Of a stretch of DNA of 64,000 nt, positions 1 through 64,000 are shown piece by piece (the first letter of the stretch is position 1; the number at the start of each line of letters is the position of its first letter). The stretch covers positions 620,001 through 684,000 of the forward strand of contig NZ_SGWV01000007.1 in assembly GCF_004216565.1 (NCBI RefSeq). Direction: 5' to 3'. Source of the stretch: Sphaerotilus mobilis. GTDB taxonomy: Bacteria; Pseudomonadota; Gammaproteobacteria; Burkholderiales; Burkholderiaceae_C. A program made the translations under genes and the position numbers. The notes beneath the pieces are model-generated. The model was not told the DNA's origin. It was given only the letters and a program-made list of their open reading frames with translations, and did no database searches.

Positions 1-2
1 TG

Positions 3-452
3 ATCACCTACGCATTGCCGGCAGAAGCCGGCACGCCCATCGACCAGATCGACGAGGTGCTGCCCTGGCGGGCCGACCGTGCCGGTCTGGACGACGACGG
101 CTGCAACCCGTGGCTCGGTCTGGTGATGCACCGCGACCGACCGGTCGTGCTGCTGTGCCTGCGCCGCTGGAGCGGCGTCGACGCCGGCCCGATCGATCCA
201 GAGGCCAGCATCCTCGTGGTGCGCAGCGGCGTCCACCGCATGGGCTTTGTCGTCCCACGCCTGCTGACCATCGAGTCGGCCGGCTGGCAACCCGCCGTCG
301 CCGGCATGCTCCGCCACCGCAGCCCCAGCCCGATCACGGCGTCCCGCTTGGCCCAGGTCAACCCCGCCACCGGCCCCCGCCGCCTGGTCCCGGTCCTGGA
401 CCTGCAGGACATCGCCAGCAAGGCCTTGGCGTTGCGGGCCGTGGCGGCATAA
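3..452 (+). CDS. CheW-like domain protein, C-terminal part (5' end outside window)
   Basis: The reading frame is already open at the left edge (it begins I-T-Y-A-L-P-A-E), so only the last ~150 residues are present. The C-terminal half has the alternating hydrophobic strand pattern of a CheW fold: ILVVRSGVHRMGFVVPRLL followed about 45 residues later by LVPVLDLQDI, which resembles the closing strands of CheW proteins, adaptors that link chemoreceptors to the CheA kinase. No signal peptide or membrane segment is visible in this part. It ends just before a terminator that belongs to the tRNA on the other strand. Family assignment rests on pattern only. It could be a stand-alone CheW, a pilus-associated CheW, or the tail of a larger receptor or kinase. 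Confidence 0.55.
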   Translation: MTYALPAEAGTPIDQIDEVLPWRADRAGLDDDGCNPWLGLVMHRDRPVVLLCLRRWSGVDAGPIDPEASILVVRSGVHRMGFVVPRLLTIESAGWQPAVAGMLRHRSPSPITASRLAQVNPATGPRRLVPVLDLQDIASKALALRAVAA

Positions 453-457
453 CGGGC

Positions 458-491
458 AAGAAAAAAGCCCAAGTGAATCCATCACTTGGGC
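458..491 (-). terminator. Rho-independent terminator of tRNA-Ser
   Basis: A perfect 10-bp stem, GCCCAAGTGA (467-476) and TCACTTGGGC (482-491), has a 5-base loop. Read on the minus strand it is followed by six U residues (A run at 461-466). It lies directly after the 3' end of the leftward tRNA-Ser gene. Confidence 0.88.
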
Positions 492-499
492 TTCGATCT

Positions 500-590
500 T
501 GGCGGAGACGGAGGGATTCGAACCCTCGATGCGCTTTTGGCGCATACTCCCTTAGCAGGGGAGCACCTTCGGCCACTCGGTCACGTCTCC
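500..590 (-). tRNA. tRNA-Ser (anticodon GCU)
   Basis: On the minus strand the gene starts GGAGACG and ends CGTCTCC-G-CCA, giving a full 7-bp acceptor stem, a G discriminator and an encoded CCA (500-502). The anticodon loop reads CTGCTAA, so the anticodon is GCU, which decodes AGC/AGU. The long variable arm (GTATGCGCCAAAAGCGCATC) and the TTCGAAT T-loop are typical of serine tRNA. It is about 91 nt including CCA, normal for the class II structure. It has its own terminator downstream and a plausible -10 box upstream. Confidence 0.96.
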
Positions 591-601
591 GAAGAAGGAA
601 G

Positions 602-626
602 AGTATAGCCTGAATCTCTTCAGGCT
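602..626 (-). promoter_or_regulatory. Candidate -10 box for tRNA-Ser next to a hairpin ending lysC
   Basis: On the minus strand TATACT (607-602) sits 11 bases before the tRNA 5' end, the usual distance for a sigma-70 -10 element of a stable RNA gene. No convincing -35 box is seen. Immediately upstream is a perfect hairpin, AGCCTGAA/TTCAGGCT (607-626), which may end lysC transcription. Its downstream sequence ATACTCTTCC is only partly U-rich, so the terminator role is uncertain. Confidence 0.45.
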
Positions 627-687
627 CCAGCCCCGGCCGCTTCAAACCACAGGCAGCGCCGCTCGGCGGCACCACCCGATCCGTCCA

Positions 688-1956
688 TCAAGTGTTGGGC
701 TGGTCGAGGTCAAAAGCCTTGTGCAGGGCGCGCACCGCCAGCTCCATGTACTTCTCGTCGATCACGACGGAGGTCTTGATCTCGCTGGTGGTGATCATCT
801 GGATGTTGATGCCTTCCTCGCTGAGCGCGCGGAACATCGTGCTGGCCACACCGGCGTGCGAGCGCATGCCGATGCCGACGATCGAGACCTTACAGATCTT
901 CGTGTCGCCCAGGACTTCCTTGGCGCCCAGTGCCGGCACGACATCCTTGTTGAGCAAGTCAACGGTGCGCTGGTAATCGTTGCGATGGACCGTGAACGAA
1001 AAATCGGTGCGGCCGTCGTGCGAGACGTTCTGGATGATCACGTCCACATCGATGTTGGCATCCGCGACCTTGCCCAGGATGCTGTAGGCGATGCCCGGCT
1101 TGTCCGGCACACCCATCACGGTGATCTTGGCTTCGTCGCGGTTGAACGCGATGCCCGACACAACGGCTTGTTCCATCTTCTCGTCTTCCTCGAAAGTGAT
1201 CAGCGTGCCCGACTTGGCTTCTTCCTCGATGGCGATGTCCCACGGCGTGAAGCTCGACAGGACCCGCATCGGCACGCGGTACTTGCCCGCAAACTCAACT
1301 GACCGGATCTGCAGCACCTTGGAGCCCAGACTGGCCATCTCCAGCATCTCCTCGAAGGAGACGGTGTGCAGCCGACGCGCCTCAGGCACAACGCGCGGGT
1401 CGGTGGTGTAGACGCCGTCGACGTCGGTGTAGATCAGGCACTCGGCGGCCTTCATCGCCGCCGCCACGGCCACCGCTGACGTGTCCGAGCCGCCACGGCC
1501 CAGCGTCGTCACGTTGCCGTCGCCGTCGATGCCCTGGAAGCCGGTGATGACAACCACCCGGCCAGCGGCCAGATCGGCGCGCACACGAGCGTCGTCGATG
1601 CTCTCGATGCGGGCCTTGGTGTAGGCCTGGTCGGTCTTGATGGGCACCTGCCAGCCGTTGTAGCTGATGGCCTCCATGCCCTCGGCCTGCAGCGCCAGCG
1701 CCAGCAGACCCACGGAGACCTGCTCGCCGGTGCAGGCGATCATGTCGAGTTCGCGCAGCACGGCCGGCGTCTGGACGGCCGGCGAGACCTCCTTGGCCAG
1801 GCCCAGCAGGCGGTTGGTTTCACCGCTCATCGCGGAGGGCACGACCACCATCTGGTGGCCGGCACGCGCCCACTTGGCGACGCGCTTGGCGACGTTGCGG
1901 ATGCGCTCGGGTGAGCCCATCGAGGTGCCGCCGTACTTGTGAACGATCAAGGCCAT
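688..1956 (-). CDS. lysC: Aspartate kinase (monofunctional, ACT-regulated)
   Basis: Catalyses ATP-dependent phosphorylation of L-aspartate, the first step to lysine, threonine, methionine and diaminopimelate. The 422-residue protein begins with the classic kinase signature [10 protein letters not shown] and has the [13 protein letters not shown] nucleotide/aspartate site near residue 150 and [13 protein letters not shown] near 177. Two ACT domains fill the C-terminus from about residue 265; the segments [18 protein letters not shown] and [17 protein letters not shown]-like match the effector-binding pattern of lysine/threonine feedback-controlled enzymes. Length is normal for beta-proteobacterial LysC (about 410-425). 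ATG start. It is last in the leftward run cysS-alkA-accA-tilS-lysC and starts 55 bases after tilS ends. Confidence 0.97.
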
Positions 1957-2010
1957 GTCGGTTGCTGATAAAGATCTGCCGCGCGACTGCCGCGCGGGAA
2001 ACCCGACATT

Positions 2011-3381
2011 TTAACGACCTGCTGCCGGCCACGGCTCCCAACTCAAGCTCCACTGCGCTTGACCGTCCGGCGCGCGTGCCCGCGCATCCACGCCCAGGCC
2101 AGGCACCAGCACCAGCGCATCGCCTCGCCACAGCAAGGGCGCCTGGCGCGCCCATGGCGGCACACCGGCCGCCTGGAACTGCTTCTTCAACGACCGGGGC
2201 GGTCCGCCGGTGTGGGACTGGAATTGCTCACCGCCTCGCCGCGCTCGCAACTCGACCGCGTCGACGCCGGCCAGCGCGATGCCACCGGTGTCGGCCGACT
2301 CGATCACCACCGAGCCCAGCCATTCGGGTACCTCATACCGTCCCGCCTGCAGCGGAACCCGGCAGATCGGCGCGCCACGCGGCACGGCATCGCCCTGGGC
2401 CACCCAGCGAAGGCGGGCGCGGTAGGCATGGACCACACCGCCTGGCGTGGCCCAGCGCCCGTCGGGCGCCTGCAACGGTTCGGTCGACAGCCGCATCAGC
2501 TGCGACTGCCCCGGCGCACGCTCGCCCTGGTCGAGCAACCAACGCCGCAGCAGGTTGCGGCGCCGGGCGGGGTCCAGTCCCGCCAGGCGGGCGATGGACA
2601 GCGCCTGCGGATCGTCCGGATCTCGCACCGCGCTCAGGTCGACCTGGGCCAAAGCATCCAGGCAGACCCGGGCGTCCTGGGCCATGCGCACGCTGGTCAA
2701 AAGAGCCTCGTCGGCCTGCGCGAAGGCGCTTCGCAAGGCCGGCAGGACTTTCAGGCGCAGCCGGTTGCGGGCCATGCGTGGATCGGCGTTGCTGTCGTCC
2801 TCCACGTGGCTCAGGCGATGAGCCACTCGATGGGCCTCCAGCTCGGCACGTGGCCGATCCAGCCAAGGTCGGACCCAGCGCAAGCCGTCACGCACGATGT
2901 CACCGGGCATGGCCGACAAGCCTGACGGACCGGCGCCACGCAGCGCCTGCAGCAAGAAGGTCTCGACCTGGTCGTCGCGGTGATGGGCCAGCAGCACGGT
3001 GTCGCAGCCGGCCTCGCGGGCCATCTCTGCCAGGGCTTGGTAGCGCGCCGTCCGGGCATGCGCCTCCAGGCTGGCACCGGGTGGCACGACCAGGGCCAGT
3101 CGGCGCACGCGCAGATCGACGTGACAGAGGTCGGACCAGGCCTGCACCTGCGCGGCGCAATGGGCCTCCCACGCCGCTGCGTGGGCGCTCAAGCCGTGTT
3201 GGACGTGCAGCGCATGCACCTGCACACCGCTGCGCGCGGCCCACCAGCAGGCCATGTGCAGCAACACGCTGGAGTCGCGCCCGCCGCTGTACGCGACAGC
3301 CACATGCCGCAAGCCCGCCAGCGCCGGCAGGTCGTCAAGCTCAAGCGCAGCTGGCATCGCGGCGGGCATCGCGTCAGTCAT
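2011..3381 (-). CDS. tilS: tRNA(Ile)-lysidine synthase
   Basis: TilS converts C34 of the CAU-anticodon tRNA-Ile to lysidine with ATP and lysine, so the tRNA reads AUA and is charged with isoleucine. The N-terminus contains the N-type ATP pyrophosphatase P-loop VAVAYSGGRDSSVLLHMA (residues about 27-45) and the downstream LLAHHRDDQVETFLLQ motif that is diagnostic for TilS. The TilS substrate-binding and C-terminal domains follow (HTGGPPRSLKKQFQAAGVPPWAR near the end). Length is 456 residues, within the family range. The ATG at 3381 has a GAGG about 10 bases upstream. It follows accA, separated by a strong hairpin. Confidence 0.95.
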   Translation of the reverse strand: MTDAMPAAMPAALELDDLPALAGLRHVAVAYSGGRDSSVLLHMACWWAARSGVQVHALHVQHGLSAHAAAWEAHCAAQVQAWSDLCHVDLRVRRLALVVPPGASLEAHARTARYQALAEMAREAGCDTVLLAHHRDDQVETFLLQALRGAGPSGLSAMPGDIVRDGLRWVRPWLDRPRAELEAHRVAHRLSHVEDDSNADPRMARNRLRLKVLPALRSAFAQADEALLTSVRMAQDARVCLDALAQVDLSAVRDPDDPQALSIARLAGLDPARRRNLLRRWLLDQGERAPGQSQLMRLSTEPLQAPDGRWATPGGVVHAYRARLRWVAQGDAVPRGAPICRVPLQAGRYEVPEWLGSVVIESADTGGIALAGVDAVELRARRGGEQFQSHTGGPPRSLKKQFQAAGVPPWARQAPLLWRGDALVLVPGLGVDARARAPDGQAQWSLSWEPWPAAGR

Positions 3382-3404
3382 CGCGGCAGGCCTCGGAAAG
3401 CAGA

Positions 3405-3435
3405 ACGGCCGGCCCGGTCATGCCGGGACGGCCGT
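3405..3435 (-). terminator. GC-rich hairpin between accA and tilS
   Basis: ACGGCCG-g-CCCGG (3405-3417) pairs with CCGGG-a-CGGCCGT (3423-3435) around a 5-base loop, a 12-bp stem with one mismatch. It sits just after the accA stop in the direction of transcription. The following bases (TCTGCTTTCC) are only weakly U-rich, so it may be a partial terminator or an mRNA-end stabiliser. Confidence 0.4.
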
Positions 3436-3457
3436 CGTGGGCTGAGGCGCGAGCGGC

Positions 3458-4426
3458 TCAGGCTTTGGTGTCGTTGTAGCGGCCGTAGGACTGCAGGCGC
3501 GCATAGCGCTGATTGAGCAGATCGCGGGTCTTCAGGTCGGAGACCTGGCGCAGCGCATCGTTGAGCGCACGCTTGAGCGATGCGGCCATGGCCTTCGGGT
3601 CGCGGTGTGCGCCCCCGACCGGCTCGCTGACGATCTTGTCGACCAGCGACAGCGCCTTCAGGCGGTGCGCGGTGATGCCCAGGGCCTCGGCCGCATCGCT
3701 GGCGCGCTCGGAGGTCTTCCAGAGGATGGACGCACAGCCCTCGGGCGAGATCACCGAGTAGACCGAGAACTGCAGCATCAGCACCTGGTCGGCCACGCTG
3801 ATGGCCAGCGCCCCACCGGAGCCGCCCTCGCCGATGATGGTCGTGATGATGGGCACTTCCAGTTGCGCCATCTCGAAGATGTTGCGGCCGATGGCCTCGG
3901 ACTGGCCGCGCTCTTCGGCACCGATGCCGGGGTAGGCGCCGGGCGTGTCGACGAAGGTGAAGACCGGCAGGCCGAACTTCTCGGCCAGCTTCATCAGGCG
4001 CAGGGCCTTGCGGTAGCCCTCGGGGCGCGACATGCCGAAGTTGCGCGCGGCGCGCTCCTTGGTGTCACGGCCCTTCTGGTGGCCCAGCACCATGCAGGGC
4101 TGGCCATTGAACCGGGCCAGGCCGCCCACGATGGACAGGTCGTCGGCGTAGTGGCGGTCGCCGTGCAGTTCCTGAAAGTCGGTGAAAACCTCGTTGACGT
4201 AGTCCAGCGTGTAGGGACGCTGGGGGTGTCGGGCGATCAGCGTGACCTGCCAAGGCGACAGGCTGGAGTAGATGTCCTTGGCGAGCTGAAGGCTCTTCTT
4301 GGAGAGCCGGTCGATCTCCTCGGAGATGTCGACCGCAGACTCGTTCTGCACGTAGCGCAGCTCTTCGATCTTGGTCTCGAGTTCGGCGATCGGTTGCTCG
4401 AATTCGAGGAAGTGTCGTTTGCTCAT
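3458..4426 (-). CDS. accA: Acetyl-CoA carboxylase carboxyltransferase subunit alpha
   Basis: AccA with AccD forms the carboxyltransferase that moves CO2 from biotin to acetyl-CoA, giving malonyl-CoA for fatty-acid synthesis. The 322-residue product begins [17 protein letters not shown], the usual N-terminal helix, and contains the crotonase-fold motifs [47 protein letters not shown] and [12 protein letters not shown] that form the CoA pocket and oxyanion holes. A longer frame is open upstream, but the ATG at 4426 is preferred: it has AGGAAAGG upstream and matches the family N-terminus. Third gene in the leftward housekeeping run, 89 bases after the glycosylase gene. Confidence 0.97.
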
Positions 4427-4515
4427 GGGCGCCTTTCCTGTGGCTGGTTGGACGGTTGCCTGTAACAAGCACATGCCGCGCCAGCACGTGGCTAGAAATG
4501 GGTGGGCAGTGTAGA

Positions 4516-5172
4516 TCAGTAGTCCACCGGCAAGGGATCGAGGCTGCGCCAGACGTACCAGGTCGCCACCGACCGGAAGGGCGCCCAGGCGTCCCCGACC
4601 TCGCGCGCCTCGGCACGCGAAACCGGCTCGCCGCTGAAGTAGTTCAAGCTGATGCCCTTGATCAGGCCGAGGTCGTCCAGCGGCAGGACGTTCGGGCGCA
4701 TCAGGTGGAAGATGAGGAACATCTCAGCAGTCCAGCGGCCGATGCCGCGGATGGCCACCAGTTCTTCGATGATGGCCTCGTCATCCATCGCCGACCAGTG
4801 CGACTCATGCACCTCGCCGTCGATGAAGTGTTGGGCCAGGTCGCGCAGGTAGTCGCATTTGCGGGCCGACAAGCCAGCCGAGCGCATGGCTTCGACCCCG
4901 AGATCGATGACCCAGCCAGGCTGCAGTGGCGCATCGGCTGTCGCCCCGAGCGCCAGAAAGCGCAGCCACACCGACTGGGCCGCTTTGACCGAGATCTGCT
5001 GGCCGACGATGGAGCGCGCCAGCGTCGTGAAGGCGTCGCCGCGGCTTTGCAGCCGCGCCTCGCCGAAGCGCGGGATCAGCTTCTTCATGACCCGATCGCG
5101 CTTCATCAGGTGCCGGCAGGCCTCGTCCCAGTAGTCGGGCGTGACCAGCGACGACGTCGCGGGCGTGCTCAT
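4516..5172 (-). CDS. DNA-3-methyladenine glycosylase II-like (HhH-GPD) protein
   Basis: Base-excision repair glycosylase that removes alkylated purines such as 3-methyladenine. The helix-hairpin-helix is visible as [20 protein letters not shown], followed by the conserved catalytic-loop aspartates in [14 protein letters not shown]. The segment [18 protein letters not shown] is the usual first core helix. At about 218 residues it is the compact AlkA type, without the N-terminal domain of E. coli AlkA. There is an ATG at 5172 and an in-frame TTG at 5184 that would overlap the cysS stop. ATG is used here, although neither start has a strong ribosome-binding site. It is probably translated together with cysS, whose stop lies only a few bases upstream. 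Confidence 0.88.
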
Positions 5173-5180
5173 CGGGGCGC

Positions 5181-6557
<1,377 letters not shown>

Positions 6558-6596
6558 AGAACGACGCAACTCCGGGCGCTTCGCATGTTGGTGACA

Positions 6597-6640
6597 TCGA
6601 GCGGGTGCAACCCTGGTCAGACCTCGCAGGACCCGCTCGA
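6597..6640 (-). promoter_or_regulatory. Structured leader hairpin upstream of cysS
   Basis: TCGAGCGGGT (6597-6606) and ACCCGCTCGA (6631-6640) form a perfect 10-bp stem, and inside it CCTG/CAGG can extend the helix. It lies about 40 bases before the cysS ATG. It has no U tract, so it is not an ordinary terminator. A leader-control role is possible but unproven. Confidence 0.35.
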
Positions 6641-6844
6641 ACAGGGGGATTCAGGCTTGACAACCGCAAGTCGCGCGCCCCTCGGAACGGCCACCTTGCG
6701 GGGCCTGTCCAGGCCCTCGTGCAGCCTCCCCTAGAATGAAATCAGTATAGCCCTGGACCCTCTGACGTGAGCCTTGCGCCACCCTTGCGACCGCCCTCGC
6801 GGACGGCCTGTCGACCGGTCTGCTCGAAGGGTCCGGCAGCCCGC

Positions 6845-8707
6845 ATGGGAGCCCTGCTGGCGCTGGTCCTGGGCCTGCTGATCGGCCTTGCTAACGGGGC
6901 TCGCGCGCAAGCCTCGGCGGACCTGCAGGTCAACGACCCCTTGGCCATCGAGCTCGACGTCGCACTGGGCCTGGCACGCAGCGGTCAACGCGACGCGGCC
7001 CGCCTGCAACTGGAGGCGCTGGCGCGTCGCTGGCCCGATCGTCCCGAGCCCCACATGAACCTGGCGACGCTGGCCATCCAGGACCAGGACGGGCCCGCCG
7101 CACGGTCCCATCTGGAGGCCGCCCTGCGGACCAGCCCGATGCATGCGCGCAGCTACGAGCTGCTGCAACTGTTGCATGGCCAGATGGCCCGCCACGCCTA
7201 TGACCAAGCGCTGGGCCAGACCCGCGGCGACAGCTTGCCGTTGACCTTGCCGTGGACCTTGCCGAAGGCCGCATCCCGTCCGCTGACGCCGGCACGCGCC
7301 GACAATCCAGCGCTGGCCGCAAGCCCTGCGGCCAGCGCCGAACCGCCACCCCGGACTGCCGCGCCTGACGTGACCGTCGACACCCCGCCTTTCGCCTCCA
7401 TGACGTCCACAGAGGCCCCTGCCGCGTTGCCGCGTCTGGCATGGGTCGCGCTGCTCAGCCTCGCCTTGCTGGCGGGCGGCATGTCGCTGGCCTGGGCCCG
7501 CACACGGCCGGTCGACAAGCCCATCGCCAGCGCGGTCCCGGCCGATGACATCGACCTCGCAACGGCCTATGCAACGACGATCCAGCCCGATGACGACGCC
7601 GTGTCGGCCCCGCGCGGGGCGGCACCCGAGGCGCGCCTGATCGCGGTCTACCGCCTGATCGGTCAGGCGCGCCTGCCGCAGGCGCTGGCGGCGGTCGAAT
7701 CGTTGGTCCGCGACGTGCCGCAGTTCGCGCTGGCCCAGCTGGTCTATGGCGACCTGCTGCTGGCGTCCACCGGCGACCTCACCCCGTCGACGACCAACGC
7801 CAACCCGCCGCAAGGACAGGCTCTGCGGCGTGAGGCCGTGCTGCGCCTGCAGGCCCTGCGCGAGGCCCCGCCGGCGGGCACCTGGCCGCGTCAGGTGCTG
7901 CAGCTCTCGGCCAGCGTGCGGCATGTGGTTGCCGTCGACACCACGCGGGCGCGGCTCTACGTGATCGAGAACCAGGCCGGCAGCCCGCGCATCGTCGGCG
8001 ACCACTACGTCTCCATCGGCAGCCGCGGCACCGGCAAGCGCAGCGAGGGCGACCAGCGCACGCCGCTCGGGGTCTACAGCATCACCAGCCACCTGGCGGG
8101 TGCCCAGCTAGGCGACTTCTATGGCGCGGGCGCCTTGCCGCTGAACTACCCCAACGACCTCGATCGCCAGCTCGGCCGCACCGGCGCCAACATCTGGATC
8201 CACGGCACGCCGACCGGCCAGTACGCCCGCGCGCCCCTGGCAACCAACGGCTGCATCGTGATGGCCAACGACGACCTGGCGCGCTGGCTGCGCCTGCTCG
8301 CGCCCCGGCACACGCCGGTCATCGTGGCCGAACGGCTGGACTGGGTCGCGCCCCGGGCGCTGATGGCACCGCGCCAGACCGCGCTCGGCCTGATCGAGAC
8401 CTGGCGCCGGGCCCGCATGCAGCCGGACCTCGATGGTTTGATGGCGCTGTACTCGATGCACTTCGACAACGGCGAGGATGGCTACGATGCGTGGCGCGAA
8501 CGGCTGCGCGTCGAAGCCAAGGCCGGCGCGGGCCGCGAACGTGAGCTCGATGAGCTCAGCGTGCTGAGCTGGAACGACCCACGCGAACTGCTGGTGGTGA
8601 CCTTCCGTGAACGGCTGCGCGGCAGCACGCACGGGCTGATGCGGCGCCAGTACTGGTCGCACGACAGCGGACAATGGCGCATCTTTTCCGAAGGAGTCCT
8701 CGAATGA
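6845..8707 (+). CDS. L,D-transpeptidase (YkuD) with signal peptide, TPR-like region and C-terminal NTF2-like domain
   Basis: Predicted periplasmic or membrane-anchored cell-wall enzyme that would form L,D-crosslinks or attach proteins to peptidoglycan. The 620-residue product starts with a signal sequence ([21 protein letters not shown]), then a TPR-like helical stretch (about 30-115), a Pro/Ala-rich region, a second hydrophobic helix near residues 198-220, and the YkuD domain (about 360-500). The catalytic region is [19 protein letters not shown] with Cys470; TNGC replaces the usual SHGC/SxGC. The C-terminal ~110 residues look like an NTF2/SnoaL-type domain. An in-frame GTG exists at 6767, but the ATG gives a proper signal peptide. 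Its stop overlaps the ppiA start (ATGA), so it heads an envelope operon. Confidence 0.85.
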
Positions 8708-9273
8708 AACTGGCCACCTTGGCCCGCGGCGCTGCCGCTCTCACCCTGGGCCTCGCGCTGAGCGGCGCGGTCCTCGCACAGAAGGTGCGCCTGTCGACCA
8801 CGGTCGGCGACATCGTCGTCGAACTCGATGCCGCCAAGGCCCCCAAGACGGTCGAGAACTACCTCGGCTACGTCAAGGCCGGTCACTACGACGGCACGGT
8901 GTTCCACCGCGTGATCCCGAACTTCATGATCCAGGGCGGCGGCATGGACGCCAGCATGAAGGAAAAGACCACCAAGGCGCCGATCCCGCTGGAGAGCCGC
9001 AACGGCCTGTCCAATGTGCGCGGCTCGATCGCGATGGCCCGCACCATGGTGCCGGACTCGGCCACCGCGCAGTTCTTCATCAACGTCAAGGACAACCTCT
9101 TCCTCGACCAGCCGAACTCGCAGGACGGCAACGGCTACGCCGTCTTCGGCAAGGTCGTCGAAGGCATGGACGTGGTCGACAAGATCCGCGCCGTGCCCAC
9201 CGGCAACCGTGGCATGCATCAGAACGTGCCCAACGAACCCGTCATCATCAAGAAAGCCACCCTGGAGAAATGA
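8704..9273 (+). CDS. ppiA: Periplasmic cyclophilin-type peptidyl-prolyl isomerase
   Basis: Speeds cis-trans isomerisation of X-Pro bonds in the periplasm. The 189-residue protein begins with a cleavable signal ([20 protein letters not shown], cleavage after VLA) followed by one cyclophilin domain. Conserved features are [37 protein letters not shown] and the [16 protein letters not shown] strand. The ATG at 8704 overlaps the stop of the upstream transpeptidase gene, implying translational coupling. A neighbouring cytoplasmic paralogue follows directly, so the two look like a duplication that split by compartment. Confidence 0.93.
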
Positions 9274-9275
9274 AC

Positions 9276-9785
9276 ATGGCAGCCCCTCAAGTCGACCTTC
9301 ACACCACCGCCGGCGTCATCCGCATCGAGCTCGACGACGCCAAGGCGCCGCTGTCGGCCGCCAACTTCCTGAGCTACGTCGCCAGCGGCCACTACGACGG
9401 CACGGTGTTCCACCGCGTCATCAAGGGCTTCATGGTCCAGGGCGGCGGCATGGAGCCGGGCCTCAAGCAGAAGCCCACCCAGGCCGCGATCCAGAACGAG
9501 GCCAACAACGGCCTGAAGAACGACAAGTACACCTTGGCGATGGCGCGAACCAACGCACCGCATTCGGCCACCGCGCAGTTCTTCATCAACACCGTCAACA
9601 ACGACTTCCTGAACTTCCGCTCCGAGTCGCCGCAGGGCTGGGGCTATGCGGTGTTCGGCCGCGTCGTCGCCGGCACCGAGATCGTCGACCAGATCGAGAA
9701 GGTCCGCACCGGCACCCGTGGCCACCACGACGACGTGCCGGTCGAGGACGTGGTCATCACCAAGGCCGTGGTCGTCACCGCGTGA
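9276..9785 (+). CDS. ppiB: Cytoplasmic cyclophilin-type peptidyl-prolyl isomerase
   Basis: Cytosolic counterpart of the preceding gene, lacking a signal peptide. It is about 169 residues long and consists of a single cyclophilin domain with [37 protein letters not shown] and [18 protein letters not shown]. Two ATGs compete: 9270, overlapping the ppiA stop, and 9276. The GGAG at 9264-9267 is only two bases from the first and eight from the second, so 9276 is preferred. The stop overlaps the GTG start of lpxH. Confidence 0.93.
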
Positions 9786-10630
9786 CCCTGGCCGAGGAGC
9801 GCCACGTCGACGCCATCGCGGCGTCTGCGTGGACCTTGCCGGCGCACTGGCAGGCGGTCGAGTTCATCGCCGACCTGCATCTGGCCGAGGACACCCCCGC
9901 CTCGCTGGCCGCGCTGGTCACGCACCTGCAGCACACCGACGCCGACGCGGTGCTGCTGCTGGGCGACATCTTCGAGGTCTGGATCGGCGACGACAGCCTG
10001 GCCGAGCCGGGCAGCTTCGAGGCCCGCGCAATCGCCGCGCTGATGGCCGCGCTGGTTGCCGCCCAGCGGACCCGCGCGCGGCCACTGGCGCTCGCCTTCC
10101 TCGTCGGCAACCGCGATTTCCTGTTCGGCCCGTCCGCCTGCATGGCCGCCGGCCTGCAGGCCCTGGTCGACCCCACCGTGCTGATCGCCCCATGGGGCGA
10201 ACGACTGCTGGTCGCCCACGGCGACGCCTGGTGCCTGGACGACACGGCCTATCAGGCCTTCCGCACACAGGTGCGCAGCGCCGCCTGGCAGGACTCCTTC
10301 CTGGCCCGGCCCTTGGCCGAGCGCCGCGCCATCGCCCGCCAGCTGCGCGAGGCCAGCGAAGCGCGCAAGCAGTCCGAAGGCGTCGAGTCCTACGGCGACC
10401 TCGACGACCGCGCCGTGCGCACCGCACTGCAACAGTCCGGCGCCCGCACGCTGGTGCACGGCCACACGCACCGACCGGCCCGGCACGACCTGGGCGGCGG
10501 CCTGTCGCGCTGGGTCCTGAGCGACTGGCACGACCTGCCCGGCGGCCACGCACTGCAGCGCGCCGACGTGTTGCGCTGGAGCGCCACGGGCCTGGCTCGC
10601 CGCCCGCCCTGCGGCGACAACTTGTCCTGA
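9782..10630 (+). CDS. lpxH: UDP-2,3-diacylglucosamine diphosphatase
   Basis: Lipid A pathway enzyme that hydrolyses UDP-2,3-diacylglucosamine to lipid X and UMP at the inner membrane. The calcineurin-like metallophosphatase motifs are present: FIADLHL (D-x-H), [30 protein letters not shown] and LVHGHTHRP. At 282 residues it is slightly longer than E. coli LpxH (240) because of an N-terminal extension. The GTG at 9782 overlaps the ppiB stop (GTGA); no better start is visible before the DLHL motif. Confidence 0.93.
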
Positions 10631-10643
10631 GTCGGGCCTGATC

Positions 10644-11456
10644 ATGCTGAGCTGGTGGCGCCGCTGGCGCGATGCCCGGGCCCGCCAGCAGCGCGCCATA
10701 CCCGACGAGCTGTGGCTGGACACGCTGCACCGCCTGCCCTTCCTGAAGCGCCGACCGCTGGCCGACCTGCTCAAGCTGCGCGAGGACTGCGCCGTCTTCC
10801 TGGACCGCCACGAGTTCCATGGCGCTGGCGGGCTGGTTGTGACCGATGAGATGGCGGTGGCGGTGGCCGCGCAGGCTTGCCTGCCGGTCCTGCACCTCGA
10901 CCTGGCGGCCTACGACGGATTCGTCGGCATCGTGCTGCACCCCGCCGAGGTGCGGGCGCAGCGGCAGTGGGTCGACGAGGACGGCGTCTGCCACGAAGGC
11001 AGCGAGGAACTGGCCGGCGAGGCCATGCCCGGCGGTCCGGTGATGCTGGCCTGGAGCGAGGTCGCCGCCAGCGGCGAGACCGCCGAGGACGGCTACAACG
11101 TCGTCGTCCACGAGTTTGTGCATGTCCTCGACATGCTCGATGGCGAGGCCGACGGGGTGCCTCCTCAGCCCCATGCGGCCGCTCGCCGCCACTGGCTGCA
11201 GGTCATGGAGGCCGCCCACGCCCGCCTGGTCAGGCAGGTCGAAGCGGGCGAGCCGACCGCCCTGGATCCCTATGGCGTGCACGGCCTGGAGGAGTTCTTC
11301 CCGGTCGCCAGCGAGGCCTTCTTCGTCGCGCCCGAACGGCTGCTTGACCATGAGCCGGCACTCTACGCGCTGCTGTCGGGCTACTACCGGCAGGACCCGG
11401 CAGCCCTCGCGCCGGCGGCGGCGCCGCGTCTGCGACAAATTGGCAGGACCCCCTAA
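10644..11456 (+). CDS. mtfA: MtfA-family zinc peptidase
   Basis: Soluble zinc-dependent peptidase of the MtfA/YeeI family, which in E. coli binds the glucose regulator Mlc. The 270-residue protein has the family N-terminus LPFLKRRPLADLLKLREDCA and the metal motif VVVHEFVHVLDMLDG (H-E-x-x-H), with a third ligand expected in the region GLEEFFPVASEAFF. ATG start 13 bases after lpxH, so it is probably the last gene of the transpeptidase-ppi-lpxH operon. No Mlc homologue is seen in the window, so its regulatory partner here is unknown. Confidence 0.92.
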   Translation: MLSWWRRWRDARARQQRAIPDELWLDTLHRLPFLKRRPLADLLKLREDCAVFLDRHEFHGAGGLVVTDEMAVAVAAQACLPVLHLDLAAYDGFVGIVLHPAEVRAQRQWVDEDGVCHEGSEELAGEAMPGGPVMLAWSEVAASGETAEDGYNVVVHEFVHVLDMLDGEADGVPPQPHAAARRHWLQVMEAAHARLVRQVEAGEPTALDPYGVHGLEEFFPVASEAFFVAPERLLDHEPALYALLSGYYRQDPAALAPAAAPRLRQIGRTP

Positions 11457-11572
11457 GGATCAGCCCCGATGGCTGGCCACGGCCGTCGGCGATTGAATCG
11501 AGCGGGTTCTGCAAAAGTGGCCTGTGAAGGGCCTCGCACACGTCGGGCGCAACGCCCAAGGAGATCTCACCC

Positions 11573-14500
11573 ATGGACATGGACCGGAGACAGTTCTTCC
11601 GGGTCAGTGGAGCAGGGTTGGCAGCGTCCAGCCTCGTCGCGTTGGGCTTCTCGCCCACGGCCGCCTTGGCCGAGACGCGCAGCTTCAAGCTGGCCCGGAC
11701 CACCGAGACCCGCAGCATCTGCCCGTATTGCTCGGTCAGCTGCGGAATGATCATGTACACGCTCGGCGACAAGGCGAAGAACGTCAAGTCGACCATCGTG
11801 CACGTCGAGGGCGACCCCGACCACCCGGTCAACCGCGGCACGCTGTGCCCGAAGGGCGCCGGCGTGATGGACATGATCCAGTCCAAGGATCGCGTCAAGT
11901 TCCCGCAGGTCCGCGAAGCCGGCAGCAGCGAGTGGAAGCGCCTGTCCTGGGAAGAAGCGCTGACGCGTGTGGCCACGCACATGAAGGCCGACCGCGATGC
12001 GAACTTCATCAAGGCCAACGACAAGGGCGTGACGGTCAACCGCTGGAACACGTCCGCCTTCCTGATCTCGTCCGCCTCCTCCAACGAATCCGGTTATCTG
12101 AGCGTCAAGATCGCTCGTGGCCTGGGCATGGTTGCCCTGGACACGCAAGCACGCATCTGACACGCACCGACGGTGTCCAGTCTGGGCCCGACTTTCGGTC
12201 GCGGAGCGATGACCAATTCATGGACGGATATCAAGAACACCGATCTCGTCCTGATCATGGGCGGCAATGCCGCCGAAGCCCACCCCTGCGGCTTCAAGTG
12301 GGTGACCGAGGCCATGCAGCAGCGCAAGGCCAAGCTCATCGTGGTCGACCCACGTTTCACGCGCTCGGCCGCCGTGGCCGACTTCTACGCGCCGATCCGC
12401 GTGGGGACCGACATCGCCTTCCTGGGTGGTGTCCTCAACTACCTGCTGAGCAACGAGAAGGTCCACCTCGACTACGTCAAGCTGAACACGGACGCCACCT
12501 TCCTCGTCAAGGAAGGCTACTCGTTCGATAACGGCTTCTTCAGCGGCTACAACGCCGAGAAGCGCAGCTACGACAAGTCCAGCTGGGGCTACCAGTTGGG
12601 CGAGGACGGCTTCGTCAAGGTCGACGACACCCTGCAGAACCCGCAATGCGTGTTCCAGCAGATGAAGAAGCACTATGCGCGGTACACGCCCGAGCTGGTC
12701 AGCCAGATCACCGGCACGCCCAAGGACAAGTTCCTGAAGGTGTGCGAGATGCTGGCCGGCACCTCGGCGCCCGACAAGGTGATGACCATCTGCTACGCCC
12801 TGGGCTGGACCCAGCACTCGGTGGGCTCGCAGAACATCCGCACGATGGCCATGATCCAGCTGCTGCTGGGCAACATGGGTCGTCCGGGTGGAGGCATCAA
12901 CGCGCTGCGAGGCCATGCCAACGTGCAGGGCATCACCGACATGTGTGCCTACACCGAGGTGTTGTCGGGCTACATCGGTGCACCGACCGATGCGGACGTC
13001 GACCGTGCGACCTACCTGGCCGCACGCACCGGCAAGGCGCTGCGGCCGGGCCAGATGGCCTTCACGCAGAACTTCCCGAAGTGGCAGACCAGCCTGATGA
13101 AGGCCTACTACGGCAATGCCGCGACGGCCGACAACCAGTTCGCCTACGACTGGATCCCGAAGCGGGATGGCGCCTACGACATCCTGGCCATCTTCGAGCG
13201 CATGCACCAGGGCAAGGTCAACGGCTTCATCGTGCAGGGCTTCAACCCGCTGGCGGCGGTGCCCAACAAGAAGAAGCTGTCGGAGAGCCTGGCCAAGCTG
13301 AAGTACCTGGTCATCATGGACCCGCTGGAGACCGAGACCAGCGAGTTCTGGAAGAACTACGGCCCGCTCAACGACGCCGATCCTTCCAAGATCCAGACCG
13401 AGGTCTTCCGCTTCCCGACCAGCTGCTTCGCCGAGGAGACCGGCTCCTTCACCAACTCCAGCCGCGTCATCAGCTGGAAGGAGAAGGCTGTCGACCCACC
13501 GGGCGAGGCCAAGCCGGACTCGGAAATCATGGCGCGCCTGTTCGTCAAGCTGCGCGGCATGTATGCCAAGGACGGCGGTGCGCTGCCCGAGCCGATCGCC
13601 GCGCTGAACTGGCCCTACCTGAACGCCAACGTGCCCCAGCCGGGCGAGTTGCTGCGCGAGATCTCCGGCAAGGCCTTGGTCGACCTGTTCCCGCCCGCAC
13701 CCGCAGCCGCACCTGCAGCTGCAGCAGCCATCGCAGGTGCCAAGCCGGCCGCTGCCGCTGCCAAGCCGGCCGTTGCCGCAGCCCCTGCGGCGCCGGTCGC
13801 TCCGCTGGTCAAGGCGGGCGAGCAGATCCCTGGCTTCGCGGTGCTGCGTGACGATGGCTCGACGAGCTGCGGCAACTGGATCTACGCCGGTTGCTGGGGC
13901 CCGGCGGGCAACCTGACCGCACGGCGCGACAACAGCGATCCGACCGGACTGGGCGTGTTCCCGAACTGGGGCTTCGCCTGGCCGGCCAACCGCCGCATCC
14001 TCTACAACCGCGCCTCGGCCGACAAGGACGGCAAGCCGTGGGATCCCTCGCGCAAGTACCTGGCCTGGAACGGAACGTCCTGGGCCGGTGGGGCCGACAT
14101 CCCCGACATGCGTCCGGACGCGGCTCCCGAGCAGGGCGTTGGCGCCTTCATCATGAACCCAGAAGGCGTCGCGAGACTGCATGCGGTGGGCATGAACGAG
14201 GGCCCCTTCCCCGAGCACTACGAGCCCTTCGAGACCCCGCTGGGCGTGAACCTGATGTGTCCGACCAACCCGGGCGCGGTCAGCAACCCTGCGGCGCGGG
14301 TCTACAAGGGTGACCGCGAGAACTTCGGCAAACAAGACGAGTTCCCGTATGCCGCCACGACCTACCGCCTGACCGAGCACCTGCACTACTGGACCAAGCA
14401 CTCGCGCAGCAATGCCATCGTCCAGCCCGCGCCCTTCATCGAGATCGGTGAGGAGCTGGCCAAGGAGAAGGGCATCAAGCAGGGCGACCAGGTCAAGGTG

Positions 14501-14731
14501 CGCAGCAAGCGTGGCGAGGTCATCGCGGCCTGCGTGGTGACCAAGCGCATGAAGGCTCTGGACGTCAACGGCAAGAAGGTCCACCACGTCGGCATCCCGA
14601 TCCACTGGGGCTTCAAGGGGGTGACGCAGAACGGCTACCTGGCCAATGCCCTGACCCCGTTCGTCGGCGACGCCAACTCGCAGACGCCGGAGTTCAAGGC
14701 CTTCCTCGTCAACATCGAGAAAGTGAGCTGA
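11573..14731 (+). CDS. fdnG: Formate dehydrogenase-N alpha subunit, selenocysteine-containing (in-frame UGA at codon 196)
   Basis: Catalytic molybdenum/tungsten bis-MGD subunit of the membrane-bound periplasmic formate dehydrogenase. The frame runs through a TGA at 12158-12160 (codon 196). Flanking residues [25 protein letters not shown] match the active-site context of E. coli FdnG, whose Sec is also residue 196. The N-terminus carries a Tat signal ([12 protein letters not shown]) and the 4Fe-4S motif CPYCSVSC...TLCPKG. Total length is 1,052 residues, against 1,015 in E. coli; the excess is largely an Ala/Pro-rich insert at about 706-748. AAGGAG lies 9 bases before the ATG. A hairpin just after the UGA fits a SECIS. 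Standard gene calling would split it at the UGA. Confidence 0.97.
12158..12189 (+). promoter_or_regulatory. Sec UGA codon and bacterial SECIS-like hairpin in fdnG
   Basis: The UGA (12158-12160) is followed 12 bases later by GTGTCC (12173-12178), loop AGTCT (12179-12183) and GGGCCC (12184-12189). Five of six positions can pair, counting one G-U. The loop keeps the GU expected for SelB recognition. Position and loop agree with the E. coli fdnG element; the stem sequence is different. Confidence 0.75.
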
Positions 14732-14735
14732 AGCC

Positions 14736-15602
14736 ATGGCCAGCCTGCAATCCCAGGACGTGGTGGCCCGTTCTGCCACCACGTCCCCGACGCCCCAGGT
14801 GCGGACCAACGCCCCTCAGGTCGCCAAGCTCATCGACGAGTCCAAGTGCATCGGCTGCAAGGCCTGCCAAGTGGCTTGCATGAACTGGAACGACCTGCGC
14901 GACGACATCGGCACCAACATCGGCGTGTACGACAACCCCAGCGACCTGACGGCCAGCAGCTGGACGGTGATGAAGTTCTTCGAGGTCGAGCCCGAGAACG
15001 GCAGCCTCGAATGGCTGATCCGCAAGGACGGCTGCATGCACTGCGAGGACCCGGGGTGCCTGAAGGCCTGTCCTTCACCCGGCGCGATCGTCAAGTACAG
15101 CAACGGTATCGTTGACTTCATCAGCGAAAACTGCATCGGCTGCGGCTACTGCATCAAGGGCTGCCCGTTTGACGTGCCACGCATCAGCGCGGCCGACAAC
15201 AAGGCCTACAAGTGCACGCTGTGTTCGGACCGGGTCGGCGTGGGCCTGGAACCGGCCTGCGTCAAGACCTGCCCGACGGGCGCGATCGGCTTCGGCACCA
15301 AGGAAGACATGGTGGCGTATGGCGAGAAGCGTGCCGGTGAGTTGAAGGAGCGTGGCTTCCAGAACGCGGGTCTCTACAACCCGCAAGGCGTCGGCGGCAC
15401 GCACGTCATGTACGTGCTCAAGCATGCCGACAAGCCCGAGCTGGAAGACCTGCCGGCCAACCCGTCGATCAACCCGATGGTGTCGGTCTGGAAGGGCATC
15501 GCCAAGCCGCTGGCGGTCGCGGGCATGGTTGGCGCGATGGTGGCCGGCTTCTTCCACTACATGAAGGTCGGTCCGATCGAGTCGGAAGAGGAGAAGTCAT
15601 GA
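14736..15602 (+). CDS. fdnH: Formate dehydrogenase-N beta (iron-sulfur) subunit
   Basis: Electron-transfer subunit linking FdnG to the cytochrome b subunit. In 288 residues it has four cysteine clusters for four 4Fe-4S centres: [35 protein letters not shown] and [22 protein letters not shown]-terminal hydrophobic helix ([18 protein letters not shown]) anchors it to the membrane, as in E. coli FdnH. There is no Tat signal of its own; it is expected to be exported together with FdnG. It starts 4 bases after the fdnG stop and its own stop overlaps fdnI (ATGA). Confidence 0.97.
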
Positions 15603-16219
15603 GCCGTCTGCTGCAACGCTATGGCGACTCGGAGCGCATGAACCACTGGTTCATCGCCCTGATGTTCGTGCTGGCCGGGCTGTCGGGCCTGGCCTTCTTC
15701 CACCCCAGCCTGTTCTTCTTCACCCACCTCTTCGGGGGCGGGCCCTGGACGCGCATCCTGCACCCCTTCATGGGGCTGCTGATGGTGGTGTCCTTCCTGG
15801 GCCTGTTCGTGAGGCTGTGGCGAGAGAACGTGATGACCGCCGCCGACAAGGAGTGGTCCAAGCACATGGGCGAGATGCTGCGCGGCAACAAGGCCAACCT
15901 GCCTCCGGTCGGCAAGTACAACGCCGGCCAGAAGCGGGTGTTCTGGGCCATGTCGATCAGCCTCGCGGTGCTGGTGATCACGGGCGTGATGTTCTGGCGT
16001 CCGTGGTTCGCGCCGCTGTTCCCGATCGACGTGTTGCGCATCGCGGTGCTGCTGCACTCTGTGTCGGCGATCGTGCTGGTGCTGTCGGTGATCGTGCACG
16101 TCTACGCCGCGATCTGGGTCAAGGGCACCGTCCGGGCGATGACGCGCGGCACCGTGACCGAGAACTGGGCGCGGTTGAACCACCCGCTGTGGCATGAGGA
16201 AATGACGCGTCGCCGCTGA
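15599..16219 (+). CDS. fdnI: Formate dehydrogenase-N gamma subunit, cytochrome b556
   Basis: Membrane subunit that carries two b hemes and passes electrons from formate to quinone. It is 206 residues long with four hydrophobic helices, near residues 16-36, 54-72, 115-135 and 146-168. Candidate heme-ligand histidines include HWF near residue 16, HPFMG near 55 and the [17 protein letters not shown] helix near 148-166. The ATG overlaps the fdnH stop. Confidence 0.95.
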
Positions 16220-16240
16220 CGCGCCATCGGTCTTTCCACC

Positions 16241-16279
16241 CAGGCCGGGACCGTCTTGACGAGACAGAATCCCGGCCTG
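16241..16279 (+). other. Long intercistronic hairpin between fdnI and fdhE
   Basis: CAGGCCGGGA (16241-16250) pairs perfectly with TCCCGGCCTG (16270-16279), and an inner GTCT/AGAC stem lies in the loop. No U tract follows. It may protect the fdnGHI transcript end, or reduce read-through into fdhE and selA. Confidence 0.55.
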
Positions 16280-16332
16280 ATCGCTTCTGCGACCTGATTG
16301 CCTTCACCCCGTCGTTCCAAGGAACCCGCCCG

Positions 16333-17397
16333 ATGACAGCGACCGCCACGGTCCGCGTGATGACCCCGGAAGAGATCGCCTCGCGCGCTGCCGGCGAGAC
16401 GCCCTACTTCCGCTGGCCGCAACGCCAGACGCTGTTCGCCGAGCGCGCCATGCGCCTGCGCCAACTCGCTCGTGGCCACGCCATGGGCGATTTCCTCGCC
16501 TTCATGGCCGACCTTGCCCTGGCCCAGCACCAGGCCCTGCAGGACTTCCCGACCACCGTGCCGCTGCCCGACGCCGCCGCGCTGGACCGCGCCTCGCAGC
16601 GCGGCGAGCCGCCGCTGTCGACGCTGGACTGGCCGCGTGACCCCGCCTGGCAGGCTGCGCTGCGCCAAATCTGCAGCGGCCTGCGACCCACCGCACCGGC
16701 TCCGGTGCAGGCGGTGCTGGACGGCCTGCTGGCCGCAGGAGGCGATCACCTCGAACACCAAGCCGATCGGCTGCTGACCGGGCTGATGCGCGGTCTGGAC
16801 CTGGCGAGCGCGCCGCTGATCGCCGCCGCCTTGCAGGTCTACTGGACCCATCTCGTGCTGGAGGTCCAACGCCAGCACATCGGCGGCGGTCAACCCTTCG
16901 GCCGACCTGACGACGACGCTAGCGGCGTCTGCCCCTGCTGCGGCAGCCGGCCGGTGGCCAGCATCACCCGCAGCGAGGGCGAATCGCTGGGCCAGCGCTA
17001 CCTGCACTGCGGCCTGTGCAACACCGAATGGCACCGGGTGCGCATCCAGTGCGCCCACTGCGGCAGTGGCAAGTCCATCGCTTTCCAGTCGCTGGACACC
17101 GCCGAACTGGCCGCCGACCTGGACGAGGACGAAGCCGCCGCCCGCTCGGCCCGCGCCGCCCAGGCCGCCATTCAGGCCGAGACCTGTGACGACTGCGGCC
17201 ACTACCTCAAGATCATGCACACCGACCGCGACCCGTCGGTCGATCCGGTGGCCGACGATCTGGCCTCGATCACGCTGGACCTGCTGGTCGCCGAGACCGG
17301 TCTGCAGCGCCATGGCCTGAACCTGATGCTGCTGTTCGGCGAGCCAGACGACGGCACCGACCCCGGCGGCACGCCACCCGATCCCGGAGGCGCGTGA
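16333..17397 (+). CDS. fdhE: Formate dehydrogenase accessory protein FdhE
   Basis: Cytoplasmic rubredoxin-like iron protein needed for activity of Tat-exported formate dehydrogenases. The 354-residue protein has the family's paired cysteine motifs: CPCCGSRP, CGLCNTEWHRVRIQCAHCG and CDDCGHYLKIM, followed by the C-terminal helix with LLVAETGLQRHGLNLMLLFGE. ATG start with GGAACCC upstream. It follows fdnGHI and its TGA overlaps the start of selA, tying FDH maturation to the Sec-synthesis genes. Confidence 0.96.
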   Translation: MTATATVRVMTPEEIASRAAGETPYFRWPQRQTLFAERAMRLRQLARGHAMGDFLAFMADLALAQHQALQDFPTTVPLPDAAALDRASQRGEPPLSTLDWPRDPAWQAALRQICSGLRPTAPAPVQAVLDGLLAAGGDHLEHQADRLLTGLMRGLDLASAPLIAAALQVYWTHLVLEVQRQHIGGGQPFGRPDDDASGVCPCCGSRPVASITRSEGESLGQRYLHCGLCNTEWHRVRIQCAHCGSGKSIAFQSLDTAELAADLDEDEAAARSARAAQAAIQAETCDDCGHYLKIMHTDRDPSVDPVADDLASITLDLLVAETGLQRHGLNLMLLFGEPDDGTDPGGTPPDPGGA

Positions 17398-18875
17398 TGG
17401 CGCGGCCCGACGAATCCGTGGTTCACGGTTCCAAGGCCCCCGGCGAGACAGGCTCAGCCTCTGAGCCAGCCGGCCCCAAGGACCTCCCCGCCGTCGACCG
17501 GCTGCTGCGTCTGCCCGACGTGACCGCGCTGCTGGCCGAACACGGCCACACACTGGTGGCCGGCCAGGCACGCATGCTGCTGGACGGCTTGCGTGCGCAG
17601 GCACTCACCGGCTCGCTCGACCGCGCCGACATCGCATCGGCCGCGCTGGTCGGCGCCTTGCGGCATCGCATCGACGCCACGTTGGCGCCGGCCATGCGAG
17701 CGGTCTTCAACTGCACCGGCACCGTCATCCACACCAACCTCGGCCGCGCCCTGCTGGCCGACGCGGCGCTGCAGCAGGTGATGGCGCTGATGGGCAGTCC
17801 CAACAACCTCGAATACGACCTGGCCAGCGGCGGTCGGGGCGACCGCGACAGCCTGGTCGAGGGCCTGCTGTGTCAGCTGACCGGCGCCGAGGCCGCCACC
17901 GTCGTCAACAACAACGCGGCGGCCGTGCTGCTGAGCCTCGCGGCCTTGGCGCGAGACCGCGAGGTCATCGTCTCGCGCGGCGAGCTGGTCGAGATCGGCG
18001 GCGCCTTCCGCATCCCCGATGTGATGACCGCTGCCGGCGCCCGGCTGGTCGAGGTCGGCACCACCAACCGCACCCACCCGCGCGACTACGAGAACGCCAT
18101 CGGCGAGCGCAGCGCCTTGCTGATGAAGATCCACACCAGCAACTACCAGGTGCAGGGCTTCACCGCCTCGGTCGACGAGGCCACGCTGGCCGGCATCGCC
18201 CGTCGCCACGGCCTGCCGCTGGTCAGCGACCTGGGCGCGGGCTCGCTGATCGACCTGTCGGCCCACGGTCTGCCGCGCGAGCCCATGCCGCAGGAACAAC
18301 TGGCCGCCGGCTGCCAGCTCGTCACCTTCAGCGGCGACAAACTGCTGGGCGGGCCACAGGCGGGCTTGATCGTCGGCGAGCGGGCGCTGGTCGATCGCAT
18401 TCGAAAGCACCCGATGAAGCGGGCGCTGCGCATGAGCAAGCTGCCCCTGGCCGCGCTGGAGGCCACGTTGCGCCTGTACCTGCGCCCGGAGCGCCTGGCC
18501 CGCGACCTGCCCACGCTGCGCCTGCTGACCCGTCCGCTGGCCGACATCCTGGCGACGGCAAACGCCCTGCACGCAGACGTCGAACGCGCCGTCGCGCCGC
18601 GCTACTCGGTGCAAGTGGTCGACGACCTGCTGGGCCAGATCGGCTCGGGCTCGTTGCCCATCGACCGCCTGCCATCGGCTGGCTTGGCCATCGCGCCGAT
18701 CCAGAAGAAAGGTGCCGGTCGTGCCCTGGACGAACTCGCCACCGCGCTGCGCACGCTGCCCCGCCCAGTGATCGGACGCATCACCGAGGACCGCCTGCTG
18801 CTGGACCTGCGCTGCATCGAGAATCACTTCCCTTTTGCGGCCCAGCTGCCGCTGCTTCCGGATCGCCTGGCCTGA
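17397..18875 (+). CDS. selA: L-seryl-tRNA(Sec) selenium transferase
   Basis: PLP enzyme that converts Ser-tRNA(Sec) to Sec-tRNA(Sec) using selenophosphate. The ~492-residue product contains NCTGTVIHTNLGRALLA, NNNAAAVLL, the ELVEIGGAFRIPDVM segment and the PLP-lysine loop VTFSGDKLLGGPQAG. The first ~35 residues are a Pro/Ala/Ser-rich extension before the family N-terminus. The sequence GTGATG allows two starts; GGAGG at 17386-17390 is 6 bases from the ATG at 17397, which is preferred. The start overlaps the fdhE stop. Confidence 0.97.
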   Translation: MARPDESVVHGSKAPGETGSASEPAGPKDLPAVDRLLRLPDVTALLAEHGHTLVAGQARMLLDGLRAQALTGSLDRADIASAALVGALRHRIDATLAPAMRAVFNCTGTVIHTNLGRALLADAALQQVMALMGSPNNLEYDLASGGRGDRDSLVEGLLCQLTGAEAATVVNNNAAAVLLSLAALARDREVIVSRGELVEIGGAFRIPDVMTAAGARLVEVGTTNRTHPRDYENAIGERSALLMKIHTSNYQVQGFTASVDEATLAGIARRHGLPLVSDLGAGSLIDLSAHGLPREPMPQEQLAAGCQLVTFSGDKLLGGPQAGLIVGERALVDRIRKHPMKRALRMSKLPLAALEATLRLYLRPERLARDLPTLRLLTRPLADILATANALHADVERAVAPRYSVQVVDDLLGQIGSGSLPIDRLPSAGLAIAPIQKKGAGRALDELATALRTLPRPVIGRITEDRLLLDLRCIENHFPFAAQLPLLPDRLA

Positions 18876-18925
18876 GGCGAGCCGAGTCCCCACCATCCTG
18901 ACAGGCCAAGTACCGAACCCAAACC

Positions 18926-19522
18926 ATGAACCCTGAACATCCGTTCCTCGCCGGTCCGGCGGGAGCCGATGCAGTCCCGACGCCCGACCGGCGCCGCCTG
19001 CTGCATCTGGGTTTCGCGCTGCTGACCGCCTCCACCCTGCCCGACGCTGTGCCAGCCGCAGCGCTTGAGACCGACCCGCCCGGCGCACACCGAACGCCCT
19101 GGCCACCCGCACTGCCCACGCCAACCCTCGAACTGCCCACCTGGGAAGGCCCGGTCTGGCGATTGGCCGATGCCCGCGGGCAGGTTGTCATCATCAATTT
19201 CTGGGCCACCTGGTGCGAGCCCTGCCGCGAGGAACTGCCATCGCTGGAGCTGCTGGCGCAGCGCCATGTCGATGACCGCGTGCAGGTCATCACCGTCAAC
19301 CACCGCGAGACCGACGCCACCCTGCGGCGCTACCTGGCCGCCGATCCGCTGACCCTGCCCGTGCTGCGAGACCGCGACGGCGCCGCCTCGCGCGCATGGA
19401 CGGCTCGGGTGTTCCCGACCACCGTGGTGGTCGATCGGCAGGGTCGCGCCGCCTTCAGCGTCATCGGCGAACTCGATTGGGCCGGTTCGGCACCGCGTCG
19501 CTGGCTGCGCGACATGCTCTGA
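18926..19522 (+). CDS. TlpA-like thioredoxin-fold protein with a Tat-like signal
   Basis: Predicted extracytoplasmic thiol-disulfide protein of the TlpA/ResA type. It is 198 residues long: a Tat-like leader (PDRRRLLHLGFALLTAS, AAA-like cleavage region near 48), a Pro-rich linker, then a thioredoxin fold with active site NFWATWCEPCREELPSLELL and the cis-Pro strand VFPTTVVVD. It sits between selA and the next Tat protein, upstream of selB, in the same direction. A role in keeping the selenol, cysteines or cofactor ligands of exported formate dehydrogenase reduced is plausible but is inference; a cytochrome c-type role is an alternative, though no ccm genes are nearby. Confidence 0.85.
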   Translation: MNPEHPFLAGPAGADAVPTPDRRRLLHLGFALLTASTLPDAVPAAALETDPPGAHRTPWPPALPTPTLELPTWEGPVWRLADARGQVVIINFWATWCEPCREELPSLELLAQRHVDDRVQVITVNHRETDATLRRYLAADPLTLPVLRDRDGAASRAWTARVFPTTVVVDRQGRAAFSVIGELDWAGSAPRRWLRDML

Positions 19523-19562
19523 ATCGCCACACACCGCAACCACCATCCTTCAGCCCGCTGCA

Positions 19563-19577
19563 CCGTCAACTTGACGG
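19563..19577 (+). promoter_or_regulatory. Small perfect palindrome upstream of the transglutaminase-like gene
   Basis: CCGTCAA-C-TTGACGG is a perfect 7+7 inverted repeat about 30 bases before the ATG at 19609. It could be an operator or a short hairpin; nothing identifies a binding protein. Confidence 0.3.
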
Positions 19578-19608
19578 ACCTCCCCCTCATCACCCTGGAG
19601 TCAACACC

Positions 19609-20730
19609 ATGAAACACACCCGACTGGACCGCCGCACCCTGCTTTCCACCGGCGCAGCCTTGGCCGCACCCCTGTTCGTGCCCGGCCTTGCCCGCGCCCA
19701 GGCCGCCGAGCGCCGCTTCGAACCGCAGATCGCCGGCTGGCGCACCTTCGAAGTCACGACCACCGTCCAGGTGGCCGACGTTCAAGGAGCGACGCAGCTG
19801 TGGCTGCCCATCCCCGACATCACCTCCGACTACCAGCAGTCGGTCGACAACCGCTGGAGCGGCAATGCCGACACGATCGGCCTGACGCGCGAATCGAAGC
19901 ATGGCGTCCAGATGCTGCACGCCACCTTCGCCGCCAGCAACGCCCAGCCGACCGTCACGCTGACCAGCACGCTGCGCACCCGCAACCGCGCGGTCGACTG
20001 GAACGCTCGCGCGGGGCAGGCCGAAGATCCCGCCGTGCTCAAGGCCAATCTGCAGCCCACCGAACTCAAGCCGCTCGACGGCATCGTGCGCAAGACGGCG
20101 CTGGAAGCCACCAAGGGCGCCACGACCGATGTGGACAAGGTTCGCGCGCTCTACAGCTGGGTGATTGCCAACAGCTGGCGCGAGCCCAAGACGCGCGGCT
20201 GCGGCACCGGCGACATCCAGGCCATGCTGGAGACCGGCAACCTGGGCGGCAAATGCGCTGACCTGAACGCGATCTTCGTCGGCCTGTGCCGTGCGGTGGG
20301 TGTGCCGGCGCGCGATGTCTACGGGCTGCGTCTGGTGCCGTCCGCCTTTGGCTACAAGGAACTGGGCGGGAATCCGGCCAATCTCAAAGGTGCCCAGCAT
20401 TGCCGTGCCGAGGTCTACCTCACCGGCACGGGCTGGGTGGCCATGGACCCGGCCGATGTGCTCAAGGTCATGCGCCAGGAAACGGCCGAGTGGATCAAGG
20501 ACCCTGCACACCCGATCGTCGCGCCCGTGATGAAGGGGCTGTTTGGCAGCTGGGAAGGCAACTGGGTGGGCTGGAACACCGTCAATGACCTCGTCCTGCC
20601 GGGCAGTGCCGACCGTGGCACCAAGTCCTTCCTGATGTATCCCAATGGCGAGAATGCCAGCGGCCGTTTCGACGAGTCCTCACCCGACAGCTTCAAGTAC
20701 ACGATCAGCGCACGCGAACTCAGCACCTGA
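19609..20730 (+). CDS. Tat-exported transglutaminase-like (cysteine protease fold) protein
   Basis: A 373-residue protein with a twin-arginine signal (LDRRTLLSTGAALAAPLF, cleavage near ARAQA) and a transglutaminase-like core. Likely catalytic residues are Cys in GNLGGKCADLNAIFVGLCRA, His in KGAQHCRAEVYL and Asp in GWVAMDPADV. The N-terminal ~150 residues form a beta-rich domain. Proteins of this group can be peptidases, amidases or crosslinkers, so the substrate is unknown. CTGGAG lies 8 bases before the ATG. It lies between selA and selB together with the TlpA-like gene, giving three Tat-signal proteins (with FdnG) in one locus. Confidence 0.85.
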   Translation: MKHTRLDRRTLLSTGAALAAPLFVPGLARAQAAERRFEPQIAGWRTFEVTTTVQVADVQGATQLWLPIPDITSDYQQSVDNRWSGNADTIGLTRESKHGVQMLHATFAASNAQPTVTLTSTLRTRNRAVDWNARAGQAEDPAVLKANLQPTELKPLDGIVRKTALEATKGATTDVDKVRALYSWVIANSWREPKTRGCGTGDIQAMLETGNLGGKCADLNAIFVGLCRAVGVPARDVYGLRLVPSAFGYKELGGNPANLKGAQHCRAEVYLTGTGWVAMDPADVLKVMRQETAEWIKDPAHPIVAPVMKGLFGSWEGNWVGWNTVNDLVLPGSADRGTKSFLMYPNGENASGRFDESSPDSFKYTISARELST

Positions 20731-20760
20731 GCCCACGCCCACCTTCATCCGGAGACCCCC

Positions 20761-22770
20761 ATGATCGTCGGCACCGCCGGCCACATCGACCACGGCAAGA
20801 CCACGCTGGTGAAGGCGCTGACCGGCGTCGACACCGACCGCCTGCCCGAAGAGAAGAAGCGCGGCATCAGCATCGAGCTGGGCTACGCCTTCCTCGATGT
20901 GCCCGAGGTCGACGGGCACACAGCACCGCGCATCGGCTTCATCGATGTGCCCGGCCACGAACGGCTGGTCCACACGATGCTGGCCGGTGCGACCGGCATC
21001 GACCATGCCTTGCTGCTCGTCGCTGCCGACGACGGCGTGATGCCGCAGACCCGCGAGCATCTGGCGGTGCTGTCCCTGCTGGGTCTTCGCGAGGGCGCCG
21101 TGGTCATCACCAAGGCCGATCGGGTCGACGCCGAGCGGCTCGCCGCCGTGCGCGCCGAAGCCCTTGCACTGGTGCAGGGCAGCTCGCTGGCCGACGCGCC
21201 GGTGCTCGCGGTGTCGGCCCACAGCGGCCTGGGGTTGACCGAGCTGCGCGAGCGGCTCTGGGCCGCTGCACGGGCCCATGCCGGCCGCAACGACCGTGGC
21301 GATGGGGCGTTCCGGCTGGCGATCGACCGGGCCTTCACGCTCGACGGCGTCGGCACGGTCGTCACCGGCACGGTGCATGCCGGCAGCGTCGCGGTCGGTG
21401 ATGAACTCGTTCGCATGCCCGGTGGGCAGCGTGTGCGGGTGCGCAGCCTGCACGCGCAGAACCGCGTGGTCGAACGCGCCGAGGCCGGCCAGCGCTGCGC
21501 GGTCGGCCTGGTCGGCCTGGCCAAGGACGAGATCGGCCGCGGCCAGTGGATCGTGGCACCTGCCGCTGCGCTGGCCACCGACCGGCTCGATGCGAGCTTG
21601 ACGCTCTGGCACGACGAGGCCAAGCCGCTGCGCAGCGGCACACCGGTGCATGTGCACATCGGCGCGATCGACATGCCGGGCACGGTCGCGATCCTCGATG
21701 AACACGGGGTTTCTGGCGATCCGGGACCTGCCACCGATCGCTTGATGCCCGGTGCGACCGCGCGGGTCCAGCTGATCCTGCGCAGCCCGGTCGGCGCCTG
21801 GCATGGCGACCGCGTCGTGCTGCGCGACGCCTCGGCCAGCCGCACGCTGGCCGGCGGCATCGTGCTCGACCCCCATGCGCCCACGCGCTATCGGCGCACA
21901 CCGCAGCGCCTGGCAGAACTGGCGGCGCTGGCCTTGCCGACGCTGGACGAGCGGGTGGCCGCGCTGATCGACGCGGCACCGAACGGCGTCGACCTGAACC
22001 GCCTGGCCGCTGCGCAAGGTCAGCCGCTGAGCGCCTTGCAGGCGCGGCCCCACAAGCCGTCGACCACACACAGCCACGACGGCTGGGCCCTGGGTTCGAG
22101 CCAGTCCGAGGCGGCCCGTCAGGCCCTGCTGGCCGCGCTGTCGCGCTTCCACGCCGGTCATCCCGAAGAACTCGGCCCGGACACCGCGCGGCTGCGCCGG
22201 CTGGCCCTGCCGCGCCTGCCCGAGCCGCTCTACCGAGCCCTGCTGACGGGCCTGCAGGCCGCTGCACAGGTGCTCGTGCGGGGTGCCTATGTGCACCTGC
22301 CCGAACACGGCATCCAGCTCTCAGCCACCGAGGAACGACTGGCTCAGAAGGTGAGCCCGGCCCTGGCCGCCGCAGGCTACGAAGGCGCCTGGGTGCGCGA
22401 CCTCGCGCGTGATGCCAAGGAGTCCGAGCCCTTGATGCGCGTCACGCTGGCCCGGCTCGCCCAGCGCGGCGAGCTGGTGCAAGTGGTGAAAGACCTCTAC
22501 TACCCGCCGGCCACGATGGCCAGACTCTGCGCCATCGCCCGCGAGGTCGCCCACGCCCATGACGGCGAGGTCACGGCCGCACGGTTCCGCGACGCCACGT
22601 CGCTGGGCCGCAAGCGGGCGATCCAGATCCTCGAATGCCTCGACCGCATCGGCCTGCTGCGACGGGTCGGTGATGTGCACCGGCTGCGCGCGGACAGCCA
22701 GTTGTACCGGGAAAGCGGGGATGACCGGGATGACCGGCAGACCCGCACGGCGGTGATCCGCGCGACCTGA
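20761..22770 (+). CDS. selB: Selenocysteine-specific translation elongation factor
   Basis: SelB delivers Sec-tRNA(Sec) to the ribosome at UGA and reads the SECIS hairpin. The GTPase domain shows G1 [14 protein letters not shown]2 [14 protein letters not shown]3 DVPGHE and G4 ITKAD. Domains II and III follow, and the C-terminal ~250 residues carry the winged-helix repeats that bind the mRNA hairpin. Length 669 residues is normal. ATG start with GGAGA upstream. The tRNA-Sec gene lies 32 bases downstream, so factor and tRNA are co-located. Confidence 0.97.
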
Positions 22771-22801
22771 CCCTCGGGTGCGCCGGACAGATCGGATTCA
22801 A

Positions 22802-22897
22802 GGAGGGGAAACGACCCTGGTGGGTCGGCCGGGCTTCAAACCCGGTGGGTGGCGCCATGCGTCGCCGGGTGGGTTCGACTCCCATTCCCTTCCGCCA
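22802..22897 (+). tRNA. selC: tRNA-Sec (anticodon UCA)
   Basis: A 96-nt gene with an 8-bp acceptor stem (GGAGGGGA with TCCCTTCC, one G-U), discriminator G and encoded CCA. The anticodon loop CTTCAAA contains UCA (22836-22838). The long extra arm (GTGGCGCCATGCGTCGCC region) and GTTCGACTC T-loop match bacterial tRNA-Sec, which is unusually long. It follows selB directly and reads the UGA in fdnG. Confidence 0.96.
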
Positions 22898-22928
22898 CAA
22901 CCCCACCGCAGCCTGCGGCCCCGGACAT

Positions 22929-22952
22929 AAAAAAGCCCCGCGACGGCGGGGC
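22929..22952 (-). terminator. Rho-independent terminator of clpA
   Basis: GCCCCG (22935-22940) and CGGGGC (22947-22952) form a stem followed on the minus strand by six U residues. It lies 27 bases after the clpA stop. Confidence 0.85.
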
Positions 22953-22978
22953 TTCGGGGCGGGGTCGCGGTCCGTCGA

Positions 22979-25300
22979 TCAGGCGGTCGCCGGCTCGGAC
23001 TTGGGCTTGTCGCTCTTGTTGTTGCGCGGCTCGATGTCGAGCGTGACCTCGCTCTTGTCGTCGATGTCCACCGTCAGACGGCCACCTTCGGTCAGACGGC
23101 CGAACAGCAACTCGTCGGCCAGCGCGCGGCGGATGGTGTCCTGGATCAGGCGCTGCATCGGGCGCGCGCCCATCAACGGATCGAAGCCCTTCTTGCCCAG
23201 GTGCTGGCGCAGCGCGTCGGTGAAGGTGACCTCGACCTTCTTCTCGCCGAGCTGGCTCTCGAGCTGCAGCAAGAACTTGTCGACCACCCGCAGGATGATC
23301 TCCTCGTCCAGCGCGCGGAAGCTGACGATCGCATCGAGCCGGTTGCGGAACTCGGGCGTGAACATGCGCTTGATGTCGCCCATCTCGTCGCCGCTTTCGC
23401 GCGCCGTCGTGAAGCCGATGGTGGCCTTCTGCATGGTCTCGGCGCCCGCGTTGGTCGTCATGATGACGATGACGTTGCGGAAGTCGGCCTTGCGCCCGTT
23501 GTTGTCGGTCAGCGTGCCGTGGTCCATGACCTGCAGCAGGACGTTGAAGACATCCGGATGAGCCTTCTCGATCTCATCGAGCAGCAGCACGCAGTGCGGC
23601 TTCTTGGTGACCGCCTCGGTCAGCAGGCCGCCCTGGTCGAAGCCGACATAGCCCGGAGGCGCACCGATCAGGCGGCTGACGGCGTGGCGCTCCATGTACT
23701 CGGACATGTCGAAGCGGATCAGGTCGATGCCCAGGATGTAGGCCAGCTGCTTGGCAACCTCGGTCTTGCCCACACCCGTCGGGCCGCTGAACAGGAAGGC
23801 GCCGATCGGCTTCTCGGGCTTGCCCAGGCCGGAACGCGCCATCTTGATCGCGCCGGACAGCGCGTCGATGGCCGGGTCCTGGCCGAACACGACGCTCTTG
23901 AGGTCGCGGTCCAGGCTCTTGAGCTTGGAGCGGTCGTCGCTGGACACGCTGGCCGGCGGGATGCGGGCGATCTTGGCGACGATGTCCTCGACCTCGTTGC
24001 GGGTGATCTTCTTCTTCTGCTTGCTCTTGGGCAGCACACGTTGCGCGGCACCGGCCTCGTCGATCACGTCGATCGCCTTGTCGGGCAGGTGGCGGTCATT
24101 GATGAACTTGGCCGACAGCTCGGCCGCAGCCTGCAGCGCGCCCAGGTCGTACTTGACGCTGTGGTGCTCCTCGAAGCGCGACTTCAGGCCCTTGAGAATC
24201 TCGATGGTCTGCTCGACCGAAGGCTCGACCACGTCGACCTTCTGGAAGCGCCGCGACAACGCCGCGTCCTTCTCGAAGATGCCCCGGTACTCGGTGAATG
24301 TGGTGGCACCGATGCACTTGATCTGGCCCGAGCTGAGCGCCGGCTTGAGCAGGTTGCTCGCATCGAGCGTGCCGCCCGAGGCCGCGCCGGCACCGATCAG
24401 CGTGTGGATCTCGTCGATGAACAGGATCGCGTGCGGGTGTTCCTTGAGCTGCTTGAGCACGCCCTTCAGACGCTGTTCGAAGTCGCCGCGGTACTTGGTG
24501 CCAGCCAGCAGCGCGCCCATGTCCAGCGAGTAGACGGTGGACTCGGCCAGCACGTCGGGCACGTCGGACTGGGTGATGCGCCAGGCCAGGCCCTCGGCGA
24601 TGGCAGTCTTGCCCACGCCGGCCTCGCCGACCAGCAGCGGGTTGTTCTTGCGACGACGGCAGAGCACCTGGATGACGCGTTCGACCTCGTGCTCGCGGCC
24701 GATCAGCGGATCGATGCGGCCGTCACGCGCAGCCTGGTTGAGGTTCTGCGTGTACTGGTCCAGCGGCGAGCCCTTGCCCTCGCCCTCGTCCTTGTCGGCC
24801 TCGCCGCTCGACGAGTTGCCGGTTGGCTCGCTGCCGCCGCCCTTGGTGGGCTCGGGCGGCTCGCTCTTCTTGATGCCGTGGGCGATGAAGTTGACGACGT
24901 CCAGGCGCGTCACACCCTGCTGGTGCAGGTAGTAGACGGCGTGCGAATCCTTCTCGCCGAAGATCGCCACCAGCACATTGGCGCCGGTGACTTCCTTCTT
25001 GCCGTTGCCGGTGGACTGCACATGCATGATCGCCCGCTGGATCACACGCTGGAAACCCAGCGTCGGCTGGGTGTCGACCTCATCGGTGCCCCCGACCGTG
25101 GGCGTGTTCTCCTTGATGAACTGCGAAAGACTCTTGCGCAGGTCATCGATGTTGGCGGCACAGGCCTTGAGGACCTCGGACGCCGACGGGTTGTCCAGCA
25201 GCGCGAGCAGCAGGTGCTCGACGGTGATGAACTCGTGCCGCTGCTGGCGCGCCTCGACGAACGCCATGTGCAGACTGACTTCCAACTCTTGCGCGATCAT
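22979..25300 (-). CDS. clpA: ATP-dependent Clp protease ATP-binding subunit ClpA
   Basis: Hexameric AAA+ unfoldase that feeds substrates to ClpP. The 773-residue protein has the N-domain ([18 protein letters not shown]), a first AAA module with [15 protein letters not shown] and [13 protein letters not shown], and a second with [15 protein letters not shown] and [16 protein letters not shown]. The IGF-type ClpP-binding loop is represented by the [10 protein letters not shown] region. The ATG at 25300 has a strong GGAGGT and overlaps the clpS stop (ATGA), so an upstream in-frame start is disfavoured. Second gene of clpS-clpA. Confidence 0.97.
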
Positions 25301-25644
25301 GCGACCTCCATCGTGCACTGCAGCGGATGACCCGCCCTTCGTGCGGCTGCCATCACCATCTCCACTTTCGTGGCGGCGACATCCTGGGTATAGACACCAC
25401 AGACCGCCCGGCCCTCATGATGAATCTTCAACATGATCTGGGTGGCGGTCTCGAGGTCGTGACGAAAGAACTGCTGCAACACCATCACGACAAACTCCAT
25501 CGGCGTGAAGTCGTCGTTGAGCATCAGGACTTGGTACACGCGCGGGGGCTCCGTGCGCTGTTGCTGCTTCTCTGCAATGACCGCGCCCTGGCCGTCGTCG
25601 GGGGACGGCGGCACACGCGGTGGGTCAGTCTTGCGCTCTGTCAT
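25297..25644 (-). CDS. clpS: ATP-dependent Clp protease adaptor ClpS
   Basis: Adaptor that delivers N-degron proteins to ClpA. The 115-residue protein has a flexible N-terminus and the core [19 protein letters not shown], plus [16 protein letters not shown] and [18 protein letters not shown], the residues forming the N-end-residue pocket. Its stop overlaps the clpA ATG. A -10-like TATAGA/TAGAAT lies only 7-14 bases upstream of the ATG, so the transcript may have a very short leader. Confidence 0.96.
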
Positions 25645-25786
25645 GAACCCATTCTATAGACGGCCTGCGGGCCATGCCTGAGCGTGGCGATGGTCCTGCA
25701 GACCGGCCGCAACGCCGGCCCGCTGGCGTCCGGAATGCCCACAAAAAGCACCCGCGCAAACGTTCCCGGGCAGGGTCTTTCCTGCG

Positions 25787-25816
25787 TTGACAAGGGTGTT
25801 TTGCGGTAACGAGAAT
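25787..25816 (+). promoter_or_regulatory. Candidate sigma-70 promoter of the cold-shock gene
   Basis: TTGACA (25787-25792) is separated by 18 bases from GAGAAT (25811-25816), with the cold-shock ATG at 25849. The -35 is perfect and the -10 is weak. A start near 25823 would leave a leader of about 25 bases, short for a cold-induced csp mRNA. Confidence 0.5.
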
Positions 25817-25848
25817 CTTGAAACAAATTCCGGTACGAGGAGCGAGAG

Positions 25849-26100
25849 ATGGCACGCGGCATCGTCAAGTGGTTCAACGACGTGAAGGGGTTCGGGTTCA
25901 TCGAACCAGAAGGCGGCGGTGAAGACGTCTTCGCGCATTTCTCGGCCATCCAGATGGACGGCTTCCGGACCTTGAAGCAGGGCTCTTCGGTCGACTTCGA
26001 CCTGGTCGACGGCCCCAAGGGCAAGCTGGCGCAGAACATCCGATCGGCAGCAGGCACCGTTGCCGCTGCGGAGACCGCCAGTTCGGTCGCGCAAACCTGA
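25849..26100 (+). CDS. Cold-shock domain protein (CspA family)
   Basis: Small RNA-binding OB-fold protein, 83 residues. RNP1 (KGFGFI) and RNP2 (VFAHFSAI) are intact: [20 protein letters not shown] followed by [20 protein letters not shown] ~15-residue Ala/Ser tail extends past the usual ~68-residue core. GAGGAG lies 9 bases before the ATG, and a terminator follows. It is monocistronic. Whether it is cold-induced cannot be seen. Confidence 0.95.
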
Positions 26101-26130
26101 TCGATCCGGCTTGGCCGCGCCGCCCCGAAA

Positions 26131-26152
26131 GCCCGCTTGCTGCGGGCTTTTT
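26131..26152 (+). terminator. Rho-independent terminator after the cold-shock gene
   Basis: GCCCGC (26131-26136), loop TTGCT, GCGGGC (26142-26147) and then five T residues. It lies 30 bases after the cold-shock stop codon. Confidence 0.88.
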
Positions 26153-26205
26153 GCTGGCTGTTGGATAGGTGCATGGCGAGCCTGATGGCAGCAGACTGCT
26201 TCGGA

Positions 26206-26838
26206 TCAGAAACGAATCCCGCCCGCGCCGGGGTTGGCCGGGGCCAGTGGCGCGATCGGCGTGAACGTTGCCGACGGTGACGTGAGCGGTGCGATCGTCG
26301 CATCGTCGCTGCGGGCCACGGCCAAGGGTTCGGGCACCGGCGGACGCCAGGTCGACGGCAGGGTCGACGTGCGGGGGTAGCCGGCCGCGTCGAGCGTCGC
26401 CTGCCACTCGTCGGGCGTGTAGCCCACCAGCTGCTGACGACCCAGCCGCAGCACCGGAACTTCGGTGGTCTGCTCCAGCCGGCGCAGCTCGCGCACACCT
26501 TCGTCGTCGCCCGCGACCCGTTCGGTGTAAGGCACGCCACGGCTGCGCAGGGCCGCCCGGGCGCTGTCACAGGCGGCGCAGGCGGGTGCGGTGTAGAGCG
26601 TGACGGGGTAGCGCGCCACCACCTGGCGCAAGGCAAACGGCAATTCGGGCACCGTCGCGTTGCTGGCGGTGGCCGAGCCGTCGCGCCGCAAGGGCTGCAC
26701 CCTCAGGCCACGATCGGCAGGTTGGCGGTCGGTGTAGGTCACCGTGCCGTCGGGCGCGACCACCTTGAACTGGGCCCACACCCAACCCGGCGCGACCATC
26801 GCGATCAGGGTCAGGCTGAGGACGACGGTTCGGGTCAT
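26206..26838 (-). CDS. Secreted DUF4124/glutaredoxin-like protein
   Basis: A 210-residue exported protein: signal peptide (MTRTVVLSLTLIAMVAPGWVWA), a short DUF4124-type segment (FKVVAPDGTVTYTDRQPAD) and a glutaredoxin/thioredoxin-like fold with a C-x-x-C in APACAACDSARAALRSRG and a TEVPVLRLGRQQLVGY cis-Pro strand. The C-terminus is Pro/Ser-rich and low in complexity. The ATG at 26838 has GGAGC about 8 bases upstream. Probably a periplasmic thiol oxidoreductase of unknown partner. Divergent from the MBL-fold gene. Confidence 0.8.
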   Translation of the reverse strand: MTRTVVLSLTLIAMVAPGWVWAQFKVVAPDGTVTYTDRQPADRGLRVQPLRRDGSATASNATVPELPFALRQVVARYPVTLYTAPACAACDSARAALRSRGVPYTERVAGDDEGVRELRRLEQTTEVPVLRLGRQQLVGYTPDEWQATLDAAGYPRTSTLPSTWRPPVPEPLAVARSDDATIAPLTSPSATFTPIAPLAPANPGAGGIRF

Positions 26839-27054
26839 GCGGTGCTCCAGGCGCGAGACGAAGGTGAAGACGACAGCCAGACCGAAGCCCGCCACGTCGA
26901 ATCGATCGTATCAGCGGCACCCGTGGCACAGGGGCGCAACAGCCCCGCATCCACACGCCAGTTCAAGGGCAGCGTTCACGCTGGCGGCCACCGCGCAGGC
27001 CGCTGGCATCATCGCGCCCGACCTGAACCAGCGCCTTGCCGGCATGCGACGACC

Positions 27055-28074
27055 ATGAGCCTGATCACTGCTTCGACCGAGTCCCCCGAAACCTTCCTGC
27101 AGGTGCTGGACCACGGCATCACCGTGGTCGACACCGGCTTTCACCGTGCCGACTTCGACGCGGCCTACCTGGTCGTCAGCCCGGAAGGCCGCGCCGCCTT
27201 CATCGACACCGGCCACAACGCCGCCGTGCCGCGCCTGCTGGCCGCGCTGGACCATGCCGGGCTGGGCCGCGACGCGGTCGACTGGGTCATCCCCACCCAC
27301 GTGCACCTGGACCACGCCGGCGGTGCCGGCCTGCTGATGGCCCACCTGCCCCAGGCGCGGGCGCTGATCCACCCGCGCGGCGCGCGCCACCTGATCAACC
27401 CGCTGGCCCTGGTCGAAGGCGCCCGCGCGGTCTACGGGCCCGAGGAGGTGCTGCGCACCTACGGCCACATCCTGCCGATCGATGCGGCGCGCGTGGCCGA
27501 GAGCCACGACGAGATGACGGTCATGCTCGGCAGCCGCGCGCTGCGCCTGATCGACAGCCCCGGCCATGCCCGCCACCACCACGCGATCTGGGACGAGACC
27601 AGCCGAGGCTGGTTCACCGGCGACACCTTCGGCATCAGCTACCGCGACCTCGACGGCGCGCCGCTGCACGCCGGTGGCGCCCCCCGCGTCTACATCATGC
27701 CCAGCAGCACGCCGGTGCAGTTCGAGCCCGACGCGATGCGCTCGTCGATCGCGCGCATGGTGGCGGCTTCGCCGGACTGGATCTACCCGACCCACTACGG
27801 CCGGCTTGGCAACGTGCCGGCGCTGGCTGCGCAGATCCTCGAACAGGTCGATGCCTTCGAACAGGGCGCGCTGGCCTGGGCCCGCGCCCACCCCGGCGCC
27901 GACGCTGCGGTGCGCGAGGCCGCGATGGTCGCCCTGATGCGCCAGATCCTGCTGTCCGCCGCCCGCCGCGCCGGCTCGCCCCTGAGCGACGACGCGGCCG
28001 CGGAACGGCTGGACATCGACATCCGGCTCAACGGGCAAGGGCTGGCGATCTGGCTGGCCAAACAAGCGGCCTGA
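27055..28074 (+). CDS. MBL-fold metallohydrolase
   Basis: A 339-residue metallo-beta-lactamase-fold protein. The metal motif is THVHLDHAGGAG (H-x-H-x-D-H), followed by a metal histidine in DSPGHARHHH, an aspartate in WFTGDTFGISYRDLDG and a late histidine in DWIYPTHYGRLG. The C-terminal ~90 residues are helical. Nothing indicates the substrate (thioester, lactone or phosphoester are all possible). No signal peptide, so it is probably cytoplasmic. It stands alone between a divergent glutaredoxin-like gene and the convergent lpdA. Confidence 0.85.
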   Translation: MSLITASTESPETFLQVLDHGITVVDTGFHRADFDAAYLVVSPEGRAAFIDTGHNAAVPRLLAALDHAGLGRDAVDWVIPTHVHLDHAGGAGLLMAHLPQARALIHPRGARHLINPLALVEGARAVYGPEEVLRTYGHILPIDAARVAESHDEMTVMLGSRALRLIDSPGHARHHHAIWDETSRGWFTGDTFGISYRDLDGAPLHAGGAPRVYIMPSSTPVQFEPDAMRSSIARMVAASPDWIYPTHYGRLGNVPALAAQILEQVDAFEQGALAWARAHPGADAAVREAAMVALMRQILLSAARRAGSPLSDDAAAERLDIDIRLNGQGLAIWLAKQAA

Positions 28075-28079
28075 GCATG

Positions 28080-28110
28080 AAAAAACCGCCCTCGGCCTGA
28101 ACCGGGGCGG
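28080..28110 (-). terminator. Rho-independent terminator of the pyruvate dehydrogenase operon
   Basis: CCGCCC (28086-28091) and GGGCGG (28105-28110), extended by CGG/CCG inside, are followed on the minus strand by six U residues (28085-28080). It lies 24 bases past the lpdA stop. Confidence 0.85.
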
Positions 28111-28133
28111 CTGTCGCAGCGGCGATCTGGCGA

Positions 28134-29981
28134 TCAGCGCTTGCTGGGCGGCAGGTCCGTGCAGGAGCCGTGCGCCACCTCGGCGGCCATGCCGATGCTC
28201 TCGCCCAGCGTCGGGTGCGGGTGGATGGTCTTGCCGATGTCGACCGCGTCCGCGCCCATCTCGATGGCCAGCGCGATCTCGCCAATCATGTCGCCCGCGT
28301 GGGTGCCGACCATGCCACCGCCGAGGATCTTGCCGTGGCCATGGGCCTCGGGCGAGTCGTCGAACAGCAGCTTGGTAAAGCCTTCATCGCGGCCGTTGGC
28401 GATGGCACGGCCAGAGGCCGACCACGGGAACAGGCCCTTCTTGACCTTGATGCCCTGGGCCTTGGCCTGGTCCTCGGTCAGGCCCACCCAGGCCACTTCC
28501 GGATCGGTGTAGGCCACGCTCGGAATGACCCGGGCGTTGAACGCCGCCGCCGCCAGTTCCTTGTTGCCCTGCAACGTGCCGGCGATGACCTCGGCGGCCA
28601 CATGCGCCTCGTGCACCGCCTTGTGGGCGAGCATGGGCTGGCCGACGATGTCGCCGATCGCGAAGATGTGCGGGACGTTGGTGCGCATCTGGATGTCCAC
28701 CGGGATGAAGCCCCGGTCGGTCACCGCGACGCCGGCCTGGTCCGCGCCGATCTTCTTGCCGTTCGGGCTGCGGCCCACCGCCTGCAGGACCAGGTCGTAG
28801 ACGCCTTCGGACCGGGTGCCGTCAAGGCCCTCGAACTGGACCTTGATGCCTTCGGGCGTTGCCTCGGCACCGACGGTCTTGGTCTTCAACATGATCTTGT
28901 CGAAGCGGCCCTTGTTCATCTTCTCCCAGACCTTGACGAGGTCGCGGTCGGCGCCCTGCATCAGGCCGTCGAGCATCTCCACCACGTCCAGGCGGGCGCC
29001 CAGCGTGCTGTAGACCGTGCCCATCTCCAGCCCGATGATGCCGCCGCCGACGATCAGCATCTTCTTGGGCACGCCCTTGAGGGCCAGCGCGCCGGTCGAG
29101 TCGACGATGCGATCGTCCTGCGGGAAGAACGGCAGCTTCACCGACTGCGAGCCCGCCGCGATGATGGCGTGCTTGAACTTCACGACCTTCTTGCCGCCGC
29201 TGGCTTCGGTGCCGGTGCCGGTCGTCTCGCTCACCTGCACGTGGTACGGGTCGAGGAAGGTGCCGATGCCGCGCACGGTGGTGACCTTGCGCATCTTGGC
29301 CATGGCCGCCAGGCCACCGGTCAGCTTGCCAATGACCTTTTCCTTGTGGCCGCGCAGTTGGTCGACGTTGACGGTCGGTGCGCCAAAGGACACGCCCAGA
29401 TCGGCCATGTGGCTGACCTCGTCCATCACCGCGGCCACGTGCAGCAGCGCCTTGGACGGGATGCAGCCCACGTTGAGGCAGACACCTCCGAGCGTGGCGT
29501 AACGCTCGACGATGACGACCTTCAGGCCCAGGTCGGCGGCCCGGAAGGCGGCTGAGTAGCCGCCAGGGCCAGCACCCAGCACGAGCAGGTCACAGTCGAC
29601 GTCGGCCGCGCCGGCATAGCTGCCGGCAGGACCGGCGACGGCTGCGGGTGCCGGCGCTCCGACCGGCGCAGTGACCGGCGCAGCAACGGGCGCAGCTGCG
29701 GCCGGCGCCGGCGTGGCCGCCGGGGTCGGCGCCACCGCCGCACCCGCCACCTCCAGCGACAGGATCACGCTGCCCTGGTTGACCTTGTCGCCGATGGCGA
29801 CCCGGATGGCCTGCACCACACCGGCGTGCGACGAGGGGATCTCCATCGAGGCCTTGTCGGACTCGACCGTGATCAGGCTCTGCTCGGCCTTCACCGTGTC
29901 ACCCGGCTTGACCAGGATCTCGATGATGCCGACGTCCTTGAAGTCGCCAATGTCGGGGACTTGAACTTCGATCAATGCCAT
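28134..29981 (-). CDS. lpdA: Dihydrolipoyl dehydrogenase (E3) with N-terminal lipoyl domain
   Basis: FAD enzyme that reoxidises dihydrolipoyl groups of E2 and makes NADH. The 615-residue protein starts with a lipoyl domain (lysine in [12 protein letters not shown], about residue 43), an Ala/Pro linker (about 80-115), then the flavin disulfide reductase core: [18 protein letters not shown], redox pair [19 protein letters not shown] site [17 protein letters not shown], and the C-terminal H-x-x-x-x-E in [15 protein letters not shown]. An E3 with its own lipoyl domain is typical of several betaproteobacteria. Last gene of aceE-aceF-lpdA, 13 bases after aceF. Confidence 0.97.
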
Positions 29982-29994
29982 GTCGTGCTCCCGT

Positions 29995-31674
29995 TCAGAG
30001 CACGATGCGGCGGAAGTCCGCCAGCAGCGATGCGAAGTAGACGTTGAAGCGAGCCGCCGCCGCGCCGTCGATGACGCGGTGATCCCACGACAGCGACAGC
30101 GGCAGGATCAGGCGCGGCTGGAAGGCCTTGCCATCCCACTTGGGCTCGATCGTGCTCTTGCACACGCCCATGATCGCGACCTCGGGGGCGTTGATGATCG
30201 GCGTGAAGTACTTGCCACCGATGCCGCCCAGCGACGAGATGCTGAAGCAGCCGCCGGTCATGTCGGCCGGGCCGAGCTTGCCGTCGCGGGCCTTCTTGGC
30301 CAGTTCGCCCATCTCGGTGCTGATCTGGAAGATGCCCTTCTTGTCGGCATCCTTGATCACCGGGACCACCAGGCCGTTGGGGGTGTCCGCCGCGAAGCCA
30401 ATGTGGAAGTAGTTCTTCAGCACCAGCGTGTCGCCGTCCAGCGAGGCGTTGAACTCGGGGAACTTCTTGAGCGCGGCCACGGCGGCCTTGATCATGAAGG
30501 CCAGCATCGTGACCTTGATGCCGCTCTTCTCGTTCTCCTTGTTGGTCTGGACGCGGAAGGCCTCCAGCTCGGTGATGTCGGCCTCGTCGTGGTTCGTGAC
30601 GTGCGGGATCACCACCCAGTTGCGGTGCAGGTTGGCACCGCTGATCTTCTTGATGCGCGAGAGATCGCGGCGCTCGACCGGGCCGAACTTCGCGAAGTCG
30701 ACCTGCGGCCACGGCAGCAGGCCGGGGAAGGCGCCACCAGCAGCGGCCGGCGCGGCGGCCGGGGCCTTGGCCTTCTGGGCTGCGGTCTGAACCGCGCCGC
30801 CCATCACGCCCTTGACGAAGCCCTGGATGTCGTCCTGGGTGATGCGGCCCTTGTAGCCCGTGCCCTTGACCTCGCCCAGCGGCACGCCCAGTTCGCGGGC
30901 GAACTTGCGGATCGACGGCGAGGCATGCGGCAGGTTGAGCTTCTGGGCAGTCGGGTCGTGGGCCGGCACGCTGGCGGCGGCGGCGGCCACCACCGGCGCG
31001 GCTGCAGCCACAGCGGATGCAGCGGCCGGAGCGGCAGCAGGCGTGGAAGCCGGGGCGGCGGCCGGGGCGGCCGGGGCAGCCGCGCCAACACCCTCGATCA
31101 CGGCGATCAGCGAGCCCTTGCTCACCTTGTCGCCGATCTTGATCTTCAGTTCCTTGAGCACACCGGCATGGCTCGACGGGATCTCCATCGAGGCCTTGTC
31201 GGACTCCACCGTGATCAGGCTCTGCTCGGCCTTGACGGTGTCACCGGGCTTGACCAGCAGCTCGATCACCGCCACCTCGGCGAAGTCGCCGATGTCGGGC
31301 ACGAAGATGTCGATCGGGCCGGCGGCGGCTGGCGCGGCAACCGCGGCAACCGCGGCAACCGCGGCGGCAGCGGGCGCTGCGGCCGGTGCAGCGGCAGGAG
31401 CCGCAGCGGCCGGCGCCGGAGCCGGAGCACCCGCACCCGCGACCTCCAGCAGCAGCAGCAAGGTGCCTTCGCTGACCTTGTCACCCATGGCGACCTTGAG
31501 TTCCTTGACCACGCCGGCATGCGACGAGGGGATCTCCATCGAGGCCTTGTCCGACTCGACCGTGATCAGGCTCTGTTCGGCCTTGATGGTGTCGCCGGGC
31601 TTGACCAGCAACTCGATGATCGCGACTTCCTTGAAATCCCCGATGTCGGGGACCTTCACTTCAACCAATGCCAT
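29995..31674 (-). CDS. aceF: Pyruvate dehydrogenase E2, dihydrolipoyl acetyltransferase
   Basis: Core subunit that transfers the acetyl group from lipoamide to CoA. The 559-residue protein has two lipoyl domains (lysines near residues 43 and about 163, each in [17 protein letters not shown]), joined by Ala/Pro linkers, a peripheral subunit-binding domain ([23 protein letters not shown], about 250-285), and the catalytic domain ending [18 protein letters not shown] with the active-site His. E. coli AceF has three lipoyl domains, so two here plus one on E3 is a redistributed set. It lies 21 bases after aceE. Confidence 0.97.
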
Positions 31675-31695
31675 GTTGTTGTCTCCGTTGCTGCG

Positions 31696-34404
31696 TCAGG
31701 CGTACAGCGGGTTGATCTTGTCGACGTTGATGCCGTACTTCTTGATCGCCTCGGCGACCTTGGCCACCGGCAGCAGGCCCTCGTCGGCGAGTGCCCGCAG
31801 CGCGGCCACGACGATGTAGTGGCGGTTGATCTCGAAGTGCTCGCGCAGCTTGCTGCGGAAGTCGCTGCGACCGAAGCCGTCGGTGCCCAGCACGGTGTAG
31901 CTCTGGCCCTTCGGAACAAAGGCGCGGATCTGCTCCGCATAGGCCTTCATGTAGTCGGTCGAGGCGATCACCGGACCGGCGTGCGGCGCCAGTTGCTCGG
32001 CGACGAAGGGCACACGCGCCTTCTCGGTCGGATGCAGCAGGTTCCAGCGCGCAGCAGCCTGGCCGTCGCGGCCCAGCTCGTTGAAGCTCGGGCAGCTCCA
32101 GACATTGGCCGACACGCCCCAGTCGGCGGCCAGCAACGTGCGGGCCGCCATGGATTCGCGCAGGATCGTGCCCGAGCCCAGCAGGTTGACGTTCAGCTTG
32201 CTGCCGGCGGCGCCCTTTTCGAGCAGGTACATGCCCTTGATGATCTGTTCCTCGGTGCCGGCGGTCAGGCCCGGCATCGGGTAGTTCTCGTTGAGCAGGG
32301 TCAGGTAATAGAAGACGTTTTCCTGCTTCTCGACCATGCGCTTGAGACCGTGCTGCATGATCACCGCGACCTCGTGGGCGAAGGTCGGGTCGTAGCTGAC
32401 GCAGTTCGGGATCGTGCCGGCCAGGATGTGGCTGTGGCCGTCCTCGTGCTGCAGGCCTTCGCCGTTCAACGTGGTCCGGCCGGACGTGCCGCCCAGCAGG
32501 AAGCCACGGGCCTGCATGTCACCCGCCGCCCAGGCCAGGTCGCCGATGCGCTGGAAGCCGAACATCGAGTAGTAGACGTAGAACGGCACCATGATGCGGT
32601 TGCTGGTGCTGTAGGACGTCGCCGCCGCGATCCAGCTGGACATGCCGCCGGCCTCGTTGATGCCTTCCTGCAGGATCTGGCCGGCCTTGTCCTCGCGGTA
32701 GTACATGACCTGGTCCTTGTCGACCGGGGTGTACTGCTGACCTGCGGGGTTGTAGATGCCGACCTGGCGGAACAGGCCTTCCATGCCGAAGGTGCGTGCC
32801 TCGTCGACCAGGATGGGCACGACGCGCGGGCCGAGCGCCTGGTCACGCAGCAGTTGCGTCAGGAAGCGCACATAGGCCTGGGTGGTCGAGATCTCGCGGC
32901 CTTCGGCGGTCGGGTCCAGCACTGCCTTGAAAGTTTCCAGCGCCGGCACCGTGAAGCTCTCGTCGGCCTTGGTGCGGCGGTGCGGCAGATAGCCGCCGAG
33001 TGCCTTGCGACGCTCGTGCAGGTACTGCATCTCCGGGGTGTCGTCGGCCGGCTTGTAGAACGGGATCTTGGCGAGTTCGCTGTCCGGCACCGGGATGTTG
33101 AAGCGGTCGCGGAAGATCTTGATGTCCTCGTCGGTCAGCTTCTTGGTCTGGTGGACGGTGTTCTTGCCCTCGCCGACCTTGCCCATGCCGAAGCCCTTGA
33201 CGGTCTTGATCAGCAGCACCGTCGGCTGGCCCTTGGTGTTGACCGCCTGGTGGTAGGCCGCATAGACCTTCTGCGGGTCGTGGCCGCCACGGCGCAGGTT
33301 CCAGATGTCGTCGTCGCTCAGGTGCGCGACCATCTCCAGCGTGCGCGGGTCACGGCCGAAGAAGTGCTTGCGGACGTAGGCGCCGTCGTTGGCCTTGAAG
33401 GCCTGGTAGTCGCCGTCGAGCGTGTCCATCATCAGCTTGCGCAGGGCGCCGTCCTTGTCGCGCGCCAGCAGCGGGTCCCAGTTGCTGCCCCACAGCAGCT
33501 TGATGACGTTCCAGCCAGCACCGCGGAACTCGCTCTCGAGCTCCTGGATGATCTTGCCGTTGCCGCGCACCGGGCCGTCCAGTCGCTGCAGGTTGCAGTT
33601 GATGACGAAGACGAGGTTGTCGAGGTTCTCGCGTGCGGCCAGACCGATCGCGCCGAGCGATTCGACCTCGTCCATCTCGCCGTCACCGCAGAAGACCCAG
33701 ACCTTGCGGTTCTCGGTGTTGGCGATGCCGCGGGCGTGCAGGTACTTCAGGAAGCGGGCCTGGTAGATCGCCATCAAGGGGCCCAGGCCCATCGAGACGG
33801 TCGGGAACTGCCAGAACTCGGGCATCAGCTTCGGGTGCGGGTAGCTCGACAGGCCCTTGCCGTCGACTTCCTGGCGGAAGTTCAGCAGCTGTTCCTCGCT
33901 CAGACGGCCTTCGAGGTACGCGCGGGCATAGACGCCCGGTGAGACGTGACCCTGGATGTAGAGGCAATCACCCCCGTGGTTCTCGCTCTCGGCGTGCCAG
34001 AAGTGGTTGAAGCCCGCGCCGAACATGTGGGCCAGCGAGGCGAAGGAGCCGATGTGGCCGCCCAGGTCACCGCCGTCCTCGGGGTTGTGGCGGTTGGCCT
34101 TCACGACCATCGCCATCGCGTTCCAGCGCATGTAGGCGCGCAGGCGTTCCTCGATCTCGATGTTGCCGGGGCAGCGCGCTTCCTGGTTCGGCTCGATCGT
34201 GTTGACGTAGCCGGTGTTGGCCGAGAACGGCATGTCGATGCTGTTCTGGCGGGCGTGCTCCAGCAGGTCTTCGAGCAGCTGGTGGGCGCGCTCGCCGCCC
34301 TCGGCCTGGATGACGGCGCTGAGGGCATCGAGCCACTCTCGGGTTTCCTGGTTCAGGGCGTTTACATCGGCCTGACTGGGCTGGCTCTGTGGCTGGGCGG
34401 ACAT
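31696..34404 (-). CDS. aceE: Pyruvate dehydrogenase E1 (homodimeric type)
   Basis: Thiamine-diphosphate enzyme that decarboxylates pyruvate and acetylates E2. The 902-residue protein is the single-chain alpha2 type. It contains GGDLGGHIGSFASLAHMFGAG near residue 115, the ThDP site VFCGDGEMDEVESLG with the downstream INCNLQRLDGPV, and the late FVPKGQSYTVLGTDGFGRSD region. The ATG at 34404 has AGAGGAG 9 bases upstream; the frame stays open far upstream, but those residues lie inside the divergent kinase gene and are not coding. First gene of the leftward PDH operon, divergent from a histidine kinase. Confidence 0.97.
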   Translation of the reverse strand: MSAQPQSQPSQADVNALNQETREWLDALSAVIQAEGGERAHQLLEDLLEHARQNSIDMPFSANTGYVNTIEPNQEARCPGNIEIEERLRAYMRWNAMAMVVKANRHNPEDGGDLGGHIGSFASLAHMFGAGFNHFWHAESENHGGDCLYIQGHVSPGVYARAYLEGRLSEEQLLNFRQEVDGKGLSSYPHPKLMPEFWQFPTVSMGLGPLMAIYQARFLKYLHARGIANTENRKVWVFCGDGEMDEVESLGAIGLAARENLDNLVFVINCNLQRLDGPVRGNGKIIQELESEFRGAGWNVIKLLWGSNWDPLLARDKDGALRKLMMDTLDGDYQAFKANDGAYVRKHFFGRDPRTLEMVAHLSDDDIWNLRRGGHDPQKVYAAYHQAVNTKGQPTVLLIKTVKGFGMGKVGEGKNTVHQTKKLTDEDIKIFRDRFNIPVPDSELAKIPFYKPADDTPEMQYLHERRKALGGYLPHRRTKADESFTVPALETFKAVLDPTAEGREISTTQAYVRFLTQLLRDQALGPRVVPILVDEARTFGMEGLFRQVGIYNPAGQQYTPVDKDQVMYYREDKAGQILQEGINEAGGMSSWIAAATSYSTSNRIMVPFYVYYSMFGFQRIGDLAWAAGDMQARGFLLGGTSGRTTLNGEGLQHEDGHSHILAGTIPNCVSYDPTFAHEVAVIMQHGLKRMVEKQENVFYYLTLLNENYPMPGLTAGTEEQIIKGMYLLEKGAAGSKLNVNLLGSGTILRESMAARTLLAADWGVSANVWSCPSFNELGRDGQAAARWNLLHPTEKARVPFVAEQLAPHAGPVIASTDYMKAYAEQIRAFVPKGQSYTVLGTDGFGRSDFRSKLREHFEINRHYIVVAALRALADEGLLPVAKVAEAIKKYGINVDKINPLYA

Positions 34405-34504
34405 GCAGTCTCCTCTGGGGGCGTCTCGGGGGGCGTCTTGAAGCCCCGCACCACGCGAGGCCGGCCGCAGTGTTGCACAAGAGGATGCGAATTTCAAATC
34501 GTGC

Positions 34505-34548
34505 CGAACGATTTCACTATATGAAATGCACGCACGAACGATCGTTCG
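34505..34548. promoter_or_regulatory. Two palindromes in the aceE / histidine kinase divergent promoter region
   Basis: ATTTCA-CTATA-TGAAAT (34511-34527) is a perfect 6+6 inverted repeat, and CGAACGATCGTTCG (34535-34548) is a perfect 14-bp palindrome of the TetR-operator style. CGAACGAT recurs at 34505-34512, 30 bases from its second copy. On the minus strand the first palindrome contains TATAGT, a good -10 for aceE, so a bound repressor could block the promoter. The binding proteins are not identifiable here. Confidence 0.6.
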
Positions 34549-34596
34549 CTGGAGGGCGATCGACGAGACCCGCAGGGCGACACGGATAATTCGGCG

Positions 34597-37200
34597 ATGA
34601 GCGATCGACGACTTTCCACCGCACCCGGCAGTCCACCCCGGGTCCGGCCGCGCCGCCTGTTCTGGACCTGGTGGCGGGGCATGTCGCCGGCCCGGCAGGA
34701 CCGGGTGGCGACCCTCGCACCGCTCCTGTCGGTGCTGCTGTTCCTGGCCGCGATCGTGGCCGCGTTCTGGTACCTGCGCAATGAGGAAGTCGAGCGGGAG
34801 ATCGAGTCGGTCCGGCGCGATGCCGAACTGGTCCAGCAGCAGATCCGGCTGCGCCTGATCGAGAACCAGGAGCAGTTCGTGCGCGTCGCCCGCGAGGTGA
34901 TGCAGCGCAGCGCCGACAAGGGTCATTTCGACACCCAGGCCGAGGCGCTGTTGCGCACCCGGCCCGAGATCATCGGCATCAGCTGGCTGGGCGCCGCCCA
35001 GCAGACCCGGGCCCGCATGATCTCGCCCGATCTGGCCGGCGCCCTGCCCCACCTGGCGCTCGCCGGCCCGAACCTGCCGCTGCCCGATGCCGCCCGGCTG
35101 GCCTTCAACGACGCCCGCGAGCTGCGCCTGCCGACCTACTCGCTGCCCTTCATCCACGACGAGCGCATCGGCGTGGTCCAGCTGCACGTGCCCTTGATCG
35201 ACCACGGCGCCTTTGTCGGCACCTTGATGGTCGAGTACTCGATCGAGGCCCTGCTGCGCTACTTCGTGCCAGTCGACGTGCAGCAGCGCCACGTCATCAG
35301 CCTGCTCGACGGCAGCGACAAGGTGCTGGCCAGCACGATGGCCAGCCAGCCCGGCCGCAGCCGCGGCAAGCTGATCTATGACGTCAGCTTCGGCACCGTC
35401 GGCCAAGGTCTGACGCTGCGCGGCGAGGGCTACCGCACGTCCTTCGGCCTGATCGGCAACACGCTGTTCTGGATGGTGCTGGCGCTGTCGGTGCTGACGG
35501 TCTGGATGCTGCTCGGCACCTGGCGCCACATGCGCCGACGCCTGCAGATCCAGGGCGCGCTGGTGCAGGAAACAAACTTCCGCCGGGCCATGGAGAACTC
35601 GATGCTGACCGGCATGCGGGCGATGGACCAGGACGGCCGCATCACCTACGTCAACCCGGCCTTCTGCGCCATGACCGGCTTCAGCGAGGCCGAACTGATC
35701 GGCCGCATGCCGCCCTACCCGACCTGGCCGCCCGACCGCATCGAGGAAAACAGCCGGCTGCTGACCCAGGAACTGGCCGGCCGCAGCCCGGCTGGCGGCA
35801 TCGAGGTCAAGGTGCTGCGCAAGGACGGCACGCAGTTCGACGCCCGCATGTATGTCTCGCCGCTGATCGACTCGCGCGGCCAGCAGACCGGCTGGATGAC
35901 CTCGATGACCAACATCACCGAGGCCAAGCGCATCCGCGACCAGCTGACCGCCTCGCACGAGCGCTTCACCACCGTGCTCGAAGGGCTGGATGCGGCCGTG
36001 TCGGTGCTGGCCGTGCAGAACAGCGAGCTGCTGTTCGCCAACCGGTCCTACCGGCTCTGGTTCGGCGGCGATGCCCACTGGCATGCCCTGCTCGCGGGCA
36101 TGCACGCGGCCGACGGGGCGGCCGAGGGCGAAGGCGTCGATGACGTCGACGGCCTGGGCGGCCTGCCCACCGCCGAGCTGACCGATGCCAGCGCCGACAC
36201 CCGCGAGGTCTACGTCGACACGCTCGAGAAGTGGTTCGACGTGCGCGCCCGCTACCTGCAGTGGACCGACGGCCGGCTGGCGCAGATGCTCATCGCCACC
36301 GATATCACCGCACGTCGCCGCATCGAGGAACTGGCCGCCCAGCAGGCCGAACGGGCCCAGGTGACCAGCCGGCTGGTGACGATGGGCGAGATGGCGTCCT
36401 CGGTGGCTCACGAGCTGAACCAGCCGCTGGCGGCCATCAGCAACTACTGCAACGGCATCATCTCGCGCCACAAGGCCGGCAAGCTGACCGACGAGGACCT
36501 GCTGTCGGCGCTGGAGAAGACCAGCCGCCAGGCGCTGCGGGCCGGGCAGATCATCCACCGCATCCGCGCCTTCGTGAAACGCAGCGAGCCGCAGCGCCAG
36601 GAGGCCCGCGCCACCGACATCGTCGAGGACGCGGTCGAGCTGGCCGGCATCGAACTGCGCCGCCGCAACATCACGCTGCACACCTACGTGGCACAGCGCC
36701 TGCCGGTGCTGCAGGTCGACCCGATCCTGATCGAGCAGGTGCTGCTCAACCTGATCAAGAACGCCGCCGAGGCCATCGACGGCGCGCAGCTGCCGCCCAA
36801 GCGCCGCTACATCGAGCTGCGCGTGGTGCCGCGCCACACCCCCGAAATGGGGGGCGTGATCGAGTTCAGCGTCAGCGACAACGGCCCCGGTCTGAAAGAG
36901 GAAGTGATCAACCGGCTCTACGAGGCCTTCTTCTCGACCAAGACCGAAGGCCTGGGCATCGGCCTGTCGCTGTGCCGCTCGATCGTCGAGTCGCACCAGG
37001 GTCGGATCAAGGCGGAGAACCTCTACAATTCCGGCCTCGTGACGGGCTGCCGTTTCACGGTCCTGCTGCCGGTGCAGTCCTCGGTCAATGCTTCGATGAG
37101 TGCCTCCATGAGTGCCTCGATGAGCACATCGCCGCCCCCCCTGCCAGCCGCCCCGCAGAACCCCGTCGATTCCCCCACCAAGTCCACCGAGTCCTCATGA
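34597..37200 (+). CDS. Membrane sensor histidine kinase with periplasmic sensor and two PAS domains
   Basis: An 867-residue kinase. Hydrophobic helices at about 40-60 and 283-308 bracket a ~220-residue periplasmic sensor of Cache-like appearance. Cytoplasmic PAS domains occupy about 328-445 (NSMLTGMRAMDQDGRITYVN) and 455-585. The dimerisation/phosphoacceptor helix has H605 in SSVAHELNQPLAAISNYCNG, and the ATPase domain has the N-box NLIKNAAEAIDG, DNGPGL and GLGIGLSLCRSIVESHQG. This H-E-L-N-Q-P-L subgroup resembles FixL/DctB/TodS-type kinases. A short Met/Ser-rich repeat (SVNASMSASMSASMSTS) sits at the C-terminus. Its stop overlaps the response regulator start. It is divergent from aceE, so control of PDH is an attractive guess. 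Confidence 0.92.
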   Translation: MSDRRLSTAPGSPPRVRPRRLFWTWWRGMSPARQDRVATLAPLLSVLLFLAAIVAAFWYLRNEEVEREIESVRRDAELVQQQIRLRLIENQEQFVRVAREVMQRSADKGHFDTQAEALLRTRPEIIGISWLGAAQQTRARMISPDLAGALPHLALAGPNLPLPDAARLAFNDARELRLPTYSLPFIHDERIGVVQLHVPLIDHGAFVGTLMVEYSIEALLRYFVPVDVQQRHVISLLDGSDKVLASTMASQPGRSRGKLIYDVSFGTVGQGLTLRGEGYRTSFGLIGNTLFWMVLALSVLTVWMLLGTWRHMRRRLQIQGALVQETNFRRAMENSMLTGMRAMDQDGRITYVNPAFCAMTGFSEAELIGRMPPYPTWPPDRIEENSRLLTQELAGRSPAGGIEVKVLRKDGTQFDARMYVSPLIDSRGQQTGWMTSMTNITEAKRIRDQLTASHERFTTVLEGLDAAVSVLAVQNSELLFANRSYRLWFGGDAHWHALLAGMHAADGAAEGEGVDDVDGLGGLPTAELTDASADTREVYVDTLEKWFDVRARYLQWTDGRLAQMLIATDITARRRIEELAAQQAERAQVTSRLVTMGEMASSVAHELNQPLAAISNYCNGIISRHKAGKLTDEDLLSALEKTSRQALRAGQIIHRIRAFVKRSEPQRQEARATDIVEDAVELAGIELRRRNITLHTYVAQRLPVLQVDPILIEQVLLNLIKNAAEAIDGAQLPPKRRYIELRVVPRHTPEMGGVIEFSVSDNGPGLKEEVINRLYEAFFSTKTEGLGIGLSLCRSIVESHQGRIKAENLYNSGLVTGCRFTVLLPVQSSVNASMSASMSASMSTSPPPLPAAPQNPVDSPTKSTESS

Positions 37201-37820
37201 GCCTGATCCCCAAGAAAGGTACGGTCTACGTCGTCGATGACGACGAGGCTGTTCGCGACTCCCTTCAATGGCTGCTCGAAGGCAAGGACTACCGGGTCAA
37301 GTGCTTCGACTCCGCCGAAGCCTTCCTCTCCCGCTTCGACCCGCGCGAGGTGGCCTGCCTGATCGCCGACATCCGCATGGACGGCATGACTGGGCTGGAA
37401 CTGCAGGACCGCCTGCTCGAACGCAAGAGCCCGCTGCCCATCGTCTTCATCACCGGCCACGGCGACGTGCCGATGGCGGTCACGACGATGAAGAAGGGCG
37501 CCGAGGACTTCATCGAAAAGCCCTTCAAGGAAGACGAGCTGGTCACGCTGGTCGAGCGCATGCTGGACCGGGCCCGCTCCTCGTTCTCGCACCACCAGGA
37601 ACAGGCCAGCCGTGACGCGCTGCTGGCCCGCCTGACGACCCGCGAGGCGCAGGTGCTCGAACGCATCGTCGCCGGCCGCCTGAACAAGCAGATCGCCGAC
37701 GACCTCGGCATCAGCATCAAGACGGTCGAGGCGCACCGCGCCAACATCATGGAAAAGCTCAACGCCAACACCGTGGCGGACCTGCTGAAGATCGCGCTGG
37801 GCGCGGCCGCCAAGGTCTGA
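37197..37820 (+). CDS. FixJ/NarL-type response regulator
   Basis: A 207-residue regulator with a receiver domain (acidic pocket VVDDDEAV at residues 12-19, phosphoacceptor D58 in [13 protein letters not shown]108-region [10 protein letters not shown]) and a C-terminal LuxR-type helix-turn-helix ([43 protein letters not shown]). The ATG overlaps the kinase stop (ATGA), so this is its cognate partner. Close relatives are FixJ and TodT. Target genes are not shown; the palindromes next to aceE are candidates. Confidence 0.94.
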
Positions 37821-37835
37821 ACATCTTTGAGCCAA

Positions 37836-37868
37836 CGAGAGGCCGCCTTGCGCGGCCTCTCGTGTTTT
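37836..37868 (+). terminator. Rho-independent terminator after the kinase/regulator pair
   Basis: CGAGAGGCCG (37836-37845) and CGGCCTCTCG (37853-37862) form a perfect 10-bp stem with a 7-base loop, followed by TGTTTT. It separates the two-component pair from folD. Confidence 0.88.
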
Positions 37869-37912
37869 CATCCCCGGTTTTCCCGAACCCTTACCCGCAG
37901 ACAAGCAAGTCC

Positions 37913-38761
37913 ATGAGCGCCCAACTGATCGACGGCAACGCCCTTTCCCGCCAGCTCCGCGCCGATGTCGCGCAACGGGCCGCCGCCTTGGGCGTGCGTG
38001 GCATCACGCCCGGCCTGGCCGTGATCCTGGTCGGCGACAACCCGGCCAGCGCGGTCTATGTGCGCAACAAGGTCAAGGCCTGCGCCGAGAGCGGCCTGCA
38101 TTCGGTGCTGGAGCGCCATGAGGCCTCGATGACCCAAGCCGAGCTGCTCGCACGCATCGATGCCCTGAACAAGGACCCGAGCATCCACGGCATCCTGGTC
38201 CAGCTGCCGCTGCCCGGACACATCGACGACCACGCGGTGATCGAGGCCATCGCGCCGGACAAGGACGTCGACGGCTTCCACGTCGCCAGCGCCGGCGCCC
38301 TGATGGTCGGCGAGCAGGGCTTCAAGGCCTGCACGCCCTATGGCTGCATGAAGATGCTCGAATCCATCGGCCGGAAGGACCTGCGCGGCCAGCATGCGGT
38401 GGTGATCGGCCGCAGCAACATCGTCGGCAAGCCCATGGCGATGATGCTGCTGGCCGCCAACGCCACCGTGACGGTCTGCCACAGCGGCACCGCCGACCTG
38501 GCCCACCACACCCGTGAGGCCGACATCGTGGTCGCGGCGGTGGGCAAGCGCAACGTGCTGACGGCCGACATGGTCAAGCCCGGCGCCGTCGTCATCGACG
38601 TCGGCATGAACCGCAACGACGAGGGCAAGCTCTGCGGTGACGTCGACTTCGAGGCCGTCAAGCACATCGCCGGCTGGATCACCCCGGTGCCCGGCGGCGT
38701 CGGCCCGATGACGATCACGATGCTGCTGGTCAACACGATCGAGGCGGCCGAGCGGGGCTGA
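37913..38761 (+). CDS. folD: Methylenetetrahydrofolate dehydrogenase / cyclohydrolase
   Basis: Bifunctional one-carbon enzyme that oxidises 5,10-methylene-THF to methenyl-THF (NADP) and hydrolyses it to 10-formyl-THF. The 282-residue protein contains [19 protein letters not shown] with the YxxxK catalytic lysine, the substrate segment [19 protein letters not shown], the Rossmann motif [17 protein letters not shown] and the C-terminal signature [16 protein letters not shown]. An earlier in-frame start exists, but the ATG at 37913 fits the family length. It is close to formate genes only in the broad sense and is probably monocistronic. Confidence 0.97.
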
Positions 38762-38767
38762 GGGCGC

Positions 38768-40750
<1,983 letters not shown>

Positions 40751-40836
40751 GGGCGGGTCTCCAGGACGTCCTGTCATCGGGCACCTTGACTGTCGGCGAG
40801 CCCGGTTCGTCGGGCCATCGCGCAGATTCCCGCAGC

Positions 40837-40861
40837 CACCTGTCCCGCTTCGAGACAGGTG
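40837..40861 (+). promoter_or_regulatory. Palindromic upstream activator site, probable AcoR-type binding site
   Basis: CACCTGTC (40837-40844) and GACAGGTG (40854-40861) are perfect inverted repeats around a 9-base spacer. The site is centred about 125 bases upstream of the -24/-12 promoter at 40972, a normal enhancer distance for a sigma-54 activator. The adjacent regulator is the obvious candidate ligand protein. Confidence 0.65.
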
Positions 40862-40971
40862 TGCCACGGGACCGGCACAGCGGTGCAGTCTGGGGCCGCG
40901 ACCACGGGCGCTGCTTGCGCGGGATCAGCAAGGGAACGGCCTTTCCTGTCGAACCCACGGGCCGGCAGACC

Positions 40972-40986
40972 TGGCACGGCCGATGC
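40972..40986 (+). promoter_or_regulatory. Sigma-54 (-24/-12) promoter of the aldehyde dehydrogenase gene
   Basis: TGGCACGGCCGATGC matches the sigma-54 consensus TGGCAC-N5-TTGC at all but one position, with GG (40973-40974) and GC (40985-40986) exactly 10 bases apart. The start would be near 40998, about 40 bases before the ATG. Together with the sigma-54 activator gene next door it makes a coherent regulatory unit. Confidence 0.85.
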
Positions 40987-41037
40987 GAAAGAGGCTGCGG
41001 ACCCAGACGGTTCTTCCACCCCTCAGAGGAGACATCC

Positions 41038-42558
<1,521 letters not shown>

Positions 42559-42609
42559 TCGACTGATCGGCGAAGCCCACCCCCCGACGGCCCTCGGCCG
42601 TCGCTTCCA

Positions 42610-42643
42610 GCCGCACGCGACCACCCGGTCCGTGCGGCTTTGT
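42610..42643 (+). terminator. Terminator after the aldehyde dehydrogenase gene
   Basis: GCCGCAC (42610-42616) and GTGCGGC (42632-42638) form a stem followed by TTTGTT. A second palindrome, CGACGGCC-CTC-GGCCGTCG (42585-42603), lies just upstream. The loop of the main hairpin is long (15 bases), so strength is uncertain. Confidence 0.6.
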
Positions 42644-42749
42644 TCATGGCGCCTCGACAGCAGGGACTTGTGCATCGCGCCGATAGGCCCAAATGGCGTC
42701 AGGGCAGCACACGGCTGTCAGAGAATCCGCCATCCCCTGCACGAGACCC

Positions 42750-44807
42750 ATGCCCACGATGCACACCGACAACCCCCTGCTCGACGCCGCCCCCCTGCCC
42801 CAGTTCGCCGCCATCCGGCCCGAACACGTCGGTCCCGCCATCGACGCGCTGCTGGCGCAGGCCGAGACCGCCCTGGAGACGGCGGTCAGCGACGCCACCC
42901 CGGCCGACTACGAGGCGCTGTCGAGGGTGCTGTCGGTGCCGACCGAAAGGCTGGGCCGCGCCTGGGGCGCCATCAGCCACCTCAAGGGCGTGGCAGACAC
43001 GCCCGAACTGCGCGCGGCCTACAACGACAAGCTGCCCGCGATCACCGAGTTCTACACCCGCCTGGGCGCCGACGAGCGGCTCTACGCCAAGTACAAGGCG
43101 ATCGCCGCCGGCCCGGCCGCCGCGACGCTGAACCGCGCCCGCCAGCAGGAACTGGCCCACAGCCTGCGCGACTTCGTGCTCGGCGGCGCCGAGCTGCAGG
43201 GCGAGGCCAAGGCCCGGTACGCGCAGATCCAGGAAGCGCAGGCCATGGCCTCGCAGACCTTCTCCGAACACGTGCTGGATGCGACCGACGGCTGGTCGAT
43301 GCGGGTCGCCGCCGAGCGCCTGGCCGGCGTGCCCGAGGACGTGCGCAGCGCCACCCGCGCGGCGGCCGAGAAGGACGGCCACGACGGCCACAAGCTGACG
43401 CTGCACATGCCGGTCTACCTGCCGGTGATGCAGTACGCCGACGACCGCGAGCTGCGCCGCGAGCTCTACACCGCCTACGTCACCCGGGCCTGCGAAACCG
43501 GCCCGGCCGAGCGTGACAACGGCCCGGTGATGGCCGAGATCCTGCGCCTGCGTCAGGAAGAGGCCGGGCTGCTGGGTCTGGCGAGCTTTGCCCACCTGTC
43601 GCTGGTGCCCAAGATGGCCGAGACGCCGCAGCAGGTGCTGGACTTCCTGCGCGACCTGGCCCGCCGCGCCAAGCCGCACGGCCAGCGCGATCTGGCCGAG
43701 CTGCAGGCCTTTGCCGCCGCCGAGCTGGGCATCACCGAGCTGCAATCCTGGGACAGCGCCTACGCGAGCGAGAAGCTCAAGGAAGCGCGTTACGCCTTCA
43801 GCGATCAGGAGGTCAAGCAGTACTTCACCGAGCCCAAGGTGCTGGCCGGCCTGTTCCGCATCATCGAGACGCTGTTCGAGGTGACGATCTCGCCCGATCA
43901 CGCGCCGGTCTGGCATGAGTCGGTGCGCTTCTACCGCATCGAACGGGCGGGCGCGCTGGTTGGCCAGTTCTACCTGGACCCCTACGCCCGCACCGGCAAG
44001 CGCCCGGGCGCGTGGATGGACGACGTGCGCTCGCGCTGGCTGCGCCCGGACACCGGCACGCTGCAGACGCCGGTGGCGCACCTGGTGTGCAACTTCACCG
44101 CGCCGATCGACGGCAAGCCTGCGCTGCTGACGCACGACGAGGTCCAGACCCTGTTCCACGAGTTCGGCCACGGCCTGCACCACATGCTGACCCAGGTCGA
44201 TGACCTGGGCGTCTCGGGCATCAGCGGCGTCGAATGGGACGCGGTCGAGCTGCCGAGCCAGTTCATGGAGAACTTCTGCTGGGAGTGGGAGGTGCTGCAG
44301 CAACTGACCGCCCACGTCGACACCGGCGAGCCGCTGCCGCGCGCGCTGTTCGAGAAGATGATGGCGGCCAAGAACTTCCAGAGCGGCATGATGACGCTGC
44401 GCCAGGTCGAGTTCGCGCTGTTCGACATGCGCATCCACGCCGAGCCGGCCAGCGCCAGCGCCGAGGCGATCCAGCGCACGCTCGACGAGGTCCGCGACGA
44501 GGTCGCCGTGCTCAAGCCGCCGGCCTTCAACCGCTACCAGCACACCTTCTCCCACATCTTTGCGGGCGGCTATGCGGCCGGCTACTACAGCTACAAGTGG
44601 GCCGAGGTGCTGAGCGCGGACGCCTGGAGCGCCTTCGAGGAGGAAGGCATCCTCAACCCCGCCACCGGCCGGCGCTACCGCACCGAGATCCTGGAAGCGG
44701 GCAGCGCGCGCGACGCCATCGACAACTTCAAGGCCTTCCGTGGCCGCGAGCCCCGCATCGATGCGCTGCTGCGCCATCAAGGCATGAGCGAGCCGGTGGC
44801 GGCTTGA
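42750..44807 (+). CDS. prlC: Oligopeptidase A (M3 metallopeptidase)
   Basis: Cytoplasmic zinc peptidase that degrades short peptides, including cleaved signal peptides. About 685 residues, the usual length. The zinc motif is TLFHEFGHGLHHMLT (H-E-x-x-H) with a downstream Glu ligand in GVEWDAVELPSQFMENF. The family N-terminus NPLLDAAPLPQFAAIRPEHV and the late FSHIFAGGYAAGYYSYKWAEVLSADA-like stretch are clear. ATGs at 42750 and 42759 are both possible; the first has GAGA at a usable distance. Its end meets the convergent GGDEF gene with no gap. Confidence 0.96.
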   Translation: MPTMHTDNPLLDAAPLPQFAAIRPEHVGPAIDALLAQAETALETAVSDATPADYEALSRVLSVPTERLGRAWGAISHLKGVADTPELRAAYNDKLPAITEFYTRLGADERLYAKYKAIAAGPAAATLNRARQQELAHSLRDFVLGGAELQGEAKARYAQIQEAQAMASQTFSEHVLDATDGWSMRVAAERLAGVPEDVRSATRAAAEKDGHDGHKLTLHMPVYLPVMQYADDRELRRELYTAYVTRACETGPAERDNGPVMAEILRLRQEEAGLLGLASFAHLSLVPKMAETPQQVLDFLRDLARRAKPHGQRDLAELQAFAAAELGITELQSWDSAYASEKLKEARYAFSDQEVKQYFTEPKVLAGLFRIIETLFEVTISPDHAPVWHESVRFYRIERAGALVGQFYLDPYARTGKRPGAWMDDVRSRWLRPDTGTLQTPVAHLVCNFTAPIDGKPALLTHDEVQTLFHEFGHGLHHMLTQVDDLGVSGISGVEWDAVELPSQFMENFCWEWEVLQQLTAHVDTGEPLPRALFEKMMAAKNFQSGMMTLRQVEFALFDMRIHAEPASASAEAIQRTLDEVRDEVAVLKPPAFNRYQHTFSHIFAGGYAAGYYSYKWAEVLSADAWSAFEEEGILNPATGRRYRTEILEAGSARDAIDNFKAFRGREPRIDALLRHQGMSEPVAA

Positions 44808-47087
44808 TCAGGGCGCTGGCAGCGTGGCCGGGGGCGTGAAGAACAGCACCCGGTTGCGGCCACGCTGCTTGGCCTCGTACATGGCGCTGTCGGCGTTGCG
44901 CATCAGCGCCGACTCGTCGTACCCAGCCTCCGGGTGGCAGGCCACGCCGATGCTGGCGCCGACCTGCACGACGGTGCCCGCCAGCGCATAGGGCCGCGAG
45001 ATCGCCTCCAGCAGGTTGTGGGCGACCCGGCCGGCGTCGATCACCGACTCGACCTGCGGCAGCAGCACGACGAACTCGTCACCGCCCAGCCGGCAGGCCG
45101 TGTCGCTGGCGCGCAGCTGCTCCAGCAGCCGGCCGGCGACCTGGCACAGCAGCGCATCACCGCTGGCGTGGCCCAGCCGGTCGTTGACGCCCTTGAAGCC
45201 GTCCAGATCGATGAACATCAAGGCCAGCACACGGCGCTGCCGGCGCGCCATCTGCAGGGCCTGCACCAGGCGGTCGTGCAGCAGCAGGCGGTTGGGCAGG
45301 CCGGTCAAGGCGTCATGCTGGGCCCGGTGGGCCAGCTGCAGCGCCAACGCATGGGCCTCGGTGACGTCGTGCAGCACGGTCACCACGCCGATCACCTGGC
45401 CCTCGGCCAGCATCGGCGAGACGGATTCCTGCACGACGTGGTCGCCCCCGCCGGCATGGGCCAGCCGGACCCGCTGCGGCGCCAGCGGACGGCGGCGCTG
45501 CTGCAGGCACAGGGCGACCGGGTCGGGCAGTGGATCGCCCTCGTCGATGTGGCGACGGCCCAGCGCCTCGCCATAGGGGCGGCCCAGCAACACGGCCTCG
45601 GGCTGCCCCAGCAGCGTCAGCGCAACCGGGTTCAGGTAGGTGATGCGGCCACGCGCGTCGCTGGTGATGACCGCGTCGGCGATGCTCTCCAGCGTCACCT
45701 TGCTGCGCAGGTGCTCGGCCGCCAGCTGCTCGGCCAGGCGCTTGCGGGTGATGTCTTCCAGCACGATGTGGGCACGCAGCACGCGGCCGTCGGACGAGCG
45801 GTCGGTGCTGGCCGACACCAGCACATCGATGGACTGGCCGTCGTGGCGTGCGAGCTGCAGCTCGACATCCCGGCAACGCCCTGCCGTCAACAGCGTCGGC
45901 CAGACCTGCAGGCTGGCCAGCAGGCGCGCCGGTTCGGTCAGGAAGTCGTCCAGGCGCCGGCCCAGCGTGTCCTCCTGAGACAGGCCCATGCGTTCGAGCC
46001 ACAGCCGGCTGACGCCGATCAGACGGCCGGCCCGGTCGACCGAGACCATCATGGCCGGCGTGCGCTCGTACAGCGATCGGTAGCGCTCGCGGCTGCGCGC
46101 CAGCGCGACGGTCTGGCGGCGCACCTGCTCGGCCGAGGCGGCCAGCAGCAGCGGCGGCATCAGGGCGGCCAGCAAGGGCGTGTAGAGCAGCAACTGCTGC
46201 CACTGCGCGGTCTGCGGCGGGGCGGGGAACAGGCCCTGCGCGATCAGCGTGCCGACCGTCAGGGACACCAGCGCCACGGCAGCCGCCACCGCGACGAAGC
46301 CCAGCCGCATCGCGCCCAGCGCCAGCGGCAGCACCATGTAGACATAGGGAAACGGCAGCAGCAGGATCGCCAGCAGCGCCACGCCCACGCTGATCAGCGC
46401 CAGCGCCGCCGCGCGACCGTCGAGCAACTGATCGCCCAATGTGTCGCCATCGCTGGCCAGCAGGGCCAGCGTGATCGGCAGCAGCGTGGCCGAGCCCACG
46501 GCCGAGCTGTCCAGCCAGCCCCAGGCAATCTGCCCGGGCGGGCCGAGCCCCGTCAGTTCGACCAGCACCGCAGCCAGCGCCGTGCCGAGCAAGGCCGGCA
46601 ACAGCGAGCCGCGCAGCATGACCTGCAGCATCGCGCCCGGATCGTGGTGCAGGCGCCGGTGATCGCCGCCGCGCTGCAGCAGCCAGACGGCCAGCAGCAT
46701 CTCCACCAGGTTGGGCAGGACCAGCAACGCGGCCAGCGCAAGGTCGTCGCCATAGGCCAAATTGGCCCCCAGGATGCCGACCCCGGTCGCCAGCAAGGCC
46801 CCCGGCCATTGCCGCCGCGGCAGCACCAGCAGCAGCGCCAGACCCCACACATTCGTGTACCAGATGGCCGCCACCTGCCCCGGAAAGCGCGACAGCCACA
46901 TCGCCATCGACGACCAGAACCAGGCGCCCAGCGCGGCCACCAGCACCGTCAGCCAGGGGTGTTGCACGGCCAGCAGGCGCAACTGCGCCTCCAGTGACCG
47001 CTCCGGCGCGGCGGGGTCGATGTCGACGTCGATCGGCTCGCCCATGGCGGTTGGCGACAGCAGGGGGACGGGTTCGGTCGAGCTCAT
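44808..47087 (-). CDS. Membrane diguanylate cyclase with MASE1, two PAS and GGDEF domains
   Basis: Predicted cyclic-di-GMP synthase of 759 residues. The N-terminal half (about 45-325) is a multi-helix MASE1-type membrane sensor (LGAWFWSSMAMWLSRFPGQ, then AIWYTNVWGLALLLVLPRRQ). Two PAS regions follow (about 345-455 and 470-590). The catalytic domain has intact LGGDEFVVLLP near residue 668 and an inhibitory I-site, RASD, five residues upstream, so both activity and product inhibition are expected. No EAL domain. The ATG at 47087 overlaps the stop of the upstream substrate-binding protein gene, suggesting the two act together. Confidence 0.93.
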   Translation of the reverse strand: MSSTEPVPLLSPTAMGEPIDVDIDPAAPERSLEAQLRLLAVQHPWLTVLVAALGAWFWSSMAMWLSRFPGQVAAIWYTNVWGLALLLVLPRRQWPGALLATGVGILGANLAYGDDLALAALLVLPNLVEMLLAVWLLQRGGDHRRLHHDPGAMLQVMLRGSLLPALLGTALAAVLVELTGLGPPGQIAWGWLDSSAVGSATLLPITLALLASDGDTLGDQLLDGRAAALALISVGVALLAILLLPFPYVYMVLPLALGAMRLGFVAVAAAVALVSLTVGTLIAQGLFPAPPQTAQWQQLLLYTPLLAALMPPLLLAASAEQVRRQTVALARSRERYRSLYERTPAMMVSVDRAGRLIGVSRLWLERMGLSQEDTLGRRLDDFLTEPARLLASLQVWPTLLTAGRCRDVELQLARHDGQSIDVLVSASTDRSSDGRVLRAHIVLEDITRKRLAEQLAAEHLRSKVTLESIADAVITSDARGRITYLNPVALTLLGQPEAVLLGRPYGEALGRRHIDEGDPLPDPVALCLQQRRRPLAPQRVRLAHAGGGDHVVQESVSPMLAEGQVIGVVTVLHDVTEAHALALQLAHRAQHDALTGLPNRLLLHDRLVQALQMARRQRRVLALMFIDLDGFKGVNDRLGHASGDALLCQVAGRLLEQLRASDTACRLGGDEFVVLLPQVESVIDAGRVAHNLLEAISRPYALAGTVVQVGASIGVACHPEAGYDESALMRNADSAMYEAKQRGRNRVLFFTPPATLPAP

Positions 47088-48001
47088 GAGCGTTGCGCCT
47101 GACGGGCGCGGCGGCGCCGTGCCAGCAGCACCGTCACCGCGCCCGCCAGCAGGGCTGCGACGCCAACGGCCAGCAGGGGCAGGCGGCGGTCGTCGATCAC
47201 CGCCAGTGCCTCGGCCGGCAACCAGCGCTGCAGCACCACCGCGCGCTCGTCGGGGGTCAGGGCGGCCAGGCCGGCCTCCAGGGCCGCGCCCAGCTCGGGC
47301 AGGTCCTTGCGCCAGGCAAAAGACAGCGGGTAGCTGAAGCCAACCGGCCGCCCCAGCGCCAGCGCTGGCCAGCCCTGCTGGGTGACGATGAAATGCACGC
47401 TGGCGACGTCGGCCACGGCCGCGTCGACCTGCCCGGCGCGCAACAGCGCTAGGCCGACACGGTCATCGGCCACGCCCTGCCAGACCACCTGCGGATAGGC
47501 CTGGCGCACAAAGTGTTCAACCGCATAGCCCGCGCCGACGGCCACCTTGCGGCCGGACAGGTCACGCAGGTCCGGGCCCGGCGTTCCGGCGCGTCCGACC
47601 GCGATCGCGTCGACCTGCACGTAGGGCCGGGTGAAGCCGAGGTAGGCGGCCCGCTCGGGCGTCGGCCGCAAGGACGTGATGAGGTCCACCTCGCCGCGTT
47701 GCGCCCCGGCGAGGATCTCGGCCAGCGGCCGCGCGGGCAAGGTCTGCATCGAGACGCCCGCATGGCGTGCGACCTGGTCGAGCAGGTCGACCGACAGGCC
47801 GCGGATGCGGCCATCGGCGTCGCGGTACACGAAGGGGCCGTAGTCGGCCTCGGGCGCGAAGCGGACCACCGGCAGTGCCGGTGTGCCGGGCACCACGGCG
47901 GGCACATCGGCCCGCGCCCGCAGGGGCCAGCCCAGTGCCAACAAGACCGCTGACACGGCCCAGCCGATCCCGACGTACGACATGAACCGGCGCCACAACA
48001 T
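47084..48001 (-). CDS. Membrane-anchored substrate-binding protein (SBP family 3)
   Basis: A ~305-residue periplasmic solute-binding domain of the amino-acid-binding type (VVRFAPEADYGPFVYRDADG, then GLSVDLLDQVARHAGV, GEVDLITSLRPTPERA). It has an N-terminal signal sequence (ATG at 48001 or 47983) and, unusually for a transport SBP, a single C-terminal transmembrane helix (LPLLAVGVAALLAGAVTVLLARRRR). No ABC permease or ATPase genes are near. This topology is like the periplasmic input of sensor proteins. It overlaps the diguanylate cyclase gene by 4 bases, so it may supply the ligand input for that cyclase. The start is not well determined. Confidence 0.8.
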   Translation of the reverse strand: MLWRRFMSYVGIGWAVSAVLLALGWPLRARADVPAVVPGTPALPVVRFAPEADYGPFVYRDADGRIRGLSVDLLDQVARHAGVSMQTLPARPLAEILAGAQRGEVDLITSLRPTPERAAYLGFTRPYVQVDAIAVGRAGTPGPDLRDLSGRKVAVGAGYAVEHFVRQAYPQVVWQGVADDRVGLALLRAGQVDAAVADVASVHFIVTQQGWPALALGRPVGFSYPLSFAWRKDLPELGAALEAGLAALTPDERAVVLQRWLPAEALAVIDDRRLPLLAVGVAALLAGAVTVLLARRRRARQAQRS

Positions 48002-48051
48002 CGGCCGATTGTGGGCTGGACGGCGCGGCAGCAAAAGTCCCTTGGGATATT

Positions 48052-48101
48052 GGCAAACGCGGGCAAACGCGGGCAAACACGGGCAAACGCGGGCGGACGC
48101 G
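48052..48101. repeat. 10-bp tandem repeat (GGGCAAACGC-like)
   Basis: The unit GGGCAAACGC appears in register five times from 48051: TGGCAAACGC, GGGCAAACGC, GGGCAAACAC, GGGCAAACGC and GGGCGGACGC. A sixth, degenerate unit may follow. It lies between the substrate-binding protein start and the rsmI stop, so it would be in or near the promoter of the former. The 10-base period puts equivalent faces about one helical turn apart. Confidence 0.8.
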
Positions 48102-48138
48102 AGGAGGCGCGGCGAGGCGTGGGCGTCAACCTCAGGGT

Positions 48139-49182
48139 TCAATCGCCGAAGCCGGAGTCCTCGCCGTCGTCGTCCCCGTCGTCGTCCAGCTCGGCCTTGA
48201 GCGCCAGCAAACGCGTGTACAGCGCATTGCGCGGCTGGCCGCTGATGCCGGCGGCCAGCGCGGCGAGTTGCTTGAGCGGCAGCATCGGCAGCAGCGCGCG
48301 CAGCCACGGGTCGAGCGCGGCCAGCGCCGGGTCGACCGCCGTTTCATCGTCAGAGGCGGTGCGGGCCGGCGCCGGCTGGGCGTGCAGCACCAGCACGAAC
48401 TCGCCGCGCCGCCGGTCGGCATCGGCCGCCAGCCAGGCCGGCAGGTCAGCGGCGGCCAGCGTGTGCAGGCTCTCGAACTGCTTGGTCAGCTCGCGGCAGA
48501 CGGTCAGGCGACGCGTGGGCAGGACCTCGGCGAGCGCCTCGGCCAGGGCCTCGATGCGGTGCGGTGCCTCGAACAGCACCTGGCTCTGGCGCAGCGCCGC
48601 CGCGTCGGCCTGCAGCGCCTGCAGGGCCTGCCGGCGTGCCAGCGTCTTGGGCGACAAGAAGCCGACGAAGCGGAAGCCTTCGGCCGCCACGTCGCCCGCC
48701 GCGCTCAAGGCCGTGACGACGCTGCTCGCGCCCGGCAGCGGCAAGACCCGCAGACCGGCCGCACGCACCGCCGCGACCAGCCGCGCGCCCGGGTCCGACA
48801 CGGCCGGCGTGCCGGCATCGCTGACGTAGGCGATGCGCTCGCCGGCCTGCAGCCGCATCACCACCTGGGCGGCGGCGCGTTCCTCGTTGTGCTCATGCAG
48901 CGACAGCAGCGGCTTGTGCAGGCCCAGGCGCTGCAGCAGGCCGCCGCTGACCCGTGTGTCCTCGCAGGCGACCGCATCGACCAGACCCAGCACATGCACC
49001 GCCCGCAGCGTGATGTCGGCGAGGTTGCCGATGGGCGTGGCGACCACATACAGTGAGCCGGCCGGCAACTGCTGCCCGGCGGTGGCCGCCGCGGCGGCCT
49101 GGCGCAGCAGCGGCAAGGCCGGGTCGTGCGGCAGGTTCGGGCCGACCGGTTCGGCGGAAGGAAGGGCGATGTCGTTGTTCAA
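48139..49182 (-). CDS. rsmI: 16S rRNA (cytidine1402-2'-O)-methyltransferase
   Basis: SAM-dependent methylation of C1402 ribose in 16S rRNA. The tetrapyrrole-methylase fold is clear: LYVVATPIGNLADITLRA, CEDTRVSGGLLQRLG, YVSDAGTPAVSDPGARLV, LPLPGASSVVTALSAAG, FRFVGFLSPK and VLFEAPHRI. The C-terminus has an acidic tail with runs of Asp. The start is uncertain. An ATG at 49260 would run deep into the divergent yraN gene. The in-frame TTG at 49182 gives about 347 residues and only a 14-base overlap with yraN, and is used here. It is divergent from yraN, as its E. coli counterpart (yraL) is near yraN. Confidence 0.92.
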   Translation of the reverse strand: MNNDIALPSAEPVGPNLPHDPALPLLRQAAAAATAGQQLPAGSLYVVATPIGNLADITLRAVHVLGLVDAVACEDTRVSGGLLQRLGLHKPLLSLHEHNEERAAAQVVMRLQAGERIAYVSDAGTPAVSDPGARLVAAVRAAGLRVLPLPGASSVVTALSAAGDVAAEGFRFVGFLSPKTLARRQALQALQADAAALRQSQVLFEAPHRIEALAEALAEVLPTRRLTVCRELTKQFESLHTLAAADLPAWLAADADRRRGEFVLVLHAQPAPARTASDDETAVDPALAALDPWLRALLPMLPLKQLAALAAGISGQPRNALYTRLLALKAELDDDGDDDGEDSGFGD

Positions 49183-49612
49183 GCGGTGGGGATCCGGTGG
49201 GAAGGCGCAAGGCCCGTCGGTCGATCGGCCCGCAGCGACGCCGCTGCAACGTCCCGGCATGGCCGCCGAGGACCGTGCGCTGGCCCATCTGCAGGCTCAG
49301 GGACTGCGCCTGGTCGAGCGCAATTATCGAGTCGCCCGTGGCCCCGGCCGGCCCGGCGGCGAAATCGACCTGATCATGCGCGACGGCCAGACCCTCGTGT
49401 TCATCGAGGTCCGCTCGCGCCGCGCCGGCAGCCGGCATGGCGGCGCAGCGGCCAGCGTCGGCGCGGCCAAGCGCGCGCGGCTGATCCTCGCGGCCCGCCA
49501 TTACCTGCTGCGCCACCCCGATCCGCCCCCTTGCCGCTTCGACCTGGTCGCCATCGATGGCGACGACAGCCAGGCCTTGAACTGGATACCTGCCGCCTTC
49601 GACGCGGGCTGA
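49169..49612 (+). CDS. yraN: YraN family protein (UPF0102)
   Basis: A 147-residue protein with the nuclease-like fold of the UPF0102 family: GMAAEDRALAHLQAQGLRLVERNYR, GGEIDLIMRDGQTLVFIEVRSR and the HYLLRHPDPPPCRFDLVAID strand. The E-I-D...F-I-E-V-R motif looks like the metal site of Holliday-junction resolvase/restriction-endonuclease folds, but the function is unknown. The first ~30 residues are an extension. ATG at 49169 with GGAAGGAAGGG upstream. First gene of yraN-diaA-dolP, the same order as in E. coli. Confidence 0.92.
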   Translation: MSLFKRWGSGGKAQGPSVDRPAATPLQRPGMAAEDRALAHLQAQGLRLVERNYRVARGPGRPGGEIDLIMRDGQTLVFIEVRSRRAGSRHGGAAASVGAAKRARLILAARHYLLRHPDPPPCRFDLVAIDGDDSQALNWIPAAFDAG

Positions 49613-49675
49613 GCAGCCCTTGCTCCGGCACGCCTCGTCACGGCCTTGTCGAGGGGGCTCGCATATCATTCCTGC

Positions 49676-50269
49676 ATGTCAGAACAGCGCATCCAGCAGC
49701 AGTTCTTCGACAGCGCTGACCTCAAGTACGCCGCTGCCGAGGCCCTCACGCGACCGATCGGCGATGCCGTGCATGCCGTGCTCGGCTGCATCACCGGTGG
49801 CGGCAAGGTGCTGGCCTGTGGCAACGGCAGCTCGGCCGCCGATGCACAGCGCCTCGCGGCCCTGCTGGTCGGCCGCTTCGAGCAGGACCGGCCAGGCCTG
49901 GCCGCCGTCAGCCTGTCGAGCGACACCTCCGTGTTGACCGGGGTTGGACGCGATCAGGGCCTCGAACAGATCTTCGCCCGGCAGGTGCTCGCACTCGGTC
50001 AACCCGGTGATGTCTTGATCGCGCTGAGCACCAGCGGCAACGCCGCCAACGTGCTGGCCGCCGTCGAGGCCGCGCACGAAAAGGAAATGACCGTGGTCGC
50101 CCTGACCGGTCAGGGCGGCGGCGCGATGACCAACGCGCTGGCCGAGACCGACGTGCACATCTGCGTGCCGCACCAGCGCACCGCCCGCATCCTCGAAGTC
50201 CACCTGCTGGTCATCCACACCCTGTGTGACGTGATCGACCTGCAACTCCTCGGAGAAACCGACGCATGA
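49676..50269 (+). CDS. diaA: DiaA-like SIS-domain protein
   Basis: A 197-residue SIS-domain protein. DiaA binds DnaA and helps timely replication initiation in E. coli; related GmhA is a heptose isomerase. Seen here: KVLACGNGSSAADAQRLAALL and IALSTSGNAANVLAAVEAA phosphosugar-type loops. The context yraN-diaA-dolP with rsmI divergent matches the E. coli DiaA locus, not a heptose locus, which favours DiaA, though sequence alone does not exclude GmhA activity. The ATG at 49676 fits the family length. Its stop overlaps the next gene. Confidence 0.85.
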   Translation: MSEQRIQQQFFDSADLKYAAAEALTRPIGDAVHAVLGCITGGGKVLACGNGSSAADAQRLAALLVGRFEQDRPGLAAVSLSSDTSVLTGVGRDQGLEQIFARQVLALGQPGDVLIALSTSGNAANVLAAVEAAHEKEMTVVALTGQGGGAMTNALAETDVHICVPHQRTARILEVHLLVIHTLCDVIDLQLLGETDA

Positions 50270-50958
50270 GCCACCGCGACCTGATCTTGAACCGAACCCC
50301 GATGAACACGAAGAAACTTGCCGATCGCACCGCCCAACGCACCGCCCATCGCACCGCCCGCTCCCTGTGTGGCCTGCTCGCCGGTGCCGGACTGCTGGCC
50401 GCGCTGTCGGGCTGCGCGCCGCTGCTGGTCGGCGGTGCCGCGCTGGGCGGCGCGCTGGTCGCCACCGACCGTCGCACCTCGGGCACGCAGCTGGAGGACC
50501 AGGGCATCGAGCTGAAGGCTCAGAACCGCATCAGCGACGCGGTGGGCGACAAATCGCGCGTCCGGGTGACCAGCTACGACCGTCAGGTGCTGCTGACCGG
50601 CGAGGTCTTCAGCGAGGCCGACAAGGCCACCATCGAGGCCGCCGTCGCCAAGGTCGAGAACGTGCGCAACGTCGTCAACGATCTGGTGGTGGGCTGGCCG
50701 GCCTCCGCCGCCGACCGCTCGCGCGACCTGCTGCTGACCACCAAGGTCAAGGCCACGCTGGTCGATGCCAAGGACCTGACGGCCAATGCCTTCACGGTCG
50801 TCACCGAACGCGAGACGGTCTACCTGATGGGCAAGGTCACCGAGGCCGAAGCCACCCGCGCGATCGACCTGATCCGCACCATCTCCGGCGTCAAGAAGGT
50901 CGTGCGCCTGCTCGACATCATCACGCCCGAGCAACTGGCCGACCGCAAGCCGCGCTGA
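50266..50958 (+). CDS. dolP: DolP-like outer-membrane BON-domain lipoprotein
   Basis: A 230-residue lipoprotein with two BON domains (about 75-140 and 155-220: VGDKSRVRVTSYDRQVLLTGEV and LTANAFTVVTERETVYLMGKV). DolP (YraP) supports outer-membrane integrity and BAM activity in E. coli. The signal region is long, with a lipobox LSGC at about residue 49. It carries an odd RTAQ-RTAH-RTAR tandem before the hydrophobic core. The ATG at 50266 overlaps the diaA stop and has GGAG upstream; a second ATG at 50302 lacks a site. Last gene of the set. Confidence 0.9.
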   Translation: MSHRDLILNRTPMNTKKLADRTAQRTAHRTARSLCGLLAGAGLLAALSGCAPLLVGGAALGGALVATDRRTSGTQLEDQGIELKAQNRISDAVGDKSRVRVTSYDRQVLLTGEVFSEADKATIEAAVAKVENVRNVVNDLVVGWPASAADRSRDLLLTTKVKATLVDAKDLTANAFTVVTERETVYLMGKVTEAEATRAIDLIRTISGVKKVVRLLDIITPEQLADRKPR

Positions 50959-50992
50959 CACCGGGCCAGGGCGGCTGGCGCGGCCAGCAAGG

Positions 50993-51886
50993 TCAGCGCA
51001 GCCGCTTGATCAGGCTGGACGTGTCCCAGCGCTGGCCGCCCATCTGCTGGACGTCGGCATAGAACTGGTCGACCAGCGCGGTGACCGGCAGTCGGGCACC
51101 GTTGCGGCGCGCCTCAGCGAGCACCAGACCGAGGTCCTTGCGCATCCAGTCGACCGCGAAGCCGAAGTCGAAGCGGTCGTCCACCATGGTCTTGCCGCGG
51201 TTGTCCATCTGCCAGCTCTGGGCCGCGCCCTTGCTGATCACGTCGAGCACCTGGTGCATGTCCAGGCCGGCCTTCTGGCCGAAGGCGATGGCCTCGGACA
51301 GGCCTTGCACCAGCCCGGCGATGCAGATCTGGTTGACCATCTTGGCGAGCTGGCCCGCGCCGCTCTCGCCCAGCAGCGTCACGGCCTTCGAGAACGCCAT
51401 CGCCACCGGCTTGATGGTCTCGAAGGCGGCCGCATCACCCCCGCACATCACCGTCAGCACGCCGTTGACCGCACCGGCCTGACCGCCGGACACGGGCGCG
51501 TCGATGAAGGCCACGCCACGCCCGGCCGCCACAGTCGACAGCTCACGGGCGACCTCGGCCGATGCGGTGGTGTGGTCCACAAAGACCGTGCCGGCGGCCA
51601 TGCCGGCGAGCGCGCCGTCATTGCCCAGCACGACCGAGCGCAGGTCGTCGTCGTTGCCGACGCAGGCGAACACGATCTGCGCGCCCGCGACCGCCTCGCG
51701 CGGCGTGGCCGCATGGGTACCGCCGTGTTGCGCGGCCCAGGCGGCCGCCTTGCTGGCGGTGCGGTTGTAGACCGTCACCTGATGACCGGCGGCGGCGAGG
51801 TGGCCGGCCATCGGCCCGCCCATCACGCCCAGACCGAGAAAGGCGACGCGTCGCGACGGGGTGGATTCGTAGGTCTTGTTGCTCAT
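50993..51886 (-). CDS. NAD(P)-dependent beta-hydroxyacid dehydrogenase
   Basis: A 297-residue member of the 3-hydroxyisobutyrate/tartronate-semialdehyde reductase family. Seen: FLGLGVMGGPMAGHLAAAGH (Rossmann), DAPVSGGQAGA substrate loop, and GAGQLAKMVNQICIAGLVQG with the catalytic Lys. Typical substrates are 2-hydroxymethyl-3-hydroxyacids, hydroxyisobutyrate or glyoxylate derivatives; no pathway genes flank it, so the substrate is open. The ATG at 51886 has GGAAA upstream. Convergent with dolP, upstream neighbour of pilU in the same direction. Confidence 0.9.
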   Translation of the reverse strand: MSNKTYESTPSRRVAFLGLGVMGGPMAGHLAAAGHQVTVYNRTASKAAAWAAQHGGTHAATPREAVAGAQIVFACVGNDDDLRSVVLGNDGALAGMAAGTVFVDHTTASAEVARELSTVAAGRGVAFIDAPVSGGQAGAVNGVLTVMCGGDAAAFETIKPVAMAFSKAVTLLGESGAGQLAKMVNQICIAGLVQGLSEAIAFGQKAGLDMHQVLDVISKGAAQSWQMDNRGKTMVDDRFDFGFAVDWMRKDLGLVLAEARRNGARLPVTALVDQFYADVQQMGGQRWDTSSLIKRLR

Positions 51887-51912
51887 GCAGGAAGTTTCCA
51901 AAGGAACGGGAA

Positions 51913-53049
51913 TCAGACGATCGACAGGTGCTCGGTGCCCGAGCCGAAGTCGGTGTTGCGTGCGCGGTGGCTCTTGAGCTTGATCTGCAGGCGCAGGTCG
52001 TTGACCGAATCGGCGTTGCGCAGGGCGTCCTCGTAGGTGATGTAGTGGCTCTCGTAGAGATCGAACAGCGACTGGTCGAAGGTCTGCATGCCCAGCTCAC
52101 GGCTCTTCTTCATGATCTCCTTGATCTCGGCCACCTCGCCCTTGAAGATCAGGTCGCCGATCAGCGGCGTGTTCAGCAAGATCTCGACCGCCGCGATGCG
52201 GCCGTTGCCTTCCTCGCGCGCCAGCAGGCGCTGGCTGACCATCGCCTTGAGGTTGAGCGACAGGTCCATCAGCAGCTGGCTGCGGCGTTCCTCGGGGAAG
52301 AAGTTGACGATGCGGTCGAGCGCCTGGTTGGCGCTGTTGGCATGCAGCGTGGCCAGACACAGGTGGCCAGTCTCCGAGAACGCGACGGCATGCTCCATGG
52401 TCTCGCGGTCGCGGATCTCGCCCATCAGGATCACGTCGGGCGCCTGGCGCAGCGTGTTCTTCAGCGCGGCTTCCCAGCCCAGCGTGTCGATGCCGATCTC
52501 GCGCTGCGTGACGATGCAGTTCTTGTGCGGGTGCACGAACTCGACAGGGTCCTCGATGGTGATGATGTGGTCATAGGCCACCGTGTTGCGGTGGTCGACC
52601 ATCGCCGCCAGCGAGGTGCTCTTGCCCGAGCCCGTGGCGCCCACCATGATCACCAGCCCGCGCTTGGTCATCACGATGTCCTTGAGGATGTGCGGCAGCC
52701 CCAGCTTGTCGATGCTCGGCAGGTCCTTGGGAATGGTGCGGAAGACCATGCCGACCTGGCCCTGCTGCATGAAGGCGTTGACGCGGAAACGTCCCACGCC
52801 CTGCGGCGAGATCGCGAAGTTGCACTCCTTGGTGCGTTCGAACTCGGCCGCCTGCTTGTCGTTCATGACCGAACGTGCCAGCGCCAGCGTGTGCTGGCCC
52901 GACAGGGCCTGCGGCGACACCTTGGTGACCTTGCCGTCGACCTTGATGGCCGGCGGGAATTCGGAGGTCAGGAACAGGTCCGAGCCGCCGCGCGAGACCA
53001 GCAGGCGCAGCAGGTCGTTGATGAATTTCGATGCCTGGTCGCGTTCCAT
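51913..53049 (-). CDS. pilU: Type IV pilus retraction ATPase paralogue PilU
   Basis: A 378-residue secretion-type ATPase that assists PilT-driven pilus retraction. Walker A is GATGSGKSTSLAAM, Asp box TIEDPVEFVHPHKN, Walker B LMGEIRDRETMEHA and His box HLCLATLHANSANQALDR. The ~35-residue C-terminal extension past the PilT length is typical of PilU. The ATG at 53049 is 13 bases after pilT ends, so the pair is an operon. Confidence 0.96.
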   Translation of the reverse strand: MERDQASKFINDLLRLLVSRGGSDLFLTSEFPPAIKVDGKVTKVSPQALSGQHTLALARSVMNDKQAAEFERTKECNFAISPQGVGRFRVNAFMQQGQVGMVFRTIPKDLPSIDKLGLPHILKDIVMTKRGLVIMVGATGSGKSTSLAAMVDHRNTVAYDHIITIEDPVEFVHPHKNCIVTQREIGIDTLGWEAALKNTLRQAPDVILMGEIRDRETMEHAVAFSETGHLCLATLHANSANQALDRIVNFFPEERRSQLLMDLSLNLKAMVSQRLLAREEGNGRIAAVEILLNTPLIGDLIFKGEVAEIKEIMKKSRELGMQTFDQSLFDLYESHYITYEDALRNADSVNDLRLQIKLKSHRARNTDFGSGTEHLSIV

Positions 53050-53062
53050 GCGGGCTCCTGGA

Positions 53063-54106
53063 TCAACCGGGGAAGTTCTCGGGGGTGCGGGCGATCATGC
53101 GTGCGTCCGCCGCTGCGACATATCCACGTCGCACCAGATCGGCCAGACACTGGTCCAGCGTCTGCATGCCCTGGGCCTGCCCGGTCTGGATGATCGAGTA
53201 CATCTGTGCCACCTTGTTCTCGCGGATCAGGTTGCGGATCGCCGGGCTGCCCAACATGATCTCGTGCGCCGCGATGCGGCCGCTGCCGTCGCGGCGCTTG
53301 AGCAGCGACTGCGAGATCACCGCGATCAGCGACTCCGACAGCATCGAGCGGACCATCTCCTTCTCGCCAGCCGGGAAGACATCGACCATCCGGTCGATGG
53401 TCTTGGCCGCACTGGACGTGTGCAGCGTGCCGAACACCAGGTGGCCGGTCTCGGCGGCGGTCAGCGCCAGCCGGATGGTTTCCAGGTCGCGCAGCTCGCC
53501 CACCAGGATCACGTCCGGGTCCTCGCGCAGGGCCGAACGCAGCGCGTTCGAGAAGTTGTGCGTCTGCGTGCCGACCTCGCGCTGGTTGACCAGGCACTTC
53601 TTGGATTCGTGCACGAACTCGATCGGGTCCTCGACCGTCAGGATGTGGCCGAACTCGTTCTCGTTGCGATGGTTGACCATCGCCGCCAGCGTCGTGCTCT
53701 TGCCCGAGCCGGTCGGGCCGGTCACCAGCACCAGGCCACGCGGCTTGAGCGACAGCTCGGAGAACACCTTCGGGCAAGCCAGTTCCTCCAGCGACAGCAC
53801 CTTGCTCGGGATGGTGCGGAACACCGCGCCCGCGCCACGGTTCTGGTTGAAGGCATTGACCCGGAAGCGCGCCAGCCCCTGGATCTCGAACGAGAAGTCG
53901 CACTCCAGCGTTTCCTCGAAGACCTTGCGCTGGGCGTCGTTCATGACGTCGTAGACCATGTCGTGCACCGCCTTGTGCGGCAGCGGATCGACGTTGAGCC
54001 GCCGCACATCGCCGTTCACCCGGATCATCGGCGGCAGGCCCGACGAAAGATGCAGGTCCGAGGCCTTGTTGCGCACCGAAAACGCCAGCAGCTGGGTGAT
54101 GTCCAT
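53063..54106 (-). CDS. pilT: Type IV pilus twitching motility ATPase PilT
   Basis: Retraction ATPase of type IV pili, 347 residues. Walker A GPTGSGKSTTLAAMVNH, Asp box VEDPIEFVHESKKC, Walker B ILVGELRDLETIRLALTAAETGH (with the AIRNLIRE motif near the C-terminus, which is diagnostic of PilT). ATG at 54106; longer upstream starts are not needed. First of pilT-pilU, divergent from the YggS gene as in many betaproteobacteria. Confidence 0.97.
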   Translation of the reverse strand: MDITQLLAFSVRNKASDLHLSSGLPPMIRVNGDVRRLNVDPLPHKAVHDMVYDVMNDAQRKVFEETLECDFSFEIQGLARFRVNAFNQNRGAGAVFRTIPSKVLSLEELACPKVFSELSLKPRGLVLVTGPTGSGKSTTLAAMVNHRNENEFGHILTVEDPIEFVHESKKCLVNQREVGTQTHNFSNALRSALREDPDVILVGELRDLETIRLALTAAETGHLVFGTLHTSSAAKTIDRMVDVFPAGEKEMVRSMLSESLIAVISQSLLKRRDGSGRIAAHEIMLGSPAIRNLIRENKVAQMYSIIQTGQAQGMQTLDQCLADLVRRGYVAAADARMIARTPENFPG

Positions 54107-54171
54107 GGGGGATATGGGGCCCGCCGCACGATGCGGCAAGTTGGGCCGGAGTTGGTCTAATCCGGACGATT

Positions 54172-54864
54172 ATGCAGACGATCACCTCTCGCTTGGGCAC
54201 CGTTCGGACCCGCCTTGACCAGGCCTGTCAGCAGGCCGGCCGACCGGTCGCCGACGTGCAGTTGCTGGCTGTCAGCAAGACCCAGCCTGCCGACGCGGTG
54301 CGCGCCGCCCACGCCGCCGGCCAGTGCGCCTTTGGCGAGAACTACGTCCAGGAAGCCCTCGACAAGATCGCCGCGCTGGCCGACCTGCGCGCCCAGCTCA
54401 GCTGGCATCTGATCGGGCCCTTGCAGAGCAACAAGACACGCGTCGTCGCCGAGGCCTTTGACTGGGTCCACAGCATCGACCGCCTCAAGGTCGCCGAGCG
54501 CCTGGCCGAACAGCGTCCCGCCCACCTGCCGCCGCTGAACGTCTGCCTGCAGGTCAACATCAGCGCAGAGGCCAGCAAGAGCGGCGTCGCTGCGGCCGAT
54601 GTCGCAGCGCTGGCCCGGGCCGTCGACGCCCTGCCTCGCCTGCGCCTGCGCGGCCTGATGGCCATTCCCGAACCGGCCGCCGACCTGGCCGCGCAGCGCA
54701 TCCCCCACCGCGCCCTGCGCGAGCTGTTCGAGCAGCTGCGCGCCAGCGGCCTGTCACGCCTGGATACCTTGTCGATGGGCATGAGCGCCGACCTGGAGGC
54801 GGCGGTGCAAGAAGGCGCAACGGTGGTGCGGGTGGGGACGGCGGTGTTTGGCGGGAGGGCTTGA
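54172..54864 (+). CDS. Pyridoxal phosphate homeostasis protein (YggS/PLPBP family)
   Basis: A 230-residue single-domain TIM-barrel protein that binds PLP and buffers its level; it is not known to be an enzyme. The PLP lysine lies in LLAVSKTQPADAVRAAH (about residue 37). Further family motifs are FGENYVQEALDKI, WHLIGPLQSNKTRVV and TLSMGMSADLEAAVQEGAT followed by VRVGTAVFG. ATG start. Placement next to pilT is conserved in many proteobacteria. Confidence 0.95.
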   Translation: MQTITSRLGTVRTRLDQACQQAGRPVADVQLLAVSKTQPADAVRAAHAAGQCAFGENYVQEALDKIAALADLRAQLSWHLIGPLQSNKTRVVAEAFDWVHSIDRLKVAERLAEQRPAHLPPLNVCLQVNISAEASKSGVAAADVAALARAVDALPRLRLRGLMAIPEPAADLAAQRIPHRALRELFEQLRASGLSRLDTLSMGMSADLEAAVQEGATVVRVGTAVFGGRA

Positions 54865-54871
54865 ACCCGCA

Positions 54872-55489
54872 TCAACGCAACGGCGCAGCTGCGGCCAGCG
54901 TTCGCTGCGCATCCCGCGACAGGCGCTCGGCAACCAGTTCCAGGAAGAAGAAGCCGAAAGCCGGGTTCTGGAAGTACATCTGCCGAACCTCGTCGTAGCT
55001 CAGCATCAGCAGCGTGCCGGCCTGTTCGCAGACCACCGTCTGGGTGCGCCGGTGTTCGCGGGTGATCAGGCCCAGTTCGCCGATCACGTCCCCTTCCGTC
55101 AATGCGACATCCGCCTCGACCGCCCGGAAGCGCCCGCCGAGCACGAAGCTGACCTCGTCGGCCGCATCCCCCCGCCGGAACAGCGTCTCGCCGGCCGCCA
55201 CCTGGCGCGAACGCGAAAACGGCTTGAGCCAGTCGATCGACAGCCTCCCGAGGCTCGCCTCCCGGATCTGCCGGGTCAGCCGCAGCAGCTGCCGCAGCCG
55301 CCACACGTTCAGCGGCAACAGCGTCAGGTGCAGCAAGAGCACCGGGTAGACGCTGCCGACCGCCCCATACGAGATGAAGGCCAGGTTCGCGGCGATGCCC
55401 GCCATGCGCAGGTGCAGCATGGTCTTCATCGAAAACGTCGCCAAGGTCAGCAGGGCACCGGCGTAGCCGAGGGTGTCGATCCAGGACAT
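54872..55489 (-). CDS. Popeye-like membrane protein with cyclic-nucleotide-binding domain
   Basis: A 205-residue protein with three hydrophobic helices in the first ~75 residues (LGYAGALLTLATFSMKTMLH, AANLAFISYGAV, YPVLLLHLTLLPLNVWRL) and a CRP-like beta-barrel at about 100-180 (GETLFRRGDAADEVSFVLGG, GDVIGELGLITREHRRTQTV). The arrangement, short helical membrane part plus cNMP domain, is that of Popeye-domain proteins. The phosphate-binding cassette is GELGLITREHRRTQT, which keeps the G-E-L core. No effector domain is present. AAGGAG precedes the ATG at 55489. It is transcribed toward YggS. The ligand is unknown. Confidence 0.78.
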   Translation of the reverse strand: MSWIDTLGYAGALLTLATFSMKTMLHLRMAGIAANLAFISYGAVGSVYPVLLLHLTLLPLNVWRLRQLLRLTRQIREASLGRLSIDWLKPFSRSRQVAAGETLFRRGDAADEVSFVLGGRFRAVEADVALTEGDVIGELGLITREHRRTQTVVCEQAGTLLMLSYDEVRQMYFQNPAFGFFFLELVAERLSRDAQRTLAAAAPLR

Positions 55490-55572
55490 GAAAGTGGGCT
55501 CCTTGGGCGCGCGGCCGGTTTCCAGACAGGGTCCGCCACGGGGTCAGCGCGCGCAGAGAGCCAGACGGCCGC

Positions 55573-56043
55573 TCAGATTTCGATCGCCGCCGTGTTCTTG
55601 ACTTCTTCCATCACCACATAGGTGCGAGTCTCCCGCACACCCGGCAGCGTCCAGATCACGCTGCCGATGAACTCGCGGTAGGCGGCCATGTCGGCAACGC
55701 GGGTCTTCAGGAGGTAGTCGAAGCCGCCGGCGACGAGGTGGGCTTCGAGGATCTCGGGGCGGACCTGGACGGCGGCCTTGAAGGTGTCCATGACGTCGTG
55801 CACCGTGCGGTCGAGCAGGACTTCGACAAAGACCATCAGCCCGGCGTCGAGCAGCTTGGGGTTGAGCCGGGCCTCGTAGCCGAGCACATAGCCGTCGCGG
55901 GTCAGGCGACGCACCCGTTCGAGCACCGCGGTGGGCGACAGGTGCACCGCCTCGGCGAGCTTGAGGTTGGAGATGCGGCCGTCGGTCTGCAGCAGGCGCA
56001 GGATCTTGCGATCGGTCTTGTCGAGGTCGGCGATGGTTTTCAT
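55573..56043 (-). CDS. Lrp/AsnC-family transcriptional regulator, probable proline regulator
   Basis: A 156-residue regulator: N-terminal HTH (LDKTDRKILRLLQTDGRISNLKLAEAVHLSPTAVLERVRRL) and C-terminal RAM ligand domain ending in the VIWTLPGVRETRTYVVMEEVK strand. The ATG at 56043 has AGGGAGCC upstream; longer starts run into the intergenic region. It is divergent from putA, the standard position of PutR-type Lrp regulators that activate proline oxidation. PutA here has no DNA-binding domain of its own, consistent with control by this protein. Confidence 0.92.
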   Translation of the reverse strand: MKTIADLDKTDRKILRLLQTDGRISNLKLAEAVHLSPTAVLERVRRLTRDGYVLGYEARLNPKLLDAGLMVFVEVLLDRTVHDVMDTFKAAVQVRPEILEAHLVAGGFDYLLKTRVADMAAYREFIGSVIWTLPGVRETRTYVVMEEVKNTAAIEI

Positions 56044-56083
56044 GGCTCCCTGTGCATTGGATTTCTTGCGGTGCCGACCACCA

Positions 56084-56138
56084 TCTTTGGCGAAAAATTC
56101 AAGGGTGGCAAGCGTACTGTTGCGGCATTCACCAAAGA
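56084..56138. promoter_or_regulatory. Inverted repeat in the Lrp-regulator/putA divergent region
   Basis: TCTTTGGCGAA (56084-56094) and TTCACCAAAGA (56128-56138) are inverted copies with one difference, 44 bases centre to centre, about four helical turns. This spacing suits a dimer or octamer of an Lrp-type protein bending DNA. It is a candidate binding site of the adjacent regulator. Confidence 0.6.
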
Positions 56139-56152
56139 CGCCGAGGTTCGCG

Positions 56153-59100
56153 ATGATCCAGACCCAGCCTTCCCAGAGCCCATTCCAGCCCACGCCAACG
56201 GCCCTGTCGCCGCTGGCGGGTGACCGTCTGCCGTCCCCGCTGCGCGACGAGATCGAGCAAGTTCAGCGCCTGCTGGGCGCCCTGACGGGGCCGGCCGCGC
56301 AGGCGCCGCTGGCGTGGTCGCGGGTGATGGCCACGGCCGCCCCCTGGGTCGAGGCGGTGCGGCGCCAGCCGGCCCCTTTCTGGGCGCTGGAATCGCTGCT
56401 GCACGAATACCCCATCTCCAGCGCCGAAGGCCTGGCGCTGATGCGGCTGGCCGAGGCCTTGCTGCGGGTGCCGGACACGGCCACCGCCATGGCCCTGACC
56501 GCTGACCAGCTGGGCCGGGCCGACTTCAGCGCCCATGCGGCCGAACATCAGCGCAGCGGTGCCAGCGCGCACCCGCTGGTCGCGGCGCTGGCGGCACGTT
56601 CGCTGGACTTCTCGCGCCGCCTGCTGCCGGAGACCGACGGCGCCGGCCAGCCCGGGCTGCTGGCCCGGCTGGGCGGGCAGACCGTGGTGGCGGCCACCGT
56701 GCGCGCCATCCAACTGCTGGGCCGCCAGTTCGTGCTGGGTCAGTCCATCGGCGAGGCCTTGAAGACCGCCCGCGCCGACCGGGCCGAGCACCGCAGCCGC
56801 GTGCACAGCTACGACATGCTGGGCGAAGGTGCCCGCACCGACGCCGACGCGCAGCGCTACCTGGCGGCCTACCACGGCGCCATCGCCGCCATCGGCGCAC
56901 AGGGCCGTGCCGCGTCGCCGGAATCGGCCGACGGCATCTCGATCAAGCTGTCGGCGCTCGATGCCCGCTACGAGGCGGCCCATGCCGACACCGTGGCGCA
57001 GCGCCTGCTGCCGCGTGTCATCGGCCTGGTCGACGCGGCCGCGCGGGCCAACATCAACCTGACGCTGGACGCCGAAGAGAGCGAACGCCTGGAGCTGTCG
57101 CTGTGGGTGCTGGACGCGCTGGCCGCGCACGCCCGCAGCGCCCATCCGCAGTGGCAGGGCCTGGGCCTGGCGGTGCAGGCCTATCAGACCCGCGCTCTGG
57201 ACACGGTCGCCGCCGTGATCGCCATCGCCCGCACCCACGGCCGACGCCTGATGGTGCGGCTGGTCAAGGGCGCCTACTGGGACAGCGAGATCAAGCGGGC
57301 GCAGGAGCTGGGCCTGGCCGCCTACCCGGTCTGGACCGACAAGCGCCACACGGATCTGAGCTACCTGGCCTGCGCGCAGGCCTTGCTGGCCGCGCCGGAC
57401 TGCGTCTACCCGCAGTTCGCCACCCACAACGCGGTCACGCTGGCCGCCATCCTGCAAATGGCCCAGCCGGCCGTGGGTGCCGCGCACCCGACCACCCCGC
57501 GCTACGAGTTCCAGCGCCTGCACGGCATGGGCGAGGCGGTGCATCGGGAGGTCGAAGCCAGCCTGGCGGGCCGTCCTGACGCGCCGCCGCTGCGCATCTA
57601 CGCGCCGGTCGGCGAGCACCGCGACCTGCTGGCCTATCTGGTGCGACGGCTGCTGGAGAACGGCGCGAACAGCTCCTTCGTCCACCAGCTGGCCGACCCG
57701 ACGGTGGACCTGCCGACGCTGCTGGCCTCGCCGCTGCTGCCGCCGGCCCGGTCGACCTTGCCGCTGCCGACGGCGCTGTACGGCGCCGGCCGCGCCAACA
57801 GCGCCGGCCGCGATCCGCACATCGCCGCGCATCGGCTGCCGCTGCTGGCGGCGCTCGACGCCTGGCGTCATCGGGGACACGCACGACCGGCCGATGCGAG
57901 CCTCGCCGAGGCCGATGCCGCGATGCGCGCACTGGCCCGCTTCCAACCGAGCTGGAACGCCACGCCGCTGGACCACCGCTGCGCCGTGCTGCAACGCGCC
58001 GCCGACCAGCTCGAAGCGCGCCTGGACGAGTTCTGCGCACGGCTGGTCCATGAAGGCGGCAAGACCCTCGGTGACGCGGTGGCCGAGGTGCGCGAGGCGA
58101 TCGACTTCTGCCGCTACTACGCCGAACAGGCGTCGACCCGGCTGGCGCCGCAGGAACTGCCCGGCCCGACCGGCGAGCGCAACACGCTGCGCCTGCATGG
58201 CCGAGGCGTGTTCGTCTGCATCAGCCCGTGGAACTTCCCGCTGGCGATCTTTGCCGGCCAGGTGGTCGCGGCCCTGGTCGCCGGCAACACGGTCGCTGCC
58301 AAGCCGGCCGAACAGACCCCGGCAGTGGCGGCGGCCTTCGTCGCCCTGCTGCAGGACGCCGGCTTGCCGGAGCAGGCGCTCACCTTGCTGCCGGGCCCGG
58401 GCGAGACGGTCGGCGCGGCGCTGGTCGGGCATCCGGCCTGCGGCGGCGTCTGCTTCACCGGTTCGACCGCCGTGGCGCGCGCCATCCACCGCACGCTGGC
58501 CGACCGGCCGGGCGCGATCGTGCCGCTGATCGCCGAGACCGGCGGGCTCAACGCGATGGTGGTGGACTCCAGCGCACTGCCCGAGCAGGTCGTCGACGCG
58601 GTCGTGCAGAGCGCCTTCCGCAGCGCCGGCCAGCGCTGTTCGGCGCTGCGCCTGCTGTGTGTGCACGAGGAAGTGGCCGACAAGCTGCTGGAGATGCTGG
58701 CCGGCGCCATGGCCGAGCTGCGCCTGGGCGATCCGCGCGACGCGGCCAGCAGCTGGGCGGTCGACGTCGGTCCGGTGATCGACGCCGAAGCGCACGCCCA
58801 CTTGTCGGCCCATGTCGAACGCCTGGACGCCAGCGCCCGGCGCATCGCCCGCACGGCGCTGCCGGCGACGTGTGCAACCACCCACATCGCCCCGGTCGCC
58901 TACGAGATTGCGGGCCTGGAGGCGATGCGCGAGGAGGTCTTCGGCCCGGTGCTGCATGTGCTGCGCTGGACCGGCCCGGTCGACGCGCTGGTCGACGGCA
59001 TCAACGCCATGGGCTACGGCCTGACGCTGGGCGTGCACAGCCGCATCGACGGCCGCGCCCAGCGCATCGCCGACCGCGCCCGCGTCGGCAACGTCTACGT

Positions 59101-59290
59101 CAACCGCAACATGATCGGCGCGGTGGTCGGCGTCCAGCCCTTCGGCGGCGAAGGCCAGTCCGGCACCGGCCCCAAGGCCGGCGGACCGCACTACCTCTAC
59201 CGCTTCTGCAGCGAACAGACCTTGACGGTCAACACGGCGGCTGCGGGGGGGAATGCGACCTTGCTGGCGGGGGCGGGGCGATCGGATTGA
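56153..59290 (+). CDS. putA: Bifunctional proline dehydrogenase / P5C dehydrogenase, short type
   Basis: Oxidises proline to P5C (FAD domain, then quinone) and P5C to glutamate (NAD domain). The 1,045-residue protein begins directly with the helical part and then the PRODH barrel (LRIYAPVGEHRDLLAYLVRR-type C-terminal helix, RLVKGAYWDSEIKRAQ). The P5CDH part has FTGSTAVARAIH, general-base IAETGGLNAMVV and catalytic Cys in SAGQRCSALRLL. It lacks the N-terminal ribbon-helix-helix repressor domain of E. coli PutA (1,320 residues), so it is a non-regulatory PutA. ATG at 56153. Confidence 0.95.
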   Translation: MIQTQPSQSPFQPTPTALSPLAGDRLPSPLRDEIEQVQRLLGALTGPAAQAPLAWSRVMATAAPWVEAVRRQPAPFWALESLLHEYPISSAEGLALMRLAEALLRVPDTATAMALTADQLGRADFSAHAAEHQRSGASAHPLVAALAARSLDFSRRLLPETDGAGQPGLLARLGGQTVVAATVRAIQLLGRQFVLGQSIGEALKTARADRAEHRSRVHSYDMLGEGARTDADAQRYLAAYHGAIAAIGAQGRAASPESADGISIKLSALDARYEAAHADTVAQRLLPRVIGLVDAAARANINLTLDAEESERLELSLWVLDALAAHARSAHPQWQGLGLAVQAYQTRALDTVAAVIAIARTHGRRLMVRLVKGAYWDSEIKRAQELGLAAYPVWTDKRHTDLSYLACAQALLAAPDCVYPQFATHNAVTLAAILQMAQPAVGAAHPTTPRYEFQRLHGMGEAVHREVEASLAGRPDAPPLRIYAPVGEHRDLLAYLVRRLLENGANSSFVHQLADPTVDLPTLLASPLLPPARSTLPLPTALYGAGRANSAGRDPHIAAHRLPLLAALDAWRHRGHARPADASLAEADAAMRALARFQPSWNATPLDHRCAVLQRAADQLEARLDEFCARLVHEGGKTLGDAVAEVREAIDFCRYYAEQASTRLAPQELPGPTGERNTLRLHGRGVFVCISPWNFPLAIFAGQVVAALVAGNTVAAKPAEQTPAVAAAFVALLQDAGLPEQALTLLPGPGETVGAALVGHPACGGVCFTGSTAVARAIHRTLADRPGAIVPLIAETGGLNAMVVDSSALPEQVVDAVVQSAFRSAGQRCSALRLLCVHEEVADKLLEMLAGAMAELRLGDPRDAASSWAVDVGPVIDAEAHAHLSAHVERLDASARRIARTALPATCATTHIAPVAYEIAGLEAMREEVFGPVLHVLRWTGPVDALVDGINAMGYGLTLGVHSRIDGRAQRIADRARVGNVYVNRNMIGAVVGVQPFGGEGQSGTGPKAGGPHYLYRFCSEQTLTVNTAAAGGNATLLAGAGRSD

Positions 59291-59575
59291 TGGATCGGAC
59301 TAGCCGTATATTCCTCGGCCGCTGGAGCCCGAGCCATGACGATCGACCCAAACATGAACATCGATGAGGACCGACCTGATGCCATTGCGGTGGTCGACGC
59401 TCTCGCAGGCCTGCCCGCCGACTTCCTCGAAGACGGCCGCGAAGATAGCCCGCCTCAGGAGCGTGACGATCTGAGCGGTACCCAGTTTTCCTTGCCAAAC
59501 CGTATCGACGCACATTCGTACGACTTTTCCAGTCCGTCCACAACCAACCCCAATCCCGAGAGCCGCCGAACATGA
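59290..59575 (+). pseudogene. Probable remnant of a VapB-type antitoxin
   Basis: A frame opening at the ATG overlapping the putA stop (59290) reads MDRTSRIFLGRWSPSHDDRP, which looks like a worn VapB N-terminus (usual pattern K-L-F-x-N-G-R-S-Q-A-V-R-L-P). A second frame from the ATG at 59336 contains GLPADFLEDGREDSPPQERD, very like the usual VapB tail D-F-M-x-x-R-x-Q-x-x-Q-E-R. The two pieces lie in different frames and the middle is missing. The second frame then runs on without similarity to end overlapping the proC start. A 79-residue product from 59336 could still be translated. No VapC toxin gene follows. Confidence 0.4.
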
Positions 59576-60396
59576 GCACCCCCTCCTCCCCCACCCTCGC
59601 CTTCATCGGCGGCGGCAACATGGCCAGCGCCATCATCGGCGGGCTGATCCGCGGCGGGACGCCGGTGGGGCGGCTGCTTGTGGTCGAGCCCTGGGACGTG
59701 CAGCGCGACAAGCTGCGGGCGGACTTCGGGATCGAGGCGCTGGCAGAGGCCGGGCCGGCGCTGGCGCGGGCCGATGCGTGCGTCTGGGCCGTCAAGCCGC
59801 AGAGCTTCAAGGATGCGGCCGGGCCTTGCGCGGCGCATGTCGGCGGGGCGCTGCACCTGTCGGTGATGGCGGGCATCCGCAGCGACGCGATCGCGCAGGC
59901 GGCCGGCACCGAGCGGGTCGTGCGCAGCATGCCCAACACGCCGGCGCTGATCGGCATGGGCATCACCGGCCTGTATGCCCGCGCGGCCGTGACGGCGGCG
60001 GATCGTGCGCTGGTCGAGCACCTGCTGGCCGCCACCGGCGAGCGGCTGTGGGTGGCGCAGGAGAGCGACCTGGACGCCGTGACCGCGCTGTCGGGGTCCG
60101 GTCCGGCCTATGTCTTCCACTTCATCGAGACCATGATGGCGGCGGCCGAGCGCATGGGCCTGGGTGCCGAGGCCGGCAAGCAGCTCGCGATCGCCACGTT
60201 TGCCGGCGCGACCGAGCTGGCGCGGCGCAGCCCGGAGACACCGGCAACGCTGCGCGAGCGGGTCACGTCCAAGGGCGGCACGACCTATGCCGCGCTGACA
60301 TCGATGGACGCCGCTGGCGTGGGCCCGGCCTTCATCGCCGCGATGCTGGCCGCACAGACCCGCGCCCGCGAGCTGGGTGACGAGTTCGGGCGCTGA
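59572..60396 (+). CDS. proC: Pyrroline-5-carboxylate reductase
   Basis: Reduces P5C to proline with NADPH. The 274-residue protein has the N-terminal FIGGGNMASAIIGGLIRGG, VWAVKPQSF, the core SMPNTPALIGMGITGLYA and the family signature VTALSGSGPAYVFHFIE plus the ERVTSKGGTTYAAL segment. The ATG at 59572 overlaps the preceding small frame by 4 bases; the Shine-Dalgarno is weak. Lying downstream of putA it places both directions of the proline/P5C cycle in one locus. Confidence 0.96.
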   Translation: MSTPSSPTLAFIGGGNMASAIIGGLIRGGTPVGRLLVVEPWDVQRDKLRADFGIEALAEAGPALARADACVWAVKPQSFKDAAGPCAAHVGGALHLSVMAGIRSDAIAQAAGTERVVRSMPNTPALIGMGITGLYARAAVTAADRALVEHLLAATGERLWVAQESDLDAVTALSGSGPAYVFHFIETMMAAAERMGLGAEAGKQLAIATFAGATELARRSPETPATLRERVTSKGGTTYAALTSMDAAGVGPAFIAAMLAAQTRARELGDEFGR

Positions 60397-60406
60397 ACGC
60401 CTGACA

Positions 60407-60425
60407 GGCCGGTGCCAGACCGGCC
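60407..60425 (+). other. Short hairpin downstream of proC
   Basis: GGCCGGT (60407-60413) and ACCGGCC (60419-60425) form a perfect 7-bp stem with a 5-base loop 11 bases after the proC stop. No U tract follows, so it is at best a weak terminator. Confidence 0.4.
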
Positions 60426-60558
60426 GTACACGGATGAAGTCCACGCCCGGTCGGCATGTCGGCCTTGCATCACGTCGGTGCTCAGGCGCGGGGAGCGGCT
60501 CCTACATTGGCCGCTCCACCACGGCAGACCAGCCCGTCACGAGCGGGCCGCACACGAC

Positions 60559-61848
<1,290 letters not shown>

Positions 61849-61873
61849 TCGGCTGAGACTGACGGGGCACGGG

Positions 61874-61923
61874 CTTGCGTCTCTTGTCCTGACGCAAGCT
61901 GGCGTCTCTTGTCCTGACGCAAG
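61874..61923. repeat. 25-bp tandem repeat, each copy a hairpin
   Basis: Two adjacent copies (61874-61898 and 61899-61923) of a 25-base unit, CTTGCGTC-TCTTGTCCT-GACGCAAG, differ at one position (CTTGCG versus CTGGCG). Each unit is itself an inverted repeat of about 8 bp with a 9-base loop. They lie between the glutamate dehydrogenase gene and the hemerythrin gene, about 65 bases before the latter. Confidence 0.85.
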
Positions 61924-61988
61924 TCCGCGCCCCGGCGCGTCGTCTAAGCTCCGCCGCCTTGCCTGACCGAACGACATGGAGCCCCACG

Positions 61989-62477
61989 ATGACGCTGCTC
62001 GCCTGGACCGACGAACTCGCCACCGGCCACGCCGAGATGGACCAGACCCACCGGGAGTTCATCGACCTGCTGGACCGGGTCGAGGCCGTGCGCGGTGCTG
62101 ACGCGGCCACGCTGCTGCCGGTCTACGACGAGCTGATCGCGCACACCACCGACCACTTCGGCCGCGAGGACGCCTGGATGCAGGCCAACGGCTTCGCTGC
62201 CGAGAACTGCCACAGCCTGCAGCACACGCAGGTGCTGACGGTCCTGCACGAGGTGCGCAAGCGCATCGTCGAACAAGGTCAGGTGGAACTGCTGGGCGAG
62301 CTGCTGCCCGGCCTGGTCCAGTGGTTCGACGGCCACGCCCGCGCCGCCGATGCCGGCCTGGCCTCGGTGATCGCCGAGGCCGAACAGGCCCGCGCCCAGG
62401 CCACTGCCGAAGGTCGCGCCTGCGAACCCGCAGCGGCCATCGCCGGCTGCGGCAGCCTGAGCTGCAGCGACGCCTGA
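61989..62477 (+). CDS. Bacteriohemerythrin
   Basis: A 162-residue O2-binding di-iron protein with a four-helix bundle. The metal-ligand pattern is visible: GHAEMDQTHREFIDLLD, AHTTDHFGREDAWM (H-x3-E-like), ENCHSLQHTQVL (H-x3-H) and WFDGHARAADAGL (H-x4-D). The C-terminal ~30 residues have a Cys-containing tail (ACEPAAAIAGCGSLSCSD) beyond the fold, of unknown role. ATG at 61989. It may shuttle or sense oxygen; no fused signalling domain is present. Confidence 0.9.
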   Translation: MTLLAWTDELATGHAEMDQTHREFIDLLDRVEAVRGADAATLLPVYDELIAHTTDHFGREDAWMQANGFAAENCHSLQHTQVLTVLHEVRKRIVEQGQVELLGELLPGLVQWFDGHARAADAGLASVIAEAEQARAQATAEGRACEPAAAIAGCGSLSCSDA

Positions 62478-62507
62478 AACGCGAAATCAGGCGGGTTTCC
62501 TGCCTGA
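62472..62507 (+). other. Alternative hairpins across the hemerythrin stop codon
   Basis: GCCTGA (62472-62477, including the stop), TCAGGC (62487-62492) and GCCTGA (62502-62507) allow two mutually exclusive stems. The region ends the hemerythrin gene and could be a weak terminator or an mRNA switch; nothing more can be said. Confidence 0.35.
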
Positions 62508-62514
62508 CATCTGG

Positions 62515-62543
62515 CTGACAAGCGGAAGCGGCAGGACTAGAGT
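62515..62543 (+). promoter_or_regulatory. Candidate sigma-70 promoter of the 94-residue membrane protein gene
   Basis: CTGACA (62515-62520), 17-base spacer, TAGAGT (62538-62543). The start would be near 62550, about 60 bases before the ATG at 62612. Confidence 0.5.
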
Positions 62544-62611
62544 CGAACCCGAACTCGCCGCCTTGCCGCATCCCCTGCCGACCCCGCGCGAGTCCCTTCA
62601 GGAGGCCCGCA

Positions 62612-62896
62612 ATGTCGCTGCAGCAGCTCCAGGATTTCAAGCACTGGCACCTTGGCCACCCCCGAGGCCACACGGTCGAGTCCGCCGTCTGCGACGGCAT
62701 CCTCTGCGCCTGGGTGATGGGCTGGATGGCCCTGCCGGTGATGCTGGTGCTGCAGGAATGGAACTGGCTCCCGCTCTCGCTGGCGAGCCACCTGCTCCCG
62801 CTGGGCTACTGGTCGCTGCGACGCCGCCTGCACCGCAGCGGATGGCTGCGCTGTGATTGGCTGCATACGGTGCAGGGGCGCACGGGCCCGCGTTGA
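62612..62896 (+). CDS. Small predicted membrane protein of unknown function
   Basis: A 94-residue protein not recognised. It begins MSLQQLQDFKHWHLGHPRG, has a hydrophobic helix at about 30-48 (CAWVMGWMALPVMLVLQEW) and a second at about 52-66 (LPLSLASHLLPLGYW), then a basic segment (RRRLHRSGWLRC). The Trp/His content is high. A perfect AGGAGG lies 7 bases before the ATG and a decent promoter lies upstream, so it is very probably expressed. Its own transcription unit sits between hemerythrin and the toxin-antitoxin genes. Confidence 0.7.
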   Translation: MSLQQLQDFKHWHLGHPRGHTVESAVCDGILCAWVMGWMALPVMLVLQEWNWLPLSLASHLLPLGYWSLRRRLHRSGWLRCDWLHTVQGRTGPR

Positions 62897-62927
62897 CAAC
62901 CATTGCCAAGCCATCCACCATCGGTGC

Positions 62928-63182
62928 ATGAGCACGACCAGCACCATGAACATTGCGCTGCCCGAACCGCTTCGTGCCTACGTGGCCGAGCGGGTCGCGT
63001 CCGGCCAATATGGCAACACCAGCGAATACGTCCGGGACCTGATCAGGCGCGACCAGCATGAGCAGGACCTGGCACGCCTGCGTCGCATGCTCGAAGACGG
63101 ACTGGCCAGCGGTGCCCCACGACCGGACACCGATGAGGACTGGCAGGAGCTCGAAGCCATTGCCCGTGGCGATCTGGCGTGA
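62928..63182 (+). CDS. ParD-like ribbon-helix-helix antitoxin
   Basis: An 84-residue type II antitoxin. The N-terminal RHH fold reads NIALPEPLRAYVAERVASGQ then YGNTSEYVRDLIRRDQ, the ParD/CopG pattern, followed by the flexible toxin-binding tail (LRRMLEDGLASGAPRP, DWQELEAIARGDL). A TTGACA at 62893-62898 may be its -35. Its stop overlaps the toxin's GTG start. It would neutralise the toxin and repress the operon. Confidence 0.88.
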   Translation: MSTTSTMNIALPEPLRAYVAERVASGQYGNTSEYVRDLIRRDQHEQDLARLRRMLEDGLASGAPRPDTDEDWQELEAIARGDLA

Positions 63183-63496
63183 CGGTCTGCGTCTGGCGAC
63201 CTCGCGCCCGCGAGGACCGCAAGGCCGAGGTGCGGTACTACCGGCTCACAGCAGGCCCTGACGTCGCTGAACGTCTGGTCCGGGCGCTGTCCACGGCCCA
63301 ACAGATGCTGCTGAGCAACCCCGCGATCGGTTCACCCAGGCTGGGCCAAATGCTCGGCATCACCGGGCTGCGCACGTGGCGCATCGAGGGATACCCGATG
63401 AGCTACTGGTACGTCGAGCGACCAGGCGTCGTCGACATTGTTCGCCTGGTCGGCCATCGCCTGGACCCGAGTGGCATCAGCGTGCCAGCCGAGTAG
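63179..63496 (+). CDS. ParE/RelE-superfamily toxin
   Basis: A 105-residue toxin of the ParE/RelE fold: VWRPRAREDRKAEVRYY, the helix GPDVAERLVRALSTAQQMLL, then SNPAIGSPR and the C-terminal LRTWRIEGYPMSYWYVERPGVVDIVRLVGHRLD. The pattern LRTWRI...YPMSYWY...VRLVGHRLD is that of ParE-type toxins, which usually target gyrase. Start GTG at 63179 overlaps the antitoxin stop. Whether it is active cannot be told by eye. Confidence 0.88.
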   Translation: MTVCVWRPRAREDRKAEVRYYRLTAGPDVAERLVRALSTAQQMLLSNPAIGSPRLGQMLGITGLRTWRIEGYPMSYWYVERPGVVDIVRLVGHRLDPSGISVPAE

Positions 63497-63500
63497 CCGC

Positions 63501-64000
63501 TTAGAACTTGAACGCCAACCGCAGCCCACCCCAATGCCGCCCGCCGACCTGGATCGGTGCGCTGGCTTCCTTCATCAGCACGTACTGGCCGCCGCCCATG
63601 TCGCGGCGGTAGGTCTGGAGCAGGAAGGGGCGCTGGTTGCGGCCGGAGGCGAGGCCGGTGCGGTCGTTGAAGATGCGGCGGTAGCGGCTGTTGGCGGTGT
63701 CCCAGGCGAGGTCGCCGCGCTGCGGGTGGCAGTACTTGCGGTTGTGGGTGGCCACGTAGCCGTTGCGGTCGGTGGCGATGCAGAAGACGACCTTGTCGCT
63801 CCAGCCCAGCATCGGTTCCTGGATCGACGGCAGCAGGTCATCGGACAAGGCCGTGTGACGGGCGAGGTGCTGCGCCGGGGTGGTGCCGGCGATCGGCTGG
63901 TAGTGCTCGTCGAACAGGTCGGCCATCGAGATGCGGCCCTGCGCCACGGCCTGCTCGAAGGCTGCCGAGACACGCCCGGCGGCTTCCTGGACCGCGCGGA
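63501..64000 (-). CDS. Methyl-accepting chemotaxis-type protein, C-terminal sensor part (5' end outside window)
   Basis: Frame open to the right edge; only the last ~166 residues are seen: VQEAAGRVSAAFEQAVAQGRISMADLF and a PAS/Cache-like fold (IATDRNGYVATHNRKYC, RYRRIFNDRTGLASGRNQ, PFLLQTYRRDMGGGQYV, IQVGGRHWGGLRLAFKF). This C-terminal domain with the RRDMGGG and HWGGLR strings is found at the end of betaproteobacterial methyl-accepting chemotaxis proteins, placed after the signalling helices. Its ligand is unknown. It ends 4 bases after the toxin stop, convergent. Confidence 0.7.
   Translation of the reverse strand, partial: RAVQEAAGRVSAAFEQAVAQGRISMADLFDEHYQPIAGTTPAQHLARHTALSDDLLPSIQEPMLGWSDKVVFCIATDRNGYVATHNRKYCHPQRGDLAWDTANSRYRRIFNDRTGLASGRNQRPFLLQTYRRDMGGGQYVLMKEASAPIQVGGRHWGGLRLAFKF

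Follow-up and report, generated by a model that had tools for sequence, protein, structure and literature searches.

Between selA and selB, Sphaerotilus mobilis encodes TG, a transglutaminase-like protein bearing a Tat signal, whose relatives recur next to the genes of three selenium pathways: selenocysteine (Sec; selA/selB), selenouridine (selD/selU) and selenoneine (senA/senB/selD). Judged from sequence and gene neighbourhood, TG may be a cysteine enzyme that works outside the cytoplasm in selenium metabolism, at a step before the selenophosphate synthetase SelD or alongside it, a reading to which we assign a probability of roughly 0.45.

Two putatively exported proteins between selA and selB

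The window, which is the whole 64,000-nucleotide stretch of S. mobilis DNA that was analysed, carries the gene order fdnGHI-fdhE-selA-tlpA-TG-selB-selC on its plus strand. Open reading frames and profile searches agree with the sequence-only reading, which had placed a tlpA-like gene and TG between selA and selB in the direction of fdnGHI-fdhE. The alpha subunit of a selenocysteine formate dehydrogenase is encoded by fdnG (11573..14731), present as two same-frame open reading frames split by a TGA at 12158-12160 and searched as two pieces; a SECIS element (SECIS_3, 12155..12213, Rfam RF01989, 73.4 bits versus 63) lies at their junction. Downstream are fdnH (beta subunit, 14736..15602, TIGR01582), fdnI (gamma subunit, 15599..16219, TIGR01583), fdhE (16333..17397, TIGR01562) and selA (17394..18875, TIGR00474), followed by the thioredoxin-fold gene (18926..19522), TG (19609..20730), selB (20761..22770, TIGR00475) and the tRNA-Sec gene selC (22801..22897, ARAGORN and Rfam RF01852), all on the plus strand and each TIGR match above its cut-off.

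The intergenic gaps are 50 (selA-tlpA), 86 (tlpA-TG), 30 (TG-selB) and 30 bases (selB-selC). A pattern scan of positions 16100-23000, which is weak evidence, found neither a promoter-like site nor a terminator-like site on the plus strand, the two terminator-like sites on the minus strand equalling the shuffle level. These short gaps from selA to selC, together with the lack of an internal promoter or plus-strand terminator pattern, would fit a single transcription unit. The insertion is unusual because selA and selB are, as had been supposed, usually adjacent: of 30 selB loci, taken from the best 30 of the 54 genomes with selB above cut-off, 23 have selA no more than 500 bases away and 3 have TG within 1.5 kb.

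TG of the window (373 residues) is predicted to belong to the Transglutaminase-like superfamily by both sequence criteria, the Pfam gathering score (79.1 bits for Transglut_core, PF01841, where 23 suffice) and a Cys-His-Asp triad, C216-H264-D280. The triad residues, together with C198 and C265, are invariant in all 54 high-scoring loci (at least 415 bits; see below), and where TG has HCR, three readable other transglutaminases of the same genome have HAW. TgpA is a membrane-anchored protein made up of membrane segments and a periplasmic transglutaminase domain; TG shares the fold of this domain, as seen in Pseudomonas aeruginosa (6g49, 6g4h), but TG is a protein in its own right and has a Tat signal. 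Profile searching found no sequence relative of TG in the PDB at E <= 0.01, and the putative cysteine protease of Cytophaga hutchinsonii (3isr), whose title says putative only, has 17% identity to TG. The export signal, intact triad, two extra cysteines and frequent thioredoxin neighbour of TG suggest that its chemistry in the periplasm may involve thiols or acyl transfer.

The thioredoxin-fold protein beside it (198 residues) scores above the Pfam cut-offs for the AhpC-TSA, Redoxin (PF00578/PF08534) and Thioredoxin families, and combines a WCEPC site with RRRLL close to the N-terminus, that is, the WCxxC thioredoxin fold and predicted export signal of the ResA/TlpA type. It is like the ResA/TlpA/StoA reductases in fold and WCxxC motif, with ResA and TlpA structures among its nearest PDB sequences (3kcm, 3hdc and ResA 4nmu), but lies far below the NCBIfam cut-offs for ResA (81.6 versus 170), TlpA (66.1 versus 230) and StoA (65.3 versus 210), and also under that for DsbE; we therefore call it ResA/TlpA-like and assign it to neither.

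Both window proteins carry the twin-arginine leaders ascribed to them, identified by motif or by eye (LDRRTLLSTG in TG). For TG this extends to all 42 readable N-termini of the high-scoring loci, whereas only 39 of the 67 thioredoxin matches near TG have a twin arginine, which is hence no general trait of the neighbouring protein. Nor do the two genes form a fixed module: a thioredoxin match lies within 1 kb of TG in 27 of the 54 high-scoring loci and in one of the 25 lower-scoring loci, and the other 27 high-scoring loci, with none so close, rule out an obligate pair. Among 45 TG relatives from named genomes, 36 have a thioredoxin match in the locus.

TG lies close to selenium genes more often than expected

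In an order survey of 200 genomes, with TG called at E <= 1e-50, TG was present in 40, selB (above cut-off) in 54, selD in 143 and selU (above cut-off) in 140. A profile search of 399 order genomes found 77 TG matches in 74 genomes, and these, with two further loci from the class, make up a set of 79 loci analysed with their flanks. High-scoring loci are the 54 (53 from the order, one elsewhere in the class) that reach at least 415 bits. As that line was set after the links were known, just under the weakest linked locus (416.9), the absence of sel/sen links from all 25 lower-scoring loci (20 with full flanks, 5 short) is not an independent test. These 25, L176-L189 for example, are divergent relatives with different conserved neighbours, and nine of them have Ser in place of the catalytic Cys.

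Twenty of the 54 high-scoring loci lie within 5 kb of a selA, selB, selD, selU, senA or senB gene; 30 lack any sel/sen gene over that distance although both flanks extend for 4.5 kb or more, and the remaining 4, which are unlinked, have one flank below 4.5 kb and were counted separately as short. This linkage looks well beyond chance. Were 1.5% of a genome at most that close to such genes, an assumption that corresponds to at most four stretches, each of roughly 12 kb, per 3.5 Mb, fewer than one of the 54 loci would be expected to be linked, and the binomial chance of 20 is 7e-23, a rough figure as the genomes are related. Linked loci occur in 13 of the 35 genera and in 11 of the 21 families, with a binomial chance for the genera, at an assumed 1.4%, of 7e-16 that is likewise rough for related genera. 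A quick tree of TG, which included 75 of the 79 loci, requires no fewer than 11 changes of the linked state, so that the selenium link has been made or lost repeatedly. Both states are seen within a genus, with G031 unlinked and G496 and G614 linked, and G135, G173 and G477 unlinked where G622 and G595 are linked; the latter two fall within the lower-scoring group on the tree.

The 45 relatives in named genomes were recruited with the window's TG as query and so are close kin: 13 lie within 5 kb of a selA, selB, selD, selU, senA or senB gene, 15 are unlinked although neither flank is below 4.5 kb, and 17 have a shorter flank, while a selA or selB match occurs in 9 of the 45 loci. Two TG genes with 66-67% identity (L013, L018) are on contigs labelled Phenylobacterium, through misbinning or transfer. 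The neighbourhood check proposed in the sequence-only reading is thereby divided in its outcome. The two genes do recur at other sel/fdh loci, and above chance at selenium loci, and each of their products appears to be an exported protein of the thiol type, but most of their homologues lie elsewhere.

Adjacency spans three selenium pathways

The partners of TG, their order and their orientation differ between loci. Nine of the linked loci are tied to Sec genes (the window, G000, with G187, G083, G030, G158, G138, G618, G645 and G648), in the order selA-TG-selB in G083, G618 and G645 and selB-TG in G030 and G158; selD is also near TG in G138 and G648. Leptothrix discophora is a named species in which TG is linked to selA/selB. 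Selenouridine genes occur as TG-selD-selU in G015 and selD-selU-TG in G603 and G485, and selU, checked by profile, is linked to TG in G542, while G496 and G614 have TG-thioredoxin-selD. The sen loci read TG-thioredoxin-egtD-selD-senB-senA (G580, G609, G635) or TG-egtD-selD-senB-senA (G622), with a TG-egtD-selD fragment in G595, where a contig end cuts the locus. Gene calls at these loci rest on profiles in G622 and, in G580, on profiles for egtD, selD and senA; the others come from tblastn. In Ramlibacter alkalitolerans (L036), senA-TG-merT-merP lie on one strand with senB divergent; the senA-TG gap is 47 bases to the TTG of the open reading frame or about 120 to the likely ATG, and a tblastn match places selD 2.4 kb from TG. 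The genes of the SenA-SenB-SenC selenoneine pathway (PMC10891094) are therefore neighbours of TG in five loci, plus the sixth that is cut short; TG differs from these enzymes by its export signal and is not described within the pathway in the part of that source consulted.

At E <= 1e-90, selB was not found in 16 of 26 TG genomes searched. Nine of the 20 linked genomes gave no selB match, namely those with selD-selU (G015, G485, G603), sen (G580, G609, G635 and G622, the last only 66% complete) and selD neighbours (G496, G614). For this reason selenoprotein maturation is not the common role, and confinement of TG to formate dehydrogenase or Sec systems is ruled out by the selD/selU- and sen-linked loci in genomes of this kind.

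Several loci hold further genes. MerT- or MerP-like genes were found near TG in 9 of the 128 loci scanned (L029, L032, L035, L036, L037, L039, L041, L046, L118), MerP-like matches in 8 and MerT-like in 7; MerP of L036 is above the NCBIfam cut-off and MerT of L036 and L118 below it, with that of L118 above Pfam's. The fdn-sel-TG loci L009, L019, L020, L025 and L111 encode an FCSD-like flavoprotein (PF21706 in L111, with RR leaders) and GcvH-like and DsrE-like proteins, the latter two also seen in L112 and L113; all three are possible further carriers of sulfur or selenium. Past TG, L019 (11515-13909) and L116 (12508-14980) have a gene of the 5'-nucleotidase/metallophosphatase family, SoxB-like by eye, and also a second ResA-like gene (profiles on L019 only).

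Distribution beyond the order and co-occurrence with selD

Among 274 class genomes, TG at E <= 1e-60 was found in two besides that of the window, G343 (high-scoring) and G449, both unlinked. A set of 299 phylum genomes, which played no role in forming the selenium hypothesis, added four high-scoring loci outside the class. In G749 the order is thioredoxin-TG-selD, with 188 bases to selD, beside a divergent SECIS-bearing fdnGHI-fdhE-selA, and in G821 TG is directly 3' of a SECIS-bearing fdnGHI-fdhE. An apparent selB match 4.3 kb from TG in G821 is elongation factor Tu, so this locus is linked only to the SECIS-bearing fdnGHI-fdhE. The other two, G753 with a thioredoxin only and G918 without any gene sought, are unlinked, as are the three lower-scoring loci G901, G766 and G699. 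One of the five high-scoring loci outside the order thus adjoins selD.

Of the 53 order genomes that have a high-scoring TG, 50 gave a selD match, the exceptions being G153, G486 and G655. In the 200-genome survey it was present in 27 of 28 such genomes versus 116 of 172 without (Fisher p 0.001, which ignores shared ancestry), and 23 of 25 further high-scoring TG genomes have it. The corresponding values, uncorrected for kinship, are 26/28 versus 114/172 for selU and 14/28 versus 40/172 for selB. Some genomes (G005, G012, G055, G140, G534 and others) have selD matches with an in-frame TGA, and there SelD may itself be a selenoprotein.

A possible role in selenium handling before SelD

The Sec, selenouridine and selenoneine pathways use different cytoplasmic enzymes, and their common need is a supply of selenide to SelD. 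Since SelD and this supply are what the three share, we propose that TG helps to acquire or handle selenium at a stage before SelD. Such a shared supply suggests that TG would act in the periplasm on external selenium species, where it might cleave or thiolyse thiol- or peptide-bound selenium, for example selenotrisulfides of glutathione, leading to selenium uptake. At loci that have the ResA-like thioredoxin, this protein would maintain the cysteines of TG in the reduced state or itself serve as the reductant, and a DsbD-type protein could provide its route for electrons; the genome of the window encodes one DsbD_TM protein.

A fuller version of this proposal is more doubtful. In Burkholderiales and certain other lineages of the phylum, TG, as a Tat-exported enzyme with a transglutaminase fold and three cysteines, would be at the centre of a system dedicated to acquiring selenium outside the cytoplasm. 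It would free selenium carried by thiols or peptides, assisted by a ResA-like reductant and, in some clades such as Ramlibacter with senA-TG-merT-merP, by a binder and importer of the MerP/MerT type, and the selenium would reach SelD for Sec, selenouridine or selenoneine. A Mer-based import route for selenium is imaginable, with MerP/MerT-like matches in few loci; no transporter is consistently linked to TG in the loci scanned. According to excerpts of two reviews (PMC9312934, PMC13188914), a specific high-affinity system for selenium transport has yet to be identified.

The nearest rival to selenium acquisition and handling is detoxification or redox protection, in which TG and the thioredoxin would repair or dispose of periplasmic thiols and proteins modified by reactive selenium. 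A protective role would likewise put TG with whichever selenium pathway a genome has, so this explanation draws on the same linkage data, and the three invariant cysteines of TG, the ResA-like neighbour in half of the high-scoring loci and the MerT-/MerP-like genes, which suggest thiophilic-element chemistry, are consistent with it. Detoxification predicts TG equally in selenium-exposed non-users, yet nearly all order genomes with a high-scoring TG have selD; the objection is weak, as selD is in 143 of 200 order genomes anyway, and we consider this explanation possible but rather unlikely.

Less probable again is that a general envelope cysteine peptidase or transglutaminase and its thioredoxin, with no selenium role, travel on mobile selenium islands. 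The 30 unlinked high-scoring loci, which are also a caveat to the role proposed here, as is the unlinked state of the only high-scoring class locus outside the order (G343), point in this direction, as do the adjacency of TG to alaS (by eye) or an MFS gene (by Pfam) in some clades and the fold in common with the periplasmic TgpA domain. Because sel loci may move between genomes, some co-location of TG may have been inherited with an island. Against passive carriage stand the links to selA/selB, selD/selU and sen genes in varied orders across 11 families, and the 50 of 53 genomes with selD.

The idea of the sequence-only reading, an extracytoplasmic maturation or repair module for the exported seleno-formate dehydrogenase, draws on fdhE matches in 15 of the 128 TG loci scanned (the window, L006, L009, L019, L020, L025, L027, G187, G030, G158, G138, G618, G645, G749 and G821), but is improbable as a common role, given that TG adjoins selD, selU or sen genes where selB was unmatched and that 27 of 30 selB loci (the best 30 of 54 genomes) have no TG within 1.5 kb.

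Adjacency to sel genes has pointed to selenium candidates before: YedE, YedF, DUF3343 and LysR_Se were so proposed in the part of Lin et al. (2015, PMC5322559) consulted, and TG is like them in this adjacency but differs in family. The sole mention of a transglutaminase-like gene in that part of the paper is one of Slackia, in sixth place among the STRING rows for YedF. Apart from this passing row, the literature matches listed, all open-licence papers, included no description of TG, and none combined selenoneine with transglutaminase; the word transglutaminase is absent from the main text of PMC10891094 and from PMC13188914, a 2026 review.

Formate dehydrogenase maturation is a tempting but too narrow reading of the TG locus. 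If TG is instead an enzyme of selenium handling before SelD, it would direct attention, for bacterial selenium uptake and its channelling to SelD, outside the cytoplasm.
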